From Methanococcus maripaludis (GTDB lineage: Archaea; AGJL01; Methanococci; Methanococcales; Methanococcaceae): a stretch of DNA of 64,000 nt. This document shows positions 1 to 64,000 of the stretch, piece after piece (within the stretch, counting starts at the first letter, position 1; each line of letters opens with the position of its first letter). The translations under genes were made by a program, and so were the position numbers. Under the pieces are notes generated by a model. The model was not told the DNA's origin, searched no databases, and worked only from the letters and a program-made list of their open reading frames with translations. The stretch covers positions 62,001 through 126,000 of the forward strand of contig NZ_JACDUL010000003.1 in assembly GCF_013760955.1 (NCBI RefSeq), read 5' to 3'.

Positions 1-772
1 CACTTATTAATGCTTTTACTTCGTCGACAGAATCTATAGATTTAAGTTTGGTGTTTATGCACCCAAAACCAACTTTTTTCGTGATTTCATTTAATATTTC
101 AAGATTTTTTTTGCACGATGCAAATTCGTGGTCCAAAATATCAACATTAAATTCATTTAATTTGTAAAATATTTTTGAAACGTCCCCACAAACATGCATT
201 GCAACAGGAACATTTATTCCAAAAGTAAGGATATCCATTGCTTTTTTTGCAACTTCAAGATCGTATAATCCAGTTGAAAGAATTGGCTCGTCAAACTGAA
301 TCATTTTTACATGATTTTGAATCGAGAGTGCTTCCTTGTTTAAAGCCTTTGCTAAATCGTAAATTAAATTTTCATCCTTGTTGTCAGCATAATAATTTTC
401 AACACGAATAGATGAAGCTAACGTACATGCTCCTGTTATTATTCCTTTTACTCCTTTTTCAGAGTCTTTCTTTGAAATATATTTTAGAGAATATCTTATG
501 TCGTTTAAAGTGATTGGTTTTACAAATTCAACCCGATTTACAACTCGTCTGCCTTCAAAACCATACATGTTTGACACAAATATTTCAACCATATCGCCCC
601 TGACCTGGCCGTCACTTAAAATGTCAATTCCTGCATTTAATTGATCGTCTAAAGCCCGTTTTATTGAATTTTCGTATTCGTCATACTTTCCAAAAAATTT
701 CTTAAGTTTATCAGATATAGAATCAGGCTGCCCCTTAACTACGGGATAACTACCAACAACAGTTTTTATCAT
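1..772 (-). CDS. Methionine synthase, archaeal MetE core type (3' end beyond window)
   Basis: Start ATG at 772 with an open frame of 257 codons running off the left edge. The translation carries MetE family C-terminal domain features: an IITGACTLA segment, IQFDEPIL, a His-x-Cys zinc-binding motif in MHVCGDV, and FGCINTKLKSID, which matches the family's G-G-V-D-I-H region. Archaeal members lack the folate-binding N-terminal half and are thought to transfer a methyl group from a methylcobamide to homocysteine to make methionine. The start is preceded by GTGATTTT, a normal SD for this genome. It lies 36 nt after the ACT-DUF5612 gene and may be the last gene of that run. The second zinc cysteine expected near the C-terminus is outside the window. 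Confidence 0.85.
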   Translation of the reverse strand, partial: MIKTVVGSYPVVKGQPDSISDKLKKFFGKYDEYENSIKRALDDQLNAGIDILSDGQVRGDMVEIFVSNMYGFEGRRVVNRVEFVKPITLNDIRYSLKYISKKDSEKGVKGIITGACTLASSIRVENYYADNKDENLIYDLAKALNKEALSIQNHVKMIQFDEPILSTGLYDLEVAKKAMDILTFGINVPVAMHVCGDVSKIFYKLNEFNVDILDHEFASCKKNLEILNEITKKVGFGCINTKLKSIDSVDEVKALIS

Positions 773-808
773 AAAATCACCTAAAAAGAATAAAAAAATA
801 ATATAAAA

Positions 809-1462
809 TTAAAGTATTCTTCCGCGAACCTTATTTATGTCAAACTTAGCAGTATCTGCAACAGTCATTACTGCAATAACTCCTGCCTGTAATGGATCGG
901 TTACAATCAAATCTGCAATCGTTGGAAGGCTCCCAAACATGTTCAAACAGATTACCGGGATGTTTGTATCTTTTTTTACTTCTTCAACAGCTTTTGTAAT
1001 TTCTCCACCCATTAAAGAACCTGCCAAAACCAAAACTCCGGCTCTTGGAAGTGTTTTTATTGCTAAAATAGCATCTGCAAGATTTTCTTCCCCAACAACT
1101 GCCATTGTATCAACACTTATTCGCTCCCCACGAATATTGTGCCTGTCAGCTTCGCTTATTGCACCTAACGCAACTTGCGATACTTGTGCTCCGCCACCAA
1201 ATATCAAAACTCTCTTACCAAATATCTTTTTCATGGTTTTGTGAATTTCAACCTTTTTTACAAATTCTAATTTTTCAAGTTTTTCGACCAGATTTTCCTC
1301 GTCTTCGACTCCATCAAGTTCCATGTATATTAAACCAGTATTATCTCCAATAATAAACTGCTGAGTGTACACTATGTTTGCATTTAATTCCGAAATTATT
1401 CCTGTTAACCTGTAAAGTATACCTACACGGTCTTCCGCAATTACAGTAAGTCCAAGCTGCAT
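809..1462 (-). CDS. ACT domain protein with DUF5612-type C-terminal domain
   Basis: 217 aa. Residues 1-75 form an ACT fold of the regulatory kind (LTVIAEDRVGILYRLTGIISELNANIVYTQQ), normally a small-molecule binding domain. Residues 80-217 resemble the methanogen DUF5612 domain: a KRVLIFGGGAQVS Rossmann-like strand, then RISVDTMAVVGEE and GVLVLAGSLMGGEI. No catalytic motif is evident to me. A role as an amino-acid-responsive regulator is an inference from the ACT domain. It starts 9 nt downstream of htpX and precedes the methionine synthase gene, so co-transcription with both is likely. Confidence 0.75.
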   Translation of the reverse strand: MQLGLTVIAEDRVGILYRLTGIISELNANIVYTQQFIIGDNTGLIYMELDGVEDEENLVEKLEKLEFVKKVEIHKTMKKIFGKRVLIFGGGAQVSQVALGAISEADRHNIRGERISVDTMAVVGEENLADAILAIKTLPRAGVLVLAGSLMGGEITKAVEEVKKDTNIPVICLNMFGSLPTIADLIVTDPLQAGVIAVMTVADTAKFDINKVRGRIL

Positions 1463-1471
1463 TGAATCGCC

Positions 1472-2329
1472 TTATCTTAAATATTTAGGATTGCTTGCCA
1501 TTTCCATCAGTCTTTTTACACGTTCTTCTGTTGAAGGGTGTGTTGAAAATAACCTTGCAACGTTTCCTGCTTTAAAAGGATTTATAATAAACATGTGCGC
1601 GGTTGCAGGGCTTCCATTTTTTAAAGGATGGTATTTAACCCCTTTTTCAAGTTTTGTGAGTGCATTTGCAAGGTAAATCGGGTTTGAATACTTTGCACCA
1701 CTCTCATCAGCAGTAAATTCATTCTGCCTTGAAACTGCAAATTGAATAACCATTGCTGCAATTGGCGCCAAAATTACGAAAAGCAATGATGCAACAATCT
1801 GCATTGGATTTCCATCGTCATCCCTTCCGTATCCAAATAACATTCCCCATTGCAAGAAATTTGCAATATACATTATTGCTCCAGCCATTGTTGCAACTAT
1901 CGTTCCAATCAAAATATCTCTGTGCTTTATGTGTCCAATTTCATGTGCTAAAACTCCTTCGAGTTCCTGCTCATTTAAAAGTTGTAGTATTCCAGTAGTA
2001 ACTGCAACTACACCATTTTTAGGACTTCTTCCTGTTGCAAACGCATTTGGAGTATCAGTATTAATTATTGCAACTTTTGGTTTTTGAATATTTGCCCTGT
2101 TTGCTATTGATTCAACAATTCTGTGTAAATTTGGTGCTTCGCTTTCTTCCACCATTTTTGCACCGTAACTTGCCAAAACTATTTTGTCGCTATAAAAATA
2201 GCTTATTAAATTTGGAATTAGTGCTAAAAGTATCGCAAATATTGGGGGGAATCCAAGCATAAAGCAAATTCCGTAAATCATTCCTGTTAAAAGTGCCATC
2301 AATAAAAGAACTTTTACTGTAGACATCAT
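1472..2329 (-). CDS. htpX: HtpX family membrane zinc metalloprotease
   Basis: 285 aa, the normal length for HtpX (M48B). There are two N-terminal membrane segments (residues 5-48), the zinc motif HEIGH at 129-133, two further hydrophobic segments (about 140-160 and 178-200) and the third zinc ligand in QNEFTADESGA (Glu204). HtpX proteases face the cytoplasm and degrade damaged membrane proteins. The first ATG is chosen because GGTG lies 5 nt upstream. The gene follows the pantoate kinase gene by about 10 nt and is probably translated from the same mRNA. Confidence 0.93.
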   Translation of the reverse strand: MMSTVKVLLLMALLTGMIYGICFMLGFPPIFAILLALIPNLISYFYSDKIVLASYGAKMVEESEAPNLHRIVESIANRANIQKPKVAIINTDTPNAFATGRSPKNGVVAVTTGILQLLNEQELEGVLAHEIGHIKHRDILIGTIVATMAGAIMYIANFLQWGMLFGYGRDDDGNPMQIVASLLFVILAPIAAMVIQFAVSRQNEFTADESGAKYSNPIYLANALTKLEKGVKYHPLKNGSPATAHMFIINPFKAGNVARLFSTHPSTEERVKRLMEMASNPKYLR

Positions 2330-2339
2330 GTTTACACCT

Positions 2340-3212
2340 TTATTTGTAAATTTTACAAACTATTGGATTGGATAAAATTGAAACTGCATCGTTTAATTCT
2401 TCTTCTTTACATATGCAAAATATCGCATTTCCAAGCATTGCTTGAGAAGCTCCCGCAGTAAATCTTAAATCGTCACATATTTCGATTATTTCATCAGATG
2501 CAAGGCCTGTGTTTTTTGCAAAGTAGTAGGACAATTCCATGAAATTTTCAAGAGTTGGTTTTTCCAACAATTTTCCAAGTAATTCATCTGAAGTATTGTT
2601 TATTTTTTCAATCCATGATGGATCATTAATTACTGTATCGGTTTCCTTTTTGCCAAATATATCTACCAAAATATTGTATTCGTCCATATTTTTAATATCA
2701 ACACTTTCGACACCGATTGGAAATCCTGGGCTCTTTCGAATAACAAAACCTTTTGTGTGCTGTGCAATAACATCACCAAGGCCAGTATTACAACGAACTT
2801 CTGCTTTGTGAGCAATTTCTACGATTTCGGGCACATCCAATTCATAATTATTATTTAAATTACTTCTATCAATATCGTTTTGCAGGTTCTTAAAGTTGTA
2901 TGTTGAACTCAGTTCGTATGCCGCACCAAGCGCACAGCATCCTGACGTCCCCATACCGCATCCAAGCGGAAAATCGGAAGTATAAATTATATCGTGATTT
3001 AATTCGTTTTTTAGTCCCAAATATTTTATGACATCGTTTGATGGGCATAAATCTATTTTTTCGTCGTTAAAATAAACTTTTCCAGAACCTTCAACCAGTT
3101 TTGTGGATACGCCCCGGTTTAGAGTAATTCCTGCGCCAGTTGATCCGGTCTTTAGTAAATTTTCGTGTCTAGTTATTTTGAAAAAACCTGTAATATGAGA
3201 GGGTATGAACAT
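2340..3212 (-). CDS. Pantoate kinase (GHMP family), archaeal CoA biosynthesis
   Basis: 290 aa GHMP kinase. The ATP-binding motif PLGCGMGTSGCCALGA is at residues 82-97, and the N-terminus FIPSHITGFF is typical of the archaeal COG1829 family. In archaea pantoate kinase phosphorylates pantoate, and 4'-phosphopantothenate is then made by phosphopantothenate synthetase, replacing the bacterial PanC/PanK route. The SD AGGTG is 6 nt before the ATG. The gene sits 41 nt after alaS and directly before htpX. Another GHMP substrate cannot be excluded from sequence alone, but the family assignment is strong. Confidence 0.85.
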   Translation of the reverse strand: MFIPSHITGFFKITRHENLLKTGSTGAGITLNRGVSTKLVEGSGKVYFNDEKIDLCPSNDVIKYLGLKNELNHDIIYTSDFPLGCGMGTSGCCALGAAYELSSTYNFKNLQNDIDRSNLNNNYELDVPEIVEIAHKAEVRCNTGLGDVIAQHTKGFVIRKSPGFPIGVESVDIKNMDEYNILVDIFGKKETDTVINDPSWIEKINNTSDELLGKLLEKPTLENFMELSYYFAKNTGLASDEIIEICDDLRFTAGASQAMLGNAIFCICKEEELNDAVSILSNPIVCKIYK

Positions 3213-3253
3213 TTTAGCACCTAATATTTATCAAAAACAGAAAAGAAATAAAA

Positions 3254-5932
3254 TTATTTATTTAAAATCTGGATTATTTTTTCCGTGATTTGTTCCTTGT
3301 TTTCAGAATATTTTCCTTGAGCGAGGTTATCTTTACCCCCGCCTTTTCCAATATTTCTAATTAATTCTTTCATGCTTAATTCAACGTTTTCTCCCCTTTT
3401 ACATAAGAGGTAGTCGTTTTCATTCATTAAAACTATGAGTTTATTTCCAACTGCAAGGTTGTCTGCAATTGACATCAATTCGTTTGGAGTTCCGCTGACC
3501 TGTTCAACTAAAACTTCGTAATTTCCGTATTTTTCGAATTTATCGGCAAGCTCGTATTTAACAAGTTCACCAACTTTTTTCTGGAGTTCTTCAATTGTTT
3601 TTTTCTGTTCTTTCCATTCTTCAAAGAATCTTTTAACAGTTTTTGGAAGCTGGTCATTAGGAATTCCCAAAATTTCAGCAGAATCTATTAAAGTATCTTC
3701 CAGAACTGCAATTTCTGAAACTGAACCCATTCCTGTCGAATATTCGAGTCTTTCGACACCATCCTGTATTCTTTCGGTTTTCAAAACTTTGATGTAACCA
3801 ATTTCTGAAGTGTTGCTGCAGTGAGTTCCACCACATGCTTCAACGTCAGTTCCTTCAATTTCGATAATTCTTAAAGTATCTCCCGGAACTACACCGCCCT
3901 GGTAGATCGTGAAGCCGTATTTTTGTTCTGCATCGTTTCTATCCATAAAAGTGGAGTTTACAGGCATTTTTGAAAGAACAATTTCGTTTGCAATTCTTTC
4001 GATTTCTTTTACCTGTTCTCTTGAAATTCTCTCGTAGTGAGTTATATCCAATCTTCCTTTTTCAGTATCAACGTTTGAACCAGTCTGCCATATGTGTTTT
4101 CCAAGAACTCTTGTTGCTGCAGCATTTATTACGTGCGTTGCAGTGTGGTTTCTCATTAATTTAAGCCTGTTTTCCCAGTTTACAGTACCTTTTACAATGT
4201 CGCCTTCTTTGAATTTCGAAATGTCGGAAACTTTGTGGAATACTATTCCGTTCTTTTTCTGAACGTCGATAACTTCGATTCCATTTATTTGACCAATATC
4301 GTACTTTTGACCCCCGCCTTCAGCGTAGAATAGAGTTTTATCAAGTACAACGTATTTTTCAACTGTTTTCAAGACTTTAGCTTCAAATTCTACTTGAGTT
4401 GGATGTTTGAAGAATAAAAGTTCGGTTTCTGAAACTTCAACTTCGGGAAGTTCTTTTTTCGTTGAAACTACTTCTTCAGGTTTTTCTTCCTCGTGTCTTT
4501 CTGCAACAATCGTGTAGAAATTGTCTGGAACTGTAATTGCGATAGTTTTCTTTCCTTTTTTATTTAATTCATCAACTACATCTTTTACAATTTCTGGAGG
4601 AAGCCCGTTACTATCATATAATTCGATTAAATCGTCAAGCGTGATTTCTGACTTTGAAGCAGCCATTCTCTCAACAATCCCCCTACCACGGTTTACGGTT
4701 TGTATGTACTTTTTCTCTTCGGAATCCAAAACATCCATGATATATTCTTTCATTTCGCTTAATTCAGGATAAATTTCCTTCATGTTTTCAAGCTGCATTG
4801 ATATTATATCTTTTATAGACATCGAGATTCCGATTTTTTCCATGTATCTCAATGTCTTTCTAAGTACCAATCTTGCAAGATATCCTTCTTTTACGTTTGA
4901 AGGTACAATTCCATCCCCAAACATGAATGAAAGACATCTAGTGTGGTCTGCAATAGCATAGATGTATTCAAGCGGGCTTATTAATTTATCAAGTTCATCT
5001 ACATCCATTCCGATTTTTTCAGCAACTTTTTGCCTTAGAACTCTTAAATCACCGACATTTTCAATATCCATAAGTCCAGCGAGAGTTGCACTCTCAGCCA
5101 TTATTTTTTCATCTACTCCAGGAATTCCGGCATCTTCTTTTAACTTTTCAATTACTTCTGAAAATAAAGATTCGTAAACTGTTGGAGTCCCCTGAGAAGC
5201 CCAAGCAAATCTTTCGATTCCGTATCCTGTATCAACGATTTTTAGGGGGATTTCTTCGTATTCGCTTCCAACTTTCTTGTACTGCATGAAAACAAGTGTT
5301 GCGAGTTCAACACCGTGTGTTATAACTTCGTAGCAAGGTCCTGCGTTTCCACCGCCTTCCCACCAGCTCTCGATGAATGTAATTGTTTTTCCGTCGATTC
5401 CGAGTCTATTCATTAATTCAAAACAGTATTCAACAGTTTTATCCGTCCAGTACTTGTAATCGTCTTTTGAGTTGAATGCGTGGTGTGCACCCATTGTAAA
5501 GCATGTTAAGTGTCTTCCTGTCCGTCCAACATTATCAATATCGTTAAGCCTGATGCATGGCTGTGCAATTACTAACGGATTTTTTACAGGTTTTACGAGC
5601 CCATTTGTAACCCATGGCTGAAATACTGCAATTGATGCAATAGTTAAAAGAATATCATCTCTCCATCTTTTTGCAACTACAGGAGATCTTTTTACAGGGC
5701 TGTGTCCCTTTTCAGCAAAAAAGTTTGTAAATTCCCTTACCATTTCGTTGTAAGTATATTTTTTACGGGTTATTGGACTTCCTATGAAGGAATATTCGTC
5801 ACAAGGACTGTCCCCACAGGTAGTTCTATCTTTATCGAGTGTCCAGAACCACTGGTTACATTCTGTACACTGCTTTCTTTCAAAACCTAATTCATCAAAA
5901 AGTTTTACTCTATAATCGTGATTAATCTCCAT
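3254..5932 (-). CDS. alaS: Alanyl-tRNA synthetase
   Basis: 892 aa from the ATG at 5932. Archaeal-type AlaRS: N-terminal class II catalytic core with an archaeal Cys cluster near residues 25-45 ([18 protein letters not shown]), then the editing domain with HTATH and [13 protein letters not shown] zinc motifs, and a C-terminal oligomerisation/C-Ala part. It charges tRNA-Ala and clears mis-acylated Ser/Gly. The frame extends to a TTG at 5953, but GGTGG lies 8 nt before the ATG at 5932 and nothing supports the TTG, so the shorter form is given. Confidence 0.97.
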
Positions 5933-6122
5933 TACAAACCACCAATCCGGCAATAATTGACATTATTGATAATGATTTTAAAATAATATGTATTTTTTGT
6001 TTTTATTCTTTGCCCAGTGATATTCATAAATTAAGATATATAAAAATATAAAATTAAATTAAAATTTGATAAATCTATTGAGAAAAATTACGAATTTAAA
6101 ATGAAAATATTAAAAAATAGAA

Positions 6123-7403
6123 TTAAAATGGAACTTTGAAGTCTTTTCCAGCATATTTTGAAATCTGGAGTTCTTCTTCGATTCTGATTAACTGGTTGTA
6201 TTTTGCAGTTCTTTCTCCTCTTGCAGGAGCGCCAGTTTTAATTTGGCCTGCGTTTAGTGCAACTGCGAGATCTGCAATTGTTGAGTCTTCTGATTCCCCA
6301 CTTCTGTGTGAAACAACCAGACTGTAACCATTTCTAAATGCCATGTTTGCAGCGTCAATTGATTCTGAAAGTGTTCCAATCTGATTTACTTTCAAAAGAA
6401 GTGAATTTGCAGCACCCATTTCAATTCCTTTTTTGAGTCTTTTCGTGTTTGTAACAAACAAATCGTCACCAACAATCTGAATTCCTTTCAACTCTTGAGT
6501 AGCTATCTTAAATCCTTCGAAATCTTCTTCAAACAATGGATCTTCTATTGAAACGATTGGGTACTGTGCAACCATTTCTTTGTAAATATCGATTAATTTA
6601 TCCGTTGAAACTTTTTCTCCTGCAACGATATATGAACCGGATTTTTCATCGTAAAACTCACTTGCTGCAGAGTCGAGTGTGAATACAATTTCATCCTCAT
6701 ATCCTGCTCGTTTAACTCCTTCTAAAAGTAATGCGAGAGCTTCATCGATTGTTTTTACAGGAGGTGCAAATCCACCTTCATCACCGATGTTTACAGCATC
6801 TTTTCCATATTTTTCAGCAACCACTTTTTTCAAAGATTGGTATGTTTCAGCACACATTCTTACAGCTTCTGCAAAGGAATCTGCGCCAACAGGCATTATC
6901 ATGAATTCTTGGAAGTCTAGCGCGTTTCCCGCATGCTGGCCACCATTTAATACGTTCATCATTGGAGCAGGCATTACATATGCGTTGCAACCGCCAATGT
7001 ATTTGTAAAGAGGAAGTGATGCAGTGTCAGCAGCTGCTTTTGCAACTGCAAGTGAAACTGCTAAAATTGCATTTGCACCCAAATTTCCTTTATTTTCAGT
7101 TCCATCCAAATTTAACATTATTTGGTCAATTAATCTCTGGTTTCTTGCATCTTCACCAATTAATTCCTGTGCAATAATGTCATTTACATTTGAAACTGCA
7201 TTTAATACGCTTTTTCCACCGTATTTTTCAGTCGCGTCCCTTAATTCAACTGCTTCAAAAGTTCCTGTTGAAGCACCGCTTGGAACTATTGTATGTCCGT
7301 ATCCGCCACCCGCAGTTAAAACTTCAGCTTCTACAGTAGGGTTTCCCCTTGAATCGAGTACCTGTCTTGCTTTTATTTCGTATATATCAAACGAATCGTC
7401 CAT
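6123..7403 (-). CDS. eno: Enolase
   Basis: About 426 aa. Interconverts 2-phosphoglycerate and phosphoenolpyruvate. Family signatures are plain: [17 protein letters not shown] at the N-terminus, [36 protein letters not shown] and [10 protein letters not shown]. The start is uncertain. The ATG at 7403 begins the conserved protein, but the only good SD (GAGGTGA) lies 15 nt before it and exactly 4 nt before an in-frame TTG at 7415 (three extra residues plus Met). The frame also continues to an ATG at 7442. I keep 7403 as the conserved start and regard TTG 7415 as the likelier translated one. Confidence 0.96.
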
Positions 7404-7502
7404 GTTTCTTAGCAAAATCTCACCTCTGGTAAATTTCCACATTATTAAAGTTTAAAAAAGATAAATGCCGTTAAAAACTACAATAATGATATTGTTTTAA
7501 GA

Positions 7503-7511
7503 AATATATAG
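7503..7511 (-). promoter_or_regulatory. TATA box for eno
   Basis: On the minus strand the sequence reads CTATATATTTC. With an archaeal spacing of about 25 nt the transcript would start near 7480, giving a leader of about 65-75 nt. It is the only strong TATA element between eno and the divergent 92-aa gene that points leftward. Not tested. Confidence 0.5.
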
Positions 7512-7600
7512 TTTTCCCATGAGTAATCCTATTGTAAAAAGCCAAGATTAAGTTTAAAAAATCCGCTAGCATTCCCCATTCGAAAAATCAATAAAAAAAG

Positions 7601-7610
7601 TTATTTATAA
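7601..7610 (+). promoter_or_regulatory. TATA-like element for the 92-aa gene
   Basis: TTATTTATAA, about 58 nt before the start codon at 7659, in an AT-rich tract. Predicted transcript start near 7630. Divergent from the eno promoter. Confidence 0.4.
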
Positions 7611-7658
7611 TTAAAAAAATAAAATTAGAATGATTCTTAAAAGTAAAAAGATGATATT

Positions 7659-7937
7659 ATGAAAGGAACTGGCAATCTAATTACCGTTGACGACAAAACT
7701 ATCGTAAATTCCATGGAAAGAGTCTTTAAAGAAGAACTTGAGGATATGGAAAGAGATTTGAAACTATTGTATGAAAAATATGAAGTGAAAAATAGCAAAC
7801 TACTTGCGGATAAAGTTTCTGCAGGTATCTACATGGGTGAAGAAATTTTAAGGGATTTAGAAGACATGGAATATTTTGAAGAAAATATTGAAAAATTAAG
7901 GGCATACTTAAGAGATTTGAATATGAAAAAGATTTAA
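7659..7937 (+). CDS. Small charged helical protein, function unknown
   Basis: 92 aa, starting after GATGA (SD) at 4 nt spacing. Apart from the first 15 residues it is rich in Glu, Lys and Leu with heptad-like spacing (ELEDMERDLKLLYEKYEV, EEILRDLEDMEYFEENIEKLRAYL), which suggests a helical bundle or coiled coil. No signal peptide, membrane segment or catalytic motif. I do not recognise a family. The 16 nt gap to hemD suggests co-transcription with it. That is context only, not evidence of a role in tetrapyrrole synthesis. Confidence 0.8.
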   Translation: MKGTGNLITVDDKTIVNSMERVFKEELEDMERDLKLLYEKYEVKNSKLLADKVSAGIYMGEEILRDLEDMEYFEENIEKLRAYLRDLNMKKI

Positions 7938-7953
7938 TCGATTTTGGTGTCGT

Positions 7954-8688
7954 ATGAAAGTTGTAATTACAAGACCACTTGAAAAGGGTAAAGATTTTTC
8001 CAGAATGCTTGAAGATGCAGGTTTTGAAACTGTAGTTATTCCCACACTTGAACTGGTTTTTAAAAAAGCTGAAATAAACCTTGAAAAGTATTCCTGGATA
8101 GTTTTTACAAGTCCGAGGGGAATTGAAGGTTTTTTTAAGAATTTAATTTCAAAAGATATTGAAAAAGTTTTAACTAAAAAAATAGGTGCAATAGGAATTG
8201 AAACTGCAAAAGAATTTGAAAAAATCTTTGAAAAACCTGTTGATGTTATTCCAGAATTATATACTGCAGAACATTTGCTTGAAGCACTTAAAAAAGAAGT
8301 TAAAACTGGTGAAAAAGTACTTGTTCCAACAACACCCTCAACTAGAGATGTCTTAAAAGAAGGGTTAAATGCAGACTTAATCTTTGTTTACAGCTCTGAA
8401 GAACCAGAAAATATATCTGAAAAATTAGAAGAACTTGAAAAACAGGTTGTTTCTGAAAATAAAAATAATAAAAAAGTAATTTTGACATTTACAAGTGGAC
8501 TTACTGCAAAAAACTTCTTTAAGCACTGCACTCCAGAATTTTTAGAAGTTTTAAAAGAACAGTATATAATATCAATTGGCCCGATAACCAAGAAAAACGT
8601 TGATTCGTTTGGATTTGATTCTTTGATGCCTGAAAAAAATTATACTGTTGAGGGAATGCTTTCCATAATTAAAGCTTTAAATATCTGA
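7954..8688 (+). CDS. hemD: Uroporphyrinogen-III synthase
   Basis: 244 aa, normal HemD length. HemD cyclises hydroxymethylbilane with D-ring inversion, the step that commits to uroporphyrinogen III for F430, cobamide and siroheme in methanogens. The family is divergent and recognised by its overall pattern: VVITRPLEKGKDFSRMLEDAGFE at the start, SWIVFTSPRGIEGFF, AIGIETAKEFE, VLVPTTPSTRDVLKEGL and late ILTFTSGLTAKNFFKH followed by IISIGPITKKNVDSFGF. SD GGTG at 6 nt. It follows the 92-aa gene by 16 nt. Confidence 0.9.
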   Translation: MKVVITRPLEKGKDFSRMLEDAGFETVVIPTLELVFKKAEINLEKYSWIVFTSPRGIEGFFKNLISKDIEKVLTKKIGAIGIETAKEFEKIFEKPVDVIPELYTAEHLLEALKKEVKTGEKVLVPTTPSTRDVLKEGLNADLIFVYSSEEPENISEKLEELEKQVVSENKNNKKVILTFTSGLTAKNFFKHCTPEFLEVLKEQYIISIGPITKKNVDSFGFDSLMPEKNYTVEGMLSIIKALNI

Positions 8689-8746
8689 TTTTCTATTTTA
8701 TATTTTGTTTTATTGTTTAACTATCTTGTTGATACTGGTGAGTTAT

Positions 8747-9262
8747 ATGAAAATTGGAATAATGTCTGATACACACGACCATTTAGCAAACATTAGAAAG
8801 GCTATCGCTGTTTTTAACGACGAAAAAGTCGATATGGTTATTCACTGTGGTGATTTCGTATCATTGTTTGTAGTAAAAGAGTTTGAAAACTTAAACTCGA
8901 AAATCGTTGGAGTTTTAGGAAACAACGACGGTGAAAAAACCCTGTTAAAAGAATGGTTGAAGGAAATCGATTCAGATAATGAACTTGAACAGTATGTAAG
9001 TTTTGAAACTGACGGGCATAAATTTTTCGTTCTTCATGGAACGCATGCGCCAATTCTCGAATCAGTGATAAAGTCAAAAGAGTACGATGTAGTAATTCAT
9101 GGGCACACTCACGAAAGACAGTTTGAAGAAATCGATGGTGTTTTGGTTATCAACCCTGGAGAATGCTGTGGATACCTAACAGGAAAACCGACAGTTGCAA
9201 TATTGAATACAAAAGACAAAGAATATCAGGAAATCGATTTAGACGAAGTTTCTGAGATTTAA
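8747..9262 (+). CDS. Calcineurin-like metallophosphoesterase, YfcE/MJ0936 type
   Basis: 171 aa from the ATG at 8747, chosen because GGTGAG precedes it at 5 nt; an in-frame extension to 8705 adds a hydrophobic stretch with no SD. All metal motifs of the family are present in order: SDTHDH, HCGDFVS, GNNDGE, LHGTHA and HGHTHE. Family members are Mn/Ni-dependent phosphodiesterases with activity on model substrates; the natural substrate is usually unknown. It is cytosolic, with no signal peptide once the correct start is used. Confidence 0.92.
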   Translation: MKIGIMSDTHDHLANIRKAIAVFNDEKVDMVIHCGDFVSLFVVKEFENLNSKIVGVLGNNDGEKTLLKEWLKEIDSDNELEQYVSFETDGHKFFVLHGTHAPILESVIKSKEYDVVIHGHTHERQFEEIDGVLVINPGECCGYLTGKPTVAILNTKDKEYQEIDLDEVSEI

Positions 9263-9452
9263 ACTATTTTTAAATACATTTTTAATATTTATTTTTCCCA
9301 TTTTTCATTTTAATCATGGATAATTTATTTATTGTAATAGTGCAAAGAAAAAACTGAATAAATCATTTCCATTTTCAAAAATTAAAAATACTAACAGCAA
9401 TATATATCTTTAAAATGTTTTTTTAACTAATATAATCGAAATGGTGGTTTGT
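9263..9452. other. Gene-free AT-rich spacer with purD promoter
   Basis: It holds T-runs after the phosphodiesterase stop (about 9265-9310) that could end its transcript, and a TATA-like AATATATATC at about 9399-9408, which would start a purD transcript near 9428. I see no other conserved structure. Confidence 0.45.
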
Positions 9453-10787
9453 ATGAAAGTTTTACTTATTGGTGGAGGGGCTAGAGAGCACGCAATTGCA
9501 ATGGCCCTTAAAAAAAACGAACTCGTGGAACTCTATACTTTGATGAAAAATAAAAATCCCGGGATATATGCACTCTCTGAAGAAGTGTCATTTAACAGTG
9601 AAACCGATGTTCCTGCAATAAAAGAGTTTGCGGAAAAAATTAAACCTGAAATTGCAGTAATTGGTCCAGAATCACCGCTTGGAGTTGGAGCTGCTGATTT
9701 ACTTGAAGAAATGGGTATTCCAACAGTGGGCCCAAAAAAACTTCCTGCACAGATTGAAACAAGCAAAGAATTCATGAGAAACTTATTTAAAAAATATGAA
9801 ATCGATGGTTCTTTGAAATACGCTGCATTTAACGAATATGGAAATGAAATTGAATCATTTATCGATGAAATGACTTCGTTAGGAAAAGATGTTGTTGTAA
9901 AACCAGCGGGACTTACTGGCGGTAAAGGAGTAAAAGTCGTTGGCGAACAGTTAAAAGATAATGATGAAGCAAAAATCTACGCTAAAGAAGTATTCGATAA
10001 AAGTATTGGTGGCGGAAAAATAATTATCGAAGAAAAACTTGTTGGTGTTGAATTTACACTTCACGGCTTTGTAGATGGCGAAAATATTACATTTATGCCT
10101 GCAGTTCAGGATCACCCTCATGCATACAATAATGATGAAGGGCCGATCACGGGAGGAATGGGTTCATACTCCTGTCCAAACCACGGATTACCATTTATAT
10201 CTGAAGACATGCTCGATAGAGCAGAAAAAATAATGGAAAAAACTGTCAATTCAATTAATTTAGAAGTTGGCCCATACAAAGGATTTTTATACGGCCAATT
10301 CATGTTAACTGCAGACGGCCCAAAAATTATTGAATATAACGCAAGATTTGGAGATCCAGAAGCAATGAACTTGCTACCAATATTAAAAACAGACTTTTTA
10401 GATGTTTGTTTTGCAATTGCAGAAGGAAAACTTGACAAAATGAATATTGAATTTGAAAACAAAGCAACAGTTTGTAAATACGTTGTTCCAAATGGTTACC
10501 CAATAGACCCAGTAAAAAACAAAGAATTGGCAGTTGCTGAAAAAGCAATTGAAGATGCTGGCGCAATATTGTTCTATGCTTCAATTAACGAAGAAAACGG
10601 AAAATTATACATTACGGGCTCAAGGAGTGCTGCCGTTGTTGGAATTTCAGAAAATATCGAAGAAGCTGAAAAAATCGCTCAAAAAGCAATTGAAAACTTT
10701 AAAGGCGAAGTATACTACAGAAGCGACATTGGAACTCTTGATTTAATCAAAAAAAGGATAGAAAGAGTAAAAAAGCTTGCTAAATAA
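9453..10787 (+). CDS. purD: Phosphoribosylamine-glycine ligase (GAR synthetase)
   Basis: 444 aa from the ATG at 9453, which has GGTGG 7 nt upstream; the frame extends four codons further. ATP-grasp enzyme of purine synthesis: N-terminal [15 protein letters not shown], then [15 protein letters not shown] (ATP binding), [14 protein letters not shown], and [16 protein letters not shown] carrying metal ligands. It joins phosphoribosylamine and glycine using ATP. The length is slightly above the bacterial 420-430 aa. It stands alone between its own promoter and the aminotransferase gene. Confidence 0.96.
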
Positions 10788-10884
10788 TATTAAAAATCAT
10801 GATAATATATAAATAATAGAAATATATATCAGATTTCATCAATATTATTGAATTTAGTAAAAACAAGTTAAATAGAGGGATTTA

Positions 10885-12033
10885 ATGAAACAGATGGATA
10901 CTGAAAAACTGTTAATGATTCCGGGCCCTACAATGGTTCCAAGCCGGGTTTTGAACACCATGGCATTGCCAATTATCGGCCACAGGACAAAAGACTTTGG
11001 AGATTTGACTGAAGATACAGTCGACAAAATGAAAGAAGTCTTCCAAACTAAAAACGATACATACATCATTACCGGTTCAGGTACTGCTGTAATGGACATG
11101 GCTATTTCAAATACCCTTGATAAAGGCGACAAAGTAATAAACATTACAAACGGAAACTTTGGAGAAAGATTCTACAAAATTGCATCAGTTTATAAAGCAG
11201 ATGCTATAAAATACGAACCTGAATGGGGAGATTTAGCGGACCCTAAAAAATTAAAAGAATTACTCGAAGAAAACGAAGATGTAAAAGCAGTAACTGTAGT
11301 TCACAACGAAACTTCGACTGGTGCTAAAAACCCAATAGAAGATCTTGGAAACGTTGTAAAAGACTTTGACGCAATTTACATTGTAGATACAATATCATCA
11401 CTTGGTGGAGATTACGTAGATGTAGATAAGTTCAACATCGATATCTGTGTTACAGGTTCACAAAAATGTATTGCTGCACCGCCAGGACTTGCTGCCATTA
11501 CAGTAGGTGAAAAAGCATGGGATGTTGTCTCAAAAACGGAAACCAAATCATTCTACCTTGATTTAAACGCATACAAAAAATCATGGGACGGTAAAAAAGA
11601 AACACCGTACACACCATCTGTTTCATTAACTTACGCAATGAACGAAGCTCTTGAAATGGTACTTGAAGAAGGACTTGAAAACAGAGTTAAAAGACATGAA
11701 TTACTTGCTAGAGCTACAAGAGCTGGTTTAGAAGCTATGGGACTTAAATTATTCGCAAAAGAAAGAGCTCAGTCAGTAACTGTTACTTCAGCATACTACC
11801 CTGAAGGAATTGATGACAAAAAATTCAGAGGGCTCCTTGCAGAGAAATACAACATCAGAGTTGCTGGCGGACAGTCACACCTAACTGGAAAAATATTCAG
11901 AGTTGGACATATGGGTTCAGCTAAAGAATACCAGGTTTTAGGAACATTAGCTGCTATCGAACTTGCATTTAAAGAATTGGGCTACAATGCAGAAGGCGGA
12001 GTTGCTGCTGCAAAAAAAGTCCTTTCAAACTAA
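10885..12033 (+). CDS. Class V aminotransferase, alanine/serine-glyoxylate type
   Basis: 382 aa PLP enzyme of the AGXT/serine-pyruvate group. Visible features: MIPGPTMVPSRVLNTMALPIIGHR, a TYIITGSGTAVMD cofactor-binding loop, IVDTISSLGGDYVDVD with the pyridine-N aspartate, and CVTGSQKCIAAPPG with the Schiff-base lysine near residue 194. The exact amino donor and acceptor (serine, alanine, phosphoserine) cannot be read from the sequence. GAGGG is an adequate SD at 5-6 nt. A TATA-like ATATATAAAT lies at about 10806-10815. Confidence 0.9.
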   Translation: MKQMDTEKLLMIPGPTMVPSRVLNTMALPIIGHRTKDFGDLTEDTVDKMKEVFQTKNDTYIITGSGTAVMDMAISNTLDKGDKVINITNGNFGERFYKIASVYKADAIKYEPEWGDLADPKKLKELLEENEDVKAVTVVHNETSTGAKNPIEDLGNVVKDFDAIYIVDTISSLGGDYVDVDKFNIDICVTGSQKCIAAPPGLAAITVGEKAWDVVSKTETKSFYLDLNAYKKSWDGKKETPYTPSVSLTYAMNEALEMVLEEGLENRVKRHELLARATRAGLEAMGLKLFAKERAQSVTVTSAYYPEGIDDKKFRGLLAEKYNIRVAGGQSHLTGKIFRVGHMGSAKEYQVLGTLAAIELAFKELGYNAEGGVAAAKKVLSN

Positions 12034-12100
12034 ATCATAATCTTTTTTAACCATTATTTTCATTTTTTAAATATCAAAGTAATTTATTTTTGGTGAGTTA

Positions 12101-12760
12101 ATGTTTGAATCGAAATTTTGCGATATTTGCGGTAAACCTGCAAAAACATATCGATTTGGAAGTTTACTCTGCGATAATCCAGAATGCTTAGGAAGGGCAC
12201 AAAAACTTCGTGGAGGACCTGCAGGGCATAAATTAAGAGTTGTTTCTATTGGAAGCATAAATCCAGTCAAAGTTTCTGCGGTAGAAAAAGCTCTTGAAAA
12301 AACGGTTGGAAATATGCTTGTAACTCCAGTGGATACTGAAAGTGGAGTATCAAATCAACCAATCGGATTTGAAGAAACTTTTGAGGGCGCATACAATCGG
12401 GCAAAAAGTGCTTTTGAAAAAGTAAATTCAGTTTATGGAATTGGAATTGAAGCAGGAATGGTTGAAATCGGAGAAAAAAAACTAGATATACATATTTGTG
12501 TTGTTTATAATGGGATTGATTACAGTGTTGGAACTTCTCAAGCTTTTCAAATTCCAAAAGAAATTTCTGAAAAACTAAATGAAGGTTTTGAATGCGGTAA
12601 AGTTGCAGAAGCGACTTATGGAATAAAAGATATTGGAAAAAAGAATGGGCTTATCGGGGTTCTCACGGATGATAACATTTTAAGAGAAGAGTTGTGTATA
12701 AATTCAGTTGTAATGGCTATGATTCCAAAGTATAGAAGAAATTCAGAAATAAGGTTTTAA
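12101..12760 (+). CDS. Inosine/xanthosine triphosphatase (DUF84) with N-terminal zinc finger
   Basis: 219 aa. Residues 5-35 hold two Cys pairs (CDICGKPA, CDNPEC), probably a zinc finger, with a HisGly tail (GPAGHK). From residue 46 the YjjX/DUF84 fold begins: VVSIGSINPVKVSAVEKALEK, SGVSNQPIGFEETFEGAYNRAKSAF, and GIGIEAGMVEIGEK. The family hydrolyses non-canonical ITP/XTP to keep them out of nucleic acids. The added zinc finger makes the protein longer than the about 170-180 aa stand-alone form. SD GGTGAG at 5 nt. Confidence 0.88.
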   Translation: MFESKFCDICGKPAKTYRFGSLLCDNPECLGRAQKLRGGPAGHKLRVVSIGSINPVKVSAVEKALEKTVGNMLVTPVDTESGVSNQPIGFEETFEGAYNRAKSAFEKVNSVYGIGIEAGMVEIGEKKLDIHICVVYNGIDYSVGTSQAFQIPKEISEKLNEGFECGKVAEATYGIKDIGKKNGLIGVLTDDNILREELCINSVVMAMIPKYRRNSEIRF

Positions 12761-12846
12761 ATAGGATTACTGCTACAATCTAATGAGGATAATTTTTATA
12801 GGATGATTTTAATTTGTATAATAATTCTAATGGTAAAAGTGATACG

Positions 12847-14186
<1,340 letters not shown>

Positions 14187-14187
14187 A

Positions 14188-14829
14188 TTAATATCTTTTT
14201 TGTTTTAGTTGATTTTTCGCGTTTTTCTCATTTCTGTAGTCATAATACATCCAGATTACAAATAATATTACAAAAATAATCAGATGTTCTTTTAGGAGTA
14301 TTGAAATGTTTCCAAGGTACGGAATTATAAATGGTTCCCTATCTAAATTAATTACTCGCTGCTTAACTTGTTCTGCACGAATCAGTTCTGGATCGTAAGT
14401 CGGGTTATTGTCCCCTTTTGTAATATAATACTTGTTTCCATCAGAATCCGTCCACGTATCAATTACCCTGTGAATTACAGGAGTTGTTGGTGAGAATCCT
14501 GAAAGTATCGGGAAATTATAGATCATACTTTCCCTAGAATTTACTTCATAGTAATCTAGTGTTCGTCCATTTATTGATAAGTCTTGATTTAGTATTTTAT
14601 TTTCACCCGCATTTGTCCAGTGGGCGCTGTAAACAATTATATCGCCAACAGATACATTTTCGGGTTCAAACTCGAATAATGCGTTTTCCACAACTACAAA
14701 ATCGCCCCTCGTCATCACTGGAACCATGCTGTCTGAGACCACAACATTGACATGTGTCCACACAATAAGAAAGACGAATAAAAATACCGTCCATTCAAGA
14801 ATATTTTTATTATTGATGGTACCACCCAA
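14188..14829 (-). CDS. Signal peptidase I, archaeal (Sec11-like)
   Basis: Up to 213 aa. One N-terminal membrane segment (about residues 12-32) leads straight into the catalytic serine motif VVSDSMVPVM (Ser34). TTPVIHRVID supplies the histidine that replaces lysine in archaeal/ER enzymes, and YYITKGDNNPTYDPE the aspartates. A second membrane segment lies near the C-terminus (about 180-198). It removes signal peptides of secreted proteins such as the S-layer protein. The start is odd: the only in-frame standard codon is a TTG at 14829 with no SD before it, while a GGGTGG SD sits 4 nt before an ATC at 14817 (see findings). Confidence 0.88.
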   Translation of the reverse strand: MGGTINNKNILEWTVFLFVFLIVWTHVNVVVSDSMVPVMTRGDFVVVENALFEFEPENVSVGDIIVYSAHWTNAGENKILNQDLSINGRTLDYYEVNSRESMIYNFPILSGFSPTTPVIHRVIDTWTDSDGNKYYITKGDNNPTYDPELIRAEQVKQRVINLDREPFIIPYLGNISILLKEHLIIFVILFVIWMYYDYRNEKNAKNQLKQKRY

Positions 14830-14957
14830 ACTGTAATTTCATTTTAAGATTTTTAAATTCTTAATAATATTATACGTAAGCTAATATAAATTACATTGTG
14901 GTTTTGGGTTGAGTCATGATTTCATATTGGTATAGGCTTGTCATCTGTGGTTTTTTC

Positions 14958-14974
14958 CGAAAGATTTATATATT
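14958..14974 (+). promoter_or_regulatory. BRE/TATA promoter of the histone gene
   Basis: CGAAAG followed by ATTTATATATT is close to the strong Methanococcus promoter consensus. Transcript start is predicted near 14998, giving a leader of roughly 20 nt carrying the GAGGTGA SD. Confidence 0.7.
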
Positions 14975-15016
14975 TAGTTTTCCAAAATTAAAACTGTAAA
15001 AGATTGAGGTGATTTT

Positions 15017-15220
15017 ATGGCAGAACTACCAGTTGCACCAGTAGTAAGAATATTAAAAAAAGCAGGTGCTGAAAGAGTAAGTGAAGATGCAGCAAAAATG
15101 TTTGTTGAGGCATTAGAAGAAATCGCAATGGACATCGCTAAAGAAGCAGCAGATTTATCCAAACATGCTGGAAGAAAAACTGTTAAAGTTGAAGACATTA
15201 AAATGGCTTTAAAAATGTAA
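15017..15220 (+). CDS. Archaeal histone
   Basis: 67 aa histone fold without tails: helix 1 [16 protein letters not shown], long helix 2 [35 protein letters not shown], helix 3 [10 protein letters not shown]. The KHAGRKTVK loop contacts DNA in this family. It forms dimers and longer multimers that wrap the chromosome. SD GAGGTGA at 4 nt and a strong promoter suggest high expression. A CCCTTTAAGGG palindrome just after the stop (15224-15234) and a long T tract at about 15334-15360 are candidate 3' end signals. Confidence 0.97.
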
Positions 15221-15223
15221 TTA

Positions 15224-15360
15224 CCCTTTAAGGGAAAATTGCAAGTTTAAAATGCTACTGATAATGTAATTACTCGATATCAATCAAAATCTTTGATTTT
15301 GTGATTCAATCTTACAGTTATCAATTATCTTTATTGTTACTTTTTTATTTCTTTTTTTTG
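15224..15360 (+). terminator. Candidate termination region after the histone gene
   Basis: A short perfect palindrome CCCTTTAAGGG is followed about 100 nt later by T-rich runs, including eight consecutive Ts ending near 15359. T-rich tracts terminate archaeal RNA polymerase. Which of the two acts as the 3' end cannot be told from sequence. Confidence 0.35.
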
Positions 15361-15465
15361 AATTAAGTTTTAACTAAAATTTTATATAATAAAGGATTAT
15401 ACTATTTAGGATAATTTAGAGTTATTATTTTTTGAAAACTTACAAAATATAACTGAGGTTACTTC

Positions 15466-16143
15466 ATGGACGTAGTTTTTGCACTTGGAGGGTCAGTATT
15501 GATGCCCAAAGAAGGGGCGTCAACTGAAAACATTCAAAATTATGCACAAGCATTCAAAAAATTAAAAGAAATGGGCCATAGGGTTTCTGTTGTTGTTGGT
15601 GGTGGAAATACTGCAAGGCAATACATATCAGTTGCGCGAGAATTTACAAATGAATCTTTTTGTGATGAAATCGGAATCCTTGCAACACGAATGAACAGCA
15701 TGTTATTAATTTCAGCACTTGGAAAAGATGCAGTAAAACAGGTTCCTGAAAATTTCAAAGATGCTGAACTTATATTAAATATGGATAAAATACTTGTAAT
15801 GGGCGGAACTCATCCTGCACACACAACAGATGCAGTTTCAGCAACTCTCGCAGAATTTATCGATGCGGATTTACTCGTTATTGCAACAAATGTTGATGGA
15901 GTATATACAAAGGATCCAAGATGCAATGAAGATGCAGTAAAACTTGATAAAATAAATACAAAAGAACTTTTAGAAATTACTGGTTCAAATTCAATGAGTG
16001 CAGGATCATCAGGAGTAGTTGATCCATTAGCATCAAAAATTATTGATAGGGCAAAATTAAAAACAATTGTTATAAAAGGAATCCCTGAAGAAATTTTAGC
16101 ATCAATTTCTGGAAATCATAACGGAACTACCATTACGCCCTAA
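15466..16143 (+). CDS. pyrH: UMP kinase, archaeal type
   Basis: 225 aa, typical for archaeal PyrH of the amino-acid kinase family. The N-terminal FALGGSVLMPKEG nucleotide loop, SVVVGGGNTARQYISVAREF, MGGTHPAHTTDAVSATLAEF, and ATNVDGVYTKDPR are visible. It phosphorylates UMP to UDP in pyrimidine nucleotide synthesis. The start is supported by GAGGT 7 nt upstream. It is monocistronic, followed by a repeat-rich intergenic region. Confidence 0.95.
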   Translation: MDVVFALGGSVLMPKEGASTENIQNYAQAFKKLKEMGHRVSVVVGGGNTARQYISVAREFTNESFCDEIGILATRMNSMLLISALGKDAVKQVPENFKDAELILNMDKILVMGGTHPAHTTDAVSATLAEFIDADLLVIATNVDGVYTKDPRCNEDAVKLDKINTKELLEITGSNSMSAGSSGVVDPLASKIIDRAKLKTIVIKGIPEEILASISGNHNGTTITP

Positions 16144-16160
16144 ACCCTTTTTTCTTGAAA

Positions 16161-16235
16161 AGAAAAAAGCCTTTTTTGCAAAATTAAATTTTGCAAAATA
16201 TCAGAAAGCTCTGCTTTCTGTCTATGATGGGAAAA
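16161..16235 (+). repeat. Hairpin-bearing intergenic repeat, copy 1
   Basis: Contains a near-perfect inverted repeat TTGCAAAATT/AATTTTGCAA, then CAGAAAGC-TCT-GCTTTCTG, then CTATGATGGGAAAA. The first hairpin, missing in copy 2, may be an internal duplication. It starts about 18 nt after the pyrH stop, so the stems could serve as 3' processing or termination structures. Confidence 0.7.
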
Positions 16236-16274
16236 AAGAAGAAATAACTAATATTTTAAAAAACATTCTGAAAA

Positions 16275-16334
16275 TAGAAAAAAGCCTTTTTGCAAAATAT
16301 CAGAAAGCTTTGCTTTCTGCCTATGATGGGAAAA
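16275..16334 (+). repeat. Hairpin-bearing intergenic repeat, copy 2
   Basis: A direct repeat of the previous element with the same core (AAAAAAGCCTTTTTGCAAAA, CAGAAAGC-TTT-GCTTTCTG, CTATGATGGGAAAA) but shorter by about 15 nt. The stem is preserved while its loop differs (TCT against TTT), which suggests that the hairpin, rather than the bare sequence, is maintained. Confidence 0.7.
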
Positions 16335-16398
16335 GAAAGATTTTTAAGTATTTATTTAAAACTTTCAAAAAATCAGAATTTTAAATTGGTGATATAAA

Positions 16399-16581
16399 AT
16401 GGAAAAACACAAACACTGTGTAAATTGTGGATTATCAATCCCTCCAGAAGAATCATTCTGTTCACAAAAATGTAAAGAAGAATTTGTTCAAAAAAGAAAA
16501 AAAATGATGAGAAGTCAGCAAATATTCTTTGTTGCGATGCTCGTTATCTTAGCAGTTTACGCATACACCACATTTTTCTAA
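16399..16581 (+). CDS. Small zinc-ribbon membrane protein (DUF2116-like)
   Basis: 60 aa. The N-terminal treble-clef-like zinc ribbon has CVNCGLSIPPEESFCSQKC (four Cys, with His residues just before), then a basic stretch KRKKMMR, then one C-terminal membrane helix of about 18 residues. This matches the archaeal DUF2116 Zn-ribbon family in size and layout. The basic residues before the helix predict a cytoplasmic zinc domain. Function unknown. SD GGTGA at 7 nt. It lies alone between the hairpin repeats and the tRNA genes. Confidence 0.8.
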   Translation: MEKHKHCVNCGLSIPPEESFCSQKCKEEFVQKRKKMMRSQQIFFVAMLVILAVYAYTTFF

Positions 16582-16626
16582 TAAAAAGGCATTCTTTAAA
16601 AATTTTTTAAATATTTAACCCATAAG

Positions 16627-16637
16627 TTTAAATACTA
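16627..16637 (+). promoter_or_regulatory. TATA box for the initiator tRNA gene
   Basis: AGTTTAAATAC, followed by a start predicted near 16655-16660 and the tRNA 5' end at 16694. Spacing fits a short 5' leader to be removed by RNase P. Confidence 0.5.
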
Positions 16638-16693
16638 CGGTCAATATGTTTATGTGTTAGCAAAGTGTTAGTCAAAAGCTAATGTGTAATTGA

Positions 16694-16769
16694 AGCGAGG
16701 TAGGGTAGCCAGGCCTATCCCGCCGGGCTCATAACCCGGAGATCAGAAGTTCAAATCTTCTCCTCGCTA
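16694..16769 (+). tRNA. Initiator tRNA-Met (CAT), CCA encoded
   Basis: 76 nt plus encoded CCA at 16770-16772. Acceptor stem AGCGAGG/CCTCGCT, anticodon stem CCGGG/CCCGG around loop CTCATAA (anticodon CAT), T arm AGAAG-TTCAAAT-CTTCT. The A1:U72 pair and the run of three G:C pairs next to the anticodon loop (GGG/CCC) are the marks of the archaeal initiator rather than the elongator. Confidence 0.95.
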
Positions 16770-16866
16770 CCATTTTTTAATTCGATTGTGAAAATAAAAA
16801 TTCGCGTTTTTAAAATTGTTTACTAAATTCTGAATTGTTATTAATTCGGAAAACATTTGTAATTGA

Positions 16867-16942
16867 AGCGAGGTAGGGTAGCCAGGCCTATCCCGCCGGG
16901 CTCATAACCCGGAGATCAGAAGTTCAAATCTTCTCCTCGCTA
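16867..16942 (+). tRNA. Initiator tRNA-Met (CAT), second copy, no encoded CCA
   Basis: Identical to the first copy over all 76 nt, including the shared TGTAATTGA just upstream, so this is a recent tandem duplication about 173 nt apart. After the discriminator A the sequence is a T-run instead of CCA, because a 64-nt segment interrupts the original 3' flank (see the insertion entry). It could still be functional, since CCA can be added by the tRNA nucleotidyltransferase. Confidence 0.9.
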
Positions 16943-17006
16943 TTTTTTTATTAATTCATCAAAAAAGTTTTGATCAACCTTTTGTATAAAAGGTTGGTTT
17001 GAAACG
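16943..17006 (+). mobile_element. 64-nt insertion scar at the 3' end of the second initiator tRNA
   Basis: The segment is bracketed by the direct repeat TTCTCCTCGCTA (16931-16942 and 17007-17018), which is the 3' end of the tRNA. After the right-hand copy comes CCATTTTTT, exactly as downstream of tRNA copy 1, so the right repeat is the displaced original 3' end. Inside are two perfect hairpins: ATCAAAA-AAG-TTTTGAT (16958-16974) and CAACCTTTT-GTAT-AAAAGGTTG (16975-16996). It is too small to encode anything; a mini-element or the leftover of a larger integration is inferred. Confidence 0.5.
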
Positions 17007-17142
17007 TTCTCCTCGCTACCATTTTTTCAAATTCAATTAAAATTAATGTTAGTATTTTAGAAATTTAAACTAACTCATTAAAACTTATTTTTTTAAATCT
17101 TCAAAATAATCTATAAATTTAAATATAATAATATTATTATCT

Positions 17143-17172
17143 AAAAAAGAAAAAGTGGGTCAAAGACCCACC
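17143..17172 (-). terminator. Hairpin terminator of the S-layer gene
   Basis: GTGGGTC-AAA-GACCCAC forms a perfect 7-bp stem about 37 nt after the S-layer stop. On the minus strand it is followed by TTTTTCTTTTTT. This is the best intrinsic-style terminator in the window and fits a very highly expressed gene. Confidence 0.75.
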
Positions 17173-17207
17173 TTAAGTATGCTTGACTAAACTTTTTTGA
17201 AGTTTAA

Positions 17208-18896
17208 TTATAACATAGCGATTAATGCATCAGCAGCAGCTTCTGTAGCAGCTCTGTCGCCACCAGCTACAACTAATACATCGTTACCGTTTGCAGCGCC
17301 AGCAGCTACTGCTAAGGTTGCAGGTGATTCGTTGTCGATTGCGATTAATCCAGCGTCAGCAAGTTCAGCGGTTAATGCGTTTACAACTGGTCCACCAACT
17401 AAGATTAATGCTTTGTCAGCATCATCTAATGAAGCTTCTGTGTCTAATACTGCGATTGGTGCAGTCATTACAACAGCTTCTTTAGCTTCAGCTTCAATGT
17501 CATCTAATTTGATTTCGGCGTTTAATACTGCAATTTTTTCGCCAATGCTTACAGTTACGTCTTTTGATTCGTCCATGAGGAATTTAGCAGCCATTTTACC
17601 GCTGTCTTCATCGAGGTCTAATTTTGCGTAGTCTGCAATTGTGAATGTTTTGTCTTTTGAAATTTTGTCAACGTCGTCTCCAACGTATTTTAAAGCAACA
17701 CCAACAATTGTTCCTGTTGCAGTAGCTTTGTCTGATAATGTAAGACCAGTACCTGCTACGTAGTCAACTGTGTATGCTTCGTAGTCAGGGATGAATTCTT
17801 CTCCAAGTTCTAATGATTGTACATTATCTACGATTACAAGTTCTGCGAAACCGTAGTTTTCACCAACATCGGTCCATGCATCGTTTACAACTATACCAAC
17901 ATCTTTGTAAACCAATTTAAGCTGGGTTGTCTGTTTTTTTACTGTGTCGAATTTTGAAGCAACAGTTTTTCCATCTTTTAAGATTGAAACATCTACTTTG
18001 TAGTTTGTACCTGACATTAAAACGTTGTTTACTTCTACGGTGTATCCATTTCCAAGGTCGTATGATTCACCTTGTTTAATAACTCCATCGTATACTTCGT
18101 CACCTACGATAACTAAGTCATCGTCTGTGTCGAGTTTAACAATTACTTTTTCTTCACCGAGTAATGGAATTCTCATACCTGGGAATAATGCAGCGTAGTC
18201 AGTTCCCAATATACCGTATTTGTCTTCTTCGAATGCTAATGATGCGTAGATTACTTCATCTTCTAAAATTTCTATATCTGCACCAGCAGTACCGAGTGTA
18301 GCTAAATCTGAGTTAATTGTAGCTACGAGTACTTCTGTAGCTTCGAAATCTGCACTTGCCTTATTGAAATCCCATCCTGAAGGGTCAGCATCTGATACAA
18401 ATGCTAAGGTTTGTAAGTCTTCTAAATCAGCTGCAGCACCTGCAGTTGTAATTCCAAATAATTCTTTTGTAGCAGCAGTACCATCTGCTAATCCTAAAAT
18501 ACCTGTTGTAACGCCGGTGTAATCGTCGTCTGCAGCGGTTATTACGAGTGCTTTTTTAACAACTGATACAGCAGCATCAGTGTATACATCTTTAACTTCG
18601 TCGGATTCTGCTTCAGCACTTACAGTAACTGTTGCAGTTCCATCTTCAACTGTTCCTTCTTTGAACATTAATGATCCAATTTTTGCAGCGATGTTAGCAG
18701 CTGAAACAACGTCTAAAGCAGCAGCGTTTGAACCTACTACAATATCTACGTTTGCTTCACCATCTGCTACTACATCAGCAGCGAAAGCGTCTACATCTCC
18801 AACTTTTTCAGCAGCGAAAGCGCCTGTTGCTAAAGCGGATGCAACCATTGCACCGCCTACAGCAATAGCACCAATTTTTTTCATGCTCATAGCCAT
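17208..18896 (-). CDS. slp: S-layer protein (methanococcal)
   Basis: 562 aa, acidic and Ala/Val/Asp rich. N-terminal Sec signal [15 protein letters not shown]...ALATGAFA with cleavage after about residue 28. The mature N-terminus ([18 protein letters not shown]) and C-terminus ([15 protein letters not shown], then [26 protein letters not shown]) match the S-layer_N and S-layer_C families of Methanococcus. It forms the single paracrystalline coat of the cell. The first ATG is used (GGTGA, 7 nt upstream). Strong TATA, short leader and a strong hairpin terminator all point to very high expression. The tRNA and hairpin repeats lie just downstream. Confidence 0.94.
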
Positions 18897-18951
18897 AGTA
18901 ATTCACCTTTTGTGTGTTACTTTTTTTAACAAGAATAGCCTTGTCGTCATG

Positions 18952-18963
18952 ACTATATATACC
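18952..18963 (-). promoter_or_regulatory. slp: TATA box of the S-layer gene
   Basis: Minus strand GGTATATATAG, with a purine-rich BRE-like GGTAAGG overlapping its upstream side. A transcript start near 18930 leaves a leader of about 33 nt with the GGTGA SD. Confidence 0.65.
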
Positions 18964-18971
18964 TTACCATT

Positions 18972-18996
18972 TGAAACGGTTGCAATAATAGTTTCA
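18972..18996 (-). promoter_or_regulatory. Inverted repeat abutting the S-layer promoter
   Basis: TGAAAC and GTTTCA arms 13 nt apart enclose a GTTGCAA motif (18979-18985), placed directly upstream of the BRE/TATA of slp. Activator sites in archaea usually sit here. The same GTTGCAA heptamer forms both halves of the palindrome at 19071-19088. Confidence 0.45.
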
Positions 18997-19338
18997 GGGA
19001 AATAAACTTGCATTTACACGTTAAATCAAAAAAATAAATCTAAAAACGTAATTATTTTAAAAAATAAACTGTTGCAAATATTTGCAACTTTTTTAAAGAA
19101 CTTTTTAATAATAAAAAATTTTAAAAATTCGCATAATTTAGCATTTTAAAATATAACAAAATTAAATTTATTAAACGTTTTTTAGACCTGTTTTAAAAAA
19201 TATTCATACATCCAAATATCTACGAATGTATAGTACTATTGACATAATCTACTTCACTTTATGTTAAAATATTGTAATAATTCCACTTTGTATAGTATAA
19301 AAAAATAAAAAAATAAAAGTATTGTTTAAGTTCAATAT
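18997..19338. other. AT-rich gene-free region between ABCE1 stop and slp promoter
   Basis: It contains the GTTGCAA palindrome described separately and otherwise long A/T runs. No open frame with an SD, tRNA-like fold or C/D boxes were found on either strand. Confidence 0.6.
19071..19088. promoter_or_regulatory. Perfect 18-bp palindrome upstream of slp
   Basis: GTTGCAAATATTTGCAAC is perfectly self-complementary, lies about 140 nt upstream of the predicted S-layer transcript start, and is flanked by an A/T extension (AAC-T...ACTTTT). It is a typical shape for a dimeric regulator site. It could instead be a 3' hairpin of the ABCE1 transcript, whose gene ends at 19339 on the other side. Confidence 0.4.
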
Positions 19339-21111
19339 TTACTCATCAAGGTAATAATATTCCCCGATTTCTTTTTGGTAGGTGTCTCTTTGACTTCCTT
19401 CCTTGTTAACTCTCGGTCTTCCGGTGTCTGGATCTCTTCTAAATGTAATCCCCATTTCTTTTAAAAATTTGTTTGCACCGGCTCTTTTTTGTAATGGTTC
19501 TGAACCAGTTCCGTTTGACCCCGCATTACCTGAAAATACAATAAATCTATCAGAAATGTAGTCCTGGAACAAGATATCGTGGTCAACTACAAACATTGCT
19601 GCTTCTTTTTCATCCGCCATTCTTCGAATTACTCTTGATGTACTCAATCGCTGTTCAACATCCAAAAATGCGGAAGGTTCATCTATTAAATATAAATCAG
19701 CGTCCTGACTTAAACATGCAGCAATTGAAACTCTTTGAAGTTCCCCGCCTGAAAGGTCTTTTACAGATGAATCAAGTATATTTTCAAGAGACAATGGCTT
19801 TATTATCTCTGATTTATAATATGAAGTGTGAATTGCAGTAATTGACATTAATAAGTCTTCGACCGTTCCTTCAAAATCTGATGAAATGTATTGAGGTTTA
19901 TATGAAACTTTAACATCTCCAGTAACTTCTCCGGAATCGGGCGAAATTACTCCTGCAAGAGCTTTTACAAAGGTGGTCTTTCCAATACCGTTTGGCCCCA
20001 AAATTCCTACAACTTCACCCTGGTAGATTTGACCGCCTTTAACATCTAAACTGAAATCCCCAAGTTTCTTTGAAATATCAGTATAATCTAAAAGTAAAGG
20101 TCTATTTGTGCTGTCTTGAGGGGGTCTTTTTTCAAATACTATCGGGCTTTTTCTAAATCTTATATTCTCTTCTTTTAAGAATCCATCAAGATACGTGTTT
20201 ATACCAACTCTTGTTCCTCTCGGGTGAGTTACAACCCCGTAAGCTGAAGGAATACCATACATTATATGAATATAATCTGAAAGGTAGTCTAAAACAATCA
20301 AATCGTGCTCTACTGCAACAACTTTTTTTCCTTCCGCAACTTCCCTTATTACTTTTGCAGCACTGAATCTCTGTTTTACGTCAAGCCATGATGTAGGTTC
20401 ATCGAAATAATAGATATCCCCATCCCTAAGGCATGCCGCTGCAATTGCAACTCTTTGAAGTTCCCCACCTGAAAGCTGATCAAAAGTCCGGTCTAAAATA
20501 TTTGAAATTTCAAGAGCATTTACAATTTTTTCAAATTCTCCTTTTTCATCTACTTTTTTGAGGAGTTCCCCAACTTTTCCTTTCACAACTTTTGGTAAAA
20601 CATCGACATACTGGGGTTTGTGGATTGGTTTTATTCCGCTGTTTTTCAACTTCTCAAAATAATTTTGAAGTTCAGTTCCTGAAAAGTAATCCAAAACTTT
20701 ATCCATATCCGGAGTTTCCGTTAAATTATTTAAATTTAAAACCATCTCTCCACTAAGTGCCTTAATTATCGTTGATTTACCAACACCGTTTGGCCCTAAA
20801 AGTCCAGTTACTCCGTCTCTTGGAGTAATTAATCCATACAATCTAAATCTATTTTGGCCGTATGAATGAACAATTCTGTCATCAGTCAATTCTTCAGGAA
20901 GCCCGATAATTTTTATCGCCTGAAATGGGCATCTTTTGGTACATATACCACATCCGCTACAAAGTTCCTCTGAAATTATTGGTTTTCCTAAATTTTCATC
21001 CATTACGATTGTTTCTTCTTCCATCCTGACTCCAGGACAGTATTTCATGCATTCCATCGAACATCTTCTTGGTTGACATCTATCATAATCTAAAATCGCC
21101 AGTCGTGACAT
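19339..21111 (-). CDS. ABCE1/Rli1 ribosome-splitting ATPase
   Basis: 590 aa, normal length. N-terminal two-[4Fe-4S] domain (CQPRRCSMECMKYCPG and CSGCGICTKRCPFQA), then twin ABC domains: Walker A GPNGVGKST and GPNGIGKTT, signature LSGGELQRV twice, Walker B with DEPTSWLD and DEPSAFLD, and the hinge between them. It recycles ribosomes by splitting subunits after termination with aRF1/Pelota and acts at initiation. It starts 38 nt after the homoaconitase small-subunit gene and is probably co-transcribed with it. Confidence 0.96.
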   Translation of the reverse strand: MSRLAILDYDRCQPRRCSMECMKYCPGVRMEEETIVMDENLGKPIISEELCSGCGICTKRCPFQAIKIIGLPEELTDDRIVHSYGQNRFRLYGLITPRDGVTGLLGPNGVGKSTIIKALSGEMVLNLNNLTETPDMDKVLDYFSGTELQNYFEKLKNSGIKPIHKPQYVDVLPKVVKGKVGELLKKVDEKGEFEKIVNALEISNILDRTFDQLSGGELQRVAIAAACLRDGDIYYFDEPTSWLDVKQRFSAAKVIREVAEGKKVVAVEHDLIVLDYLSDYIHIMYGIPSAYGVVTHPRGTRVGINTYLDGFLKEENIRFRKSPIVFEKRPPQDSTNRPLLLDYTDISKKLGDFSLDVKGGQIYQGEVVGILGPNGIGKTTFVKALAGVISPDSGEVTGDVKVSYKPQYISSDFEGTVEDLLMSITAIHTSYYKSEIIKPLSLENILDSSVKDLSGGELQRVSIAACLSQDADLYLIDEPSAFLDVEQRLSTSRVIRRMADEKEAAMFVVDHDILFQDYISDRFIVFSGNAGSNGTGSEPLQKRAGANKFLKEMGITFRRDPDTGRPRVNKEGSQRDTYQKEIGEYYYLDE

Positions 21112-21149
21112 AAAATCACCAAATATCCATTTTATTATAATTTTAGCTA

Positions 21150-21635
21150 TTAATTTTTGTGTTTCTTTGCGTAATTTATAAGCCCGCCTTCATCCATTAT
21201 TTCTTTTGCAGTTCCTGTTGGAAGATGACAGTTTAAAACCGTATCTTTTAAAATTACTTTTTTGTTTTCAAGATCTAATTCTATTGAATCCCCATCTTTC
21301 ACGTGTTTTGAGATCCCTTTGCATTCAATTGGAAATACTCCAAGATTTATGCAATTTCTATAAAATATCCTTGCAAAACTCTCAACAATTATTGCTTTAA
21401 TTCCGCAGTATTTTATTGCAATTGGAGCCTGTTCTCTTGAACTTCCGCACCCGAAATTTTCACCTGCTACCAAAAAGTCGCCTTCTTCGACCATTTCTGG
21501 AAAATCTTCATCGATTCCTGCCATACAGTGTGATGCAAGCTCATATTCATCAGTTGTTTTTAAATAAGCTCCAGGAATTATCGCATCTGTGTCGACGTCA
21601 TCCCCGAATAAGTGCACCTTACCAGTTATTTTCAT
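21150..21635 (-). CDS. Homoaconitase/isopropylmalate dehydratase small subunit (methanogen HacB type)
   Basis: 161 aa from the second of two adjacent ATGs (21635), which sits 4 nt after GGTGA. Aconitase swivel domain: [50 protein letters not shown] and [18 protein letters not shown]. The loop read here as YLKT corresponds to the YLRT loop of the M. jannaschii homoaconitase small subunit MJ1271, rather than the hydrophobic loop of the leucine-specific paralogue. The enzyme would then serve 2-oxosuberate synthesis for coenzyme B. The large subunit is not in this window. Confidence 0.88.
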
Positions 21636-21803
21636 CATGTCACCATCAATAACTAAAATAAAACCGAATTTTTCCGAATTTAAATTTTAAAATATGCTAA
21701 AAACTGTAACTCTCAAATATTACTTTAATAAACATATAAATTTAACTAATATTTTAAAGATGATTGATCGTAAAAAATAAACCTATATTTCTGCGGTGTT
21801 TTG

Positions 21804-24146
21804 ATGGAAAGCCTGATTGATTTGGACTACAATTCTGAAGATTTATGCATTTACCTCTACTTATTAAATGAAATCATAAAAGAAAAGGATTTCAAACCAT
21901 ATTTTTACATAAATTCAACGGATAAAGAACGGATCCTCGAATTTTTAAAAGATTACGAAAAAAAGCATAACTTGGACAGCGAAATCACCAAAATGATTGA
22001 AAAAATCGAAACTGTTAAAAAAATAGTTTTTGATGAAAATTATCAAGAAAAAGAACTCTCAAAAATTACAGTGAAATACCCAAATAACATCAAAACAGTT
22101 CGTGAAATATTAATGGAATTTGAAAAACTCTATGAATACGATATTCCATTTATAAAACGTTATTTAATAGATAATAGCGTTATTCCAACATCAAACTGGG
22201 ATTTTGAAAACAATAGTTTAATTGATAATAAAATTCCGGAATTTAAAACGGTTTCTTTTGATATTGAAGTTTACTGCAATAAAGAGCCCGACCCAAAAAA
22301 AGATCCAATCATAATGGCAAGTTTCAGTTCCAAAGACCATAATGTTGTAGTTTCCACCAAAAAATTCGATCATGATAAACTAGAATATGTAAAAGACGAA
22401 AAAGAACTCATAAAACGAATTATAGAAATTTTGAAAGATTACGATATAATTTACACATATAATGGGGATAATTTTGATTTTCCATACCTTAAAAAAAGAG
22501 CTGAAGTTTTCGGACTTGAATTAAAGCTTGGGAAAAACGATGAAAAAATAAAAATCACTAAAGGCGGGATAAATTCTAAAAGTTACATTCCGGGAAGAGT
22601 CCACATCGATTTGTACCCAATTGCAAGGCGGCTGTTAAATTTAACAAAATACCGTCTTGAAAATGTAACTGAAGCTCTTTTTGACGTGAAAAAGGTCGAT
22701 GTTGGCCACGAAAATATTCCAAAAATGTGGGATAATCTGGATGAAACACTTGTAGAATATTCATACCAAGATGCATATTATACTCAAAAGATCGGAGAAC
22801 AGTTTTTACCGCTTGAAATAATGTTTTCAAGAGTAGTAAATCAGTCCCTCTACGATATCAACCGTATGAGTAGCAGCCAGATGGTAGAATATCTGCTTTT
22901 AAAAAATTCTTACAATAAAGGGGTTATCGCACCAAACCGGCCCTCAGGAAAAGAATATCAAAAAAGAATTAGAAGTTCATATGAAGGGGGCTACGTGAAA
23001 GAACCATTAAAAGGAATTCATGAAGATATCGTTTCAATGGACTTTTTAAGCCTTTATCCATCAATTATAATGAGCCATAACTTAAGCCCTGAAACTATAG
23101 ACTGTACTTGTTGCGATAATGAAGAAAATGAAGAAATTTTGGGCCACAAATTCTGCAAAAAAACTATTGGAATAATTCCAAAAACCCTAATGGATTTAAT
23201 AGATAGAAGAAAAAGCGTTAAAAAAATTTTAAAAGAAAAAGCTGAAAATAAAGAATTTGACGAAGAATACCAGATTTTAGACTACGAACAAAGATCCATC
23301 AAAGTTCTTGCAAATTCCCACTACGGATACCTCGCATTTCCAATGGCGCGATGGTATTCAAGAGATTGTGCAGAAATTACAACTCATCTTGGAAGACAGT
23401 ACATTCAAAAAACGATAGAAGAAGCGGAAAACTTTGGATTTAAAGTAATTTATGCAGATACCGATGGATTTTATTCAAAATGGGCGGACGGGAAAAAACT
23501 CACCAGAGATGAGCTTTTAGAAAAAACAAAAACATTTTTGAAAAATATTAATGATAAACTGCCTGGAGAAATGGAACTTGAATTTGAAGGTTACTTTAAA
23601 AGGGGAATTTTTGTAACCAAAAAGAAATATGCGCTTATTGATGAAAATGAAAAAATTACAGTAAAAGGACTTGAAGTCGTAAGGAGAGACTGGTCAAACG
23701 TTTCAAAAAATACTCAAAAAAGCGTATTAAATGCATTATTGAAAGAAGGTAGCGTTGAAAATGCAAAAAAAGTGATTCAAGATACCATAAAAGAATTAAA
23801 AAATGGAAACGTAAAAAAAGAAGATTTATTAATCCACACACAGCTTACAAAACGAATTGAAGACTATAAAACCACTTCCCCCCACGTCGAAGTTGCAAAA
23901 AAAATAATAAAGTCTGGAAACCGGGTAAATATTGGTGAAGTTATAAGTTATATTATAACAAGTGGAAATAAATCAATTAGTGAACGGGCTGAACCGATAG
24001 AAACTGCAAAAGATTATGACACAAATTATTACATTGAAAACCAGATTTTACCGCCGGTCATAAGGCTAATGGAAGCTTTAGGAATTACAAAAGACGAATT
24101 AAAAGATTCAAAAAAGCAGTACACGCTCCACCATTTTTTAAAGTGA
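21804..24146 (+). CDS. polB: Family B DNA polymerase (replicative/repair PolB)
   Basis: 780 aa from the ATG at 21804 (GGTG 5 nt upstream). Exonuclease motifs: FDIEVY (about residue 153), [11 protein letters not shown], and YSYQDAYYT. Polymerase motifs: [12 protein letters not shown] (about 410); [11 protein letters not shown] (about 500); C, YADTDGFY (about 550). All catalytic acids are present, so it should have 5'-3' polymerase and 3'-5' proofreading activity. No intein is inserted at these motifs. It heads a closely packed five-gene cluster that ends with an RNA ligase. Confidence 0.96.
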
Positions 24147-24150
24147 TTTT

Positions 24151-24474
24151 ATGGAATACGTTAATATTTTTTCATATGGGGAACTAATGAAAGATGAAAG
24201 ATTGCTCGAATTAATAAATCGCGTCCCTGAAAGAAATTCTGGAAAAATAATTAATTTTGAAAAATTTTTCGATGAAAGAATTGGTTACTACGGAGTTAGA
24301 ATCAAAGAAAATTCCCTTGTTAATGGAATAATTCTATTTAATATTACTTTAAAAGAACTGAAAATTTTTGACGAATATGAAGATGATGGAACATATTACT
24401 CAAAAAATAAAACTATTTGCTATGATTTAAATGGAAAGGGTTACGAATCATACGTTTACGTGAGATTGGAGTGA
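24151..24474 (+). CDS. Gamma-glutamylcyclotransferase-fold protein
   Basis: 107 aa. The N-terminal VNIFSYGELMKDERLLE matches the AIG2/GGCT fold's YGSL substrate loop, with Glu where Ser/Thr is common. FDEYEDDG with YYSKN matches the fold's ....ELD.YEG....Y region carrying the catalytic acidic residue. Family members cyclise gamma-glutamyl amines, but the substrate here is unknown. It starts 4 nt after the polB stop, and its SD overlaps that stop, so the two are translated from one mRNA. Confidence 0.72.
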   Translation: MEYVNIFSYGELMKDERLLELINRVPERNSGKIINFEKFFDERIGYYGVRIKENSLVNGIILFNITLKELKIFDEYEDDGTYYSKNKTICYDLNGKGYESYVYVRLE

Positions 24475-24479
24475 AAATT

Positions 24480-25763
24480 ATGATATTGATAAAAAATGCG
24501 TCGTATTACATTGATAATAATTTAAATGTTCATGAAAATTGCGATATTTTAATTGAAAAAGTCGAAAATTCTGAAACAAAAATAACTGCCGGAAAAAATC
24601 TCATTGAAAAATTAAATTTAAACTCAAATGACTTAAAAATTATTTCTGGAGAAAAAAAATGTGCAATGCCTGGACTTTACAATGCACACACCCACATTCC
24701 AATGACTCTTTTAAGAGGAATTGCAGACGATATGATACTTCAAGACTGGCTAAATCAAAAGATATGGCCAAATGAAGCGAAATTAAACAAAAACGATGTT
24801 TATTATGGTTCACTTTTAGGATGCCTTGAAATGCTTCGCTTTGGAGTTACGTCATTTAATGAAATGTATTTCTTTTCTGAAGAAATATTGAAAGCTACAA
24901 AAGAAATTGGATTAAATGCGCAAGTTTCATACCCGATTATCGATTTTGGAACTCCTGATGAAAAAAGTATCGACAAACTTTTGAATTCTGCGGAATCTTT
25001 TGTTAAAAATAATGTTGGTGAAAAAAATATAAAAGTTGGAATCGCACCTCACGCGCCATACACCTGTTCGGAAGAAACTTATCAAAAATGCAGCGAAATT
25101 TCAAACGATTATAATGTAAATATGCACACACACGTTTCTGAAACACGTTACGAAGTAGTTGAACTTGAAAATAAAATTGGAATGCGTCCAGTAGAATACC
25201 TTGAAAAAATCGGGGTTTTAAATGAAAAATTGCATGCTGCACACTGCGTATGGATTACAAAGGATGAAGCAAAAAAACTTGCAAAAAATAACGTTAAAGT
25301 ACTTCACTGCCCAACAAGCAACATGAAACTTGCGAGTGGAGGAGTAATGCCTCTTTTTGAACTTTTAGAATACGGTGCAGATGTTTCAATTGGAACAGAT
25401 GGTCCTGCGAGCAATAATAACTTAGATGTAATCAAAGAAATGAAAATGACATCGTTATTACATAAAGCACATCGGTGGGATCCAACGGTTGCCGATATTG
25501 ATACAGTTTTAAAAATGGGAATTAATAGTGAAAGTATCGGGATAAAAAATAATGATATTATATTGATTGACCTTGATTCGGCACATTTGCGGCCATTTAA
25601 TAACATAAAATCAAATATTGTGTATTCTGCATTTGGAAATGATGTTGATACTGTAATTGTCGATGGAAATATATTACTTGAGAACAAAATATATAAATTA
25701 TCCGAAACATTCATAAGTAATATCTACAAAAACGTACAAAAAATAACAGAAAAATTCGAATAG
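24480..25763 (+). CDS. dadD: 5'-Deoxyadenosine deaminase (DadD family amidohydrolase)
   Basis: 427 aa from the ATG at 24480, where GGAGTGA gives a good SD; an upstream in-frame GTG at 24471 is part of that SD. Metal-binding motifs of the amidohydrolase superfamily: NAHTHIPMTLLRG, APHAPYTCSEE, MHTHVSETRYEV, LHAAHCVW and IGTDGPASNNNLD. The methanogen enzyme (MJ1541 type) deaminates 5'-deoxyadenosine from radical SAM reactions, and also MTA and SAH, for salvage. It sits inside the polB cluster. Confidence 0.9.
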   Translation: MILIKNASYYIDNNLNVHENCDILIEKVENSETKITAGKNLIEKLNLNSNDLKIISGEKKCAMPGLYNAHTHIPMTLLRGIADDMILQDWLNQKIWPNEAKLNKNDVYYGSLLGCLEMLRFGVTSFNEMYFFSEEILKATKEIGLNAQVSYPIIDFGTPDEKSIDKLLNSAESFVKNNVGEKNIKVGIAPHAPYTCSEETYQKCSEISNDYNVNMHTHVSETRYEVVELENKIGMRPVEYLEKIGVLNEKLHAAHCVWITKDEAKKLAKNNVKVLHCPTSNMKLASGGVMPLFELLEYGADVSIGTDGPASNNNLDVIKEMKMTSLLHKAHRWDPTVADIDTVLKMGINSESIGIKNNDIILIDLDSAHLRPFNNIKSNIVYSAFGNDVDTVIVDGNILLENKIYKLSETFISNIYKNVQKITEKFE

Positions 25764-25793
25764 ATTTATCAATTTAAACTCTCTGGTGACCTA

Positions 25794-26438
25794 ATGATAA
25801 AAATTGATATGCACGTACATACCAACACTTCCAGATGCTCCATGAATTTTATGGAAATGCTAAGGAAAACGTGCGCTAGAAAAAGTATTGTGCCGATAAT
25901 TACCGACCACGATGCTATGACGAAAGTTGAATGGGGAATACCTGGAGAAGAAATTGCAACAGAAAAAGGAGAATTTTGCGGAATTTTTTTAACCGAAGAA
26001 ATAAATGAAAAAAACATTTTTGAAGCTGTTGACAAGGTAAAAGAACAGGGCGGACTTGTTTATTTGCCGCATCCATTTGACTGGAGAAGGAAGAGATCCC
26101 TTTGTAAATACGGAGTTCTTGAAAGTTCAGAATTTATGAAAAACGTCGATATCGTCGAAGTGTATAACAGCAGATGTGTCGAAGAAAGACCAAACGAAGA
26201 AGCTTACTCTTTTGCAGAAACCAACAACATCTTGATGGGCGTTGGAAGCGATGCGCATTTCCCCTGGGAAGTAGGTAATGCATATTTGAATGTTGAAGAT
26301 TTTGATTTTGATAATCCAAAAGAATTTTTAAAAGTTCTTGAAAAAGCCGATAAAAACGGATTTTACTGTAAAAGATCCCACCCAAGCAATATGCTTGTAT
26401 GCAGTAAACTTTCAAAAAGAATTAAAAAGCTGATCTGA
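25794..26438 (+). CDS. PHP domain metal-dependent phosphoesterase
   Basis: 214 aa. N-terminal KIDMHVHTNTSRCS, then PIITDHDAMTKVEWG and later LPHPFDWRRK, VEVYNSRC and VGSDAHFPWEVG make up the nine-residue metal site of the PHP superfamily. Close families include the polymerase-associated PHP proteins and small-molecule phosphodiesterases; the substrate is not evident. SD GGTGA at 6 nt. It lies 30 nt after dadD and 5 nt before the RNA ligase, which hints at a nucleic acid or nucleotide role. Confidence 0.87.
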   Translation: MIKIDMHVHTNTSRCSMNFMEMLRKTCARKSIVPIITDHDAMTKVEWGIPGEEIATEKGEFCGIFLTEEINEKNIFEAVDKVKEQGGLVYLPHPFDWRRKRSLCKYGVLESSEFMKNVDIVEVYNSRCVEERPNEEAYSFAETNNILMGVGSDAHFPWEVGNAYLNVEDFDFDNPKEFLKVLEKADKNGFYCKRSHPSNMLVCSKLSKRIKKLI

Positions 26439-26443
26439 TTGCC

Positions 26444-27628
26444 ATGGACAAAATGTATCTTTCAGATGATATTTTAAATTTTGAAGAATTTATAGTAAAT
26501 GCGTCCAAAAGATTAAATATTGACGAAGATACCTTAAAAAATGGATTCAGTAGAAAATTAATTACCAAATATGAATATAACGAAAAAAAATATCTGTGTT
26601 TTAAAAAGAAGTTGAAACATATAGAACGGGGAACTATTCTTTTTTTAAATAATAATTTAGATTTTATCCAGGGTTATCCAAAAATAAGGCGTGCCATGGT
26701 TCTTGAATCATCTGTTGAAAAATATTTTGATGGTAAAATTGCAGTAGAAGAAAAATTAGACGGATATAATATTAGAATCGTAAAATTTTACGGTGAAACT
26801 ATTGCAATTACCCGTGGCGGAAAAATCTGCCCTTTCACAACCAAAAAAGTGAAAAAATACATAAATACAAAATTTTTAGACGATTTTCCTGAATTAATGC
26901 TCTGTGGTGAAATGGTTGGATTAAATAACCCTTATGTTAGCCATTACTATCCTGAAGCCGATAAAAATCATGAAAACCTCGGATTTTATATTTTCGATAT
27001 AAGGGATAAGGAAACCAATACTGCCCTTTCAATTTATGAAAAGGAAAGAATCCTGGATGAATATAATATTTCTTATGTAAAACCGATAAAAATCATCGAT
27101 AGTTCAGATTTTGAAGAATTATGGAATATTTTAAACAGTTTAAATGAAAATCATAGAGAAGGGGTTGTTTTAAAAGATCCTGAAATGTTAAAAAACCCGA
27201 TAAAATATACCACCCACAACACACAGTGCGGAGACCTTTCAGTTGCATTCAGCTATGTTTACGACCTTGGAATTGATTTTATGTTTAGCAGACTTGTAAG
27301 AGAAGGCTATCAATCCTTTGAAAAATGTGAAAGCGAAGAAGAAATGAAAAAACGTGCACATGATCTTGGAGAATCTATTTTGATCCCGATGGTTGAAACC
27401 ATAACAGAAATTTCAAAAGAGGGCCTTGCAAAAGAATGTTTCGAGCTTTGTTTTGATTCGGAGAAAGATTTTGAAGAATTTATAAACTACCTTAAAACGA
27501 TGCACATAAATTTTGCAATTGAAAGCAAAGAATATATTAAAAAAGATGTATTTAAATCCAAAATTTGTAGAATCTACAATTCAACGTCAGATAAGATTAA
27601 AAGCCATCTTGAGGGCAATTTATGGTAA
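26444..27628 (+). CDS. ATP-dependent RNA ligase, archaeal Rnl3 family
   Basis: 394 aa. Covalent nucleotidyl-transferase motif I is VEEKLDGYNIRI (lysine near residue 105). Motif Ia/III follow in TRGGKICPFTTKK and LMLCGEMVG, then FYIFDIRD, EGVVLKDPE (motif IV) and IKYTTH (motif V). The extra C-terminal domain of about 120 residues (from FSYVYDLGIDFMFSRLVREG) is the dimerisation domain seen in Pyrococcus Pab1020 and Methanothermobacter MTH1221. The family joins or circularises RNA ends in vitro. No strong SD is visible; it probably depends on the upstream PHP gene 5 nt away. Confidence 0.93.
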   Translation: MDKMYLSDDILNFEEFIVNASKRLNIDEDTLKNGFSRKLITKYEYNEKKYLCFKKKLKHIERGTILFLNNNLDFIQGYPKIRRAMVLESSVEKYFDGKIAVEEKLDGYNIRIVKFYGETIAITRGGKICPFTTKKVKKYINTKFLDDFPELMLCGEMVGLNNPYVSHYYPEADKNHENLGFYIFDIRDKETNTALSIYEKERILDEYNISYVKPIKIIDSSDFEELWNILNSLNENHREGVVLKDPEMLKNPIKYTTHNTQCGDLSVAFSYVYDLGIDFMFSRLVREGYQSFEKCESEEEMKKRAHDLGESILIPMVETITEISKEGLAKECFELCFDSEKDFEEFINYLKTMHINFAIESKEYIKKDVFKSKICRIYNSTSDKIKSHLEGNLW

Positions 27629-27668
27629 TCTAACTCATTTAATTTCATTTTTTGAGCATTAGAAAAGG

Positions 27669-27680
27669 TTAAATACATAG
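27669..27680 (+). promoter_or_regulatory. TATA box of the candidate structured RNA
   Basis: TTAAATACATAG, whose centre is about 25 nt before the hairpin that begins the predicted RNA at 27698. The spacing is what a Methanococcus stable-RNA promoter would have. Confidence 0.5.
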
Positions 27681-27697
27681 ATACGATATTGAAACAT

Positions 27698-27807
27698 GTC
27701 CTTAGGGACACTCCATGTGAATAATTGTGGTCGTGTGGGGCATATCTTTAATTGTGGTTGGGGAACCTAAAAGGTATATGCCCCCCGATAAAAAGACTGG
27801 CTTTTTT
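27698..27807 (+). ncRNA. Candidate structured non-coding RNA, about 110 nt
   Basis: A GC-rich island in a 440-nt AT-rich gap. It opens with a tight hairpin GTCC-TTA-GGGAC, then a long stem GGGGCATAT/ATATGCCCC (27737-27745 with 27776-27784) extended by CTTT/AAAG across a 2-nt bulge and capped by GGTT-GGGG-AACC. The decamer TAATTGTGGT occurs twice (about 27722 and 27750). It ends in AAAAAG-ACTGG-CTTTTTT, a terminator-like fold with a T-run. There is no open frame with an SD. No known family (tRNA, SRP, RNase P, H/ACA) fits. Confidence 0.55.
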
Positions 27808-28067
27808 AAAATCGAATTGGAAAAATTTAAAGACTGTTTTTATGAAATTTAAAAAATCGAGATTTTTTACAAAACATTTAACTATAAATGATAAATTTTG
27901 AATCCCTGTTATGTCGGGCATTAAATTATTATACTTTAAGAGATTATCTATCTTATAGATTACTCAACGAATATTATTTTTTAAATTCCAGATAATTACC
28001 CATTAATATAACTTTAATTAAATTTTTACAGTATTTTAATGATTTCAATAGTATCTTGGGGGAGACT
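27808..28067. other. AT-rich leader region before the twin membrane genes
   Basis: No conserved structure seen. A 35-codon frame opens at 27888 but lacks an SD. TATA-like tracts near 28005-28020 could start the transcript of the first small membrane gene. Confidence 0.4.
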
Positions 28068-28301
28068 ATGAAATTTAAAAAATATTTAAAGGCATACTTC
28101 AAAAAAGATGTATCTTGCATTTTATTTTCAGGCGTTATAGCCCTGTTTTTAATTGCATCAATTCTCAGGATTAATTATTCATCATTTTGCGACCTGAGCC
28201 CATTTTTTATCAATACGATTCCTAACATCGAAACATGGCTTGGAATGCTCATGTCAGTGTTGTTTTTGGGGGCCATATATACAGAATGTATCTTAAAATA
28301 A
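28068..28301 (+). CDS. Small two-helix membrane protein, tandem paralogue A
   Basis: 77 aa from the ATG at 28068, preceded by GGGGGAG, one of the strongest SDs in the window; the frame's earlier ATG at 28056 overlaps the SD. A basic N-terminus (KFKKYLKAYFKKD), two hydrophobic helices (about residues 16-36 and 55-73) and a polar link containing Asn-Pro-like turns. It aligns throughout with the next gene (KKYxxxD-S-xxLF, RI-Y-S, IPxxE). Function unknown; I do not recognise a family. Confidence 0.8.
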   Translation: MKFKKYLKAYFKKDVSCILFSGVIALFLIASILRINYSSFCDLSPFFINTIPNIETWLGMLMSVLFLGAIYTECILK

Positions 28302-28339
28302 TTATTAAATTCATTTAAAAATAATTCTGGGGGAGTATT

Positions 28340-28573
28340 ATGGATATAAAACTTGAACTTAAGAAATATTTCAGAAGAGATATTTCTTACGTACTATTCA
28401 TTGCTTTTTTGGCTTTTTTTGCACTATCTTTTCTTTTTAGAATATCTTATATATCCATGTATAGCATAATTCCATACTGGAGTGAACTGGTTCCACAAAT
28501 CGAGGTTTATTTCGGGATAGCGATGGCTTTTTTGGTTTTGGGAATTTTTTTCACAGAAAAGGTATTGAAATAA
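28340..28573 (+). CDS. Small two-helix membrane protein, tandem paralogue B
   Basis: 77 aa, the same length and layout as paralogue A: KKYFRRDISYVLF, FRISYISMYSIIPYWSELVPQIEVYFGIAMAFLVLGIFFTEKVLK. The SD GGGGGAG is repeated too, 38 nt after the first gene's stop, so the duplication included the leader. Charge distribution predicts a cytoplasmic N-terminus. The pairing suggests a hetero-oligomer, by inference only. Confidence 0.8.
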   Translation: MDIKLELKKYFRRDISYVLFIAFLAFFALSFLFRISYISMYSIIPYWSELVPQIEVYFGIAMAFLVLGIFFTEKVLK

Positions 28574-28625
28574 GAAATATAATCTCTTTTTTAAAATTTT
28601 AAAACATTGCTTTTGAATAAATACA

Positions 28626-28638
28626 TTTTAATATAATT
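28626..28638 (+). promoter_or_regulatory. TATA box for the candidate C/D box sRNA
   Basis: TTTTAATATAATT, centred about 25-30 nt before the predicted sRNA 5' end near 28660. Confidence 0.4.
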
Positions 28639-28660
28639 GAATAAAATGAATATTGAAATG

Positions 28661-28760
28661 TTAAAAACACTCGATGATGATTGTCATCCCTGCTGATTTT
28701 AATTTGTGGTATTAGTTGCAAATTTAAGAAATGATGAATACAGGGTTACTGAGAGTTGCT
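28661..28760 (+). ncRNA. Candidate C/D box guide sRNA
   Basis: Box C ATGATGA (28674-28680), a 12-nt guide, box D' CTGA (28693-28696), box C' ATGATGA (28731-28737), an 11-nt guide, box D CTGA (28749-28752). The ends pair as ACTC/GAGT (28669-28672 with 28753-28756), giving the stem of a kink-turn. The 11-12 nt guide spacings are those of archaeal 2'-O-methylation guides. The D'-C' spacer of 34 nt is longer than usual. CCCTG of one guide can also pair with CAGGG of the other. The rRNA or tRNA targets were not identified. Confidence 0.55.
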
Positions 28761-28808
28761 TTATTTTTGCATTCCTTTAAAAATTTAAAAAATAGATATT
28801 ATAATAGA

Positions 28809-30182
28809 TTATTTTACCATTGAACCAACAATCACGTTGTCTTTTACACGCAGAACTTTTACTTTTATCCGTTTTCCAATCAATTTATTGACATCGGTTT
28901 TACAGTCAATTATCTGAATTACCCTGTTTTTTGATGCACCAATAACTTCCCCATTGACCCGTCCATCCATTAAAACAGTTACAGAAATCGTTTCATTTAA
29001 TTTAAATGGGCATGGCAATCTTTTTCTGCTGTGGCTTCCGAAAAATCCATGTAATGGAACCTCTAAATTCACGGTTATTCCGTCTTTGGAATATTCTTTT
29101 TCGTAAAAGTCCAAAAGATTGTAGAACTTTGGAAAATCCCAAACTCTCATTTTTGGAATTTTTCTTCCAAACTGATATGTTAAACACAATTGGGGGCCCA
29201 CAATTGGATTTTTCTTGTTTGTTATAGGATTTATCGTAGTTTGTGGGTTTTTTTGTTCTAACTCCACTGCAAAGTCGAGTACCTTTTTAAATTCCTCGTC
29301 ATTGTAATTTGGAAGTAAAAGTGGTGCAATCAACAAGTGAATTTTTGAATTTTTTATGTACTTTGCAATTTCTAAAATTTTTTCAATATCGTAATTTTTG
29401 CTTCCTGAAAGCCCTTTTGAGAACTTTTCATCGATTGCATTGATTGAAAGATTAATCCTGTGAAGTCCTGCCTCTTCCAAATCATCGATTAATTTTTCGG
29501 TTAAATGAACCCCGTTTGTCTGGATTGAAACTATTCCTTTGTTTTTCGAATTTATCTCGTCTAAATTTTGAACTAAATCTGGAAGTGGGTAGTATAGTGA
29601 AGGCTCCCCCTGTCCATCGAGGTGTGCTTCAAGCTTCGTATATCCCTTAAAATCTGCGATTTTTTCGTATCCTGAAACTAAATAATCCATATCCACATAG
29701 TAATCGTTTTTTCTTGATTTTGAGTGAATTCCTTCATCAACAGAACAGAATGGACAGTTAATATTGCATCCACTAAGTCCCCTTACCTGAATTACATTTG
29801 TTCCCCTATCAATCAGTCCAAATGCAGTATGCCCAATTAAAGGCGTTGGTTCTGTGATATAGTAAGTTCTCCGGTTTGTAGTTTTATTAAGAAGTCCTTC
29901 TGAAATGCTCTGTGACATTTTATTCAATATTCCTGTTTTTAATGAACCTGTAAGCACCCGTGCAGATTCAGAATTGTTGTTTACAAAATCCTTGAATATT
30001 AAAATTCCGTTTTCAAGTGATACCTCGTAATCCATCAAAACGCTTACTTCGTAATTTTTGTTTATTTCAAGGACTAGCGTATTTTCATCCAATATTGAAT
30101 CGGTAATCATTTTAAATTGATTTAAATCAAAAATCCAACATTTTTCGTATTCTAAATTATTTTTATTTGCATTTCTCGTCAC
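28809..30182 (-). CDS. Radical SAM protein with C-terminal TRAM-like domain (COG2100 type)
   Basis: 457 aa from a GTG at 30182 with GGTG 5 nt upstream. Residues 1-110 are an uncharacterised N-terminal domain. The radical SAM core begins with LSGCNINCPFC (CX3CX2C, about residue 136) and continues with EAHLDGQGEPSLY (GGEP-like motif), SIQTNGVHLTEKL and LHRINLSINA. The last 60 residues (SVTVLMDGRVNGEVIGASKN through KRIKVKVLRVKDNVIVGSMVK) look like a TRAM RNA-binding fold. An RNA-modifying role is an inference from TRAM; the substrate is unknown. Divergent from nob1. Confidence 0.82.
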   Translation of the reverse strand: MTRNANKNNLEYEKCWIFDLNQFKMITDSILDENTLVLEINKNYEVSVLMDYEVSLENGILIFKDFVNNNSESARVLTGSLKTGILNKMSQSISEGLLNKTTNRRTYYITEPTPLIGHTAFGLIDRGTNVIQVRGLSGCNINCPFCSVDEGIHSKSRKNDYYVDMDYLVSGYEKIADFKGYTKLEAHLDGQGEPSLYYPLPDLVQNLDEINSKNKGIVSIQTNGVHLTEKLIDDLEEAGLHRINLSINAIDEKFSKGLSGSKNYDIEKILEIAKYIKNSKIHLLIAPLLLPNYNDEEFKKVLDFAVELEQKNPQTTINPITNKKNPIVGPQLCLTYQFGRKIPKMRVWDFPKFYNLLDFYEKEYSKDGITVNLEVPLHGFFGSHSRKRLPCPFKLNETISVTVLMDGRVNGEVIGASKNRVIQIIDCKTDVNKLIGKRIKVKVLRVKDNVIVGSMVK

Positions 30183-30266
30183 ATTTACACCGGAGATTTT
30201 TAAATATGTAAAAATAGTAAGTATCCATATAATATAACTATATTTGATTAGTTAAAAAGTGATTTT

Positions 30267-30797
30267 ATGATAAAAATACTCGACGCTTCAGCATTCATTC
30301 ACGGATACAACCCATCAATTGAAGAAGGAGAACATTACACCACAAACGGAATCGTTTCAGAAGTCGTTTCAAAAGAAGATATTGTAAAACTGGCAATAGA
30401 ATACGGAAAATTAAAAATACTTGACCCAAAATCCGAAACTATTGAAAAAGTAGTCAAAACTTCAATAGAAACTGGAGACACCATTTCAAACAACGATATC
30501 GAAATACTTGCACTTGCAATCGACCTCAACGGAATTTTGTATACTGACGATTACGGGCTTCAGAATGTTTCAAAAAAATTAAAAATAAAATACGAAAATA
30601 TCGTTTCAGCAGGTTCAAAAGACGATTTCGTCTGGAAAAAAATATGTAAAGGCTGTAAAAAGATGTATCCTATAAATTACCTTGATGATGAATGCGAAGT
30701 ATGCGGAAGCCCGCTTTATCGAAAAATGGTAAAAAATAGACTTAAAAAAGGTAAAAAATTTTATGATAAAAAGAAAAAGCCAGAAAAATTATTTTAA
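30267..30797 (+). CDS. Nob1 endoribonuclease (16S rRNA 3' end maturation)
   Basis: 176 aa. PIN domain with acidic residues in ILDASAFIHGY (Asp6), EVVSKE, NNDIEILALA and YTDDYGLQNV, then the zinc ribbon CKGCKKMYPINYLDDECEVCGSPL and a basic tail KKGKKFYDKKKKPEK for RNA contact. Cleaves the pre-16S rRNA at the 3' end (D-site). SD AGTGA at 4 nt. The length is normal for archaeal Nob1. Confidence 0.93.
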   Translation: MIKILDASAFIHGYNPSIEEGEHYTTNGIVSEVVSKEDIVKLAIEYGKLKILDPKSETIEKVVKTSIETGDTISNNDIEILALAIDLNGILYTDDYGLQNVSKKLKIKYENIVSAGSKDDFVWKKICKGCKKMYPINYLDDECEVCGSPLYRKMVKNRLKKGKKFYDKKKKPEKLF

Positions 30798-30828
30798 TTA
30801 TTTTTACGTTTTTAATTTAAAATAAACC

Positions 30829-31077
30829 TTAAATTTTCAATTTTTCTTCAACTTTTTCTGCAGCTTCACTTACTTCTTCAGAAACTTCAATAATGTTTTC
30901 AGGAATTTCTTCTGCTTTTATTTCCGGGTTTATGCTTCTGAAACTGATTCCAAGTTCTCCATTTACGTCCATTGAACCAATTTTAAAGTTAATAATTTTT
31001 ATATTCTGTTTCAAGTCCACACGAAGTATTATTTCTTTGTCACTTAACGAATTGATTATTCTTTCAAAGTCGTCCAT
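30829..31077 (-). CDS. Small acidic protein, function unknown
   Basis: 82 aa after a strong SD GAGGGG (5-6 nt). Residues 1-55 have alternating hydrophobic strands (IILRVDLKQNIKIINFKIGSMDVNGELGISFRSI), resembling a small beta sheet. Residues 56-82 are an acidic helix (EIPENIIEVSEEVSEAAEKVEEKL). No membrane segment, cysteine or catalytic motif. I do not recognise a family. It lies convergent with nob1 and divergent from mtd. Confidence 0.75.
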   Translation of the reverse strand: MDDFERIINSLSDKEIILRVDLKQNIKIINFKIGSMDVNGELGISFRSINPEIKAEEIPENIIEVSEEVSEAAEKVEEKLKI

Positions 31078-31218
31078 AAAATTCCCCTCTTTTTGAATAA
31101 ATTAAATCTTTTTCACGGTTTTATATCTGTATTTGACATTATTTATACCTTTATTTTTTACCACCATAACTATGTAATTATAATTATTAATATAGGTAAT
31201 AAAGATTTCAAATAACAA

Positions 31219-31229
31219 TTAATATATGC
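31219..31229 (+). promoter_or_regulatory. TATA box of mtd
   Basis: TTAATATATGC about 60 nt before the start codon, predicting a transcript start near 31249 and a leader of about 30 nt with the GGTGA SD. Confidence 0.5.
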
Positions 31230-31280
31230 CCTTGGTTTCAAAGGTAATACGGAAAGGAAATAATATCTTTCGGTGATATA

Positions 31281-32114
31281 ATGGTTGTAAAAATAGGTAT
31301 TTTAAAATGTGGAAACATAGGAATGTCCCCTGTAGTTGATCTTTGTTTAGACGAAAGAGCAGACAGAAACGACATTGACGTTAGAGTTTTAGGTAGCGGA
31401 GCTAAAATGGGCCCTGAACAAGTAGAAGAAGTTGCTAAAAAAATGGTTGAAGAAGTAAAACCAGACTTCATTGTATACATTGGTCCAAACCCTGCTGCAC
31501 CAGGTCCAAAAAAAGCTAGGGAAATCTTAAGCGCAGGCGGAATCCCAACAGTTATCATTGGTGATGCACCAGGTATTAAAGACAAAGACGCTATGGCAGA
31601 AGAAGGACTCGGATACGTTTTAATCAAATGCGACCCTATGATCGGTGCTAGAAGACAGTTCTTAGACCCTGTTGAAATGGCAATGTTCAACGCTGATGTA
31701 ATCAGAGTTTTAGCAGGAACAGGTGCTTTAAGAGTTGTTCAAAACGCTATTGATGACATGGTATTTGCAGTTGAAGAAGGAAAAGAAATACCATTACCAA
31801 AAATCGTAATCACCGAACAAAAAGCAGTTGACGCAATGGACTTTGCAAACCCATACGCAAAAGCAAAAGCTATGGCTGCATTTGTAATGGCTGAAAAAGT
31901 AGCTGACATCGATGTTAAAGGATGCTTCATGACCAAAGAAATGGAAAAATACATCCCAATCGTTGCATCTGCACACGAAGCAATAAGATACGCTGCAAAA
32001 TTAGTTGACGAAGCTAGAGAATTAGAAAAAGCAACTGATGCTGTTTCAAGAAAACCTCACGCAGGCGAAGGAAAAATCTTAAACAAATGTAAATTAATGG
32101 CAAAACCAGAATAA
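31281..32114 (+). CDS. mtd: F420-dependent methylene-tetrahydromethanopterin dehydrogenase
   Basis: 277 aa, the family's standard length. Starts VVKIGILKCGNIGMSPVVDLCLDERADR, then VLGSGAKMGPEQV, FIVYIGPNPAAPGPKKAREIL, and GYVLIKCDPMIGARRQFLDPVEMA, all hallmark Mtd segments. It reversibly oxidises methylene-H4MPT with coenzyme F420, a central step of CO2-reducing methanogenesis, as a cytosolic hexamer. The codon use here (GCT, GGT, AGA, AAC) is more biased than in neighbours, as expected of an abundant protein. SD GGTGA at 5 nt. Confidence 0.98.
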   Translation: MVVKIGILKCGNIGMSPVVDLCLDERADRNDIDVRVLGSGAKMGPEQVEEVAKKMVEEVKPDFIVYIGPNPAAPGPKKAREILSAGGIPTVIIGDAPGIKDKDAMAEEGLGYVLIKCDPMIGARRQFLDPVEMAMFNADVIRVLAGTGALRVVQNAIDDMVFAVEEGKEIPLPKIVITEQKAVDAMDFANPYAKAKAMAAFVMAEKVADIDVKGCFMTKEMEKYIPIVASAHEAIRYAAKLVDEARELEKATDAVSRKPHAGEGKILNKCKLMAKPE

Positions 32115-32195
32115 TCGCATCAAATTAACTAATATTTACCAAACCATTTCTCTTTTTTTGATTTTTTTAAAAAAATTTAATTTTGGAAAGAATAG

Positions 32196-32822
32196 CTATT
32201 TTTCGTTATAAAATTTTGGAAGACTCCATTTACAGAGCATTGCAACAATTCTAATCATTAAAACAACGATACTGCAAATAACTGCACTTGCTTCGAGACT
32301 TAAATTTGATAAAATTGCCAGATAAAATGCAATTGCACCAATTATCGAACAGCTTGCGTAAAAGTCTTCGGTTAATACAGAAGGGGTTTTTTGTAGCAAT
32401 ATATCGCTTATTATTCCACCACCAACACCAGTTAATGTTGCAAGTATAATTATTCCAAAAAATGATACTTCAAAGTTATAAGCAATCATTGCGCCTGTTG
32501 TTGTAAATGCAGAAAGTCCTATTGCATCAGGAATCTGTATAACATATTTGTTGCTTACATCATCCTTGAAAATTTTAAAAATTATTATTGCACTCCAAAC
32601 TCCAATCAATGCAACACCCATATCATAAGGGGACCTTAATGCATAAGGAATTGTATTTACAAGTAAATCCCTTGTAATTCCCCCGCCAAGTGCAGTCATT
32701 ATTCCAAGAACAATTATTCCAAGTAAATCTAAACCTTTTTTAATTCCTTTTAATGCGCCAACTACTGCAAACGCTAAAAGTCCGATTATATTCATTATAA
32801 AAAATATGTTTTCTGTAATCAT
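32196..32822 (-). CDS. TRIC-type (UPF0126) cation channel family membrane protein
   Basis: 208 aa from the ATG at 32822 (GTGG SD); the frame extends 15 codons upstream without support. Seven hydrophobic segments in two homologous halves. Each half carries the family's glycine motif: LGGGITRDLLVN near residue 45 and GVGGGIISDILLQ near residue 130. Prokaryotic TRIC homologues form trimeric K+/Na+ channels. Divergent from the first glycosyltransferase of the glycan island. Confidence 0.88.
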   Translation of the reverse strand: MITENIFFIMNIIGLLAFAVVGALKGIKKGLDLLGIIVLGIMTALGGGITRDLLVNTIPYALRSPYDMGVALIGVWSAIIIFKIFKDDVSNKYVIQIPDAIGLSAFTTTGAMIAYNFEVSFFGIIILATLTGVGGGIISDILLQKTPSVLTEDFYASCSIIGAIAFYLAILSNLSLEASAVICSIVVLMIRIVAMLCKWSLPKFYNEK

Positions 32823-32970
32823 GTTTTTTCCACGTATTTTATATAAGTAAGTACTCTCAGAACACAACCATTATATATTTTTAATGCATACGTTTTGACA
32901 AAGATATTGATCGTTTTCGGGCACACAATTTAGACCAGTATTTTTTAGAAATTTACATGAGGGATCTACT

Positions 32971-33657
32971 ATGAATAAAATTTTGGCAATAATTCCGGCA
33001 TATAACGAAGAAAAATCAATAAAACATGTTATTGATAATATTAAAGATACAGTTTCAGGCATTTTAGTAATTGATGATGGAAGTAGCGATAATACTACAC
33101 AATATGCTAAAGAAGCAGGTGCAGAAGTTATAACTTTTACCGAAAATCAGGGAAAAGGAAACGCGATGCGTAAAGGTTACGAATATTTTGTTAATTCAGA
33201 TTATGATATTTCTATTATTTTTGATGCGGATGGACAGTATAGGAAAGAAGATATTATTCCAACCTGTAACCCCATTTTAGAAAATTCAGCAGATTTAGTT
33301 GTTGGTTCCCGTTTTATTGGAAAATATCAAGATAATGCAAATGTAAATTACAAAACAAGAATAATGTGTAACAATATTTCTACAACAGTTACAAGAATAA
33401 TGTCAAGACTTCCTACAACAGATTCACAGAGTGGACTTGTCGCTATGAGCAAAATTGCAGCATCAAAATTAGATTTAAAAGCTAAAAGATGGGGAATTCA
33501 CCAGGAATTAATCATAAGAGCCGGAAAAAAAGGTTTAAAATACTGTGAAGTTCCAATAATCTTTGAAAAAAGAATGCATGGTGTTTCTAGGTTAAAAGTT
33601 ATGAAATATCCATTTACGGCATTTCCAGTAATGTTAAAGGCGTGGATTAGGAATTAG
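32971..33657 (+). CDS. Family 2 glycosyltransferase (dolichyl-phosphate sugar synthase-like)
   Basis: 228 aa GT-A enzyme: ILAIIPAYNEEKSIKHVI at the N-terminus, VIDDGSSDNT, IIFDADGQYRKEDI (DxD-type metal site), and VGSRFIGKY with later DSQSGLVAMSK. It lacks C-terminal membrane helices, so it resembles the soluble DPM1/UGT-like group that charges lipid carriers or adds sugars. SD GAGGG at 8 nt. First gene of the glycan island and 20 nt before the GT4 gene. Confidence 0.88.
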   Translation: MNKILAIIPAYNEEKSIKHVIDNIKDTVSGILVIDDGSSDNTTQYAKEAGAEVITFTENQGKGNAMRKGYEYFVNSDYDISIIFDADGQYRKEDIIPTCNPILENSADLVVGSRFIGKYQDNANVNYKTRIMCNNISTTVTRIMSRLPTTDSQSGLVAMSKIAASKLDLKAKRWGIHQELIIRAGKKGLKYCEVPIIFEKRMHGVSRLKVMKYPFTAFPVMLKAWIRN

Positions 33658-33677
33658 GTATTTATAAAGGTTATTTT

Positions 33678-34922
33678 ATGGATAAAGGCAGATTGAAAGT
33701 AAAAAATAATGTTTTAGTATTGGCATCCACATTTCCTAGATGGAAAAATGACGACGCTACACCACCGTTCGTATATGAAATATCTAAAAGACTTACAGAT
33801 TCGGTCAATGTTCATGTATTGGCCCCCCATTCTAAAAATTCCAAAATAGAAGAAACTTTGGATGGAATGAATATCCATAGATTTAAATACTGGTTTGAAA
33901 ATGAAAAAAATTTAGCAGATGGTGCAATATTATCTAACTTAAAGTCAAGTAAATTTTTTTGGGTACAGGTGCCTTTTTTTTTAATTTTTGAATTTTTTTC
34001 GATGGCAGAGGTAATAAAAAAATATAAAATAGATATAATTCACGCCCACTGGATTATCCCTTCAGGATTTTTAGCGGTTTTGTATAAAAAATTACTTAAT
34101 AAAAATATTGTAGTGATCTCCACTTCTCATGGCAGTGACGTTAATGGCCTTAAAAAATTTAATTTTTTGAAAAAATGGATAATCAAAAATTGTAAAATAA
34201 TTACTGCAGTAAGTAATGATTTAAAATACAAAATAAAAAACATAGCTAATGAAACTTGCCCCCCTATTCACGTAATTCCCATGGGGGTAGATACCGATTT
34301 ATTCAATCTAGATACGTGCGATAAAGTAATAACCCAAAAGTATGGAATAACTGGAAAATTTTTACTTTTTGTAGGTAGATTGAGTGAAGAAAAAGGAATT
34401 ACATACTTAATAGATGCAATGCCTCAAATTTTAAAGGAATTTTCAGATACAAAATTAGTAATCGTTGGTCAGGGCATTGAAGAAAAAAATTTAAAAAAAC
34501 AAGCTTCTGATTTAGGACTATTGGATAAAAATATTATATTTGTGGGATCGATACCTCATTGTGACCTTCCAAAGTATTATGGCACTGCGGATGTATTTAT
34601 TGGTCCGAGCATTATAGATTCAGATGGAAAAGTGGAAGGTTTTGGATTAGTTTTCGCAGAAGCGATAAGTAGTGGAATTATTACAATTGCTACAGACGTT
34701 GGAGGTATTGGTGACATAGTACTTGAAAATAAGACGGGATTTATAATTAAACAAAAAAAATCCGAAGAAATAAGTAGGAAAGTTTTAGACATATTTAAAA
34801 ATTCTGAAAAAATACAAAAAAATCAAAAAAACGCCAGGAATTACATTGTAGAAAATTTCGATTGGAAAATTGTTTCAAAAAAATACAAAAAAATACTACA
34901 TGATTCAATTTTAAGTAAGTGA
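33678..34922 (+). CDS. Family 4 glycosyltransferase (GT-B fold)
   Basis: 414 aa. N-terminal VLVLASTFPRWKNDDATPPFVYEISKRL, acceptor region IIHAHWIIPSGFLAV, and C-terminal donor half with FVGRLSEEKGITYLIDAM, VIVGQGIEEKNL and the retaining GT4 motif FGLVFAEAISSGI (E-x7-E type). It should transfer a nucleotide-activated sugar to a growing glycan on the cytoplasmic face. SD AAGG at 6 nt. Its stop nearly abuts a decayed glycosyltransferase start. Confidence 0.9.
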   Translation: MDKGRLKVKNNVLVLASTFPRWKNDDATPPFVYEISKRLTDSVNVHVLAPHSKNSKIEETLDGMNIHRFKYWFENEKNLADGAILSNLKSSKFFWVQVPFFLIFEFFSMAEVIKKYKIDIIHAHWIIPSGFLAVLYKKLLNKNIVVISTSHGSDVNGLKKFNFLKKWIIKNCKIITAVSNDLKYKIKNIANETCPPIHVIPMGVDTDLFNLDTCDKVITQKYGITGKFLLFVGRLSEEKGITYLIDAMPQILKEFSDTKLVIVGQGIEEKNLKKQASDLGLLDKNIIFVGSIPHCDLPKYYGTADVFIGPSIIDSDGKVEGFGLVFAEAISSGIITIATDVGGIGDIVLENKTGFIIKQKKSEEISRKVLDIFKNSEKIQKNQKNARNYIVENFDWKIVSKKYKKILHDSILSK

Positions 34923-34926
34923 TATA

Positions 34927-35029
34927 ATGAAAATAGGGATACTTTCAGATAGGCTAAACAGAATACCTAAGTCGAAACATGTATATAATTAATAAAGAAG
35001 TCCAAAAAGGTTTATTATCAAGAACATAA
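34927..35029 (+). pseudogene. Remnant of a glycosyltransferase gene
   Basis: An SD (AGTGA) precedes an ATG at 34927 that opens MKIGILSDRLNRIPKSKHVYN and then stops. One frame over, from 34979, the reading continues YIINKEVQKGLLS before another stop. MKIGILSDRLNR... followed by YNLI..EVQK is the usual N-terminus of a GT4-type enzyme, so this is the start of such a gene broken by a frameshift and lost after about 35 codons. Similarity is from memory of the family pattern, not an alignment. Confidence 0.5.
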
Positions 35030-35098
35030 AATGTCAACTAAATGTGTATAATATATAATACAGAAACGCTAACCGCCTATATCCCATTAAATCTACGA

Positions 35099-36145
35099 TT
35101 ATATGCCTTTAGTCTTACCTCGTATACGGTCATAAAGATCCCAAAAAAAGCATATGCATTTCGGAGATATTAAATAAGCTAAAATTGCCAAACATTTGGA
35201 TATTTTTCCATTTTTTAATGAAACAATTAATGAATTACATGCATAACCCCTTATATTTTTAACATATTTTTTTATTTCTTCGATTTGGATATATTCATTA
35301 CGTTTTCCAGCATTGTAACAAAGAATTATAATAACATCCATAATCCTATCCGGTAAATAATATTTCTGAATTTCCTCTATTATTTTCATAGCTTTCTCAT
35401 TATCAGGTTTATGGGTATATAAATATTCAATAATATTATTTAACACATTAAACAGCTCGAGTCGTCGGTAGTTACAAGAATTTGTTACTGAACTTTTTCT
35501 GATCACATAATGGTGTAATACTCGATTTATTGACGTGACATCCTCTGAAAAAACCAAATATTTCATTACAAACTCTTGATCCTCACCACATATATGTTTT
35601 GAATCAAAATAAACATTAAATTTATCAATTACTTCTTTTTTATAAATTGAAGAACAAATCCCAACAAATGTATTGTACGTTACAATATCCTCTAAGCAAT
35701 CTAAACCGTCCACATAATTTCCAATTTTGTAATATTCATCATAAGTTTGGTAAATAGCCCCATTGGACGTTACCCTATCAAATTTAAAATAAATTAAATC
35801 AGGATTTTTTTCTAAAATAATTTTTGAAGATTCTTCGATAATATTGTGTTCAACATAATCGTCTGCATCTAAAAAATAAATATATGTTCCATTTGCTTCT
35901 TTAATACCCCGATTTCTAGCAACACTTACGCCTGCATTCTCCTGATTTATCAATTTAATATCCAGTTTTGAAGATTTTATAAAGTTTTCAATAACGTTTA
36001 ATGTATTATCCTCTGAACCGTCATTTATTAGTATCACTTCAAAATTTTTATGAGTTTGATTTTCGAGGGACTGTAATGTGTTACATATATAATTTTCAAC
36101 ATTGTATGCAGGAATTATTATACTAATAGTGGTATTTTCATCCAT
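35099..36145 (-). CDS. Family 2 glycosyltransferase
   Basis: About 348 aa from the second of two adjacent ATGs (AGGG SD 5 nt upstream; 36148 also possible). GT-A motifs at the N-terminus: ISIIIPAYNVENYICNTLQSLENQT, ILINDGSEDNT, INQENAGVSVARNRGI and YFLDADDYVE. The C-terminal third is variable with conserved aromatic and basic residues (HYVIRKSSVTNSCNYRR). It resembles capsule or O-antigen transferases. It is transcribed against its neighbours and flanked on both sides by gene-free AT-rich DNA, consistent with later insertion into the island. Confidence 0.87.
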   Translation of the reverse strand: MDENTTISIIIPAYNVENYICNTLQSLENQTHKNFEVILINDGSEDNTLNVIENFIKSSKLDIKLINQENAGVSVARNRGIKEANGTYIYFLDADDYVEHNIIEESSKIILEKNPDLIYFKFDRVTSNGAIYQTYDEYYKIGNYVDGLDCLEDIVTYNTFVGICSSIYKKEVIDKFNVYFDSKHICGEDQEFVMKYLVFSEDVTSINRVLHHYVIRKSSVTNSCNYRRLELFNVLNNIIEYLYTHKPDNEKAMKIIEEIQKYYLPDRIMDVIIILCYNAGKRNEYIQIEEIKKYVKNIRGYACNSLIVSLKNGKISKCLAILAYLISPKCICFFWDLYDRIRGKTKGI

Positions 36146-36148
36146 CAT

Positions 36149-36795
36149 ATCCCTTCTTTTATCGGCAATATAAAAATTAAAAGTATAACGTAAAGTTAAG
36201 CCTTTGTTATAAACATATAATAAAATTATTCAACGACCTAAAATAGATACATATATAATTGTATGGCCGAATTATATATACATGGACTTTTAAAGCCATT
36301 TACCACTATAACACTATAAATATATATAACTAAAAATAATGTTTTAGTTGCACTCCAGGTAAAAATATCGTTATATATCCTAAAATATCGATAAAGTATA
36401 ATATAGAGATATCGACAGACACTGTTGGAAGTGGATATATCATTATAAACAGATAATTACGCCGGCAGGTGGGCACATTAAAGAAAATTTAAGTTGTAAT
36501 TGAAATTATTATGATTTTGAACAGTAACGGAACCGTATATAAAAGTTTTGAAAAAATAAATCTTAAAAGTTTAATAGCCATTGTTGTATTGTGTTTATAA
36601 ACTATTTAGAAATGTCAATATTACAATGCCTTATGATTTATGAATGAACATATTTTGTATTATTAGTATACTACAAATATTTACTCTGAGATTAAACTCT
36701 TGCAATTGTAGTTTCTTCGATTGTTTAAATAAACTAACATAATAATACCAAAAAATTCTATGAAGTACTAAACTTATAAAACTAGTGTGAATTTA
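36149..36795. other. Long AT-rich stretch without a recognisable gene
   Basis: About 640 nt between divergent glycan genes. It contains several TATA-like tracts (for example around 36270-36280 and 36310-36325) that may serve either gene. Short frames in the 36410-36500 region (a TPAGGHIKEN-like stretch) have no SD and quickly stop; they may be decayed coding sequence, but I cannot assign them. No repeats, tRNA or box motifs seen. Confidence 0.5.
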
Positions 36796-39027
36796 ATGAA
36801 AATACTAAATCCATTTAAATTGCAAAATTGGGACTACAAAAAATTTTTAATTGTAATTCTGGGGATTCAACTTTCATTACTTGGTCTTTTCGGTATTGAA
36901 AAATTAGGAATTGAAACCCAAATCTTAAGAGCATTTGTTGGATGTATATACATCTTTGTTGTTCCAGGATATTTAATTTTAAGAATTCTAAAATTAAATA
37001 AAATAAATAGTTTAGAAAGTTTTCTATATTCTGTTGGATTAAGTGTATTTTTTGTAATGGTTGTAGGCTTTTTAATAAATGCCCTATTTCCAATTATGGG
37101 AATAACAAATAGGCCAATTTCCGAAATTCCCGTTATTTTATCAACTTCAGTATCATCACTTTTATTATTAATTTTATCTTATTTTGTAAATTCGAAAAGT
37201 AATGATGATGAATACATTGATCTAAAAGATATCTTGAATCCTCAAGTTTTGGGTTTAAGTTTAATCCCATTTATGGCAATATTCGGAACTTATTTAGTTA
37301 ATAATTATTCCAATAATATTTTACTAATGGTTATGATAATGTTACTTTCAATTGTTATTTTAAATACTGGAGTTAGTACTTTTTTTCATAATAAATATTA
37401 CCCATTTATACTATGGATAACCTCTATTTCATTGATACTTCATGTAATATTATTTACTGATTACCTCCCAGTTAATGACATTGTTAATGAATACATTGTA
37501 GCAAATACTACATTAAATTCTTCGATATGGGACATTAATAATAGAGGTGTTGCAAATTATGGTTCAGTTCTAAGTGTTTCATTATTTACGCCATTTTTGA
37601 GTATCATTTGTGGAATAGACTTAATGAACGCCTATAAAATAATAATCCCATTGGTAGAAAGTATTATTCCCTTAACAATATATTCAATATACTCCAAATA
37701 TAGTTGCAAGAGATATTCTTTCTTAGCAGCATATCTTTTTTTAAGTGTTCAACCCTTTTTTATGCAAACAATTTTAATTCCTAAACAAAGTATTTCATTG
37801 TTATTTTTGAGTTTATTACTCAATATATCTGCCTCGAAAGTAAGTGAAAATAAAAAAGTAATATTGGTTAGCATATATATGATCTCATTAATCGTATCCC
37901 ATTATGGGACCGCATATTTAGTAATGGTTATGCTAATTTTTGGAGTTTTTATATCCAAACTTCTCAAAAAAATATATTGTAAAGAGTTGATTAAGCAACA
38001 TATAAATTGGGCATTGGTATCATTTTACGTATTAATATTAATTGGATGGTATATCTATATCGCAAATTCTGAAGTATTTAACTCCTTTGTTCGTATTGGA
38101 GGTAATGTTTGCAGGAATCTAATTTATAATTTTTTAAATCCAAATACTAGAGGGGCAGAATTATTAACTAAATCTTTGCCATTGGTAGGGACATTAATAA
38201 AATATTCGTATTTGGGTACCATTGGACTAATAACTATTGGTTATTTAAGAGAAATAGTCCTAAAAATTAGAAATAACTCAAAATACGACGTTGTTTACTT
38301 GGCTTTTTCGTCATACTGGTTTGTGATACTAGGAGCTTCTTTTGCAATACCTTCTTTTGCAGTAATGGGGCCTACCCGATTATTTTGTCTATCCTTAGTA
38401 TTTTTAGCCCCTTTTGCGATTACCGGTAGCAATACCTTATTCAAAAATATTGGAAAAGTATTTCAAATTAAATATATCATTGAAAACTCGGTTAAATTTA
38501 TAACCTCATTTTTGGTAATGATGATGTTGCTAAATACAGGATTTGTAAGTGAGGTTATAAAAGAACCTACTTTTTTTAAATATATTAATTATCAAACGGC
38601 AATGGAATATGGAACTATTGAAGATAAGGTGTCCTGTGTTCGGAGCATGATTTTCACCCAAAACATACTTAGCGGAAAGTGGTTATCTAAAAATAGAGAT
38701 CCATCTAAAAATATAAGTAGACTGGATGTCGTACAAGGATCCCCTAGCTTGATACTCTATGGAAATATTGATAATAAAATATTAGATGAACCTGCCATTG
38801 TTCCAAATATCCCTAAAAATGTAACTAAGTATGTAAGAAATGTTATATTATCTTTTGATGATGTTTATATCCAATTAACATATGCAAATGTAGTATATGA
38901 TTTAGGGTGGCTTAGCTACAATGAATTACATAAAATTCTTCCATTTAAAATTTCTGAAGTATCTGAGCCGTTGGATAATGATATTAAAATATATGACAAC
39001 TCGGGCAGTCAAATTTTTATTTCTTGA
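36796..39027 (+). CDS. Large polytopic membrane protein, probable glycan assembly (DUF2206-like)
   Basis: 743 aa from the ATG at 36796 (weak GTGA SD; a GTG at 36787 is an alternative). Residues 1-590 hold around 14 hydrophobic segments. Near residue 250-270 comes a lumenal loop with LNSSIWDINNRGVANYGSVLSV, and the last 150 residues form a soluble domain. The pattern of many helices with an early extracytoplasmic loop and a soluble C-terminus resembles GT-C or polysaccharide polymerase-like proteins; archaeal DUF2206 proteins look like this. Function is inferred from layout and from neighbours. Confidence 0.65.
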   Translation: MKILNPFKLQNWDYKKFLIVILGIQLSLLGLFGIEKLGIETQILRAFVGCIYIFVVPGYLILRILKLNKINSLESFLYSVGLSVFFVMVVGFLINALFPIMGITNRPISEIPVILSTSVSSLLLLILSYFVNSKSNDDEYIDLKDILNPQVLGLSLIPFMAIFGTYLVNNYSNNILLMVMIMLLSIVILNTGVSTFFHNKYYPFILWITSISLILHVILFTDYLPVNDIVNEYIVANTTLNSSIWDINNRGVANYGSVLSVSLFTPFLSIICGIDLMNAYKIIIPLVESIIPLTIYSIYSKYSCKRYSFLAAYLFLSVQPFFMQTILIPKQSISLLFLSLLLNISASKVSENKKVILVSIYMISLIVSHYGTAYLVMVMLIFGVFISKLLKKIYCKELIKQHINWALVSFYVLILIGWYIYIANSEVFNSFVRIGGNVCRNLIYNFLNPNTRGAELLTKSLPLVGTLIKYSYLGTIGLITIGYLREIVLKIRNNSKYDVVYLAFSSYWFVILGASFAIPSFAVMGPTRLFCLSLVFLAPFAITGSNTLFKNIGKVFQIKYIIENSVKFITSFLVMMMLLNTGFVSEVIKEPTFFKYINYQTAMEYGTIEDKVSCVRSMIFTQNILSGKWLSKNRDPSKNISRLDVVQGSPSLILYGNIDNKILDEPAIVPNIPKNVTKYVRNVILSFDDVYIQLTYANVVYDLGWLSYNELHKILPFKISEVSEPLDNDIKIYDNSGSQIFIS

Positions 39028-39157
39028 AAAATTTGTTTTTAAAAGTCCCTACAAATAAATTTGAAATAGTTTAAGATTATTGTCCAAAATTAAAAACTTT
39101 CAATTTTACCAATTAACAATAATTATTATCAAAACATATACTCAAAGAGGCATATCT

Positions 39158-40330
39158 ATGAAAAAAGTATCAATATTAACCTTGGTTGGGAGAAACTTTA
39201 ATAATAATTATGGTGCAGTACTACAAGCTTATGCATTGCAGGAAACTATAAAAAAATTAAATTATAACACAGAAATTATAGATTTTAATCCAAAAGCTTC
39301 AAAAAATGAGATTTTGAAAAAGATATGTCAAAGGATTAATGAAGGTAATTTTTTAAATATGGTTTTGAGAATATCTTCCAAAAATATATCTTCCAAACTA
39401 CATAAAAAACAAGAAATTTTAAGAAACAAGAAATTTGAAACATTTAGGTCGGAACAATTATATTTATCTAAAAAAACTTACAATAATGAAGAAGAATTAA
39501 TTAATAATTATGAAACTTCAGACTATTACATCGTGGGATCAGACCAAGTGTGGAATCCTATTGCAGGCATTGAAAAAATTAAAGTTTATTTGTTTTCATT
39601 TGTAACTAACTCTAAAAAAATATCTTATGCAGCGAGCGTTTCAAAAAAAATTCCTGAAAATTACAAAAAAACATATTCAGATTTGCTCAAAGATTTTGAT
39701 TATATATCCGTTAGAGAAATGGACGGTAAAGAACAGATTAAACAGTTGACGGATAAAAATATAGAAATTGTGCTTGACCCGACACTACTTCTTTCAAAAA
39801 ATGAGTGGAACAGGATATCAAAAGAACCTAAAAACATTCCCACTTATAAATATATCTTTGTATATGATTTATATAGATCCAATGAAATATTATCCGGATT
39901 ATGCAAATTTGCCAAGAAACGGGGTTTAAAAATTATAAATTATACTCCAAATAATATTTACAAAAAAATTAAATATACTCACGTCTCTGATTCATTTTAT
40001 GAATATGGGCCTAGTGAATTTTTGTGGTATCTTAAAAATTCAGAGTATGTTGTAACTTCTTCATTTCACGGAACTGTTTTTTCATTGCTTTTTGAAAAAG
40101 AATTCTATGCAGTAACGCCCGATACAGGATATAAAGGTGGAAATGCATTTAACAGCAGATTAACTGATCTCCTTGATACCCTTGGTTTAAAAAATCGTAT
40201 CTTAGACGACCCTTCCAAATTAAACATTGTAAATTTTGAGAAAGGTATCGACTGGGGAAAAATTGATGAAAAGTTGAATGTTGAAAAAGAAAAATCATTG
40301 AATTTCTTGAAAAATACTTTGAATTCGTAA
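39158..40330 (+). CDS. Polysaccharide pyruvyltransferase family protein
   Basis: 390 aa from the ATG at 39158 (AGAGG SD); the frame runs 26 codons further upstream without an SD. The N-terminal FNNNYGAVLQAYALQETIKKL is the family's G-N-x-G-A motif, followed by YIVGSDQVWNP, VSVREMDGKEQI and a late TSSFHGTVFSLLFEKEFYAV. Such enzymes add pyruvate ketals from PEP to sugars, or act as related transferases in capsule and S-layer glycan synthesis. It sits between the polytopic protein and a flippase. Confidence 0.85.
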   Translation: MKKVSILTLVGRNFNNNYGAVLQAYALQETIKKLNYNTEIIDFNPKASKNEILKKICQRINEGNFLNMVLRISSKNISSKLHKKQEILRNKKFETFRSEQLYLSKKTYNNEEELINNYETSDYYIVGSDQVWNPIAGIEKIKVYLFSFVTNSKKISYAASVSKKIPENYKKTYSDLLKDFDYISVREMDGKEQIKQLTDKNIEIVLDPTLLLSKNEWNRISKEPKNIPTYKYIFVYDLYRSNEILSGLCKFAKKRGLKIINYTPNNIYKKIKYTHVSDSFYEYGPSEFLWYLKNSEYVVTSSFHGTVFSLLFEKEFYAVTPDTGYKGGNAFNSRLTDLLDTLGLKNRILDDPSKLNIVNFEKGIDWGKIDEKLNVEKEKSLNFLKNTLNS

Positions 40331-40361
40331 AAATTAGGTGGAATCGCGGAACTGTTTTTAC

Positions 40362-41603
40362 TTATATTCTCTTTTTAGAAAAATAATAATACAATCCATA
40401 AAGAAGAATTTCTGTAATAAATGTTGTTATTGCCGCCCCCTCTGCACCGTATTTTGGAATTGCAAATATATTTAGTAGTATATTCAAAACTGCAACAAAT
40501 ATTTGTATATTACTTCTTAATTTTTGACTTCCTGATGCCGTAAGAATTGCTCCAGTCAAATAACATATCGAATGTAAAAACAACACCCCCGACAAAATCA
40601 TTAATATGATGTAACTATCAATATATTTTAAACCATATATCATTTTTAGAACAGTTTTTGGAAATCCAAATAATAATAAGGAAATACTGGTCATTAATAT
40701 TAAAATCATATTTCTAAATTGGAATTTTATTTTTAATAGTTTTTTAAAGTCTCTTTCACAAAAATTTTGTGTCATTTTTGGTAAATAATAATTGTATAAT
40801 GAAGCAGGAATTAAATATGCACCTGTTATTATTGTTGTAACAACTGCATACCTACCCACTTCTAAAGGAGTAGTCATTACTGAAAGCATTAATATATCGC
40901 TTTGCATGTATATATAAGACATTAATGCTGAAATAAAAAAATATTTTGAACTTGGGATAACAGACCTATTAAATGAAAATCCCTTTTTAACATTTTTTAA
41001 ATTTATATTTTTACCAATAACTTCTTTTAAGGTTATTAAAACAACCATAATCAATGCCAACACAATAACATTGATTAAAAACACATTTAATCCATAACCG
41101 TAATGATAAAGGAGTATTAAAGGTAAAACTAATGTTAAAGACCTTAATATCTGTAGTAATGAAACATTGTTAAATAGATTTTTAGATTGTAATATTGTAG
41201 TAATCAGATTCATAAACCAGTCTAAAAACAGCTTTAAAAAAATCAATATTACTAAAGAATAAGTGATGTAGGGGTAAAGGTATGGATAAATTATAATCGT
41301 AACTACAAACCCAATTATACACAAAGCTAAAAATAAATATATCAATTCACCCGTAAGTTTCTCAATTTTATTATTGTTTTTAGAAAATTCAAATAATCCA
41401 TATTCTATAAAACCGGGAGATAGGAATATGAAAACCAGTCCTAAAAAAGTAGTTACTGTTGTATAATTTCCAAAATCGTATTTTGTCAAATATCTTGCAA
41501 GTAATATTCCAGTTAGTCCTATTAAAAATTTAGACCCGATATTTGATACCATGTAAAAAATTAAATTTTTATCCAACTTTTTAAATTTAGTCTTTATAGC
41601 CAT
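40362..41603 (-). CDS. Flippase of the polysaccharide exporter (Wzx/MOP) family
   Basis: 413 aa from the ATG at 41603 with an AAGG SD; the frame opens at 41630. Twelve or so membrane helices, with ISNIGSKFLIGLTGILLARYLTKYDFGNYTTVTTFLGLV typical of MOP lipid-linked oligosaccharide flippases and a C-terminal AIPKYGAEGAAITTFITEILL. It would flip the lipid-linked glycan made by the neighbouring transferases. Convergent with the pyruvyltransferase gene. Confidence 0.87.
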   Translation of the reverse strand: MAIKTKFKKLDKNLIFYMVSNIGSKFLIGLTGILLARYLTKYDFGNYTTVTTFLGLVFIFLSPGFIEYGLFEFSKNNNKIEKLTGELIYLFLALCIIGFVVTIIIYPYLYPYITYSLVILIFLKLFLDWFMNLITTILQSKNLFNNVSLLQILRSLTLVLPLILLYHYGYGLNVFLINVIVLALIMVVLITLKEVIGKNINLKNVKKGFSFNRSVIPSSKYFFISALMSYIYMQSDILMLSVMTTPLEVGRYAVVTTIITGAYLIPASLYNYYLPKMTQNFCERDFKKLLKIKFQFRNMILILMTSISLLLFGFPKTVLKMIYGLKYIDSYIILMILSGVLFLHSICYLTGAILTASGSQKLRSNIQIFVAVLNILLNIFAIPKYGAEGAAITTFITEILLYGLYYYFSKKRI

Positions 41604-41693
41604 TGAAAAACCTTTTTTATAAACTTTCAAAAAACATGTCTCATAATCATTTATATTGTTGACGATTTTTAAATAAATTTAAAAAAGAAAAAA

Positions 41694-43097
41694 TTAAATT
41701 CTATCGAATATTGCAGTTATGATTATTTTAAATGCGTTGAAAAATCCTTTTATTGTATCGATTATTGATTCGTTTTCTTCAACAACTTCAGTTTCCTTTA
41801 TTGCATAATAACCCGATTTTGTAACGTTTAATGTTATTGTATCATCATTCAATACATATTTTGTATTTATCCATCCTTTTTTGGAATCGTAATAAATTAA
41901 TTTCAAATTACCCGATAATTCAGAAACATCAATTTCTAAAGTTAAGGGAATACTGAATTCAGAATCTTCCGGATATATTACATATGCCATTGAAGTTTCA
42001 GGTATTTCCATCTCCTCAATTTTGATATCTCCTGCAGTACTAACTACTGTTCCATCATTTACGGTAAGCATTGCACTTCCGACGTTAAAGATCATCGTAC
42101 CTGCTACAATATTGTTATCGTTTGAAAGATTCTCGTCTGACTTTTCAGTTTCGGAAGTTTCTTCGATATCTTCTAAATTATCTGAATTTTCAGTTACGTC
42201 TTCCAATTCTTTTGAATAAGTTAAATAAACAATTTTTGTATTTTTATTATCGTATTCATCTTCAGCAACGATTTTTAATTCATTTTTACCTTCAATTAAA
42301 TACAATGATCCAGTAAAGTAGTTTCCATCCTGATTATACGTCTGCTCGTTGTCATTTAAGTATATTTTAAAATCATAATCTGAATCGTCCGTAACTGCAA
42401 CATTAAAATCAACTGAATTTATACCATATTCTGATTTTGAAGGTGCCAAAACTTTTATTGTAGGGGGTGTTGTGTCTTCAGTTGTCGTAGTATTTGTAAC
42501 TGGAGTAACTACTGGTGCAGGGGTCGACCCTTGAAGAGTTACCTCTTTTGAAACTCCGCCAATGGTTAAATAAATCGTTGTTCCTTCTTCTATTGCATCG
42601 GTACTGTAATGGTATTCAAAATTTCCATTTTCGTCAGCGGTAATTTTTGTCGATGCATAAACTTTTAAGGTAACAGGTTCTGCAGTATCCTTTATTTTTC
42701 CCAATATCTTTATATCATAAGTTCCTTCTGGAACATTTGATTTCGATACTGCCCCATTTCCAGATGAATCCCCCATAGTAGAAAGAGTAACCCAAAAGCC
42801 CATTTTAATACCCACATTTAATGTTTCCACATTTTTTGCAGTTATTTTAAAATTATTTGGAGGCTCTGGAATTTCTACTCCGTATAACTTAGAACTATAA
42901 TATGAGTCACTGATTGTAGGATTTAATTCAAACCATGCACTGCAGGATATTTCCTCGTTTGGATTTGCCTGTCCTGTCAAAATTATTATGTCACCCACTT
43001 CGGGACTTTCAGGAGATATTTCAACATTAGAAACTGCATTTATTGAAGAAATTGTCATTAAAATCAGCGTAAAAAAGATAACTATTTTTTTAAACAT
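41694..43097 (-). CDS. Secreted surface protein with Ig-like domains
   Basis: 467 aa. Sec signal peptide (MFKKIVIFFTLILMTISSINA, cleavage near residue 21). An Ig/CARDB-like first domain (VEISPESPEVGDIIILTGQANPNEEI), a Thr-rich linker TNTTTTEDTTPPTIKVLAPSK that introduces a second Ig-like domain, an acidic Glu/Asp/Ser-rich stretch, and a third beta domain with KSGYYAIKE. The C-terminal 25 residues form an amphipathic or membrane helix (IIDTIKGFFNAFKIIITAIFDRI), possibly an anchor. GGTGA SD. Next to the CWB2-like protein; probably both on the cell surface. No known function. Confidence 0.78.
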   Translation of the reverse strand: MFKKIVIFFTLILMTISSINAVSNVEISPESPEVGDIIILTGQANPNEEISCSAWFELNPTISDSYYSSKLYGVEIPEPPNNFKITAKNVETLNVGIKMGFWVTLSTMGDSSGNGAVSKSNVPEGTYDIKILGKIKDTAEPVTLKVYASTKITADENGNFEYHYSTDAIEEGTTIYLTIGGVSKEVTLQGSTPAPVVTPVTNTTTTEDTTPPTIKVLAPSKSEYGINSVDFNVAVTDDSDYDFKIYLNDNEQTYNQDGNYFTGSLYLIEGKNELKIVAEDEYDNKNTKIVYLTYSKELEDVTENSDNLEDIEETSETEKSDENLSNDNNIVAGTMIFNVGSAMLTVNDGTVVSTAGDIKIEEMEIPETSMAYVIYPEDSEFSIPLTLEIDVSELSGNLKLIYYDSKKGWINTKYVLNDDTITLNVTKSGYYAIKETEVVEENESIIDTIKGFFNAFKIIITAIFDRI

Positions 43098-43134
43098 TCA
43101 TATCACCAAAAAGTAAAAAAAGAAAATGTATGAA

Positions 43135-45141
43135 TTAAAGCACTGTAACTGTATTGTCTTCTTCAATCTGAGCCATTGCGACTATATTTTTGTCAGCAAC
43201 GTCATATACAATACCTATGTAATAACAATCTTCAGCAGGTGCATTGAATCCCATTATCACAAGAGGGAGTGCTGACTCATTAACCGCATTAGAATATGCC
43301 ATTCCTGCAGTAGTATCAGTAAATGCAGCATTTAATATGCCTTGTACTGATGATGCAGTTATTGAAACTAATTCTGAATCGTCAATTATTTTTGAGGTTC
43401 CACCATTTCCAACCAGTGAAACATCAAAGTTTTTGTCAGCTGTTGATGTGCCTACGATATTTAAGGTAAATGAGTAACCGTCTTTTGTAATTCCAATTAC
43501 ACCATATCTAATGTCACTGACTGGAGTGTCATTTAATTCCATCCATATTTCAGTATCATTGCCATCTGAATAAAACCATTCTTGAGTCATGTTTAATTCA
43601 TATTTCAAATATTCAAATCCGCTGAATCCTAAAACGGTTGCAGTTGTTGTAATTGTACCATCACCAAGTGTTACAAGTACAATATTTTCTCCGTAACCTG
43701 CAGGAGATAAGGTAAAGGTTGCGTCACCACTAGCATCTGTTGTAGCGGTTGTTGTATCTGCATTGTTAAGCATTGTAATGAATGCATCTGCATTACCTTC
43801 TAAAAGGTCATTTATAGAATCCCTGAATGCCTGTCTATCAGAAATTACGTGTGCAGTAACTTGCTGGCTTGCCAGAGTAGTTGCACCGTAGAATGTTGCA
43901 GTTACATCGGAACCGTATGTAATGGCGCCGGTTTCTATAGGATAAGCCACAGCTAAACCACTTCCAGTTCCTTCATAGGTAATAGCTACACTTCCTGATG
44001 AACCGGTGTATGATTTTGCAGCCAAATTTGTATTTATTGTAACGTCTGGAAGAACTATATTTTCTTCACCAGTTATTTTTACATTATTTCCATCAGTTCC
44101 TGAAACAGAGAAATCTGCAAATTTAACTTTTTCTGTTCCGTCAATTGAAACTATTGTATATTTTTGAGCTGATGTTGTAGTTGTAGATGAACTTGATGAT
44201 CCTCCACCAGTACTTGGGATGATATCTGATGAAGTTGTAGTTTTAGTTACACTTGTTCCATCAGGGGCAGATTCAGAAATAATGTCTGAAACAGCATCAT
44301 TGTCACTTAAAACTGAAACTTCTTTAGTAATTGAAGCCACTGCTTCAACGATCTCAGTAATTGAATCTGAATCGCTACTTGTTAAAGAAACTACTGATCC
44401 AACATCTCCACTTGCAAAAGCAGATATTGCACTCATTAATGGATCATTTGATAATGTTGAAGAAACAATTGCAGCTGCTGCGTCTCCAATGCTCGGATTT
44501 AAGTTTGAAGCTACGGACAGTGCAGTTTTAATGATAGTTTCAGCAGCACCTGTTACCACGTTAGTTGTGTCTGCAGCATTAGATACCGCAGTTCTAAGGG
44601 TATCTGGAACTGAACTTCCCATTACTACAGCATTTGTAACTTTATGGCTATTCATAAATGCTGAAACTTTTTCATAGTTATCAGGTGAAAAGTATAATAT
44701 TGGCGCACCGAAGTTTAGTGCTGCAGGAGTTATACCTTCATTAAAACCTTCTGCAAGAACAATATTATTCAAAGCTTCAGGGTTTTCCTGAACCATTCTT
44801 TCCAATAATGCTAATGAGGTTTCGACTCTAGTCTCACCAAATACTCGTTCAACATTTGAAACTTTTGCTTTTAACTGGCTTTCCACATCTGCGCTTATCG
44901 CATCAGGTCCACCAATCATTATTGCATTACTAGCAGATCCAATAGCTGCTATTGCTTCATCAGATAAACTACCTGAAGGCGTGTATACAAATTTGTATCC
45001 CATTTCTTTTGCATATTGTGCAGCTAAAATTGCATCTGCGGGGGTTGATGCAATAACAACTGTTTCACCACTTGCAGCAAAACCCATTGGAATTGCTGAA
45101 AGTAAAAGCAAAACGGGGATGAAAAAATTAATAATTTTCAA
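43135..45141 (-). CDS. Secreted surface protein with CWB2-like N-terminal repeats
   Basis: 668 aa starting at a TTG with a very strong SD (AAGGAGGG). Signal peptide of about 22 residues. Residues 25-190 contain IMIGGPDAISADVESQLKAKVSNVERVFGETRVETS, the GG..AI...V...L......R..G..R..T pattern of the CWB2/PF04122 family, with partial second and third units (IVLAEGFNEG, AVVMGSSVPDTL). A Ser/Thr-rich linker (about 295-325) leads to Ig-like domains. Bacterial CWB2 holds S-layer proteins to teichoic-acid-type polymers; the archaeal ligand is unknown. It has its own TATA box near 45210. Confidence 0.75.
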   Translation of the reverse strand: MKIINFFIPVLLLLSAIPMGFAASGETVVIASTPADAILAAQYAKEMGYKFVYTPSGSLSDEAIAAIGSASNAIMIGGPDAISADVESQLKAKVSNVERVFGETRVETSLALLERMVQENPEALNNIVLAEGFNEGITPAALNFGAPILYFSPDNYEKVSAFMNSHKVTNAVVMGSSVPDTLRTAVSNAADTTNVVTGAAETIIKTALSVASNLNPSIGDAAAAIVSSTLSNDPLMSAISAFASGDVGSVVSLTSSDSDSITEIVEAVASITKEVSVLSDNDAVSDIISESAPDGTSVTKTTTSSDIIPSTGGGSSSSSTTTTSAQKYTIVSIDGTEKVKFADFSVSGTDGNNVKITGEENIVLPDVTINTNLAAKSYTGSSGSVAITYEGTGSGLAVAYPIETGAITYGSDVTATFYGATTLASQQVTAHVISDRQAFRDSINDLLEGNADAFITMLNNADTTTATTDASGDATFTLSPAGYGENIVLVTLGDGTITTTATVLGFSGFEYLKYELNMTQEWFYSDGNDTEIWMELNDTPVSDIRYGVIGITKDGYSFTLNIVGTSTADKNFDVSLVGNGGTSKIIDDSELVSITASSVQGILNAAFTDTTAGMAYSNAVNESALPLVIMGFNAPAEDCYYIGIVYDVADKNIVAMAQIEEDNTVTVL

Positions 45142-45225
45142 TATAATCCCTCCTTTATTGTTATCTTACTAATCATGAATACAGTGTATAGATATAATCA
45201 TTTTATACGCTTATATTATTTATAT

Positions 45226-45771
45226 TTAAGTCCAGTTTGAAACATCAATGTTTAATTTTAAACTGAGTATCGTATTGTTCTTTGCATTTTGTAGTTTTTT
45301 TGAAATGTTATCATTTGAAACATTGTCTTTAAACAGGAAAAACCACATCTGATAGTTTCCAGATTCATCTATTGAAAAGCTGTAATTTTTTTCAAATTGG
45401 GCTTCCCAGTCACCTTCAACAATCAAGGGTTTTGGTTCAAGTGTAGCAATATAACTATCCAAAATTACTGCATTTTTAATATCAATCTCTGAAATATTGC
45501 TAGAATCAGACTTTATAATCCACGTTTCGCCATAATACGTAACATTTCTTCCTTCGTGGTTTACAATTCCAATTGTTAAATAACCAGTTTCTCCAGAATA
45601 AAGTTCAGTTGGGTAGTCGTATGCCATGCCACTTTTTCCAAGAATGTAGAATTCAGAAAAATATTCTGACTGTTTTGGATTTTTTATGATATATACAACG
45701 CCCATTATAGATACGATTAATACAATAAGTAAAAAACCGGTTAAAACCTTATTTAGAAGTTCTTTATCCAT
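45226..45771 (-). CDS. DUF1616 membrane-anchored protein
   Basis: 181 aa. One N-terminal membrane helix (about 8-28), then an extracytoplasmic beta-sandwich beginning EFYILGKSGMAYDYPTELYSGETGYLTIGIVNHEGRNVTYYG, the signature of the archaeal DUF1616 family, and ending with YQMWFFLFKD and a lysine-rich loop. Family members are found near glycan genes in many archaea; function unknown. Third gene of a compact three-gene unit (9 and 12 nt gaps), next to the MoxR operon and transcribed away from it. Confidence 0.8.
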   Translation of the reverse strand: MDKELLNKVLTGFLLIVLIVSIMGVVYIIKNPKQSEYFSEFYILGKSGMAYDYPTELYSGETGYLTIGIVNHEGRNVTYYGETWIIKSDSSNISEIDIKNAVILDSYIATLEPKPLIVEGDWEAQFEKNYSFSIDESGNYQMWFFLFKDNVSNDNISKKLQNAKNNTILSLKLNIDVSNWT

Positions 45772-45780
45772 AAAATCAAC

Positions 45781-46020
45781 CTATTTAATTATAGTATATA
45801 CTTTATTCAATACAACTGTTGCAAAAATCCCTGCAAGGATGTAAATTATGATTTTTAAACTACCCTTGTTTTTCTTTGAAATGAAAAAATCCCCGATTTC
45901 AAGAAATATCAAAGTTCCGATCAGTAACAACGTTATATAAAGATCAAATGACGGAGAAAGAATAGCCGCTATAATTGTCCAAAGGGATATTGCAATAACC
46001 ATTAAATTGATTTTTTTCAT
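45781..46020 (-). CDS. Small membrane protein, function unknown
   Basis: 79 aa with three predicted hydrophobic segments (NLMVIAISLWTIIAAIL, YITLLLIGTLIFLEIGDFF, IIIYILAGIFATVVLNKVY) and short basic loops. Member of the three-gene unit with the DUF1616 gene. Not recognised as a family. The start is supported by a TCGGGAAAATTATG context on the minus strand. Confidence 0.7.
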   Translation of the reverse strand: MKKINLMVIAISLWTIIAAILSPSFDLYITLLLIGTLIFLEIGDFFISKKNKGSLKIIIYILAGIFATVVLNKVYTIIK

Positions 46021-46032
46021 AATTTTCCCGAC

Positions 46033-46788
46033 TTATTCACTTTTAAGTTCAACCAGCACAAATTCCAAATAATCTTCAAATTCAATAAATTCTTTGATAA
46101 AAATTGGAACGTCTTTTGATTTCGATATTGCTAAAAATATTGAAGAGATAACGGGTGATAAATAATATAATTTTCCAAAATTTGAAGTCTCTTCATTTTT
46201 ATAAATTTTTACGGATATTTTTCCATTTTTTTCGTCAAAATCAAGTTCCTCGATTAAATCCATGGAACTTAGCGTAGATTGAATAAGTGAAAAAATACTG
46301 TTTAAATCCAAGTTCGAAATACTGCTACCAAAATTTTCTTCAAATTTTTTTAAAATGCCCGACCCGATTGGAGGGCTGATTAATACACCCATTTCCTTTG
46401 ATGCATTCTGATTTGTTATAAAAATTAGATTTTCATCGAACGCAGATAAATTTAAGCTAAATTTTTCATTTGAAGGAATAAAAATCCCGCCATTTTCCAA
46501 ATTTTCGTATGGGGGAACATATACTGGATTTCCATTTAACTTCAGATTTTCAAAAATTTTCTTCAAAAATTCAGTATTTGAAAATGTTAATGCCTCGTGA
46601 ATTGAGTAATCCATTACTTTTGGAGGAATTAGCGTGTTTAAAATAATAAAAATAAACAATCCTGCAATACCCAAATTTATAAAAGCTATAATTGAGTTAG
46701 AGATACCATGATACAAAATGCCCATGCTCAATAAAAGCGTAAATAATCCTAAAATTGTGTTTTTCGAAATTATGATATTTTCACCCAA
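46033..46788 (-). CDS. Membrane protein with soluble conserved domain, function unknown
   Basis: Up to 251 aa. Two membrane helices near the N-terminus (about 12-30 and 33-50), then a mainly soluble domain with VYVPPYENLENGGIFIPSNE and MGVLISPPIGSGILKKFE, which I remember from archaeal conserved hypotheticals but cannot assign. The annotated TTG at 46788 lies inside a GGGTGA that is exactly 4 nt before an ATC at 46776; no SD precedes the TTG, so the true start is unclear (see findings). Its start is only 18 nt from the divergent operon. Confidence 0.72.
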   Translation of the reverse strand: MGENIIISKNTILGLFTLLLSMGILYHGISNSIIAFINLGIAGLFIFIILNTLIPPKVMDYSIHEALTFSNTEFLKKIFENLKLNGNPVYVPPYENLENGGIFIPSNEKFSLNLSAFDENLIFITNQNASKEMGVLISPPIGSGILKKFEENFGSSISNLDLNSIFSLIQSTLSSMDLIEELDFDEKNGKISVKIYKNEETSNFGKLYYLSPVISSIFLAISKSKDVPIFIKEFIEFEDYLEFVLVELKSE

Positions 46789-46806
46789 ATTTACAAAGAT
46801 GAAACT

Positions 46807-48660
46807 ATGAATCCTTTTAAATCAAAAATACTGTTCATCATATTTATAATATCTTTTTTATCTTTTTCAACAGCGGTTGCTGAAAACATAAATCTGGAAA
46901 ATTTAAACTCTGACGATACTTATGTTTACAATTACTTCGATGAATTTTTAGATAGTTACGAAAATACAATCAATAAAATGATTCAAAATAATATTACATA
47001 TGCAAAAGATTCTGAATCCAAATTTAAACAAATCGCCAAACTTGATTTGGAAATTCAACTTCATGAAGAATATGGAATTAATACTTCTGCAAAATCTGCA
47101 ATAGCTCCATTCTACAGCTTTTCAGAAAATTTAAACGAATTGAGTAAATTATGTCTTGAAATGAATAAAAATCTTGAATTAAATACTACAAATAGCAAAT
47201 ATTTTGCAAAAATAACCGGTTTAAAAATTTTAGATAAAATAGACGTTATGTATGATAATTTAGACGATATTTCAAATATTTCAGAACTTAAAAAAGACGA
47301 TGAAATACTAGAATTTGATACAGATGCCGTAGAAAAAAGTTTAAAATATTTAGAACTTAAAATAACAAATAATGTTGAAAAAATTGGAAATATAACTCTT
47401 TCTTCAAATTTAACAATATTTGTTTCACCAGAAAATCCTATAATCTATGAAAATGTTTCAATTTATGGAACGGGTTTAAATGGAAAAGGAAAAATTATAA
47501 TTAGTGGCCCTCAAAATAAAACCGAGAATATTGTTGTAACGAATAATTATTATTTTAAAAGCTATTCTTTTGAAAAAGCCGGAACTTACAATTTAAAATT
47601 AACCCAGTACGGTAAAGAATCGGAAACTATTGAAATAAATGTTTCAAAAATTCCTACTGAAATAGTTATGGGGGATAATTTCCAATTTCCAATTTTAAAA
47701 GAGAATAAACTTTCTGGAAAAGTAGTTGATATCTATGGAAATTTTGTAAATTCTGAAACTATTGATTTTGGAAATGAAACTTTAAACATAAAAAACGGCA
47801 TTTTTGAAAAGATAATTTATTCAAACAGCGAAAGAATAGAAAATTATTCGCTGAAATTTTATGGAACTGAAGAATATCTACCCTCTGAAAAAAATATTTC
47901 ATTAAATTTTTCAAAACGCATTTTAGATATCAAAATCAGCACTGAAATGGGAAAAATTAATTTAAACGATCCCTGTATTGTAACAGGAACTTTTGATGAA
48001 AGTGAAAATAATTTAAATTTGAATCTATGGGTAAACGGCGAAATAGTTGAGACTTTTGATTCAAAAAACACTTTTAAAAAAGAACTATTTTTTGAAAAAT
48101 CTGGCATTTATGAAATTTACGTTACTTATGAAGGAAATGAATTTTACAGATTTTCAAAATCGAATATATTAACTGTAAATGTAGTTGATGAAACGGATTC
48201 ACATCCAATAGGCGGTGCTTTCAAAAAAATTAAATTTAATTGGAAAATACTGTTATTAGCAGCTGTTTTGATAGTTTTTGCCAGTAAAATTCCAAATTTA
48301 ATAAACAATATTAAAAATAAAACTATTAAAAAAGCCGTTGAATCTACTGAAAATACTATGGAAATCGCCAAAAATACTGAGATCCCAGAAAATCTTGAAA
48401 AACAGATGGTTTTAGAAAAAACCGTTATTTCTGAATATTCAAAATTATATTCCAAACTCATAAAAAAATATAATATAACGCATGAATTGACACCAAATGA
48501 GCTTTTGAAATTTATTAGGCAGCAGAATTTAAGTATATATTATGATTTAAAAAAGATTACAAATATCCACGAAAAAACAATTTATGGTAAAGAAGTTTTA
48601 GACGAAAATGCCATCAAAAATTTCTATAATCTCATAGAAAATGTTATGGAGAAGCTATAA
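46807..48660 (+). CDS. Membrane protein with Ig-like domains and DUF4129-like cytoplasmic tail
   Basis: 617 aa. Signal or anchor helix at residues 8-24, an alpha-helical domain (about 25-195), three Ig-like beta domains (about 200-465, e.g. VFVSPENPIIYENVSIYGTG), a membrane helix near 478-497, and a cytoplasmic helical tail with HELTPNELLKFIRQQN and NFYNLIENVMEK. The tail resembles DUF4129, which in transglutaminase-like proteins accompanies MoxR/DUF58 operons. First gene of the operon, SD GATGA. Its stop overlaps the next start. Confidence 0.72.
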   Translation: MNPFKSKILFIIFIISFLSFSTAVAENINLENLNSDDTYVYNYFDEFLDSYENTINKMIQNNITYAKDSESKFKQIAKLDLEIQLHEEYGINTSAKSAIAPFYSFSENLNELSKLCLEMNKNLELNTTNSKYFAKITGLKILDKIDVMYDNLDDISNISELKKDDEILEFDTDAVEKSLKYLELKITNNVEKIGNITLSSNLTIFVSPENPIIYENVSIYGTGLNGKGKIIISGPQNKTENIVVTNNYYFKSYSFEKAGTYNLKLTQYGKESETIEINVSKIPTEIVMGDNFQFPILKENKLSGKVVDIYGNFVNSETIDFGNETLNIKNGIFEKIIYSNSERIENYSLKFYGTEEYLPSEKNISLNFSKRILDIKISTEMGKINLNDPCIVTGTFDESENNLNLNLWVNGEIVETFDSKNTFKKELFFEKSGIYEIYVTYEGNEFYRFSKSNILTVNVVDETDSHPIGGAFKKIKFNWKILLLAAVLIVFASKIPNLINNIKNKTIKKAVESTENTMEIAKNTEIPENLEKQMVLEKTVISEYSKLYSKLIKKYNITHELTPNELLKFIRQQNLSIYYDLKKITNIHEKTIYGKEVLDENAIKNFYNLIENVMEKL

Positions 48661-49658
48661 TGGAAAAATACATTAAATATTTATTACTTGCAGTTATTGG
48701 CACAGTATTTTTGTCCCTTCCAGCTGGAATTCCAATGATAAAATCATATAGCGAATACAGTAGTTTTAATACAGATTGGGATGGTTGCTCGAAATTTACC
48801 AAACACATTTATGATTCAGAAATTAGAATAACTCCAATATATTCTCCCTATGAAGATTATAAATTTGATAAAAATGGTATTTTGTTTATAATTGGCCCCG
48901 AAATTGGTTTTTCAGATTTTGAAATTGAAAAGATTGGAAATTTTGTTAAAGATGGAAATACCATTATAATTGCAGATGATTTTGGAACTTCAAACCTGAT
49001 TCTTGAAAAATTAGATTTACCAAATAAATTTACTAAAAATAAGCTAAATGACATTTTTTACATTTCAAATGAAAATTTAATAGAATACAACGTTTCAGAA
49101 TATTATGGTGGAGGAGTTGTAGTTACGAATATTCCGACATATACTGCTAAAGAAGGCGTTGTTACTACAAGTAATTTTTCAAAATCAGGTTCAAAAATAG
49201 GCTCCTTATCGCTAATTTCCGAAATAAATTATGGAAATGGAAAAATAATATTGATAGCGGATCCAGATATATTTACAAATGGATTATATGAATACAACCA
49301 GAATTTCCTCGAAAATTTCATTGCTAAATTAAATTCAAACCATATTTATATTGATGAAATACACCATAAAGACTTTGGATATGAAATAAATGTTTTATAC
49401 ATTCAAAAATCAGTTCCAAAAGAATTTACTCTAGTTTTAATGTTAATATTGATTAGTTTATTTCATATTAGTAATAAAAAGTTATTTAATGGTAAAACCA
49501 AAAAACTAATTTCAAAATTTGCGAAAAAAAGAAAGGAAAATGAAGAAGGAATATTGGAAGATATTTCAGAAAATCACGGCATTGATTTAAATGATTTAAA
49601 AAGAGTAATTAAAAATATAAAAGATGGTAACAATGGAAGGAAAAGAATTACTAAGTAA
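48660..49658 (+). CDS. DUF4350-like membrane protein
   Basis: 332 aa. One N-terminal and one C-terminal membrane segment (about 5-22 and 255-272) bracket an extracytoplasmic Rossmann-like domain (ILFIIGPEIGFSDFEIEKIGNFVKDGNTIIIADDFG). This matches DUF4350, with DWDGCSKF as its N-terminal S-x-G motif. The start shares its A with the upstream TAA stop (TAATG), and the end overlaps the MoxR gene by 26 nt: strict translational coupling. DUF4350 proteins usually belong to MoxR/DUF58 operons; their function is unknown. Confidence 0.78.
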   Translation: MEKYIKYLLLAVIGTVFLSLPAGIPMIKSYSEYSSFNTDWDGCSKFTKHIYDSEIRITPIYSPYEDYKFDKNGILFIIGPEIGFSDFEIEKIGNFVKDGNTIIIADDFGTSNLILEKLDLPNKFTKNKLNDIFYISNENLIEYNVSEYYGGGVVVTNIPTYTAKEGVVTTSNFSKSGSKIGSLSLISEINYGNGKIILIADPDIFTNGLYEYNQNFLENFIAKLNSNHIYIDEIHHKDFGYEINVLYIQKSVPKEFTLVLMLILISLFHISNKKLFNGKTKKLISKFAKKRKENEEGILEDISENHGIDLNDLKRVIKNIKDGNNGRKRITK

Positions 49659-50562
49659 AATTGAAAAAGAAATGGAAAAATGTGTAGTTGGAAAAGAAGA
49701 AGTGATTAAACTTCTTTTAATTTCAATGCTTTCAAAGGGCCATGTATTATTAGAAGGAATTCCTGGATTAGCAAAAACCACAATTATTAAAAATTTTGCA
49801 AAAACGTTTGGCCTTTCTTTTTCAAGAATACAGTTGACTCCAGATACCATGCCCAGTGACATTATTGGTGTTTATTATTACAGCGAAAAAACAAAAGACT
49901 TTGCAATTAAAAAAGGGCCAATTTTTACAAACATCTTACTTGCCGATGAAATAAACCGGACGCCCCCAAAAACACAGTCTGCAGTGCTTGAATCAATGCA
50001 GGAAGGGCAAGCAACTATTGAAGGAACATCCATAAAACTTCCGGAACCATTTATATTGATGGCAACCATGAACCCACTGGAAGCCGAAGGAGTTTATTCC
50101 CTTCCAGAAGCCCAGATGGACAGGTTTATGTTTAAAATTAATTTAGAATATCCTAAAAAAGATGAAGAAATTACAATGTTAAAAAAGAAGTATGAAGGAT
50201 CTTTTGAAACAGTTAATTCAGTTATTTCTCCAGAAGATTTAAATGAAGCTTTTAAAAAGATTTTTGAAATTAAAGTTAGCGATGAAATACTGGAATATAT
50301 TTATGAAATTGTAAAATTAACCCGTACTGATGATAGATTGTTATACGGGGTTTCCCCAAGGGCGTCTGAACAGATATTATATGCATCCAGAGCTCTTGCT
50401 TATTTAAATGACAGAAAATACGTAATACCTGATGATGTTAAAGAAGTTTCAAAATATGTTCTTGTGCACAAAATTAAATTAAAAATCGACTATGAAATTG
50501 AAGGAATATTAAATAAAGACGTTGTTAAAGAAATACTCGATAAAGCAGTTGTTCTTAAATAA
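49633..50562 (+). CDS. MoxR family AAA+ ATPase
   Basis: 309 aa from the ATG at 49633; an in-frame ATG three codons earlier (49624) is possible. Walker A GIPGLAKTT, the MoxR segment RIQLTPDTMPSDIIGV, Walker B ILLADEINRTPPKTQSAVLESMQEGQ, sensor 1 ILMATMNPLEAEG with EAQMDRFMFKI, and GVSPRASEQI. MoxR ATPases act as chaperones, often with VWA or DUF58 partners. It is embedded between DUF4350 and DUF58 genes and overlaps the former. Confidence 0.95.
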   Translation: MEGKELLSKIEKEMEKCVVGKEEVIKLLLISMLSKGHVLLEGIPGLAKTTIIKNFAKTFGLSFSRIQLTPDTMPSDIIGVYYYSEKTKDFAIKKGPIFTNILLADEINRTPPKTQSAVLESMQEGQATIEGTSIKLPEPFILMATMNPLEAEGVYSLPEAQMDRFMFKINLEYPKKDEEITMLKKKYEGSFETVNSVISPEDLNEAFKKIFEIKVSDEILEYIYEIVKLTRTDDRLLYGVSPRASEQILYASRALAYLNDRKYVIPDDVKEVSKYVLVHKIKLKIDYEIEGILNKDVVKEILDKAVVLK

Positions 50563-50575
50563 ATGGGGATATTTA

Positions 50576-51877
50576 ATGGAAAAACAGGATTTTTTAGCAT
50601 ATGTTTCAATTTTACTTTTTTTGGAAGGATATTTATTTGTAAACATACTTCCGACATTGTTTGGGGTTGCCATTTTATCATATCTTTTGATTTTAAAGCT
50701 TTCTTTTAATCCAGATTTTGAAATTGAGATGCAAACCTCCAGTTTAGAATTTGTCGAAAACGAAACTTTTGAAATAATATTAAAAATTAAAAATAATTCC
50801 AGATATCCATTAACTTTTAAAATTAAACCAAATAATGATAATTTTTCGTGGAAATTTAATAGCAATATCATTTCACCCAATGATACTGGAAAAATTTCCA
50901 TATTTTTAAAAGCTAACTCAAAAGGAAGCTTTTTAATCGAAAATATATCACTAATAGTTTCTGACGTATTTGAAATTTTCGAAAAAACTTTTGATGTTGG
51001 AAATTCACTAAATATCAACGTTTATCCATCAAATGAAAGTATTGTTAAAGGAATCAGAACAAATAGAAATACAAAACTCGGTAAAGAAGCACTTTCAGCA
51101 AGTAAAACCGGGCAGAGAACATCTGAATTTGATCATCTGCGAGATTATAATATAGGCGACCAATTTAAACATATCGATTGGAAATCTTCATTAAAATCAG
51201 GGCGCTTAATTTCAAAAGAATTTTTAAAAGAAATTGAAGGAGAAATTAATGTTCTAGTCGATGTCAGTAGCAATTTTTTAAAGGATTTTAGTGGGGGTGC
51301 ATTAAAGACTGATTATGTCAGTATTTTAACATTTCAAATTATCTTTTACATCATAAAAAATCATAACTCAGTAAACATTTTGTTTTTTGATGATTCGGGG
51401 CTTGTTGATATTAAAAATAACATTAAAACTAAAGAATCATTGAAAAAATGTATTAAAGATAAATTAATCCCTAAAAAAGGAACCCCCCCTACATCCAATT
51501 TAAATGGGAGATTTTTTGAAAAATCTGCGTTTTTTGAATTATTAAAACCTTTTTTAAAAAATTCTCCGGAAAAATGTTTGTCGCTCGTAAATCTTATAAA
51601 TTCAAAGAGTACTGCAATTATCATAACGGATATTTCAAGATATAAGGAACTTATAATTCTAAATAATAAACTTAATAAAAAAAATTCAAAATTATACGTA
51701 GTTTCTCCAAATCCATTTTTATTTGGGCTTGATAAAATAACTGAAGAAGAAATTCCTAAGATTTATCAAAAGTACGTACAGAGGGAAAAAAATATATTAA
51801 AATTAAATAAAATATGTCCTACCGTAGATGTTAGTCCAAACGACCTAGCAGATCAGATAATTGGTGAATTTAAATGA
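50576..51877 (+). CDS. DUF58 protein (VWA-like MoxR partner)
   Basis: 433 aa from the ATG at 50576 (GGGGA SD); the frame opens earlier inside moxR. Two N-terminal membrane helices (about 6-42), a beta domain (about 45-160), then the DUF58 core LRDYNIGDQFKHIDWKSSLKSGRLISKEFLKE and a VWA-like half starting INVLVDVSSNFLKDF, in which the first MIDAS aspartate and serines (D-x-S-x-N) are retained. Usual partner of MoxR. The stop overlaps the next start by ATGA. Confidence 0.92.
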   Translation: MEKQDFLAYVSILLFLEGYLFVNILPTLFGVAILSYLLILKLSFNPDFEIEMQTSSLEFVENETFEIILKIKNNSRYPLTFKIKPNNDNFSWKFNSNIISPNDTGKISIFLKANSKGSFLIENISLIVSDVFEIFEKTFDVGNSLNINVYPSNESIVKGIRTNRNTKLGKEALSASKTGQRTSEFDHLRDYNIGDQFKHIDWKSSLKSGRLISKEFLKEIEGEINVLVDVSSNFLKDFSGGALKTDYVSILTFQIIFYIIKNHNSVNILFFDDSGLVDIKNNIKTKESLKKCIKDKLIPKKGTPPTSNLNGRFFEKSAFFELLKPFLKNSPEKCLSLVNLINSKSTAIIITDISRYKELIILNNKLNKKNSKLYVVSPNPFLFGLDKITEEEIPKIYQKYVQREKNILKLNKICPTVDVSPNDLADQIIGEFK

Positions 51878-52425
51878 AAAAAACTACAATAACGTCACTG
51901 ATTGCAGCAATTGTTGGAGGAATATATTTTGAAACCTTTTTTCCAGCTTTATTAATAACATTTTATTTATTAGATAATAGATTTAAAAACAGTTTTTTAT
52001 ATTTTTTCTCGGCATACTTGTTTATATTTGGATATTTTTTCAATCCATTGGATTTTTCAATATTTTTAATCATATTCTTGATAATAATTCCGCATTTGCT
52101 CGTTTTATTTGATTTACTAATTGAAACAAAATATAAATCCGGTAAATTAGATATTTTTGTAATAATTTGTTTAATTTCGGGACTTTTTTATTATGAAATA
52201 TATATATTTGGAATTGCATTGTTGTTAATTAAAAGATTTAATAATTATTTGAATAAAAAAATAGTAATAATATTAATTCCGATAATTATTTCTTTGTTAA
52301 TTGCTATAAAATATACGGATATAGTAAATCAAAATCTTGTTTACAAAATATTGGTTTTAACTGGACTAGGGGCAGTATTATATTCAATATATTCGTTTTT
52401 AAATGAAAATCAGGAGATACAATGA
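51874..52425 (+). CDS. Polytopic membrane protein, function unknown
   Basis: 183 aa, almost entirely hydrophobic with six or seven segments and few charges. It overlaps DUF58 by ATGA and the next gene, UDP-glucose dehydrogenase, by ATGA again, so it links the MoxR operon to sugar nucleotide synthesis in one transcript. No family recognised. Confidence 0.75.
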   Translation: MKKTTITSLIAAIVGGIYFETFFPALLITFYLLDNRFKNSFLYFFSAYLFIFGYFFNPLDFSIFLIIFLIIIPHLLVLFDLLIETKYKSGKLDIFVIICLISGLFYYEIYIFGIALLLIKRFNNYLNKKIVIILIPIIISLLIAIKYTDIVNQNLVYKILVLTGLGAVLYSIYSFLNENQEIQ

Positions 52426-53747
52426 AAATATCAGTTATAGGCACAGGCTACGTTGGTTTAATTCAGTCAGTTGGACTTTCGAAATTGGGTTTTGAAGTTA
52501 CCGGAATTGATATCGATGAAAGAAAAGTAAAAAAATTAAATAGTGGTATTAGTACACTCTACGAGGATAATCTAGAAGAAGAACTAAAAAAATTCATTAA
52601 TGAAAATTTAAAATTTACTTCTTCTTACGAGCCCATTTCTAATTCAGACGTTATTTTTTTATGTGTTGGGACCCCCCAAGATGATTTTGGAAATGCGGAT
52701 CTAAAATTTTTATATTCTGCAGTTGAGTCGATAAAAAAATATATCGATAATAAACCAAAAACTGTGGTGATTAAATCAACAGTTCCCGTTGGAACCTGTA
52801 GAAAAATACAAGAGATTTTAAAAGATTATCCTGTTGAAGTTGTTTCCAACCCAGAATTCTTAAGAGAGGGCATTGCCTTCAAGGATTTTTTTGAACCCGA
52901 AAGAATTGTTTTAGGTTTTGAAAATCCTGAAAATAACAGGTCTATTAATTTATTAAAAAAAGTTTATGGCCATTTTGAAAAAAACAATGTACCGTTTGTA
53001 ATTTCTTCATGGGAAACTTCAGAATTAATAAAATACGCTTCAAACGCATTTTTAGCTGCCAAAATATCATTTATTAATGAAATTTCAAAATTATCTGATA
53101 AAGTGGGTGCAGATATCAAAACAATTAGTGAAGCTATGGGAATGGATGAAAGAATCGGCGCAAAATTTTTAAATGCCGGAATTGGATATGGCGGTTCATG
53201 CTTTCCAAAAGATGTAAAAGCGCTTGCAAAACAGTTCGAAAGTTTTGAAATTGAATCAAAAATAATAACTTCAACTGAAAATGTAAATCAAGCTCAAACT
53301 ACCTGGTTTTTTGAAAATAAAATCAAAAAATATTATGGAAATGTTTCTGGAAAAACTTTTGCAGTACTTGGATTAGCATTTAAACCAAATACTGACGATT
53401 TAAGAGAAAGTAAAGCCATTGAATTGATAAATATTCTTTTAAAAAATGGTGCGATTGTCAAAGGTTTTGACTACATTGAAAAAGCTAGGGAAAATACATT
53501 AAATAAATATATACTTTCCGATTCTAAAAGTATTGGTTATAGCTTACATATCCTTGACCATTTAGAAGATGCAGTATTTGAGACAGACGGAATTGTAATT
53601 GCTACCGAGTATGATTTCAATATTGAAAACTGGATGAAAATAAAAGAATTAGTTAAGGAACCGGTAATTTTTGACGGTAAAAATGTATTGGATTCTAAAA
53701 AATTAAAAAGTTTGGGCTATACCTATTTTGGTGTTGGAAGAAATTAA
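52422..53747 (+). CDS. UDP-glucose 6-dehydrogenase family
   Basis: 441 aa. NAD-binding motif ISVIGTGYVGLIQSVGLSKLG, TPQDDFGNADLKF, IKSTVPVGTC, NPEFLREGIAFKDF, and the catalytic cysteine motif GYGGSCFPKDVKAL (Cys near residue 258) are all in place, followed by LGLAFKPNTDDLRES. It oxidises UDP-glucose to UDP-glucuronate (or a related UDP-hexose), supplying uronic acids for surface glycans. Translationally coupled to the upstream membrane protein gene by ATGA. Confidence 0.92.
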   Translation: MKISVIGTGYVGLIQSVGLSKLGFEVTGIDIDERKVKKLNSGISTLYEDNLEEELKKFINENLKFTSSYEPISNSDVIFLCVGTPQDDFGNADLKFLYSAVESIKKYIDNKPKTVVIKSTVPVGTCRKIQEILKDYPVEVVSNPEFLREGIAFKDFFEPERIVLGFENPENNRSINLLKKVYGHFEKNNVPFVISSWETSELIKYASNAFLAAKISFINEISKLSDKVGADIKTISEAMGMDERIGAKFLNAGIGYGGSCFPKDVKALAKQFESFEIESKIITSTENVNQAQTTWFFENKIKKYYGNVSGKTFAVLGLAFKPNTDDLRESKAIELINILLKNGAIVKGFDYIEKARENTLNKYILSDSKSIGYSLHILDHLEDAVFETDGIVIATEYDFNIENWMKIKELVKEPVIFDGKNVLDSKKLKSLGYTYFGVGRN

Positions 53748-53780
53748 TTTTAGATTAGATTCTAAATATTTGGTGTAAAA

Positions 53781-54509
53781 ATGATTTTAAGTATAGACAT
53801 AGGTTCAACCACAACCAAATTCGTATTAATGAAAGATAACAAAATAATAGACTATAATATAAAAGATTTGGGAGTTGTAGTTGAAGAAAGCGATGTTTTA
53901 AAAATGGTTGAAGAATTTAAAAATGGACGAGAAATCAAAAAAACTGTTGCAACAGGTTATGGAAGACATAAAATTTCTTTTGCTGACAAAGTGGTTCCAG
54001 AAGTAATTGCCCTTGGAAAAGGTGCCAACTACTTTTTTAAAGATGCTGATGGATTAGTCGATATTGGGGGGCAGGACAGCAAAGTTTTAAAAATAAAAGA
54101 AGGACAGGTTATCGATTTTATCCTTTCTGACAAATGCGCTGCGGGAACTGGAAAATTTTTGGAAAAGTGTATTGATATTTTAAATTTAGATAAAGAATTA
54201 AATGAATATTCTTCAGAAAGCTGTGCAAAAATATCTTCGATGTGTGCGGTTTTCGCGGAAAGCGAAATAATTTCCCTCCTTTCTAAAAAAATTCCAAAAG
54301 AAGAAATCATAATGGGAATTTACGACAGTATTTCAAATAGAATCGTTCCAATGGTTAAACGAATGAAACTTGAAAAAATTGTATTTAGCGGAGGGGTTGC
54401 TAAAAATAAAATTTTGATTGGAGTACTTGAAAGACACCTTGGAAAAACATTATTGATCCCCGAAGAACCTCAAATCGTCTGCGCTGTTGGAGCTTGCCTG
54501 ATGGCTTGA
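53781..54509 (+). CDS. HgdC/DCCP-R type ATP-dependent activator (ASKHA, [4Fe-4S])
   Basis: 242 aa. Phosphate motifs LSIDIGSTTTKF and VDIGGQDSKVLK, cluster cysteines in LSDKCAAGTGKFLEKC and SSMCAVFAESEIISLLS, and the adenosine motif IVFSGGVAKNKIL. This is the complete pattern of the homodimeric activator that uses ATP hydrolysis to push low-potential electrons into 2-hydroxyacyl-CoA dehydratases, benzoyl-CoA reductases and double-cubane-cluster proteins. The matching acceptor candidate is 1.4 kb downstream. It follows the sugar-nucleotide dehydrogenase by 33 nt but is unlikely to be functionally part of that operon. Confidence 0.9.
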   Translation: MILSIDIGSTTTKFVLMKDNKIIDYNIKDLGVVVEESDVLKMVEEFKNGREIKKTVATGYGRHKISFADKVVPEVIALGKGANYFFKDADGLVDIGGQDSKVLKIKEGQVIDFILSDKCAAGTGKFLEKCIDILNLDKELNEYSSESCAKISSMCAVFAESEIISLLSKKIPKEEIIMGIYDSISNRIVPMVKRMKLEKIVFSGGVAKNKILIGVLERHLGKTLLIPEEPQIVCAVGACLMA

Positions 54510-54588
54510 GGAAATTATCATTTATCTTTAAAAACTTTTTTTATAATATCGTTTTTAAATGCAATTTTAGAATTTTTAAGATACCACA

Positions 54589-54600
54589 TGCATATATACT
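54589..54600 (+). promoter_or_regulatory. TATA-like element of the acetate-permease gene
   Basis: GCATATATACTA about 45 nt before the start codon; predicted start near 54620 and a leader of about 20 nt with the GAGGT SD. Confidence 0.45.
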
Positions 54601-54641
54601 AGAATTTATAATGATTAATCATGATAAATCGAGGTAAAACC

Positions 54642-55235
54642 ATGCAAGAAAAATACACAATAATAACAGATACAAGTGCAAATCCTGCCCCGCTTGGACT
54701 CATGGGTTTTGGAATGACTACCGTGCTGTTAAACTTACACAATATCGGCTTATTTGATATTGGCTCAATGATTCTTGCAATGGGTATATTTTATGGGGGA
54801 CTATCTCAGGTAATTGTAGGAATAATGGAATGGAAAAAAGGAAATACATTTGGAACATTAGCATTTACTTCTTACGGGTTATTCTGGCTCAGTCTTGTCG
54901 GAATTTTGGCCTTACCGAAATTAGGGCTTGTAAATCCTCCAGAACCTATCGAAATGGCATTTTATTTAGGTTTATGGGGCTTATTCACATTAGGAATGTT
55001 TTTTGGAACATTTAAAACCAATAGGGCCCTTCAATTTGTATTCGGAACCCTTACACTATTATTCTTATTACTTGCAGTAGGAGACATTACTGGAAATTTA
55101 ACCGTAACTCGTGTTGCTGGAATAATAGGAATAATCTGTGGATCCTCTGCAATTTATACAGGATTTGCAGAAGTTTTAAATGAAATCTATAAAAAAACAG
55201 TATTTCCAGTATTTCCAACATCCAAAAAACATTAA
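54642..55235 (+). CDS. Acetate permease family protein (GPR1/FUN34/YaaH, SatP)
   Basis: 197 aa from the ATG at 54642 (GAGGT SD). The signature [19 protein letters not shown] opens the first of six membrane helices. [33 protein letters not shown] and the last helix complete the family pattern. SatP forms a hexameric acetate/succinate channel. Methanococcus takes up acetate for biosynthesis, so an acetate uptake role fits. It lies between the activator and the double-cubane-like gene, each with its own promoter signals. Confidence 0.92.
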
Positions 55236-55261
55236 ATTCCATTCTCTTTTTTTGATTTAAA

Positions 55262-55275
55262 TTAACTATATATAG
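55262..55275 (+). promoter_or_regulatory. TATA box of the 93-aa membrane gene
   Basis: TAACTATATATAGA about 50-60 nt before the start codon at 55325, with predicted transcript start near 55295. Confidence 0.45.
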
Positions 55276-55324
55276 ACGATTTTGAAAAAATTAATATTGT
55301 ACACTTACGTAAGGGGGATATTAT

Positions 55325-55606
55325 ATGAGTGGGGAATTTTTTCTGATATTAGTCATAAGTCAGCTTGTTCTATGGATTTTTGCATCCAAACTTAGAGTTG
55401 GAAAATCCATTTCATTTATTTTTGGATCTATTCTGGTAATAACTGCGATTTACAGGATATTATTTATTGATCCTGATTTAGAATTGGTTTATTCAGCAAC
55501 CAATTTTGGGATTATTAAAAATGGAATTATTAATTGTAGTTTATCTCCAAAAGAATTTTTACTTGTTGCAGTCCTACCTTGGATTGGAATATTATACAAT
55601 TCATAA
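55325..55606 (+). CDS. Small membrane protein, function unknown
   Basis: 93 aa after a strong GGGGGA SD. Three hydrophobic segments (FFLILVISQLVLWIFA, ISFIFGSILVITAIYRILFI, LLVAVLPWIGILYNS) with a short extracytoplasmic loop carrying one Cys. It shares the unusually G-rich SD with the twin 77-aa membrane genes at 28 kb, but I see no sequence similarity to them. No family recognised. Confidence 0.7.
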   Translation: MSGEFFLILVISQLVLWIFASKLRVGKSISFIFGSILVITAIYRILFIDPDLELVYSATNFGIIKNGIINCSLSPKEFLLVAVLPWIGILYNS

Positions 55607-55873
55607 ACTCCAAAAATAAAAGATTTTATTAAATTTTAAATTTTTAACTCTTTTTTTAAGGATTATTAGATTATTTCTTTCATTTTTAATTTCAAACTCT
55701 TGGAAAAATAAATTATTTATTTTTAATTTTTCTAATTTTATTTTTATCATTAATAAACTTAATACATACGTTTATATTTTATAAATAAAACCTTATAGAT
55801 AAAGTAAATCGAAAATAAATAATATAATATTAGTAAATCTAATAACTAACCCTCAATTAAAAATGGTGAAATG
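55607..55873. other. AT-rich leader and promoter region of the double-cubane-like gene
   Basis: It contains TTTATATTTTATAAATAAA around 55770-55788 and further TATA-like tracts nearer the gene. T-rich runs after 55640 could end the preceding transcript. No structured RNA seen. Confidence 0.4.
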
Positions 55874-56995
55874 ATGGAAGAACTACAAGGCATAAAAAAA
55901 ATTAACGAAGCCTTTGCAAATAGAAAAAATGAATTGTACGCTCAAAAAGATGAAGGAAAAAAAGTATTTGGACTGTTTTGTACATTTGTTCCGACAGAAT
56001 TAATTTTAGCAGCTAACGCAATTCCCGTAGGGCTTTGTGGTGGAAAAGAAGCTACAATACCTTCTGCAGAAGAAATTTTACCGAGAAATATCTGCCCATT
56101 AATAAAATCATCGTTTGGATTTAAGAAAGAAAAATCCTGTCCATACTTTGAAGCTTCTGACGTCGTTCTTGGAGAAACTACGTGTGATGGAAAGAAAAAA
56201 ATGTTTGAACATATGAGCGAAATGGTAAAACTCCATGTAATGCAGTTACCACACTTTAATGACGATAGATCTGCAAAAATGTGGCTTGAAGAAGTAAATG
56301 ACTTAAAAAAATTAATTGAAGAAGAAACTGGAAATGAAATAACTGAAGAAAAATTAAAAGAAGCTATCGATAAGGTAAACAATATACGAAAGCTCTTTTA
56401 CAGAATTTACGAATTAAGAGCAAATAATCCATCCCCGATAAACGGAAAAGATTCCCTAAAACTATTCCAACTTTCATATCTTTTAGATATAAATACGATG
56501 GAATCGCTTCTTAAAGAACTCGTTGAAGAACTCGAAGAAAGAGTTAAAAAAGGAGAAGGATATTCTGGAAAAAGAATTTTAATTGCAGGTTGCCCGATGG
56601 TTGCAGGTAACACAAAAATCCCCGAAATTATTGAAGATTCAGGTGCAGTAGTTGTTGGGGAAGAAAGCTGTACTGGAACAAGGCAGTTTGAAAATTACGT
56701 TGAAGGCTACACCATTGAAGCTCTCTCTGACAGGTACTTTAAAATCCCTTGTGCATGCAAATTCAATAACGAAGAAAGAATTGAAAGACTCAAAGAACTT
56801 GTAAAAGAACAAAACGCTGATGGTGTTGTATATTACACACTACAATATTGTCACACATTCAATGTTGAAGGTGCTTTAATTGAAAAAGAACTCAAAAAGG
56901 CAGGCATTCCCGTCATTAGGGTAGAAACAGATTACTCTGAAAGTGATAAGGAACATTTAAAAACAAGACTTGAAGCATTTGTTGAAATGATTTAA
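55874..56995 (+). CDS. Double-cubane-cluster protein / 2-hydroxyacyl-CoA dehydratase D-type
   Basis: 373 aa from the second of two ATGs (GGTGA 4 nt upstream). Cysteines lie in [81 protein letters not shown] and [16 protein letters not shown] and CPLIKS are family hallmarks. It is stand-alone, with no second subunit nearby, which matches the DCCP group whose [8Fe-9S] centre reduces small molecules when driven by its activator, rather than a two-subunit dehydratase. The physiological substrate is unknown. Confidence 0.82.
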
Positions 56996-57129
56996 TTCAT
57001 ATAAATATTTACTTTTTTTAATATTCAAAAAATCTTTTTATTTTTTTGAAGTCCACTTAATAATAATTCAAAACTTTAAAATAATTTAAATTCAATATCT
57101 TAATTGTAAATTTTAAAAGGGGATAGTTT

Positions 57130-58011
57130 ATGACTAAAAAGCTAGTTATTGGTGTTTTTTGCCTGATATCTATTCTGTTACTATGCGGATGTGCAGAAAC
57201 CGATAGTGGTGATCAAACACTTGATGAAGTTGATTCAAATAGTGAAGATGTTGTTTCAGGAGGTGCAGAGTATATTGGTACATTTTATGCTGCACAAACG
57301 GATGACTCATTGAAATTCACATTAATTTTTAATGATGCCGAAAATAAATTGGTAACTGCAACCGGTACTGCAAAATTAACAATATATGACGACTTTGATA
57401 ACAAACTCTTTGAAAAAGAATATGTTGTTGATCCTTCAAAAGCAGGATCTAACAGCAAATACACGCTTGTAGTTTCTTTAGATGACCTTGAAAAAGGAAT
57501 GACTGAATCAGGATATGCTGAAGTAGTATTTACTTCGAAAGAAGGTAAAGTAATAACTAAAATTGCAAAATCTATTCAAATCCCGTACTATAGTGAAGAA
57601 GAAATTGCAAATATTGCTGAAAAAGAATATTTGGAAAATGCCGTTGAAAGCGGGGATACTTACGAACTTGATGATGTGGAAATAACTGTTTTAAGAAGCG
57701 GTTTTTACACGATCTATGGTGAAGAATCTGAAAAGATATTCCGTGTAGACATTAAAATTGAAAATAACTATGGGCAGCCAAAAGATTTCGCGCCTTCGGA
57801 AATTATCGTGTATGACCAATCCGAAAATAAATACAGACATGTTTCAGGAGGTTCTCTCGATGAAATTTCTGAGATACCTTCACTTGATACCGTAGAGGGA
57901 TACTGGTTCTTCGAAGATGTTCCTGAAAGTATGGAAGATCCAAGACTATTCTTTAAAAATGGAAGAGATAGTAATGGAAACTGGTTAGTCTATGATTTTA
58001 CTCTCGAATAA
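57130..58011 (+). CDS. Lipoprotein with two beta-sandwich domains
   Basis: 293 aa. Signal MTKKLVIGVFCLISILLLCGCAETD has a lipobox (LLCGC), so Cys21 is likely lipid-anchored. Residues 45-150 form an Ig-like domain (YIGTFYAAQTDDSLKFTLIF). Residues 170-293 resemble the DUF4352-like fold: a strand pair, VDIKIENNYGQPKDFAPSEIIVYDQSENKYRH, and a PESMEDPRLFF ending. Sequence between domains is acidic. Function unknown; the class often binds ligands at the surface. SD AGGGGA at 8 nt. Confidence 0.78.
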   Translation: MTKKLVIGVFCLISILLLCGCAETDSGDQTLDEVDSNSEDVVSGGAEYIGTFYAAQTDDSLKFTLIFNDAENKLVTATGTAKLTIYDDFDNKLFEKEYVVDPSKAGSNSKYTLVVSLDDLEKGMTESGYAEVVFTSKEGKVITKIAKSIQIPYYSEEEIANIAEKEYLENAVESGDTYELDDVEITVLRSGFYTIYGEESEKIFRVDIKIENNYGQPKDFAPSEIIVYDQSENKYRHVSGGSLDEISEIPSLDTVEGYWFFEDVPESMEDPRLFFKNGRDSNGNWLVYDFTLE

Positions 58012-58063
58012 TTATTTAAACTATTTTTTACTTTTTTATTTTAAAAAATTTTAAGTGAAATTT

Positions 58064-58735
58064 ATGAAAATTGCATCGCTTTATTCTGGTGGAAAAGATT
58101 CTGCCTATGCACTGTTTTGGGCACTAAATCAGGGCTGGGATGTTAGGTATCTGGTAAATGTGGCTTCGAAAAATAAAGAAAGCTATATGTTTCACATTCC
58201 AAATGTTGAATTAACAGACCTCGTTTCAGAAAGTACTGGAATTGAAATGGTAAAAGTAATTACTAAAGGAGAAAAAGAAAAAGAAATCCTCGATCTTCAA
58301 AAAAACCTTGAAAAATTAGATATTGATGGAATTGTAAGTGGCGCCCTTGCAAGTGAATATCAAAGAGCAAGAATTGACCATATTTGTGAAGAAATTGGAA
58401 TAAAATCGTTTGCACCGCTTTGGCATAAAGATCAGGAATTAATTTTAAGAGATACTTCAAAATTCTTTGATTTTAGAATGGTTAGTGTTGCAGCTTACGG
58501 GCTTGATAAAAAATGGCTTGGTAAAAGAATTGATGAAACAAACATTGAAGAATTGTTAAAAATAATGGAAAAATATCAAATTAACAAAGCTTTTGAAGGC
58601 GGGGAAGCAGAAACTTTTGTATTTGATGCCCCATTCTTTGAAAAAAAAATAGAAGTTTTAGATTATGAAATCATATGGGATGGAGTTAGTGGAAGTTACA
58701 ATGTAAAAGATGCTGAGCTTGTATCAAAAAAATAA
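58064..58735 (+). CDS. Diphthamide-synthetase family ATP pyrophosphatase (Dph6-like, DUF71)
   Basis: 223 aa from the ATG at 58064 (AGTGA SD). PP-loop [11 protein letters not shown] at residues 8-18, [38 protein letters not shown] and [14 protein letters not shown] are the COG2102 signature; archaeal members are the candidate diphthine-ammonia ligases that complete diphthamide on EF-2. It is convergent with the secreted 142-aa gene and abuts it. Confidence 0.88.
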
Positions 58736-59164
58736 TTAACTAACGTCAATTATTTTTGTAAATGTCGTTCCAAATTCCCCTGAAACGACCACTCTTTTAT
58801 CATCGATTGTACTTGAATTATAAATCGTTTCAATATAAACTTGCGTTCTTGAAAGGGGTTCCATATACGTTGTTTCAATAACAGGGTTATTTATCACATC
58901 CCCTTCGAAAATAACAGTCCATTTCGAAGAATCTTCAAAAATGTTTCCATTATTAATTACTGTAAGGTTTACAATTCCAGAATCGATTCCCTCGTACTGA
59001 ATCGTAAAGTTTTCCTTTGATTTTTGTAGCAAGTAATAAGCATGATCGTCATTTGCACTTAAAATATTATTTAAATTTGAATCAACGGTTCCATAAATTA
59101 CCGTTATTGAAATTAACAAAATTATTGAGAGGAATGAAACCCCATAAATTTCTGAAAAACCCAT
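58736..59164 (-). CDS. Secreted or pilin-like single-helix protein, function unknown
   Basis: 142 aa with a GTGA SD. A short N-terminal segment (MGFSEIYG) precedes a hydrophobic helix VSFLSIILLISITVIYG, followed by an extracytoplasmic beta-rich domain (FTIQYEGIDSGIVNLTVINNGNIFEDSSKWTVIF, EFGTTFTKII). The layout of a short polar start, a helix and one beta-sandwich resembles archaellum accessory proteins FlaF/FlaG and type IV pilin-like proteins, but no class III cleavage motif is certain. Unassigned. Confidence 0.65.
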   Translation of the reverse strand: MGFSEIYGVSFLSIILLISITVIYGTVDSNLNNILSANDDHAYYLLQKSKENFTIQYEGIDSGIVNLTVINNGNIFEDSSKWTVIFEGDVINNPVIETTYMEPLSRTQVYIETIYNSSTIDDKRVVVSGEFGTTFTKIIDVS

Positions 59165-59276
59165 GTTTTCACTATTTTAAGTTTGATATTAAAAAAAGGT
59201 TTTTCAATGTTTAAATAGAGTTTGTGTATATGTATGTATTTAAATTTATAAATATTATTTTCCAAAATAAAAATGG

Positions 59277-59350
59277 TGAGTCCGGGGAGATTCGAACTCC
59301 CGATCACCGCCGTGTCAGGGCGGTATCATAGCCAACTAGACCACGAACTC
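59277..59350 (-). tRNA. tRNA-Val (GAC), CCA encoded
   Basis: 74 nt plus CCA at 59274-59276. Acceptor GAGTTCG/CGGACTC (one G-U), anticodon stem CCGCC/GGCGG with loop CTGACAC, so anticodon GAC reads GUU/GUC valine codons. T arm GGGAG-TTCGAAT-CTCCC. Aspartate (GTC) was considered, but the loop reads T-GAC-A. Followed upstream by a TATA box near 59378-59390. Confidence 0.93.
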
Positions 59351-59377
59351 ACTTAATCACTATAAAAAGATAAATTA

Positions 59378-59390
59378 TTTAGTATTTATA
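59378..59390 (-). promoter_or_regulatory. TATA box of tRNA-Val
   Basis: Minus strand AAAATATAAATAC about 30-40 nt before the tRNA 5' end. Confidence 0.5.
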
Positions 59391-59477
59391 TTTTTCTATT
59401 ATTCATAAGTTTACATGGATGATTTAATCATTTCGATTATATTGCTCTCTTCCACGTATTTTTTATCCCAGTTACAC

Positions 59478-60962
59478 TCATTTTTTATTCGAAAGGCTCG
59501 TTACATAGGCATTTAATCCGCCTGCAATTGCAATAACCTTTTTATTACCGTGGAATACTTTATCGCTAAAGATTTTTTCTCTATCTTTTGCTTCCACAGC
59601 ATAATTTACCATTGGTTTTCTAAATGAGCATAAATTATCTTCAACGTAGTGTGTTGAAAGGTTTCCTTTGATAAAATTATCTTCTTCGATAACTGCCCTG
59701 TGGAAAGGTATATTTGTAATTATTCCAAGAACCACATATTCAGAAAGCGCTCTTTTCATTCTTTCGATTGCTTCTTTCCTTGTAAGACCATATGTAATTA
59801 TTTTTGCAACCATTGAATCGTAGTAAGGTGGAATTTCAGCTCCTCCAAATACGCCACTATCAAGCCTTACACCGGGGCCCCCGGGGGATCGGTAATATTT
59901 TATTTTTCCAGGAGATGGAACAAAATCATTTATTGCATCTTCTGCATTTATTCTGCATTCTATTGCATGGCCCCTGAATGTAATTTCATCCTGAGTGTAT
60001 GCTAATTTTTCCCCTGCTGCAATTTTTATCTGTTCTTTTACGATATCAACACCAGTAACTACCTCAGTTATCGGGTGTTCTACCTGAACTCTAGTATTCA
60101 TCTCGAGGAAATAAAATTCGCCATTACTGTATAAAAATTCAACTGTACCTACGCTGTGGTAATTTATGGCTTTAGCAGCTTTTACAGCAGCATTTCCCAT
60201 CCTTTCCCTTAACTCTTCAGTCATTATTGGAGAAGGGGATTCTTCAATTAATTTCTGGTGCCTTCTTTGAATAGAACATTCTCTATCCCCAAGGTGAATT
60301 ACGTTTCCAAATTTATCCGCGACAATCTGTATTTCAATGTGTCTTGGTTTTTCAAGGTATTTTTCAATAAATACCGTTGAATCCCCAAAAGCACTCTGTG
60401 CAATGGATTTTGTAGATTGTATCGTATCAACAAGTTCTTCTTTATTGTAAACCACGTTCATTCCGATACCGCCACCGCCTGCAGATGCCTTGATAATTAC
60501 CGGGTAGCCAATTTCATCTGCAACTTCGATTGCTTCGTCTTCACTTTCGATAGGTTCTTCTCTTCCAGGAAGTACTGGAACTCCTGCTATTTTCATTGCT
60601 TTCTTAGCATTGATTTTACTGCCCATAACATCGATTGCGTTTGTTGGTGGGCCGATAAATTCAATACCTCTTTTATTACATTCTTCTGCAAATTTTACGT
60701 TTTCGGATAAAAAACCATATCCTGGGTGAACTGCATCAACGCCTGCTTTTTCAGCCACTTTTAAAATTCTTTCCATATTAAGGTAGCTTTTTGATGCAGG
60801 GGGCTCCCCTATCGGGTAACATTCATCTGCAATATTCCTATAAAGTGAGTGCTCGTCAGCTTCAGAAAAAACTGCAACAGTCTTTATTCCGAGTTCCTTA
60901 CATGCTCGAATTACCCTGACTGCAATTTCTCCCCTATTGGCTATCAATACTTTTTTAAACAT
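59478..60962 (-). CDS. pycA: Pyruvate carboxylase subunit A (biotin carboxylase)
   Basis: 494 aa. Begins [25 protein letters not shown], with ATP-grasp motifs [54 protein letters not shown] and [20 protein letters not shown]. It carboxylates biotin on PycB using bicarbonate and ATP. In methanogens the separate A and B subunits make oxaloacetate for the incomplete reductive TCA route. SD AAGGT at 6 nt; it follows pycB by 45 nt on the same strand. Confidence 0.96.
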
Positions 60963-61007
60963 AATATTACCTTCTGGAATTGCTGTATTATTAATTAAAT
61001 GCTTAAT

Positions 61008-62717
61008 TTATTTTATAATCATCAATATGTCGCCCACGTTTACAGATTGACCTTCTTTAACGATTATTTTTTCAACAGTTCCACTTACAGGACATTCCAC
61101 AGGGTTTTCCATTTTCATAGCTTCTAAAACTAATATCTGGTCGCCCTGTTTAATTTCTGCGCCCTGTTTAACTTTTACTTTTGTAACAATTCCCCTAAAT
61201 GGCGAAGTTACTGCACCTTCTGTTTCTGCAGTTATTATTTCTTTTTTCGCTTCTTTTTTAATTCCCGAACTGTATACTGGTTCCACTTTTACGTTGAAAG
61301 AATCTCCGTCAACTTCAATAATGTACTCGTTTGGAATCTCCATGAATTTTGAAACGTCCTTTTCCTGAGGTATTGCTTCTGCTTTTGCCTCGCCTCTCAA
61401 AAATTTAACTGCAACTTGAGGATATAAAGCGTAAGTTAAAATATCTTCTTCTTTTGAAACGATTCCTTTTTCAAAAGCTTCTTTTTCTCTTAATTCATAT
61501 TCTGGTTCAAGTAAATCTGCAGGTCTGCATGTAATTTGCTTTTCACCATCCTGAAGCGCCCTTTTAACGAGATCCTTACTGATTGGTGCAGGTGATTTTC
61601 CGTAATATCCTTTTAAGTAGTTAGATACTTCGTTTGTGATAATTTTGTACCTTTCATCAGTTAAAACGTTCATTACTGCCTGTGTTCCAACAATCTGGGA
61701 AGTAGGTGTTACTAATGGAGGGTATCCAAGATCTTTTCTCACATTTGGAATTTCATCTAAAACTTCTTCGAATTTATCGAGTGCGCCTTGTTCCTTTAAT
61801 TGAGATACGAGGTTTGAAAGCATTCCTCCTGGAACTTGGTATCTTAAAATTCTAGCATCGACTCTTTCCGAAATTGAATTTATCAAATATTTGTATTTAT
61901 TTCTAATTTCGTCAATATAGTTCCTAATTTCCATTAACAATACAAGATCTAAATTTGTATCGTATTTTGTACCTTTTAAGGCAGCCACAATGCTTTCTAC
62001 AGGAGGCTGGGATGTTCCCATTGAAAGAGGTGACATTGCACAGTTTAACACATCAATTCCTGCCTCTACAGCTGTCATGTATGTCAAAGGAGCAATTCCT
62101 GCAGTACAGTGGCTGTGTAAATCTATTGGAATTGATATTTCTTCTTTTAATCTACCTATGAGTTCTTTAGCATCAAATGGCCTTAAAAGTCCTGCCATAT
62201 CTTTGATGCATAATGAATCGCAACCCAAATCTTCAAACTGTTTTGCAAGATCTATAAATTGTTCTGTTGTGTGAACTGGGCTTGTGGTGTAAGAAATAGC
62301 ACCCTGAACCTCAGCACCGTATTTTTTAACTGATTTTATTGAAAATTCAACGTTTCTAACGTCATTTAAAGCATCGAATATTCTTACGATATCAATACCA
62401 TTTTCCACAGATTTTTGGATAAACTTATCAACAACGTCATCAGGGTAATGCCTGTATCCGACCAAGTTTTGGCCACGTAAAAGCATCTGTAAGGGCGTGT
62501 TTTGAATTTTTTTCTTTATTTCCCTTAATCTTTCCCATGGATCCTCGTTTAAATACCTAATACATGAATCAAAAGTAGCACCGCCCCATACTTCCATTGA
62601 ATAAAATCCTACTTCGTCCATTTTCTCTGCAATGGGTAGCATATCTTCCGTTCTTAACCTTGTTGCCATTAAAGACTGATGAGCGTCTCTGAAGGTGGTA
62701 TCGGTTATTTTCACCAT
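61008..62717 (-). CDS. pycB: Pyruvate carboxylase subunit B (transcarboxylase plus biotin carrier)
   Basis: 569 aa. The carboxyltransferase domain begins VKITDTTFRDAHQSLMATRLRTEDML with metal site EVWGGATFDSCIRYL and DLHSHCTAGIAPLTYM. The C-terminal 70 residues are a biotinyl domain with VLEAMKMENPV (biotinylated lysine). It moves the carboxyl group from biotin to pyruvate. SD GAGGGA at 5 nt. First gene of the pycB-pycA unit, with a TATA-like ACATATAAATATC at about 62808-62822. Confidence 0.96.
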   Translation of the reverse strand: MVKITDTTFRDAHQSLMATRLRTEDMLPIAEKMDEVGFYSMEVWGGATFDSCIRYLNEDPWERLREIKKKIQNTPLQMLLRGQNLVGYRHYPDDVVDKFIQKSVENGIDIVRIFDALNDVRNVEFSIKSVKKYGAEVQGAISYTTSPVHTTEQFIDLAKQFEDLGCDSLCIKDMAGLLRPFDAKELIGRLKEEISIPIDLHSHCTAGIAPLTYMTAVEAGIDVLNCAMSPLSMGTSQPPVESIVAALKGTKYDTNLDLVLLMEIRNYIDEIRNKYKYLINSISERVDARILRYQVPGGMLSNLVSQLKEQGALDKFEEVLDEIPNVRKDLGYPPLVTPTSQIVGTQAVMNVLTDERYKIITNEVSNYLKGYYGKSPAPISKDLVKRALQDGEKQITCRPADLLEPEYELREKEAFEKGIVSKEEDILTYALYPQVAVKFLRGEAKAEAIPQEKDVSKFMEIPNEYIIEVDGDSFNVKVEPVYSSGIKKEAKKEIITAETEGAVTSPFRGIVTKVKVKQGAEIKQGDQILVLEAMKMENPVECPVSGTVEKIIVKEGQSVNVGDILMIIK

Positions 62718-62807
62718 GGTTATCCCTCGCCTAATAACATACTATATAAAAAAGACAGAAACTAGTTTCCTCTTGTTTTGATTAGATTCTCATTTGGTTA
62801 TATTAAA

Positions 62808-62822
62808 TTAGATATTTATATG
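62808..62822 (-). promoter_or_regulatory. TATA box of pycBA
   Basis: Minus strand ACATATAAATATC. A transcript start near 62785 would leave about 65 nt of leader. The two T-run-containing tRNA genes lie just upstream on the same strand. Confidence 0.4.
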
Positions 62823-62927
62823 TTTTTAAGGAAATTATCGAAAAAATATACATTTTTTGACGAAAAGTAGATATTTATTATTTATTAATTCAAATATACC
62901 AATTAATTTAACCAATATTAAAAAAAG

Positions 62928-63002
62928 TGCTCCAGCCGGGATTTGAACCCGAGTCCCGGCCTCGAAAGGGCCGGATGATTGGCCGGACTACACCACTGGA
63001 GC
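62928..63002 (-). tRNA. tRNA-Glu (TTC), CCA not encoded
   Basis: 75 nt. Acceptor GCTCCAG/CTGGAGC, D arm TGTAGTCCGGCCAATCAT, anticodon stem CGGCC/GGCCG with loop CTTTCGA (TTC), T arm CCGGG-equivalent around TTCAAAT. The discriminator A is followed by CTT, so CCA must be added after transcription. Lies 30 nt from tRNA-Arg and probably shares its transcript. Confidence 0.94.
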
Positions 63003-63032
63003 TTGTTTATATTTCTTGAATAGTAATAATGG

Positions 63033-63107
63033 CGGACCCGGAGGGATTCGAACCCCCGATCCCCGGCTTAGAAGGCCGGTGCCGTATCCAGACTAGGCCA
63101 CGGGCCC
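63033..63107 (-). tRNA. tRNA-Arg (TCT), CCA encoded
   Basis: 75 nt plus CCA at 63030-63032. Acceptor GGGCCCG/CGGGTCC, anticodon stem CCGGC/GCCGG with loop CTTCTAA (TCT, AGA codons), T arm GGGGG-TTCGAAT-CCCTC. Reads AGA/AGG arginine, the main arginine codons of this AT-rich genome. First of the Arg-Glu pair. Confidence 0.94.
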
Positions 63108-63154
63108 CCGTCTCCATTTAGTGTTTCAAGAGCATAGTATAGGAAGGGTATTCT

Positions 63155-63167
63155 AGTATATAAATGT
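63155..63167 (-). promoter_or_regulatory. TATA box of the tRNA-Arg/tRNA-Glu unit
   Basis: Minus strand CATTTATATACTAG about 50 nt before the tRNA-Arg 5' end; predicted start near 63135 leaves a short leader. Confidence 0.55.
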
Positions 63168-63224
63168 TTCGTCCAGATATACATTTGTAGATTTAGATAC
63201 TCATTAGAACTGAATAATTTTGAT

Positions 63225-63740
63225 TTAATCGGTTAAATAATGAATAGAATCATTTACTAATTTTTTATGATCGAATGCAAGTTCCATTTTCATTAATTCA
63301 TCTAAACTAAATACTTCAGCATCTTTTGCATCATCACCACTTTTTAAAATTCCATTTCCATCTGCCAAAAATGCAACAGTTACAGTATGCCCCCTAGAAT
63401 CCCTGTTTGGATCACTGTAAACTCCAATAAGCTTTAAATTATCAATTTCAAGACCTGTTTCTTCCTTAGCTTCTCTTTTTGCCGCTTCTTCGACTCTTTC
63501 ACCATATTCTATAAAACCGCCAGGAATTGCCCAATAATCCTTGTAAGGGTCGTTTTTTCGTTTTATGAGAACGATTCCAGAGTTATATTTTATCAAAATA
63601 TCTGCAGTTAGATTTATGCATCGATAAGGTTCTACAATAACTTTTTTGGGATACTTTTCGTCTAAAAACTTAGGAATTTCGCGTAATACTTCTTTTTCTA
63701 TCGATTCGTCTTTTATTTTTAATAATAAATTATATTCCAT
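63225..63740 (-). CDS. Nudix hydrolase (ADP-ribose pyrophosphatase-like)
   Basis: 171 aa. The Nudix box GGFIEYGERVEEAAKREAKEETGLEI (about residues 89-114) is complete with both metal-binding Glu pairs. The N-terminal 50 residues form an extra beta region, and INLTADILIKYNSGIVLIKRKNDPYKDYWAIPGG leads into the fold. Related methanogen enzymes hydrolyse ADP-ribose, but other dinucleotide substrates are possible. SD GGTGA at 4 nt. Divergent from the last, partial gene. Confidence 0.87.
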   Translation of the reverse strand: MEYNLLLKIKDESIEKEVLREIPKFLDEKYPKKVIVEPYRCINLTADILIKYNSGIVLIKRKNDPYKDYWAIPGGFIEYGERVEEAAKREAKEETGLEIDNLKLIGVYSDPNRDSRGHTVTVAFLADGNGILKSGDDAKDAEVFSLDELMKMELAFDHKKLVNDSIHYLTD

Positions 63741-63859
63741 AAAATCACCGTGCTATTATTTTCTAAAAACTCCCATAATAAACTAACACAAAAAGAAAAA
63801 TAGAAAACAAAGTAAAGTATGAGATGCTAGATATATTCAGAAAATTAAAAGGAGAAATC

Positions 63860-64000
63860 ATGCCAATTATTTCAATTAACGAAAACGGATTTTTAGATAA
63901 ACTTAAAGGAACCAAAGGATTATTTTCATGCGTTATATCTTCAATTGAAACTACAAAATACGTTGGAATTTCGGGAGTCAATAAACGGGTCATAGATTAC
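63860..64000 (+). CDS. Start of an unrecognised protein (3' end beyond window)
   Basis: 47 codons open to the window edge from an ATG at 63860 with a strong AAAGGAG SD 5 nt upstream; an in-frame ATG at 63824 adds 12 residues but has no SD. The translation begins MPIISINENGFLDKLKGTKGLFSC and continues with a Val/Ile/Ser-rich stretch. Too little is present to assign a family. A frame on the opposite strand over the same bases has no SD or codon pattern. Confidence 0.65.
   Translation, partial: MPIISINENGFLDKLKGTKGLFSCVISSIETTKYVGISGVNKRVIDY

What the first reader, a model, noticed from the sequence alone, without database searches (positions are those of the whole stretch)
27698..27807. Compact structured RNA of unknown class upstream of two tandem membrane genes
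A GC-rich 110-nt island in AT-rich DNA with its own TATA box 25 nt upstream, a 5' hairpin, a long bulged stem with a GGGG loop, a repeated TAATTGTGGT decamer and a terminator-like 3' end. It fits none of the RNA families I can recall. It may be a free sRNA, or the separate regulator of the downstream membrane genes.
Basis: partly seen in the sequence, partly recalled or inferred. Interest (0 to 1): 0.6.

Follow-up and report, generated by a model that had tools for sequence, protein, structure and literature searches.

The report
Archaeal antisense RNA for formate genes
A roughly 110-letter RNA gene in a methane-making archaeon appears to carry a near-perfect mirror of the start region of the cell's formate-uptake gene, so it probably switches formate use off by covering the spot where ribosomes start.

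Summary
It has no Rfam match. The downstream membrane genes are not part of it: one relative has only one of them, another has none. Nucleotides 27711-27740 are antisense to the leader and Shine-Dalgarno of fdhC, the formate transporter at the head of an fdhC-cab-fdhA-fdhB cluster on another contig (28 pairs, one bulge, one mismatch). The same stretch also pairs with the leader of a second fdhA operon. Predicted duplex energies are -49 and -43 to -45 kcal/mol, against a best background value of -30.5. The 13-nt part lying over the fdhC ribosome site occurs only twice (up to one mismatch) in each of the three genomes: in this RNA and at fdhC. All 30 antisense positions are invariant while the flanks vary by 43-67%. 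Best explanation: a trans-acting antisense RNA that represses formate uptake and oxidation, working like M. mazei sRNA162. No transcript or regulation was shown. Part of the pairing site is an older fdh/selenium-binding-protein promoter element, so a DNA-operator origin remains a rival.

The parts
27663..27676 (+). BRE/TATA-like promoter (AAAAGG TTAAATAC)
   Evidence: About 25 nt upstream of the RNA 5' end; 22% of columns vary in this block, against 43-45% on either side, in the 3-genome alignment
27698..27807 (+). Candidate sRNA gene, about 110 nt (5' end inferred from TATA spacing, 3' end from the U-tract)
   Evidence: Conserved in G000, G001 and G004 only; model R1 finds 3 of 36 Methanococcales genomes, E<=6e-33
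27698..27709 (+). 5' hairpin GTCC-TTAG-GGAC
   Evidence: Folds in all three; C-G to U-G change in G004 keeps the pair
27711..27740 (+). Antisense region to fdhC leader and second fdhA leader
   Evidence: 0 of 30 columns vary; blastn E about 1e-5 to fdhC leader, opposite strand; duplex -49.3 / -44.6 kcal/mol
27711..27723 (+). 13-nt seed CTCCATGTGAATA facing the Shine-Dalgarno (GGAG) of fdhC; lies outside the older promoter element
   Evidence: Complement occurs (<=1 mismatch) only in this RNA and at fdhC in each of the 3 genomes; mostly unpaired in predicted folds of G001 and G004, weakly paired in G000
27725..27740 (+). Reverse complement of the conserved leader core CCCCACAAGACCACAA, with one change (CTTG to CGTG)
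27737..27745 (+). 5' arm of main stem GGGGCATAT
   Evidence: Consensus fold
27749..27758 (+). Second copy of TAATTGTGGT, in the apical region (first copy 27722-27731)
   Evidence: apical region 27750-27772 has 1 of 23 columns varying
27756..27767 (+). Apical hairpin GGTT-GGGG-AACC
   Evidence: Invariant in the three genomes, consensus fold
27776..27784 (+). 3' arm of main stem ATATGCCCC
   Evidence: Consensus fold
27797..27807 (+). CTGGCTTTTTT, U-tract 3' end
   Evidence: Invariant in the three genomes; U-tracts are the M. maripaludis terminator signal (PMC8716108)

Best explanation
The locus encodes a trans-acting antisense sRNA of about 110 nt. Its largely unstructured segment (27711-27740) base-pairs with the short 5' leader of the fdhC mRNA, over about 28 pairs from the conserved leader core into the Shine-Dalgarno, and so blocks ribosome loading on the first cistron of fdhC-(DUF)-cab-fdhA-fdhB. 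The same segment pairs with the leader of a second fdhA operon. The RNA would thus coordinate repression of formate uptake and oxidation. SHOWN: the RNA gene anatomy, its conservation, the antisense match and its genomic uniqueness. INFERRED: transcription, binding in vivo, repression as the outcome, and the inducing signal (H2 sufficiency or selenium shortage are the obvious candidates).
For: Own promoter and U-tract end, conserved while flanks diverge, and kept where the downstream genes are absent. Antisense to fdhC leader plus SD in all three genomes with the same 1-nt bulge and 1 mismatch. Duplex -49.3 (fdhC) and -43.4 to -44.6 (fdhA2) kcal/mol, against 6370 background windows: mean -14.6, sd 3.6, best -30.5. 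Net gain after unfolding both partners is -21 to -26 kcal/mol. The 13-nt SD-facing seed is found only in the RNA and at fdhC in each RNA-bearing genome and not at fdhC in the 4 RNA-less genus genomes. The stretch shared by the fdhC and fdhA2 leaders ends where complementarity to the RNA ends. 30/30 antisense columns invariant against 43-67% variable flanks. Archaeal precedent: sRNA162 of M. mazei uses a single-stranded linker to mask an RBS (PMC3510493).
Against: No transcript evidence. The RNA is in only three close relatives, so there is no covariation, either inside the RNA (0 compensatory pairs) or between RNA and target. 16 of the 30 nt belong to an older leader/promoter element shared by fdh and selenium-binding-protein genes, so part of the match could reflect common descent from that element. 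In the second fdhA leader the pairing lies 111-191 nt upstream of the start codon, so simple RBS masking would not apply there. The inner part of the antisense region is partly paired in the predicted RNA fold.
Confidence: 0.72

Rival explanations
1. DNA operator copy: 27725-27740 is a copy of a transcription-factor site of the fdh/selenium-binding-protein regulon. It controls the promoter here, and the antisense match is a by-product.
For: The core CCCCACAAGACCACAA sits near the inferred start site of fdhC leaders across Methanococcales and, in reversed orientation, at sbp leaders, which is typical of an operator.
Against: The copy lacks the TGTG arm found at 13 nt in nearly every leader and has a change at an otherwise almost invariant base. 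As a 29-bp site it scores 9.6 against 39.6-48.4 for leaders and a chance best of 10.5 in the window. It sits about 28 nt into the RNA rather than at the start site. It does not explain the 13-nt extension matching the fdhC SD.
Confidence: 0.13
2. sRNA that works mainly by another route (protein binding or other mRNAs through the invariant GGTT-GGGG-AACC apical region), with fdhC as a side target.
For: The apical region is almost as conserved as the antisense region (1 of 23 columns varies) and repeats TAATTGTGGT.
Against: No convincing second target for the apical region: matches to its complement in the own genome are few and close to the reversed control. The loop repeat can itself pair with the same ACCACAAU of the fdh leaders.
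Confidence: 0.08
3. Cis-acting leader or independent regulator of the downstream membrane genes.
For: Same strand, genes beginning about 260 and 530 nt downstream.
Against: Conserved U-tract end in between; one membrane gene in G001 and none in G004, yet the RNA is kept.
Confidence: 0.02
4. Decayed inverted duplication of the fdhC leader with no function.
For: Sequence relation to the fdhC leader; restricted to one clade.
Against: Zero changes in 30 nt across three genomes whose flanks differ at 43-67% of columns, plus a conserved promoter, hairpin and U-tract.
Confidence: 0.05

Closest known systems
sRNA162 of Methanosarcina mazei (PMC3510493)
   Same: Archaeal methanogen sRNA; unstructured single-stranded segment pairs with a trans-encoded mRNA and masks its RBS; has two functional domains
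   Different: Not in the same family by any test here (no Rfam match); the target there is a regulator mRNA (MM2441), and pairing here is longer and over a 5' leader of a formate gene; here nothing has been tested at the bench
sRNA154 of Methanosarcina mazei (nitrogen regulation)
   Same: Stand-alone methanogen sRNA acting on metabolic mRNAs
   Different: PMC9765008 states there are no sRNA154 homologues in Methanococcales; different target pathway and a stabilising role
RyhB-type bacterial trans-encoded antisense sRNAs (from own knowledge)
   Same: Own promoter and terminator, pairing at RBS, several targets of one pathway
   Different: Domain Archaea; no Hfq-dependence known; longer near-continuous complementarity

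Membership tests
Trans-encoded antisense sRNA | Stand-alone gene with its own promoter and terminator | tested here: met
   Conserved TATA and U-tract; kept when neighbours change
Trans-encoded antisense sRNA | Encoded away from its target | tested here: met
   RNA on G000:C3, fdhC on G000:C1
Trans-encoded antisense sRNA | Complementarity to target RBS/5' UTR beyond chance | tested here: met
Trans-encoded antisense sRNA | Pairing supported by compensatory changes between RNA and target | tested here: inconclusive
   Both sides invariant in the three genomes available
Trans-encoded antisense sRNA | Transcript exists and changes target expression | not testable with these tools
   No expression data held; the ncRNA termination table of PMC8716108 exists as a supplement but could not be opened
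Any Rfam family | Match at gathering score | tested here: not met
   No match at 27600-28100; permissive hits are chance-like, E >= 0.45
Cis-acting leader / riboswitch of the membrane genes | Linked to the downstream gene in relatives | tested here: not met
   Gene absent in G004, one of two in G001
fdh/sbp promoter-element (operator) site | TGTG-N9-CCCCACAAGACCACAA at the start site | tested here: not met
   Only the 16-nt core, one changed base, no TGTG arm

The most novel reading that the evidence does not exclude
One conserved element does double duty: in Methanococcales it is a promoter element of the formate/selenium genes, and its transcribed copies also form an RNA-RNA control layer. 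In several genera the selenium-binding-protein leader carries the reverse complement of the fdhC leader; in the M. maripaludis-like clade a dedicated sRNA took over that role and extended the pairing to the ribosome site. A third, sense-like copy in G000 could even be a sponge for the sRNA.
Probability: 0.13. Interest if true: 0.8.

Novelty: new member of a known kind. Interest (0 to 1): 0.62.

Why it matters
Very few archaeal sRNAs have a firm target, and I found none described in Methanococcus in the library searched. This candidate comes with a named target, a pairing site and ready compensatory mutations, in a genus with working genetics (M. maripaludis). It would give a post-transcriptional handle on the control of formate use: fdh is raised by H2 limitation (PMC3600222), and fdhC and the selenium-binding-protein mRNA fall on selenium depletion while Fdh genes do not (PMC11097638).

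Tried and rejected
Rfam at gathering and permissive thresholds: nothing. Target for the second TAATTGTGGT/apical copy: only near-control-level matches in the own genome. RNA model R1 across 36 Methanococcales genomes: only the three known copies; two weak hits (E 0.05 and 0.31) lack most of the antisense segment and were dropped. A clade-specific equivalent in G003 (own fdhC leader against own genome): none clear. Scans of the named genome collection with exact patterns returned nothing, possibly because near records are left out, so species names are not given. Minus-strand transcript considered: TATA and U-tract are oriented for the plus strand, so rejected.

Full report
WHAT IS THERE. Folding alone is only mildly unusual (z -1.84). 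No Rfam family matches.

HOMOLOGUES. blastn over 41 genomes found the island in the own genome and two others of the genus, G001 (92%) and G004 (89%). A covariance model from the three, run on 36 genomes of the order, found only these with confidence. G003 has the upstream RNA ligase gene, but I saw no copy downstream of it. In the three-way alignment 43% of columns vary upstream of the promoter and 67% downstream of the U-tract, against 22% in the promoter block, 17% in the 5' hairpin, 0 of 30 in the antisense region, 1 of 23 in the apical region and 0 of 11 at the 3' end. Downstream, G000 has two membrane ORFs, G001 one and G004 none. The RNA is therefore independent of them.

THE PARTNER. 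The same blastn search returned a second place in each of the three genomes: positions 27711-27740 match, on the opposite strand, the leader of a formate transporter gene. Pfam gives Formate/nitrite transporter, E 8e-34. The gene heads a cluster with a DUF gene, a carbonic-anhydrase-like gene, fdhA with an in-frame UGA, and fdhB, and is preceded by a selenium-binding-protein gene (TIGR03884, E 2e-41; Pfam SeleniumBinding; PDB 2jz7). The names cab, fdhB and this fdhA are my reading of the translations, not a profile match. The leader reads CCCCACAAGACCACAATATTCACATGGAGGTAATATC-ATG; the RNA reads CTCCATGTGAATAATTGTGGTCGTGTGGGG. That is 28 pairs with a 1-nt bulge and a G/A mismatch, covering GGAG of the Shine-Dalgarno. 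The same RNA segment pairs with the leader of a second fdhA gene (best profile TIGR01591 over its first 110 residues) in all three genomes.

IS IT MORE THAN CHANCE. Duplex energy of the segment is -49.3 kcal/mol for fdhC and -43.4 to -44.6 for the second fdhA; the best of 6370 background windows is -30.5 (mean -14.6, sd 3.6). Joint folding gives a net -21 to -26 kcal/mol after both partners unfold. With the whole 110-nt RNA the contrast is weaker, because its GC-rich arms pair with much (fdhC -53 to -56, best background -55.4); the specificity lies in the 30-nt segment. The 13-nt SD-facing part, with one mismatch allowed, occurs exactly twice in each of the three genomes, in the RNA and at fdhC, and not at fdhC in the four RNA-less genomes of the genus. 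The similarity between the fdhC and second fdhA leaders spans query 15-42, almost the same stretch (15-43) that is complementary to the RNA.

THE OLDER ELEMENT. The core CCCCACAAGACCACAA is not confined to these genomes. It opens fdhC leaders in many Methanococcales genomes; the reversed control pattern gave no hits at one mismatch. It also occurs in reverse orientation at selenium-binding-protein leaders of four genomes. With an upstream TGTG it looks like a DNA operator at the start site. The copy in the RNA keeps the 16-nt core but lacks the TGTG arm, has one changed base, and scores at background as a full site (9.6; leaders 39.6-48.4). Because the match extends 13 nt past the element into the fdhC ribosome site, I prefer RNA pairing over an operator copy, but I cannot exclude that the RNA arose from such an element.

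MECHANISM. By analogy with M. mazei sRNA162, whose single-stranded linker masks an RBS (PMC3510493), the most likely action is repression of fdhC translation. At the second fdhA the site is 111-191 nt from the start codon, so another step (mRNA stability, leader read-through) would be needed. The signal is unknown. In the literature searched, fdh is raised by H2 limitation (PMC3600222), and fdhC and the selenium-binding-protein gene fall about 2.4-2.7 log2 on selenium depletion while Fdh genes do not (PMC11097638), a difference that a dedicated RNA could contribute to. No paper on this RNA or on the leader element turned up.

LIMITS. No expression data; three close genomes; no compensatory change inside the RNA or between RNA and target. 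The existence of an RNA gene I rate at about 0.85, fdhC repression by pairing at about 0.7.

Noticed in passing
L025, L026, L036-L041, L045-L049 (fdhC, second fdhA and selenium-binding-protein leaders): A TGTG-N9-CCCCACAAGACCACAA element lies at the inferred start site of fdhC leaders across Methanococcales and, reversed, at selenium-binding-protein leaders; a likely operator of a formate/selenium regulon, with no description found.
   Followed up: partly
L097:1145-1165 (G000:C2:328144-328164): A 21-nt sense-like copy of the fdhC leader (20/21) in an intergenic stretch, with a TATA-like box before it and a T-rich tract after it; complementary to the RNA (-35.4 kcal/mol). Possible sponge RNA or relic; this locus was not found in the relatives.
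   Followed up: partly
window 28670-28758 (+): Looks like a C/D-box guide RNA (TGATGA...CTGA...ATGATGA...CTGA), weak Rfam resemblance to sR55 (26 bits, below gathering 35), and a similar stretch is present in L010 (G003) downstream of the same ligase gene.
   Followed up: partly
L048, L049, L042: leader of second fdhA: A conserved A/T hairpin (TTTTTGAG...CTCAAAAA followed by T-rich sequence) follows the element in the long leader; could be an attenuator or processing signal.
   Followed up: no
L004-L006, about 50-100 nt upstream of the inferred fdhC start site, opposite strand: AAAGGTTAAATAC, the promoter-like block of the RNA, also occurs (exactly or nearly) on the reverse strand upstream of fdhC; possible divergent promoter.
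   Followed up: no
L009, downstream of the RNA in G004: The membrane genes are replaced by a repeat-rich, mobile-looking stretch behind the RNA's U-tract.
   Followed up: no
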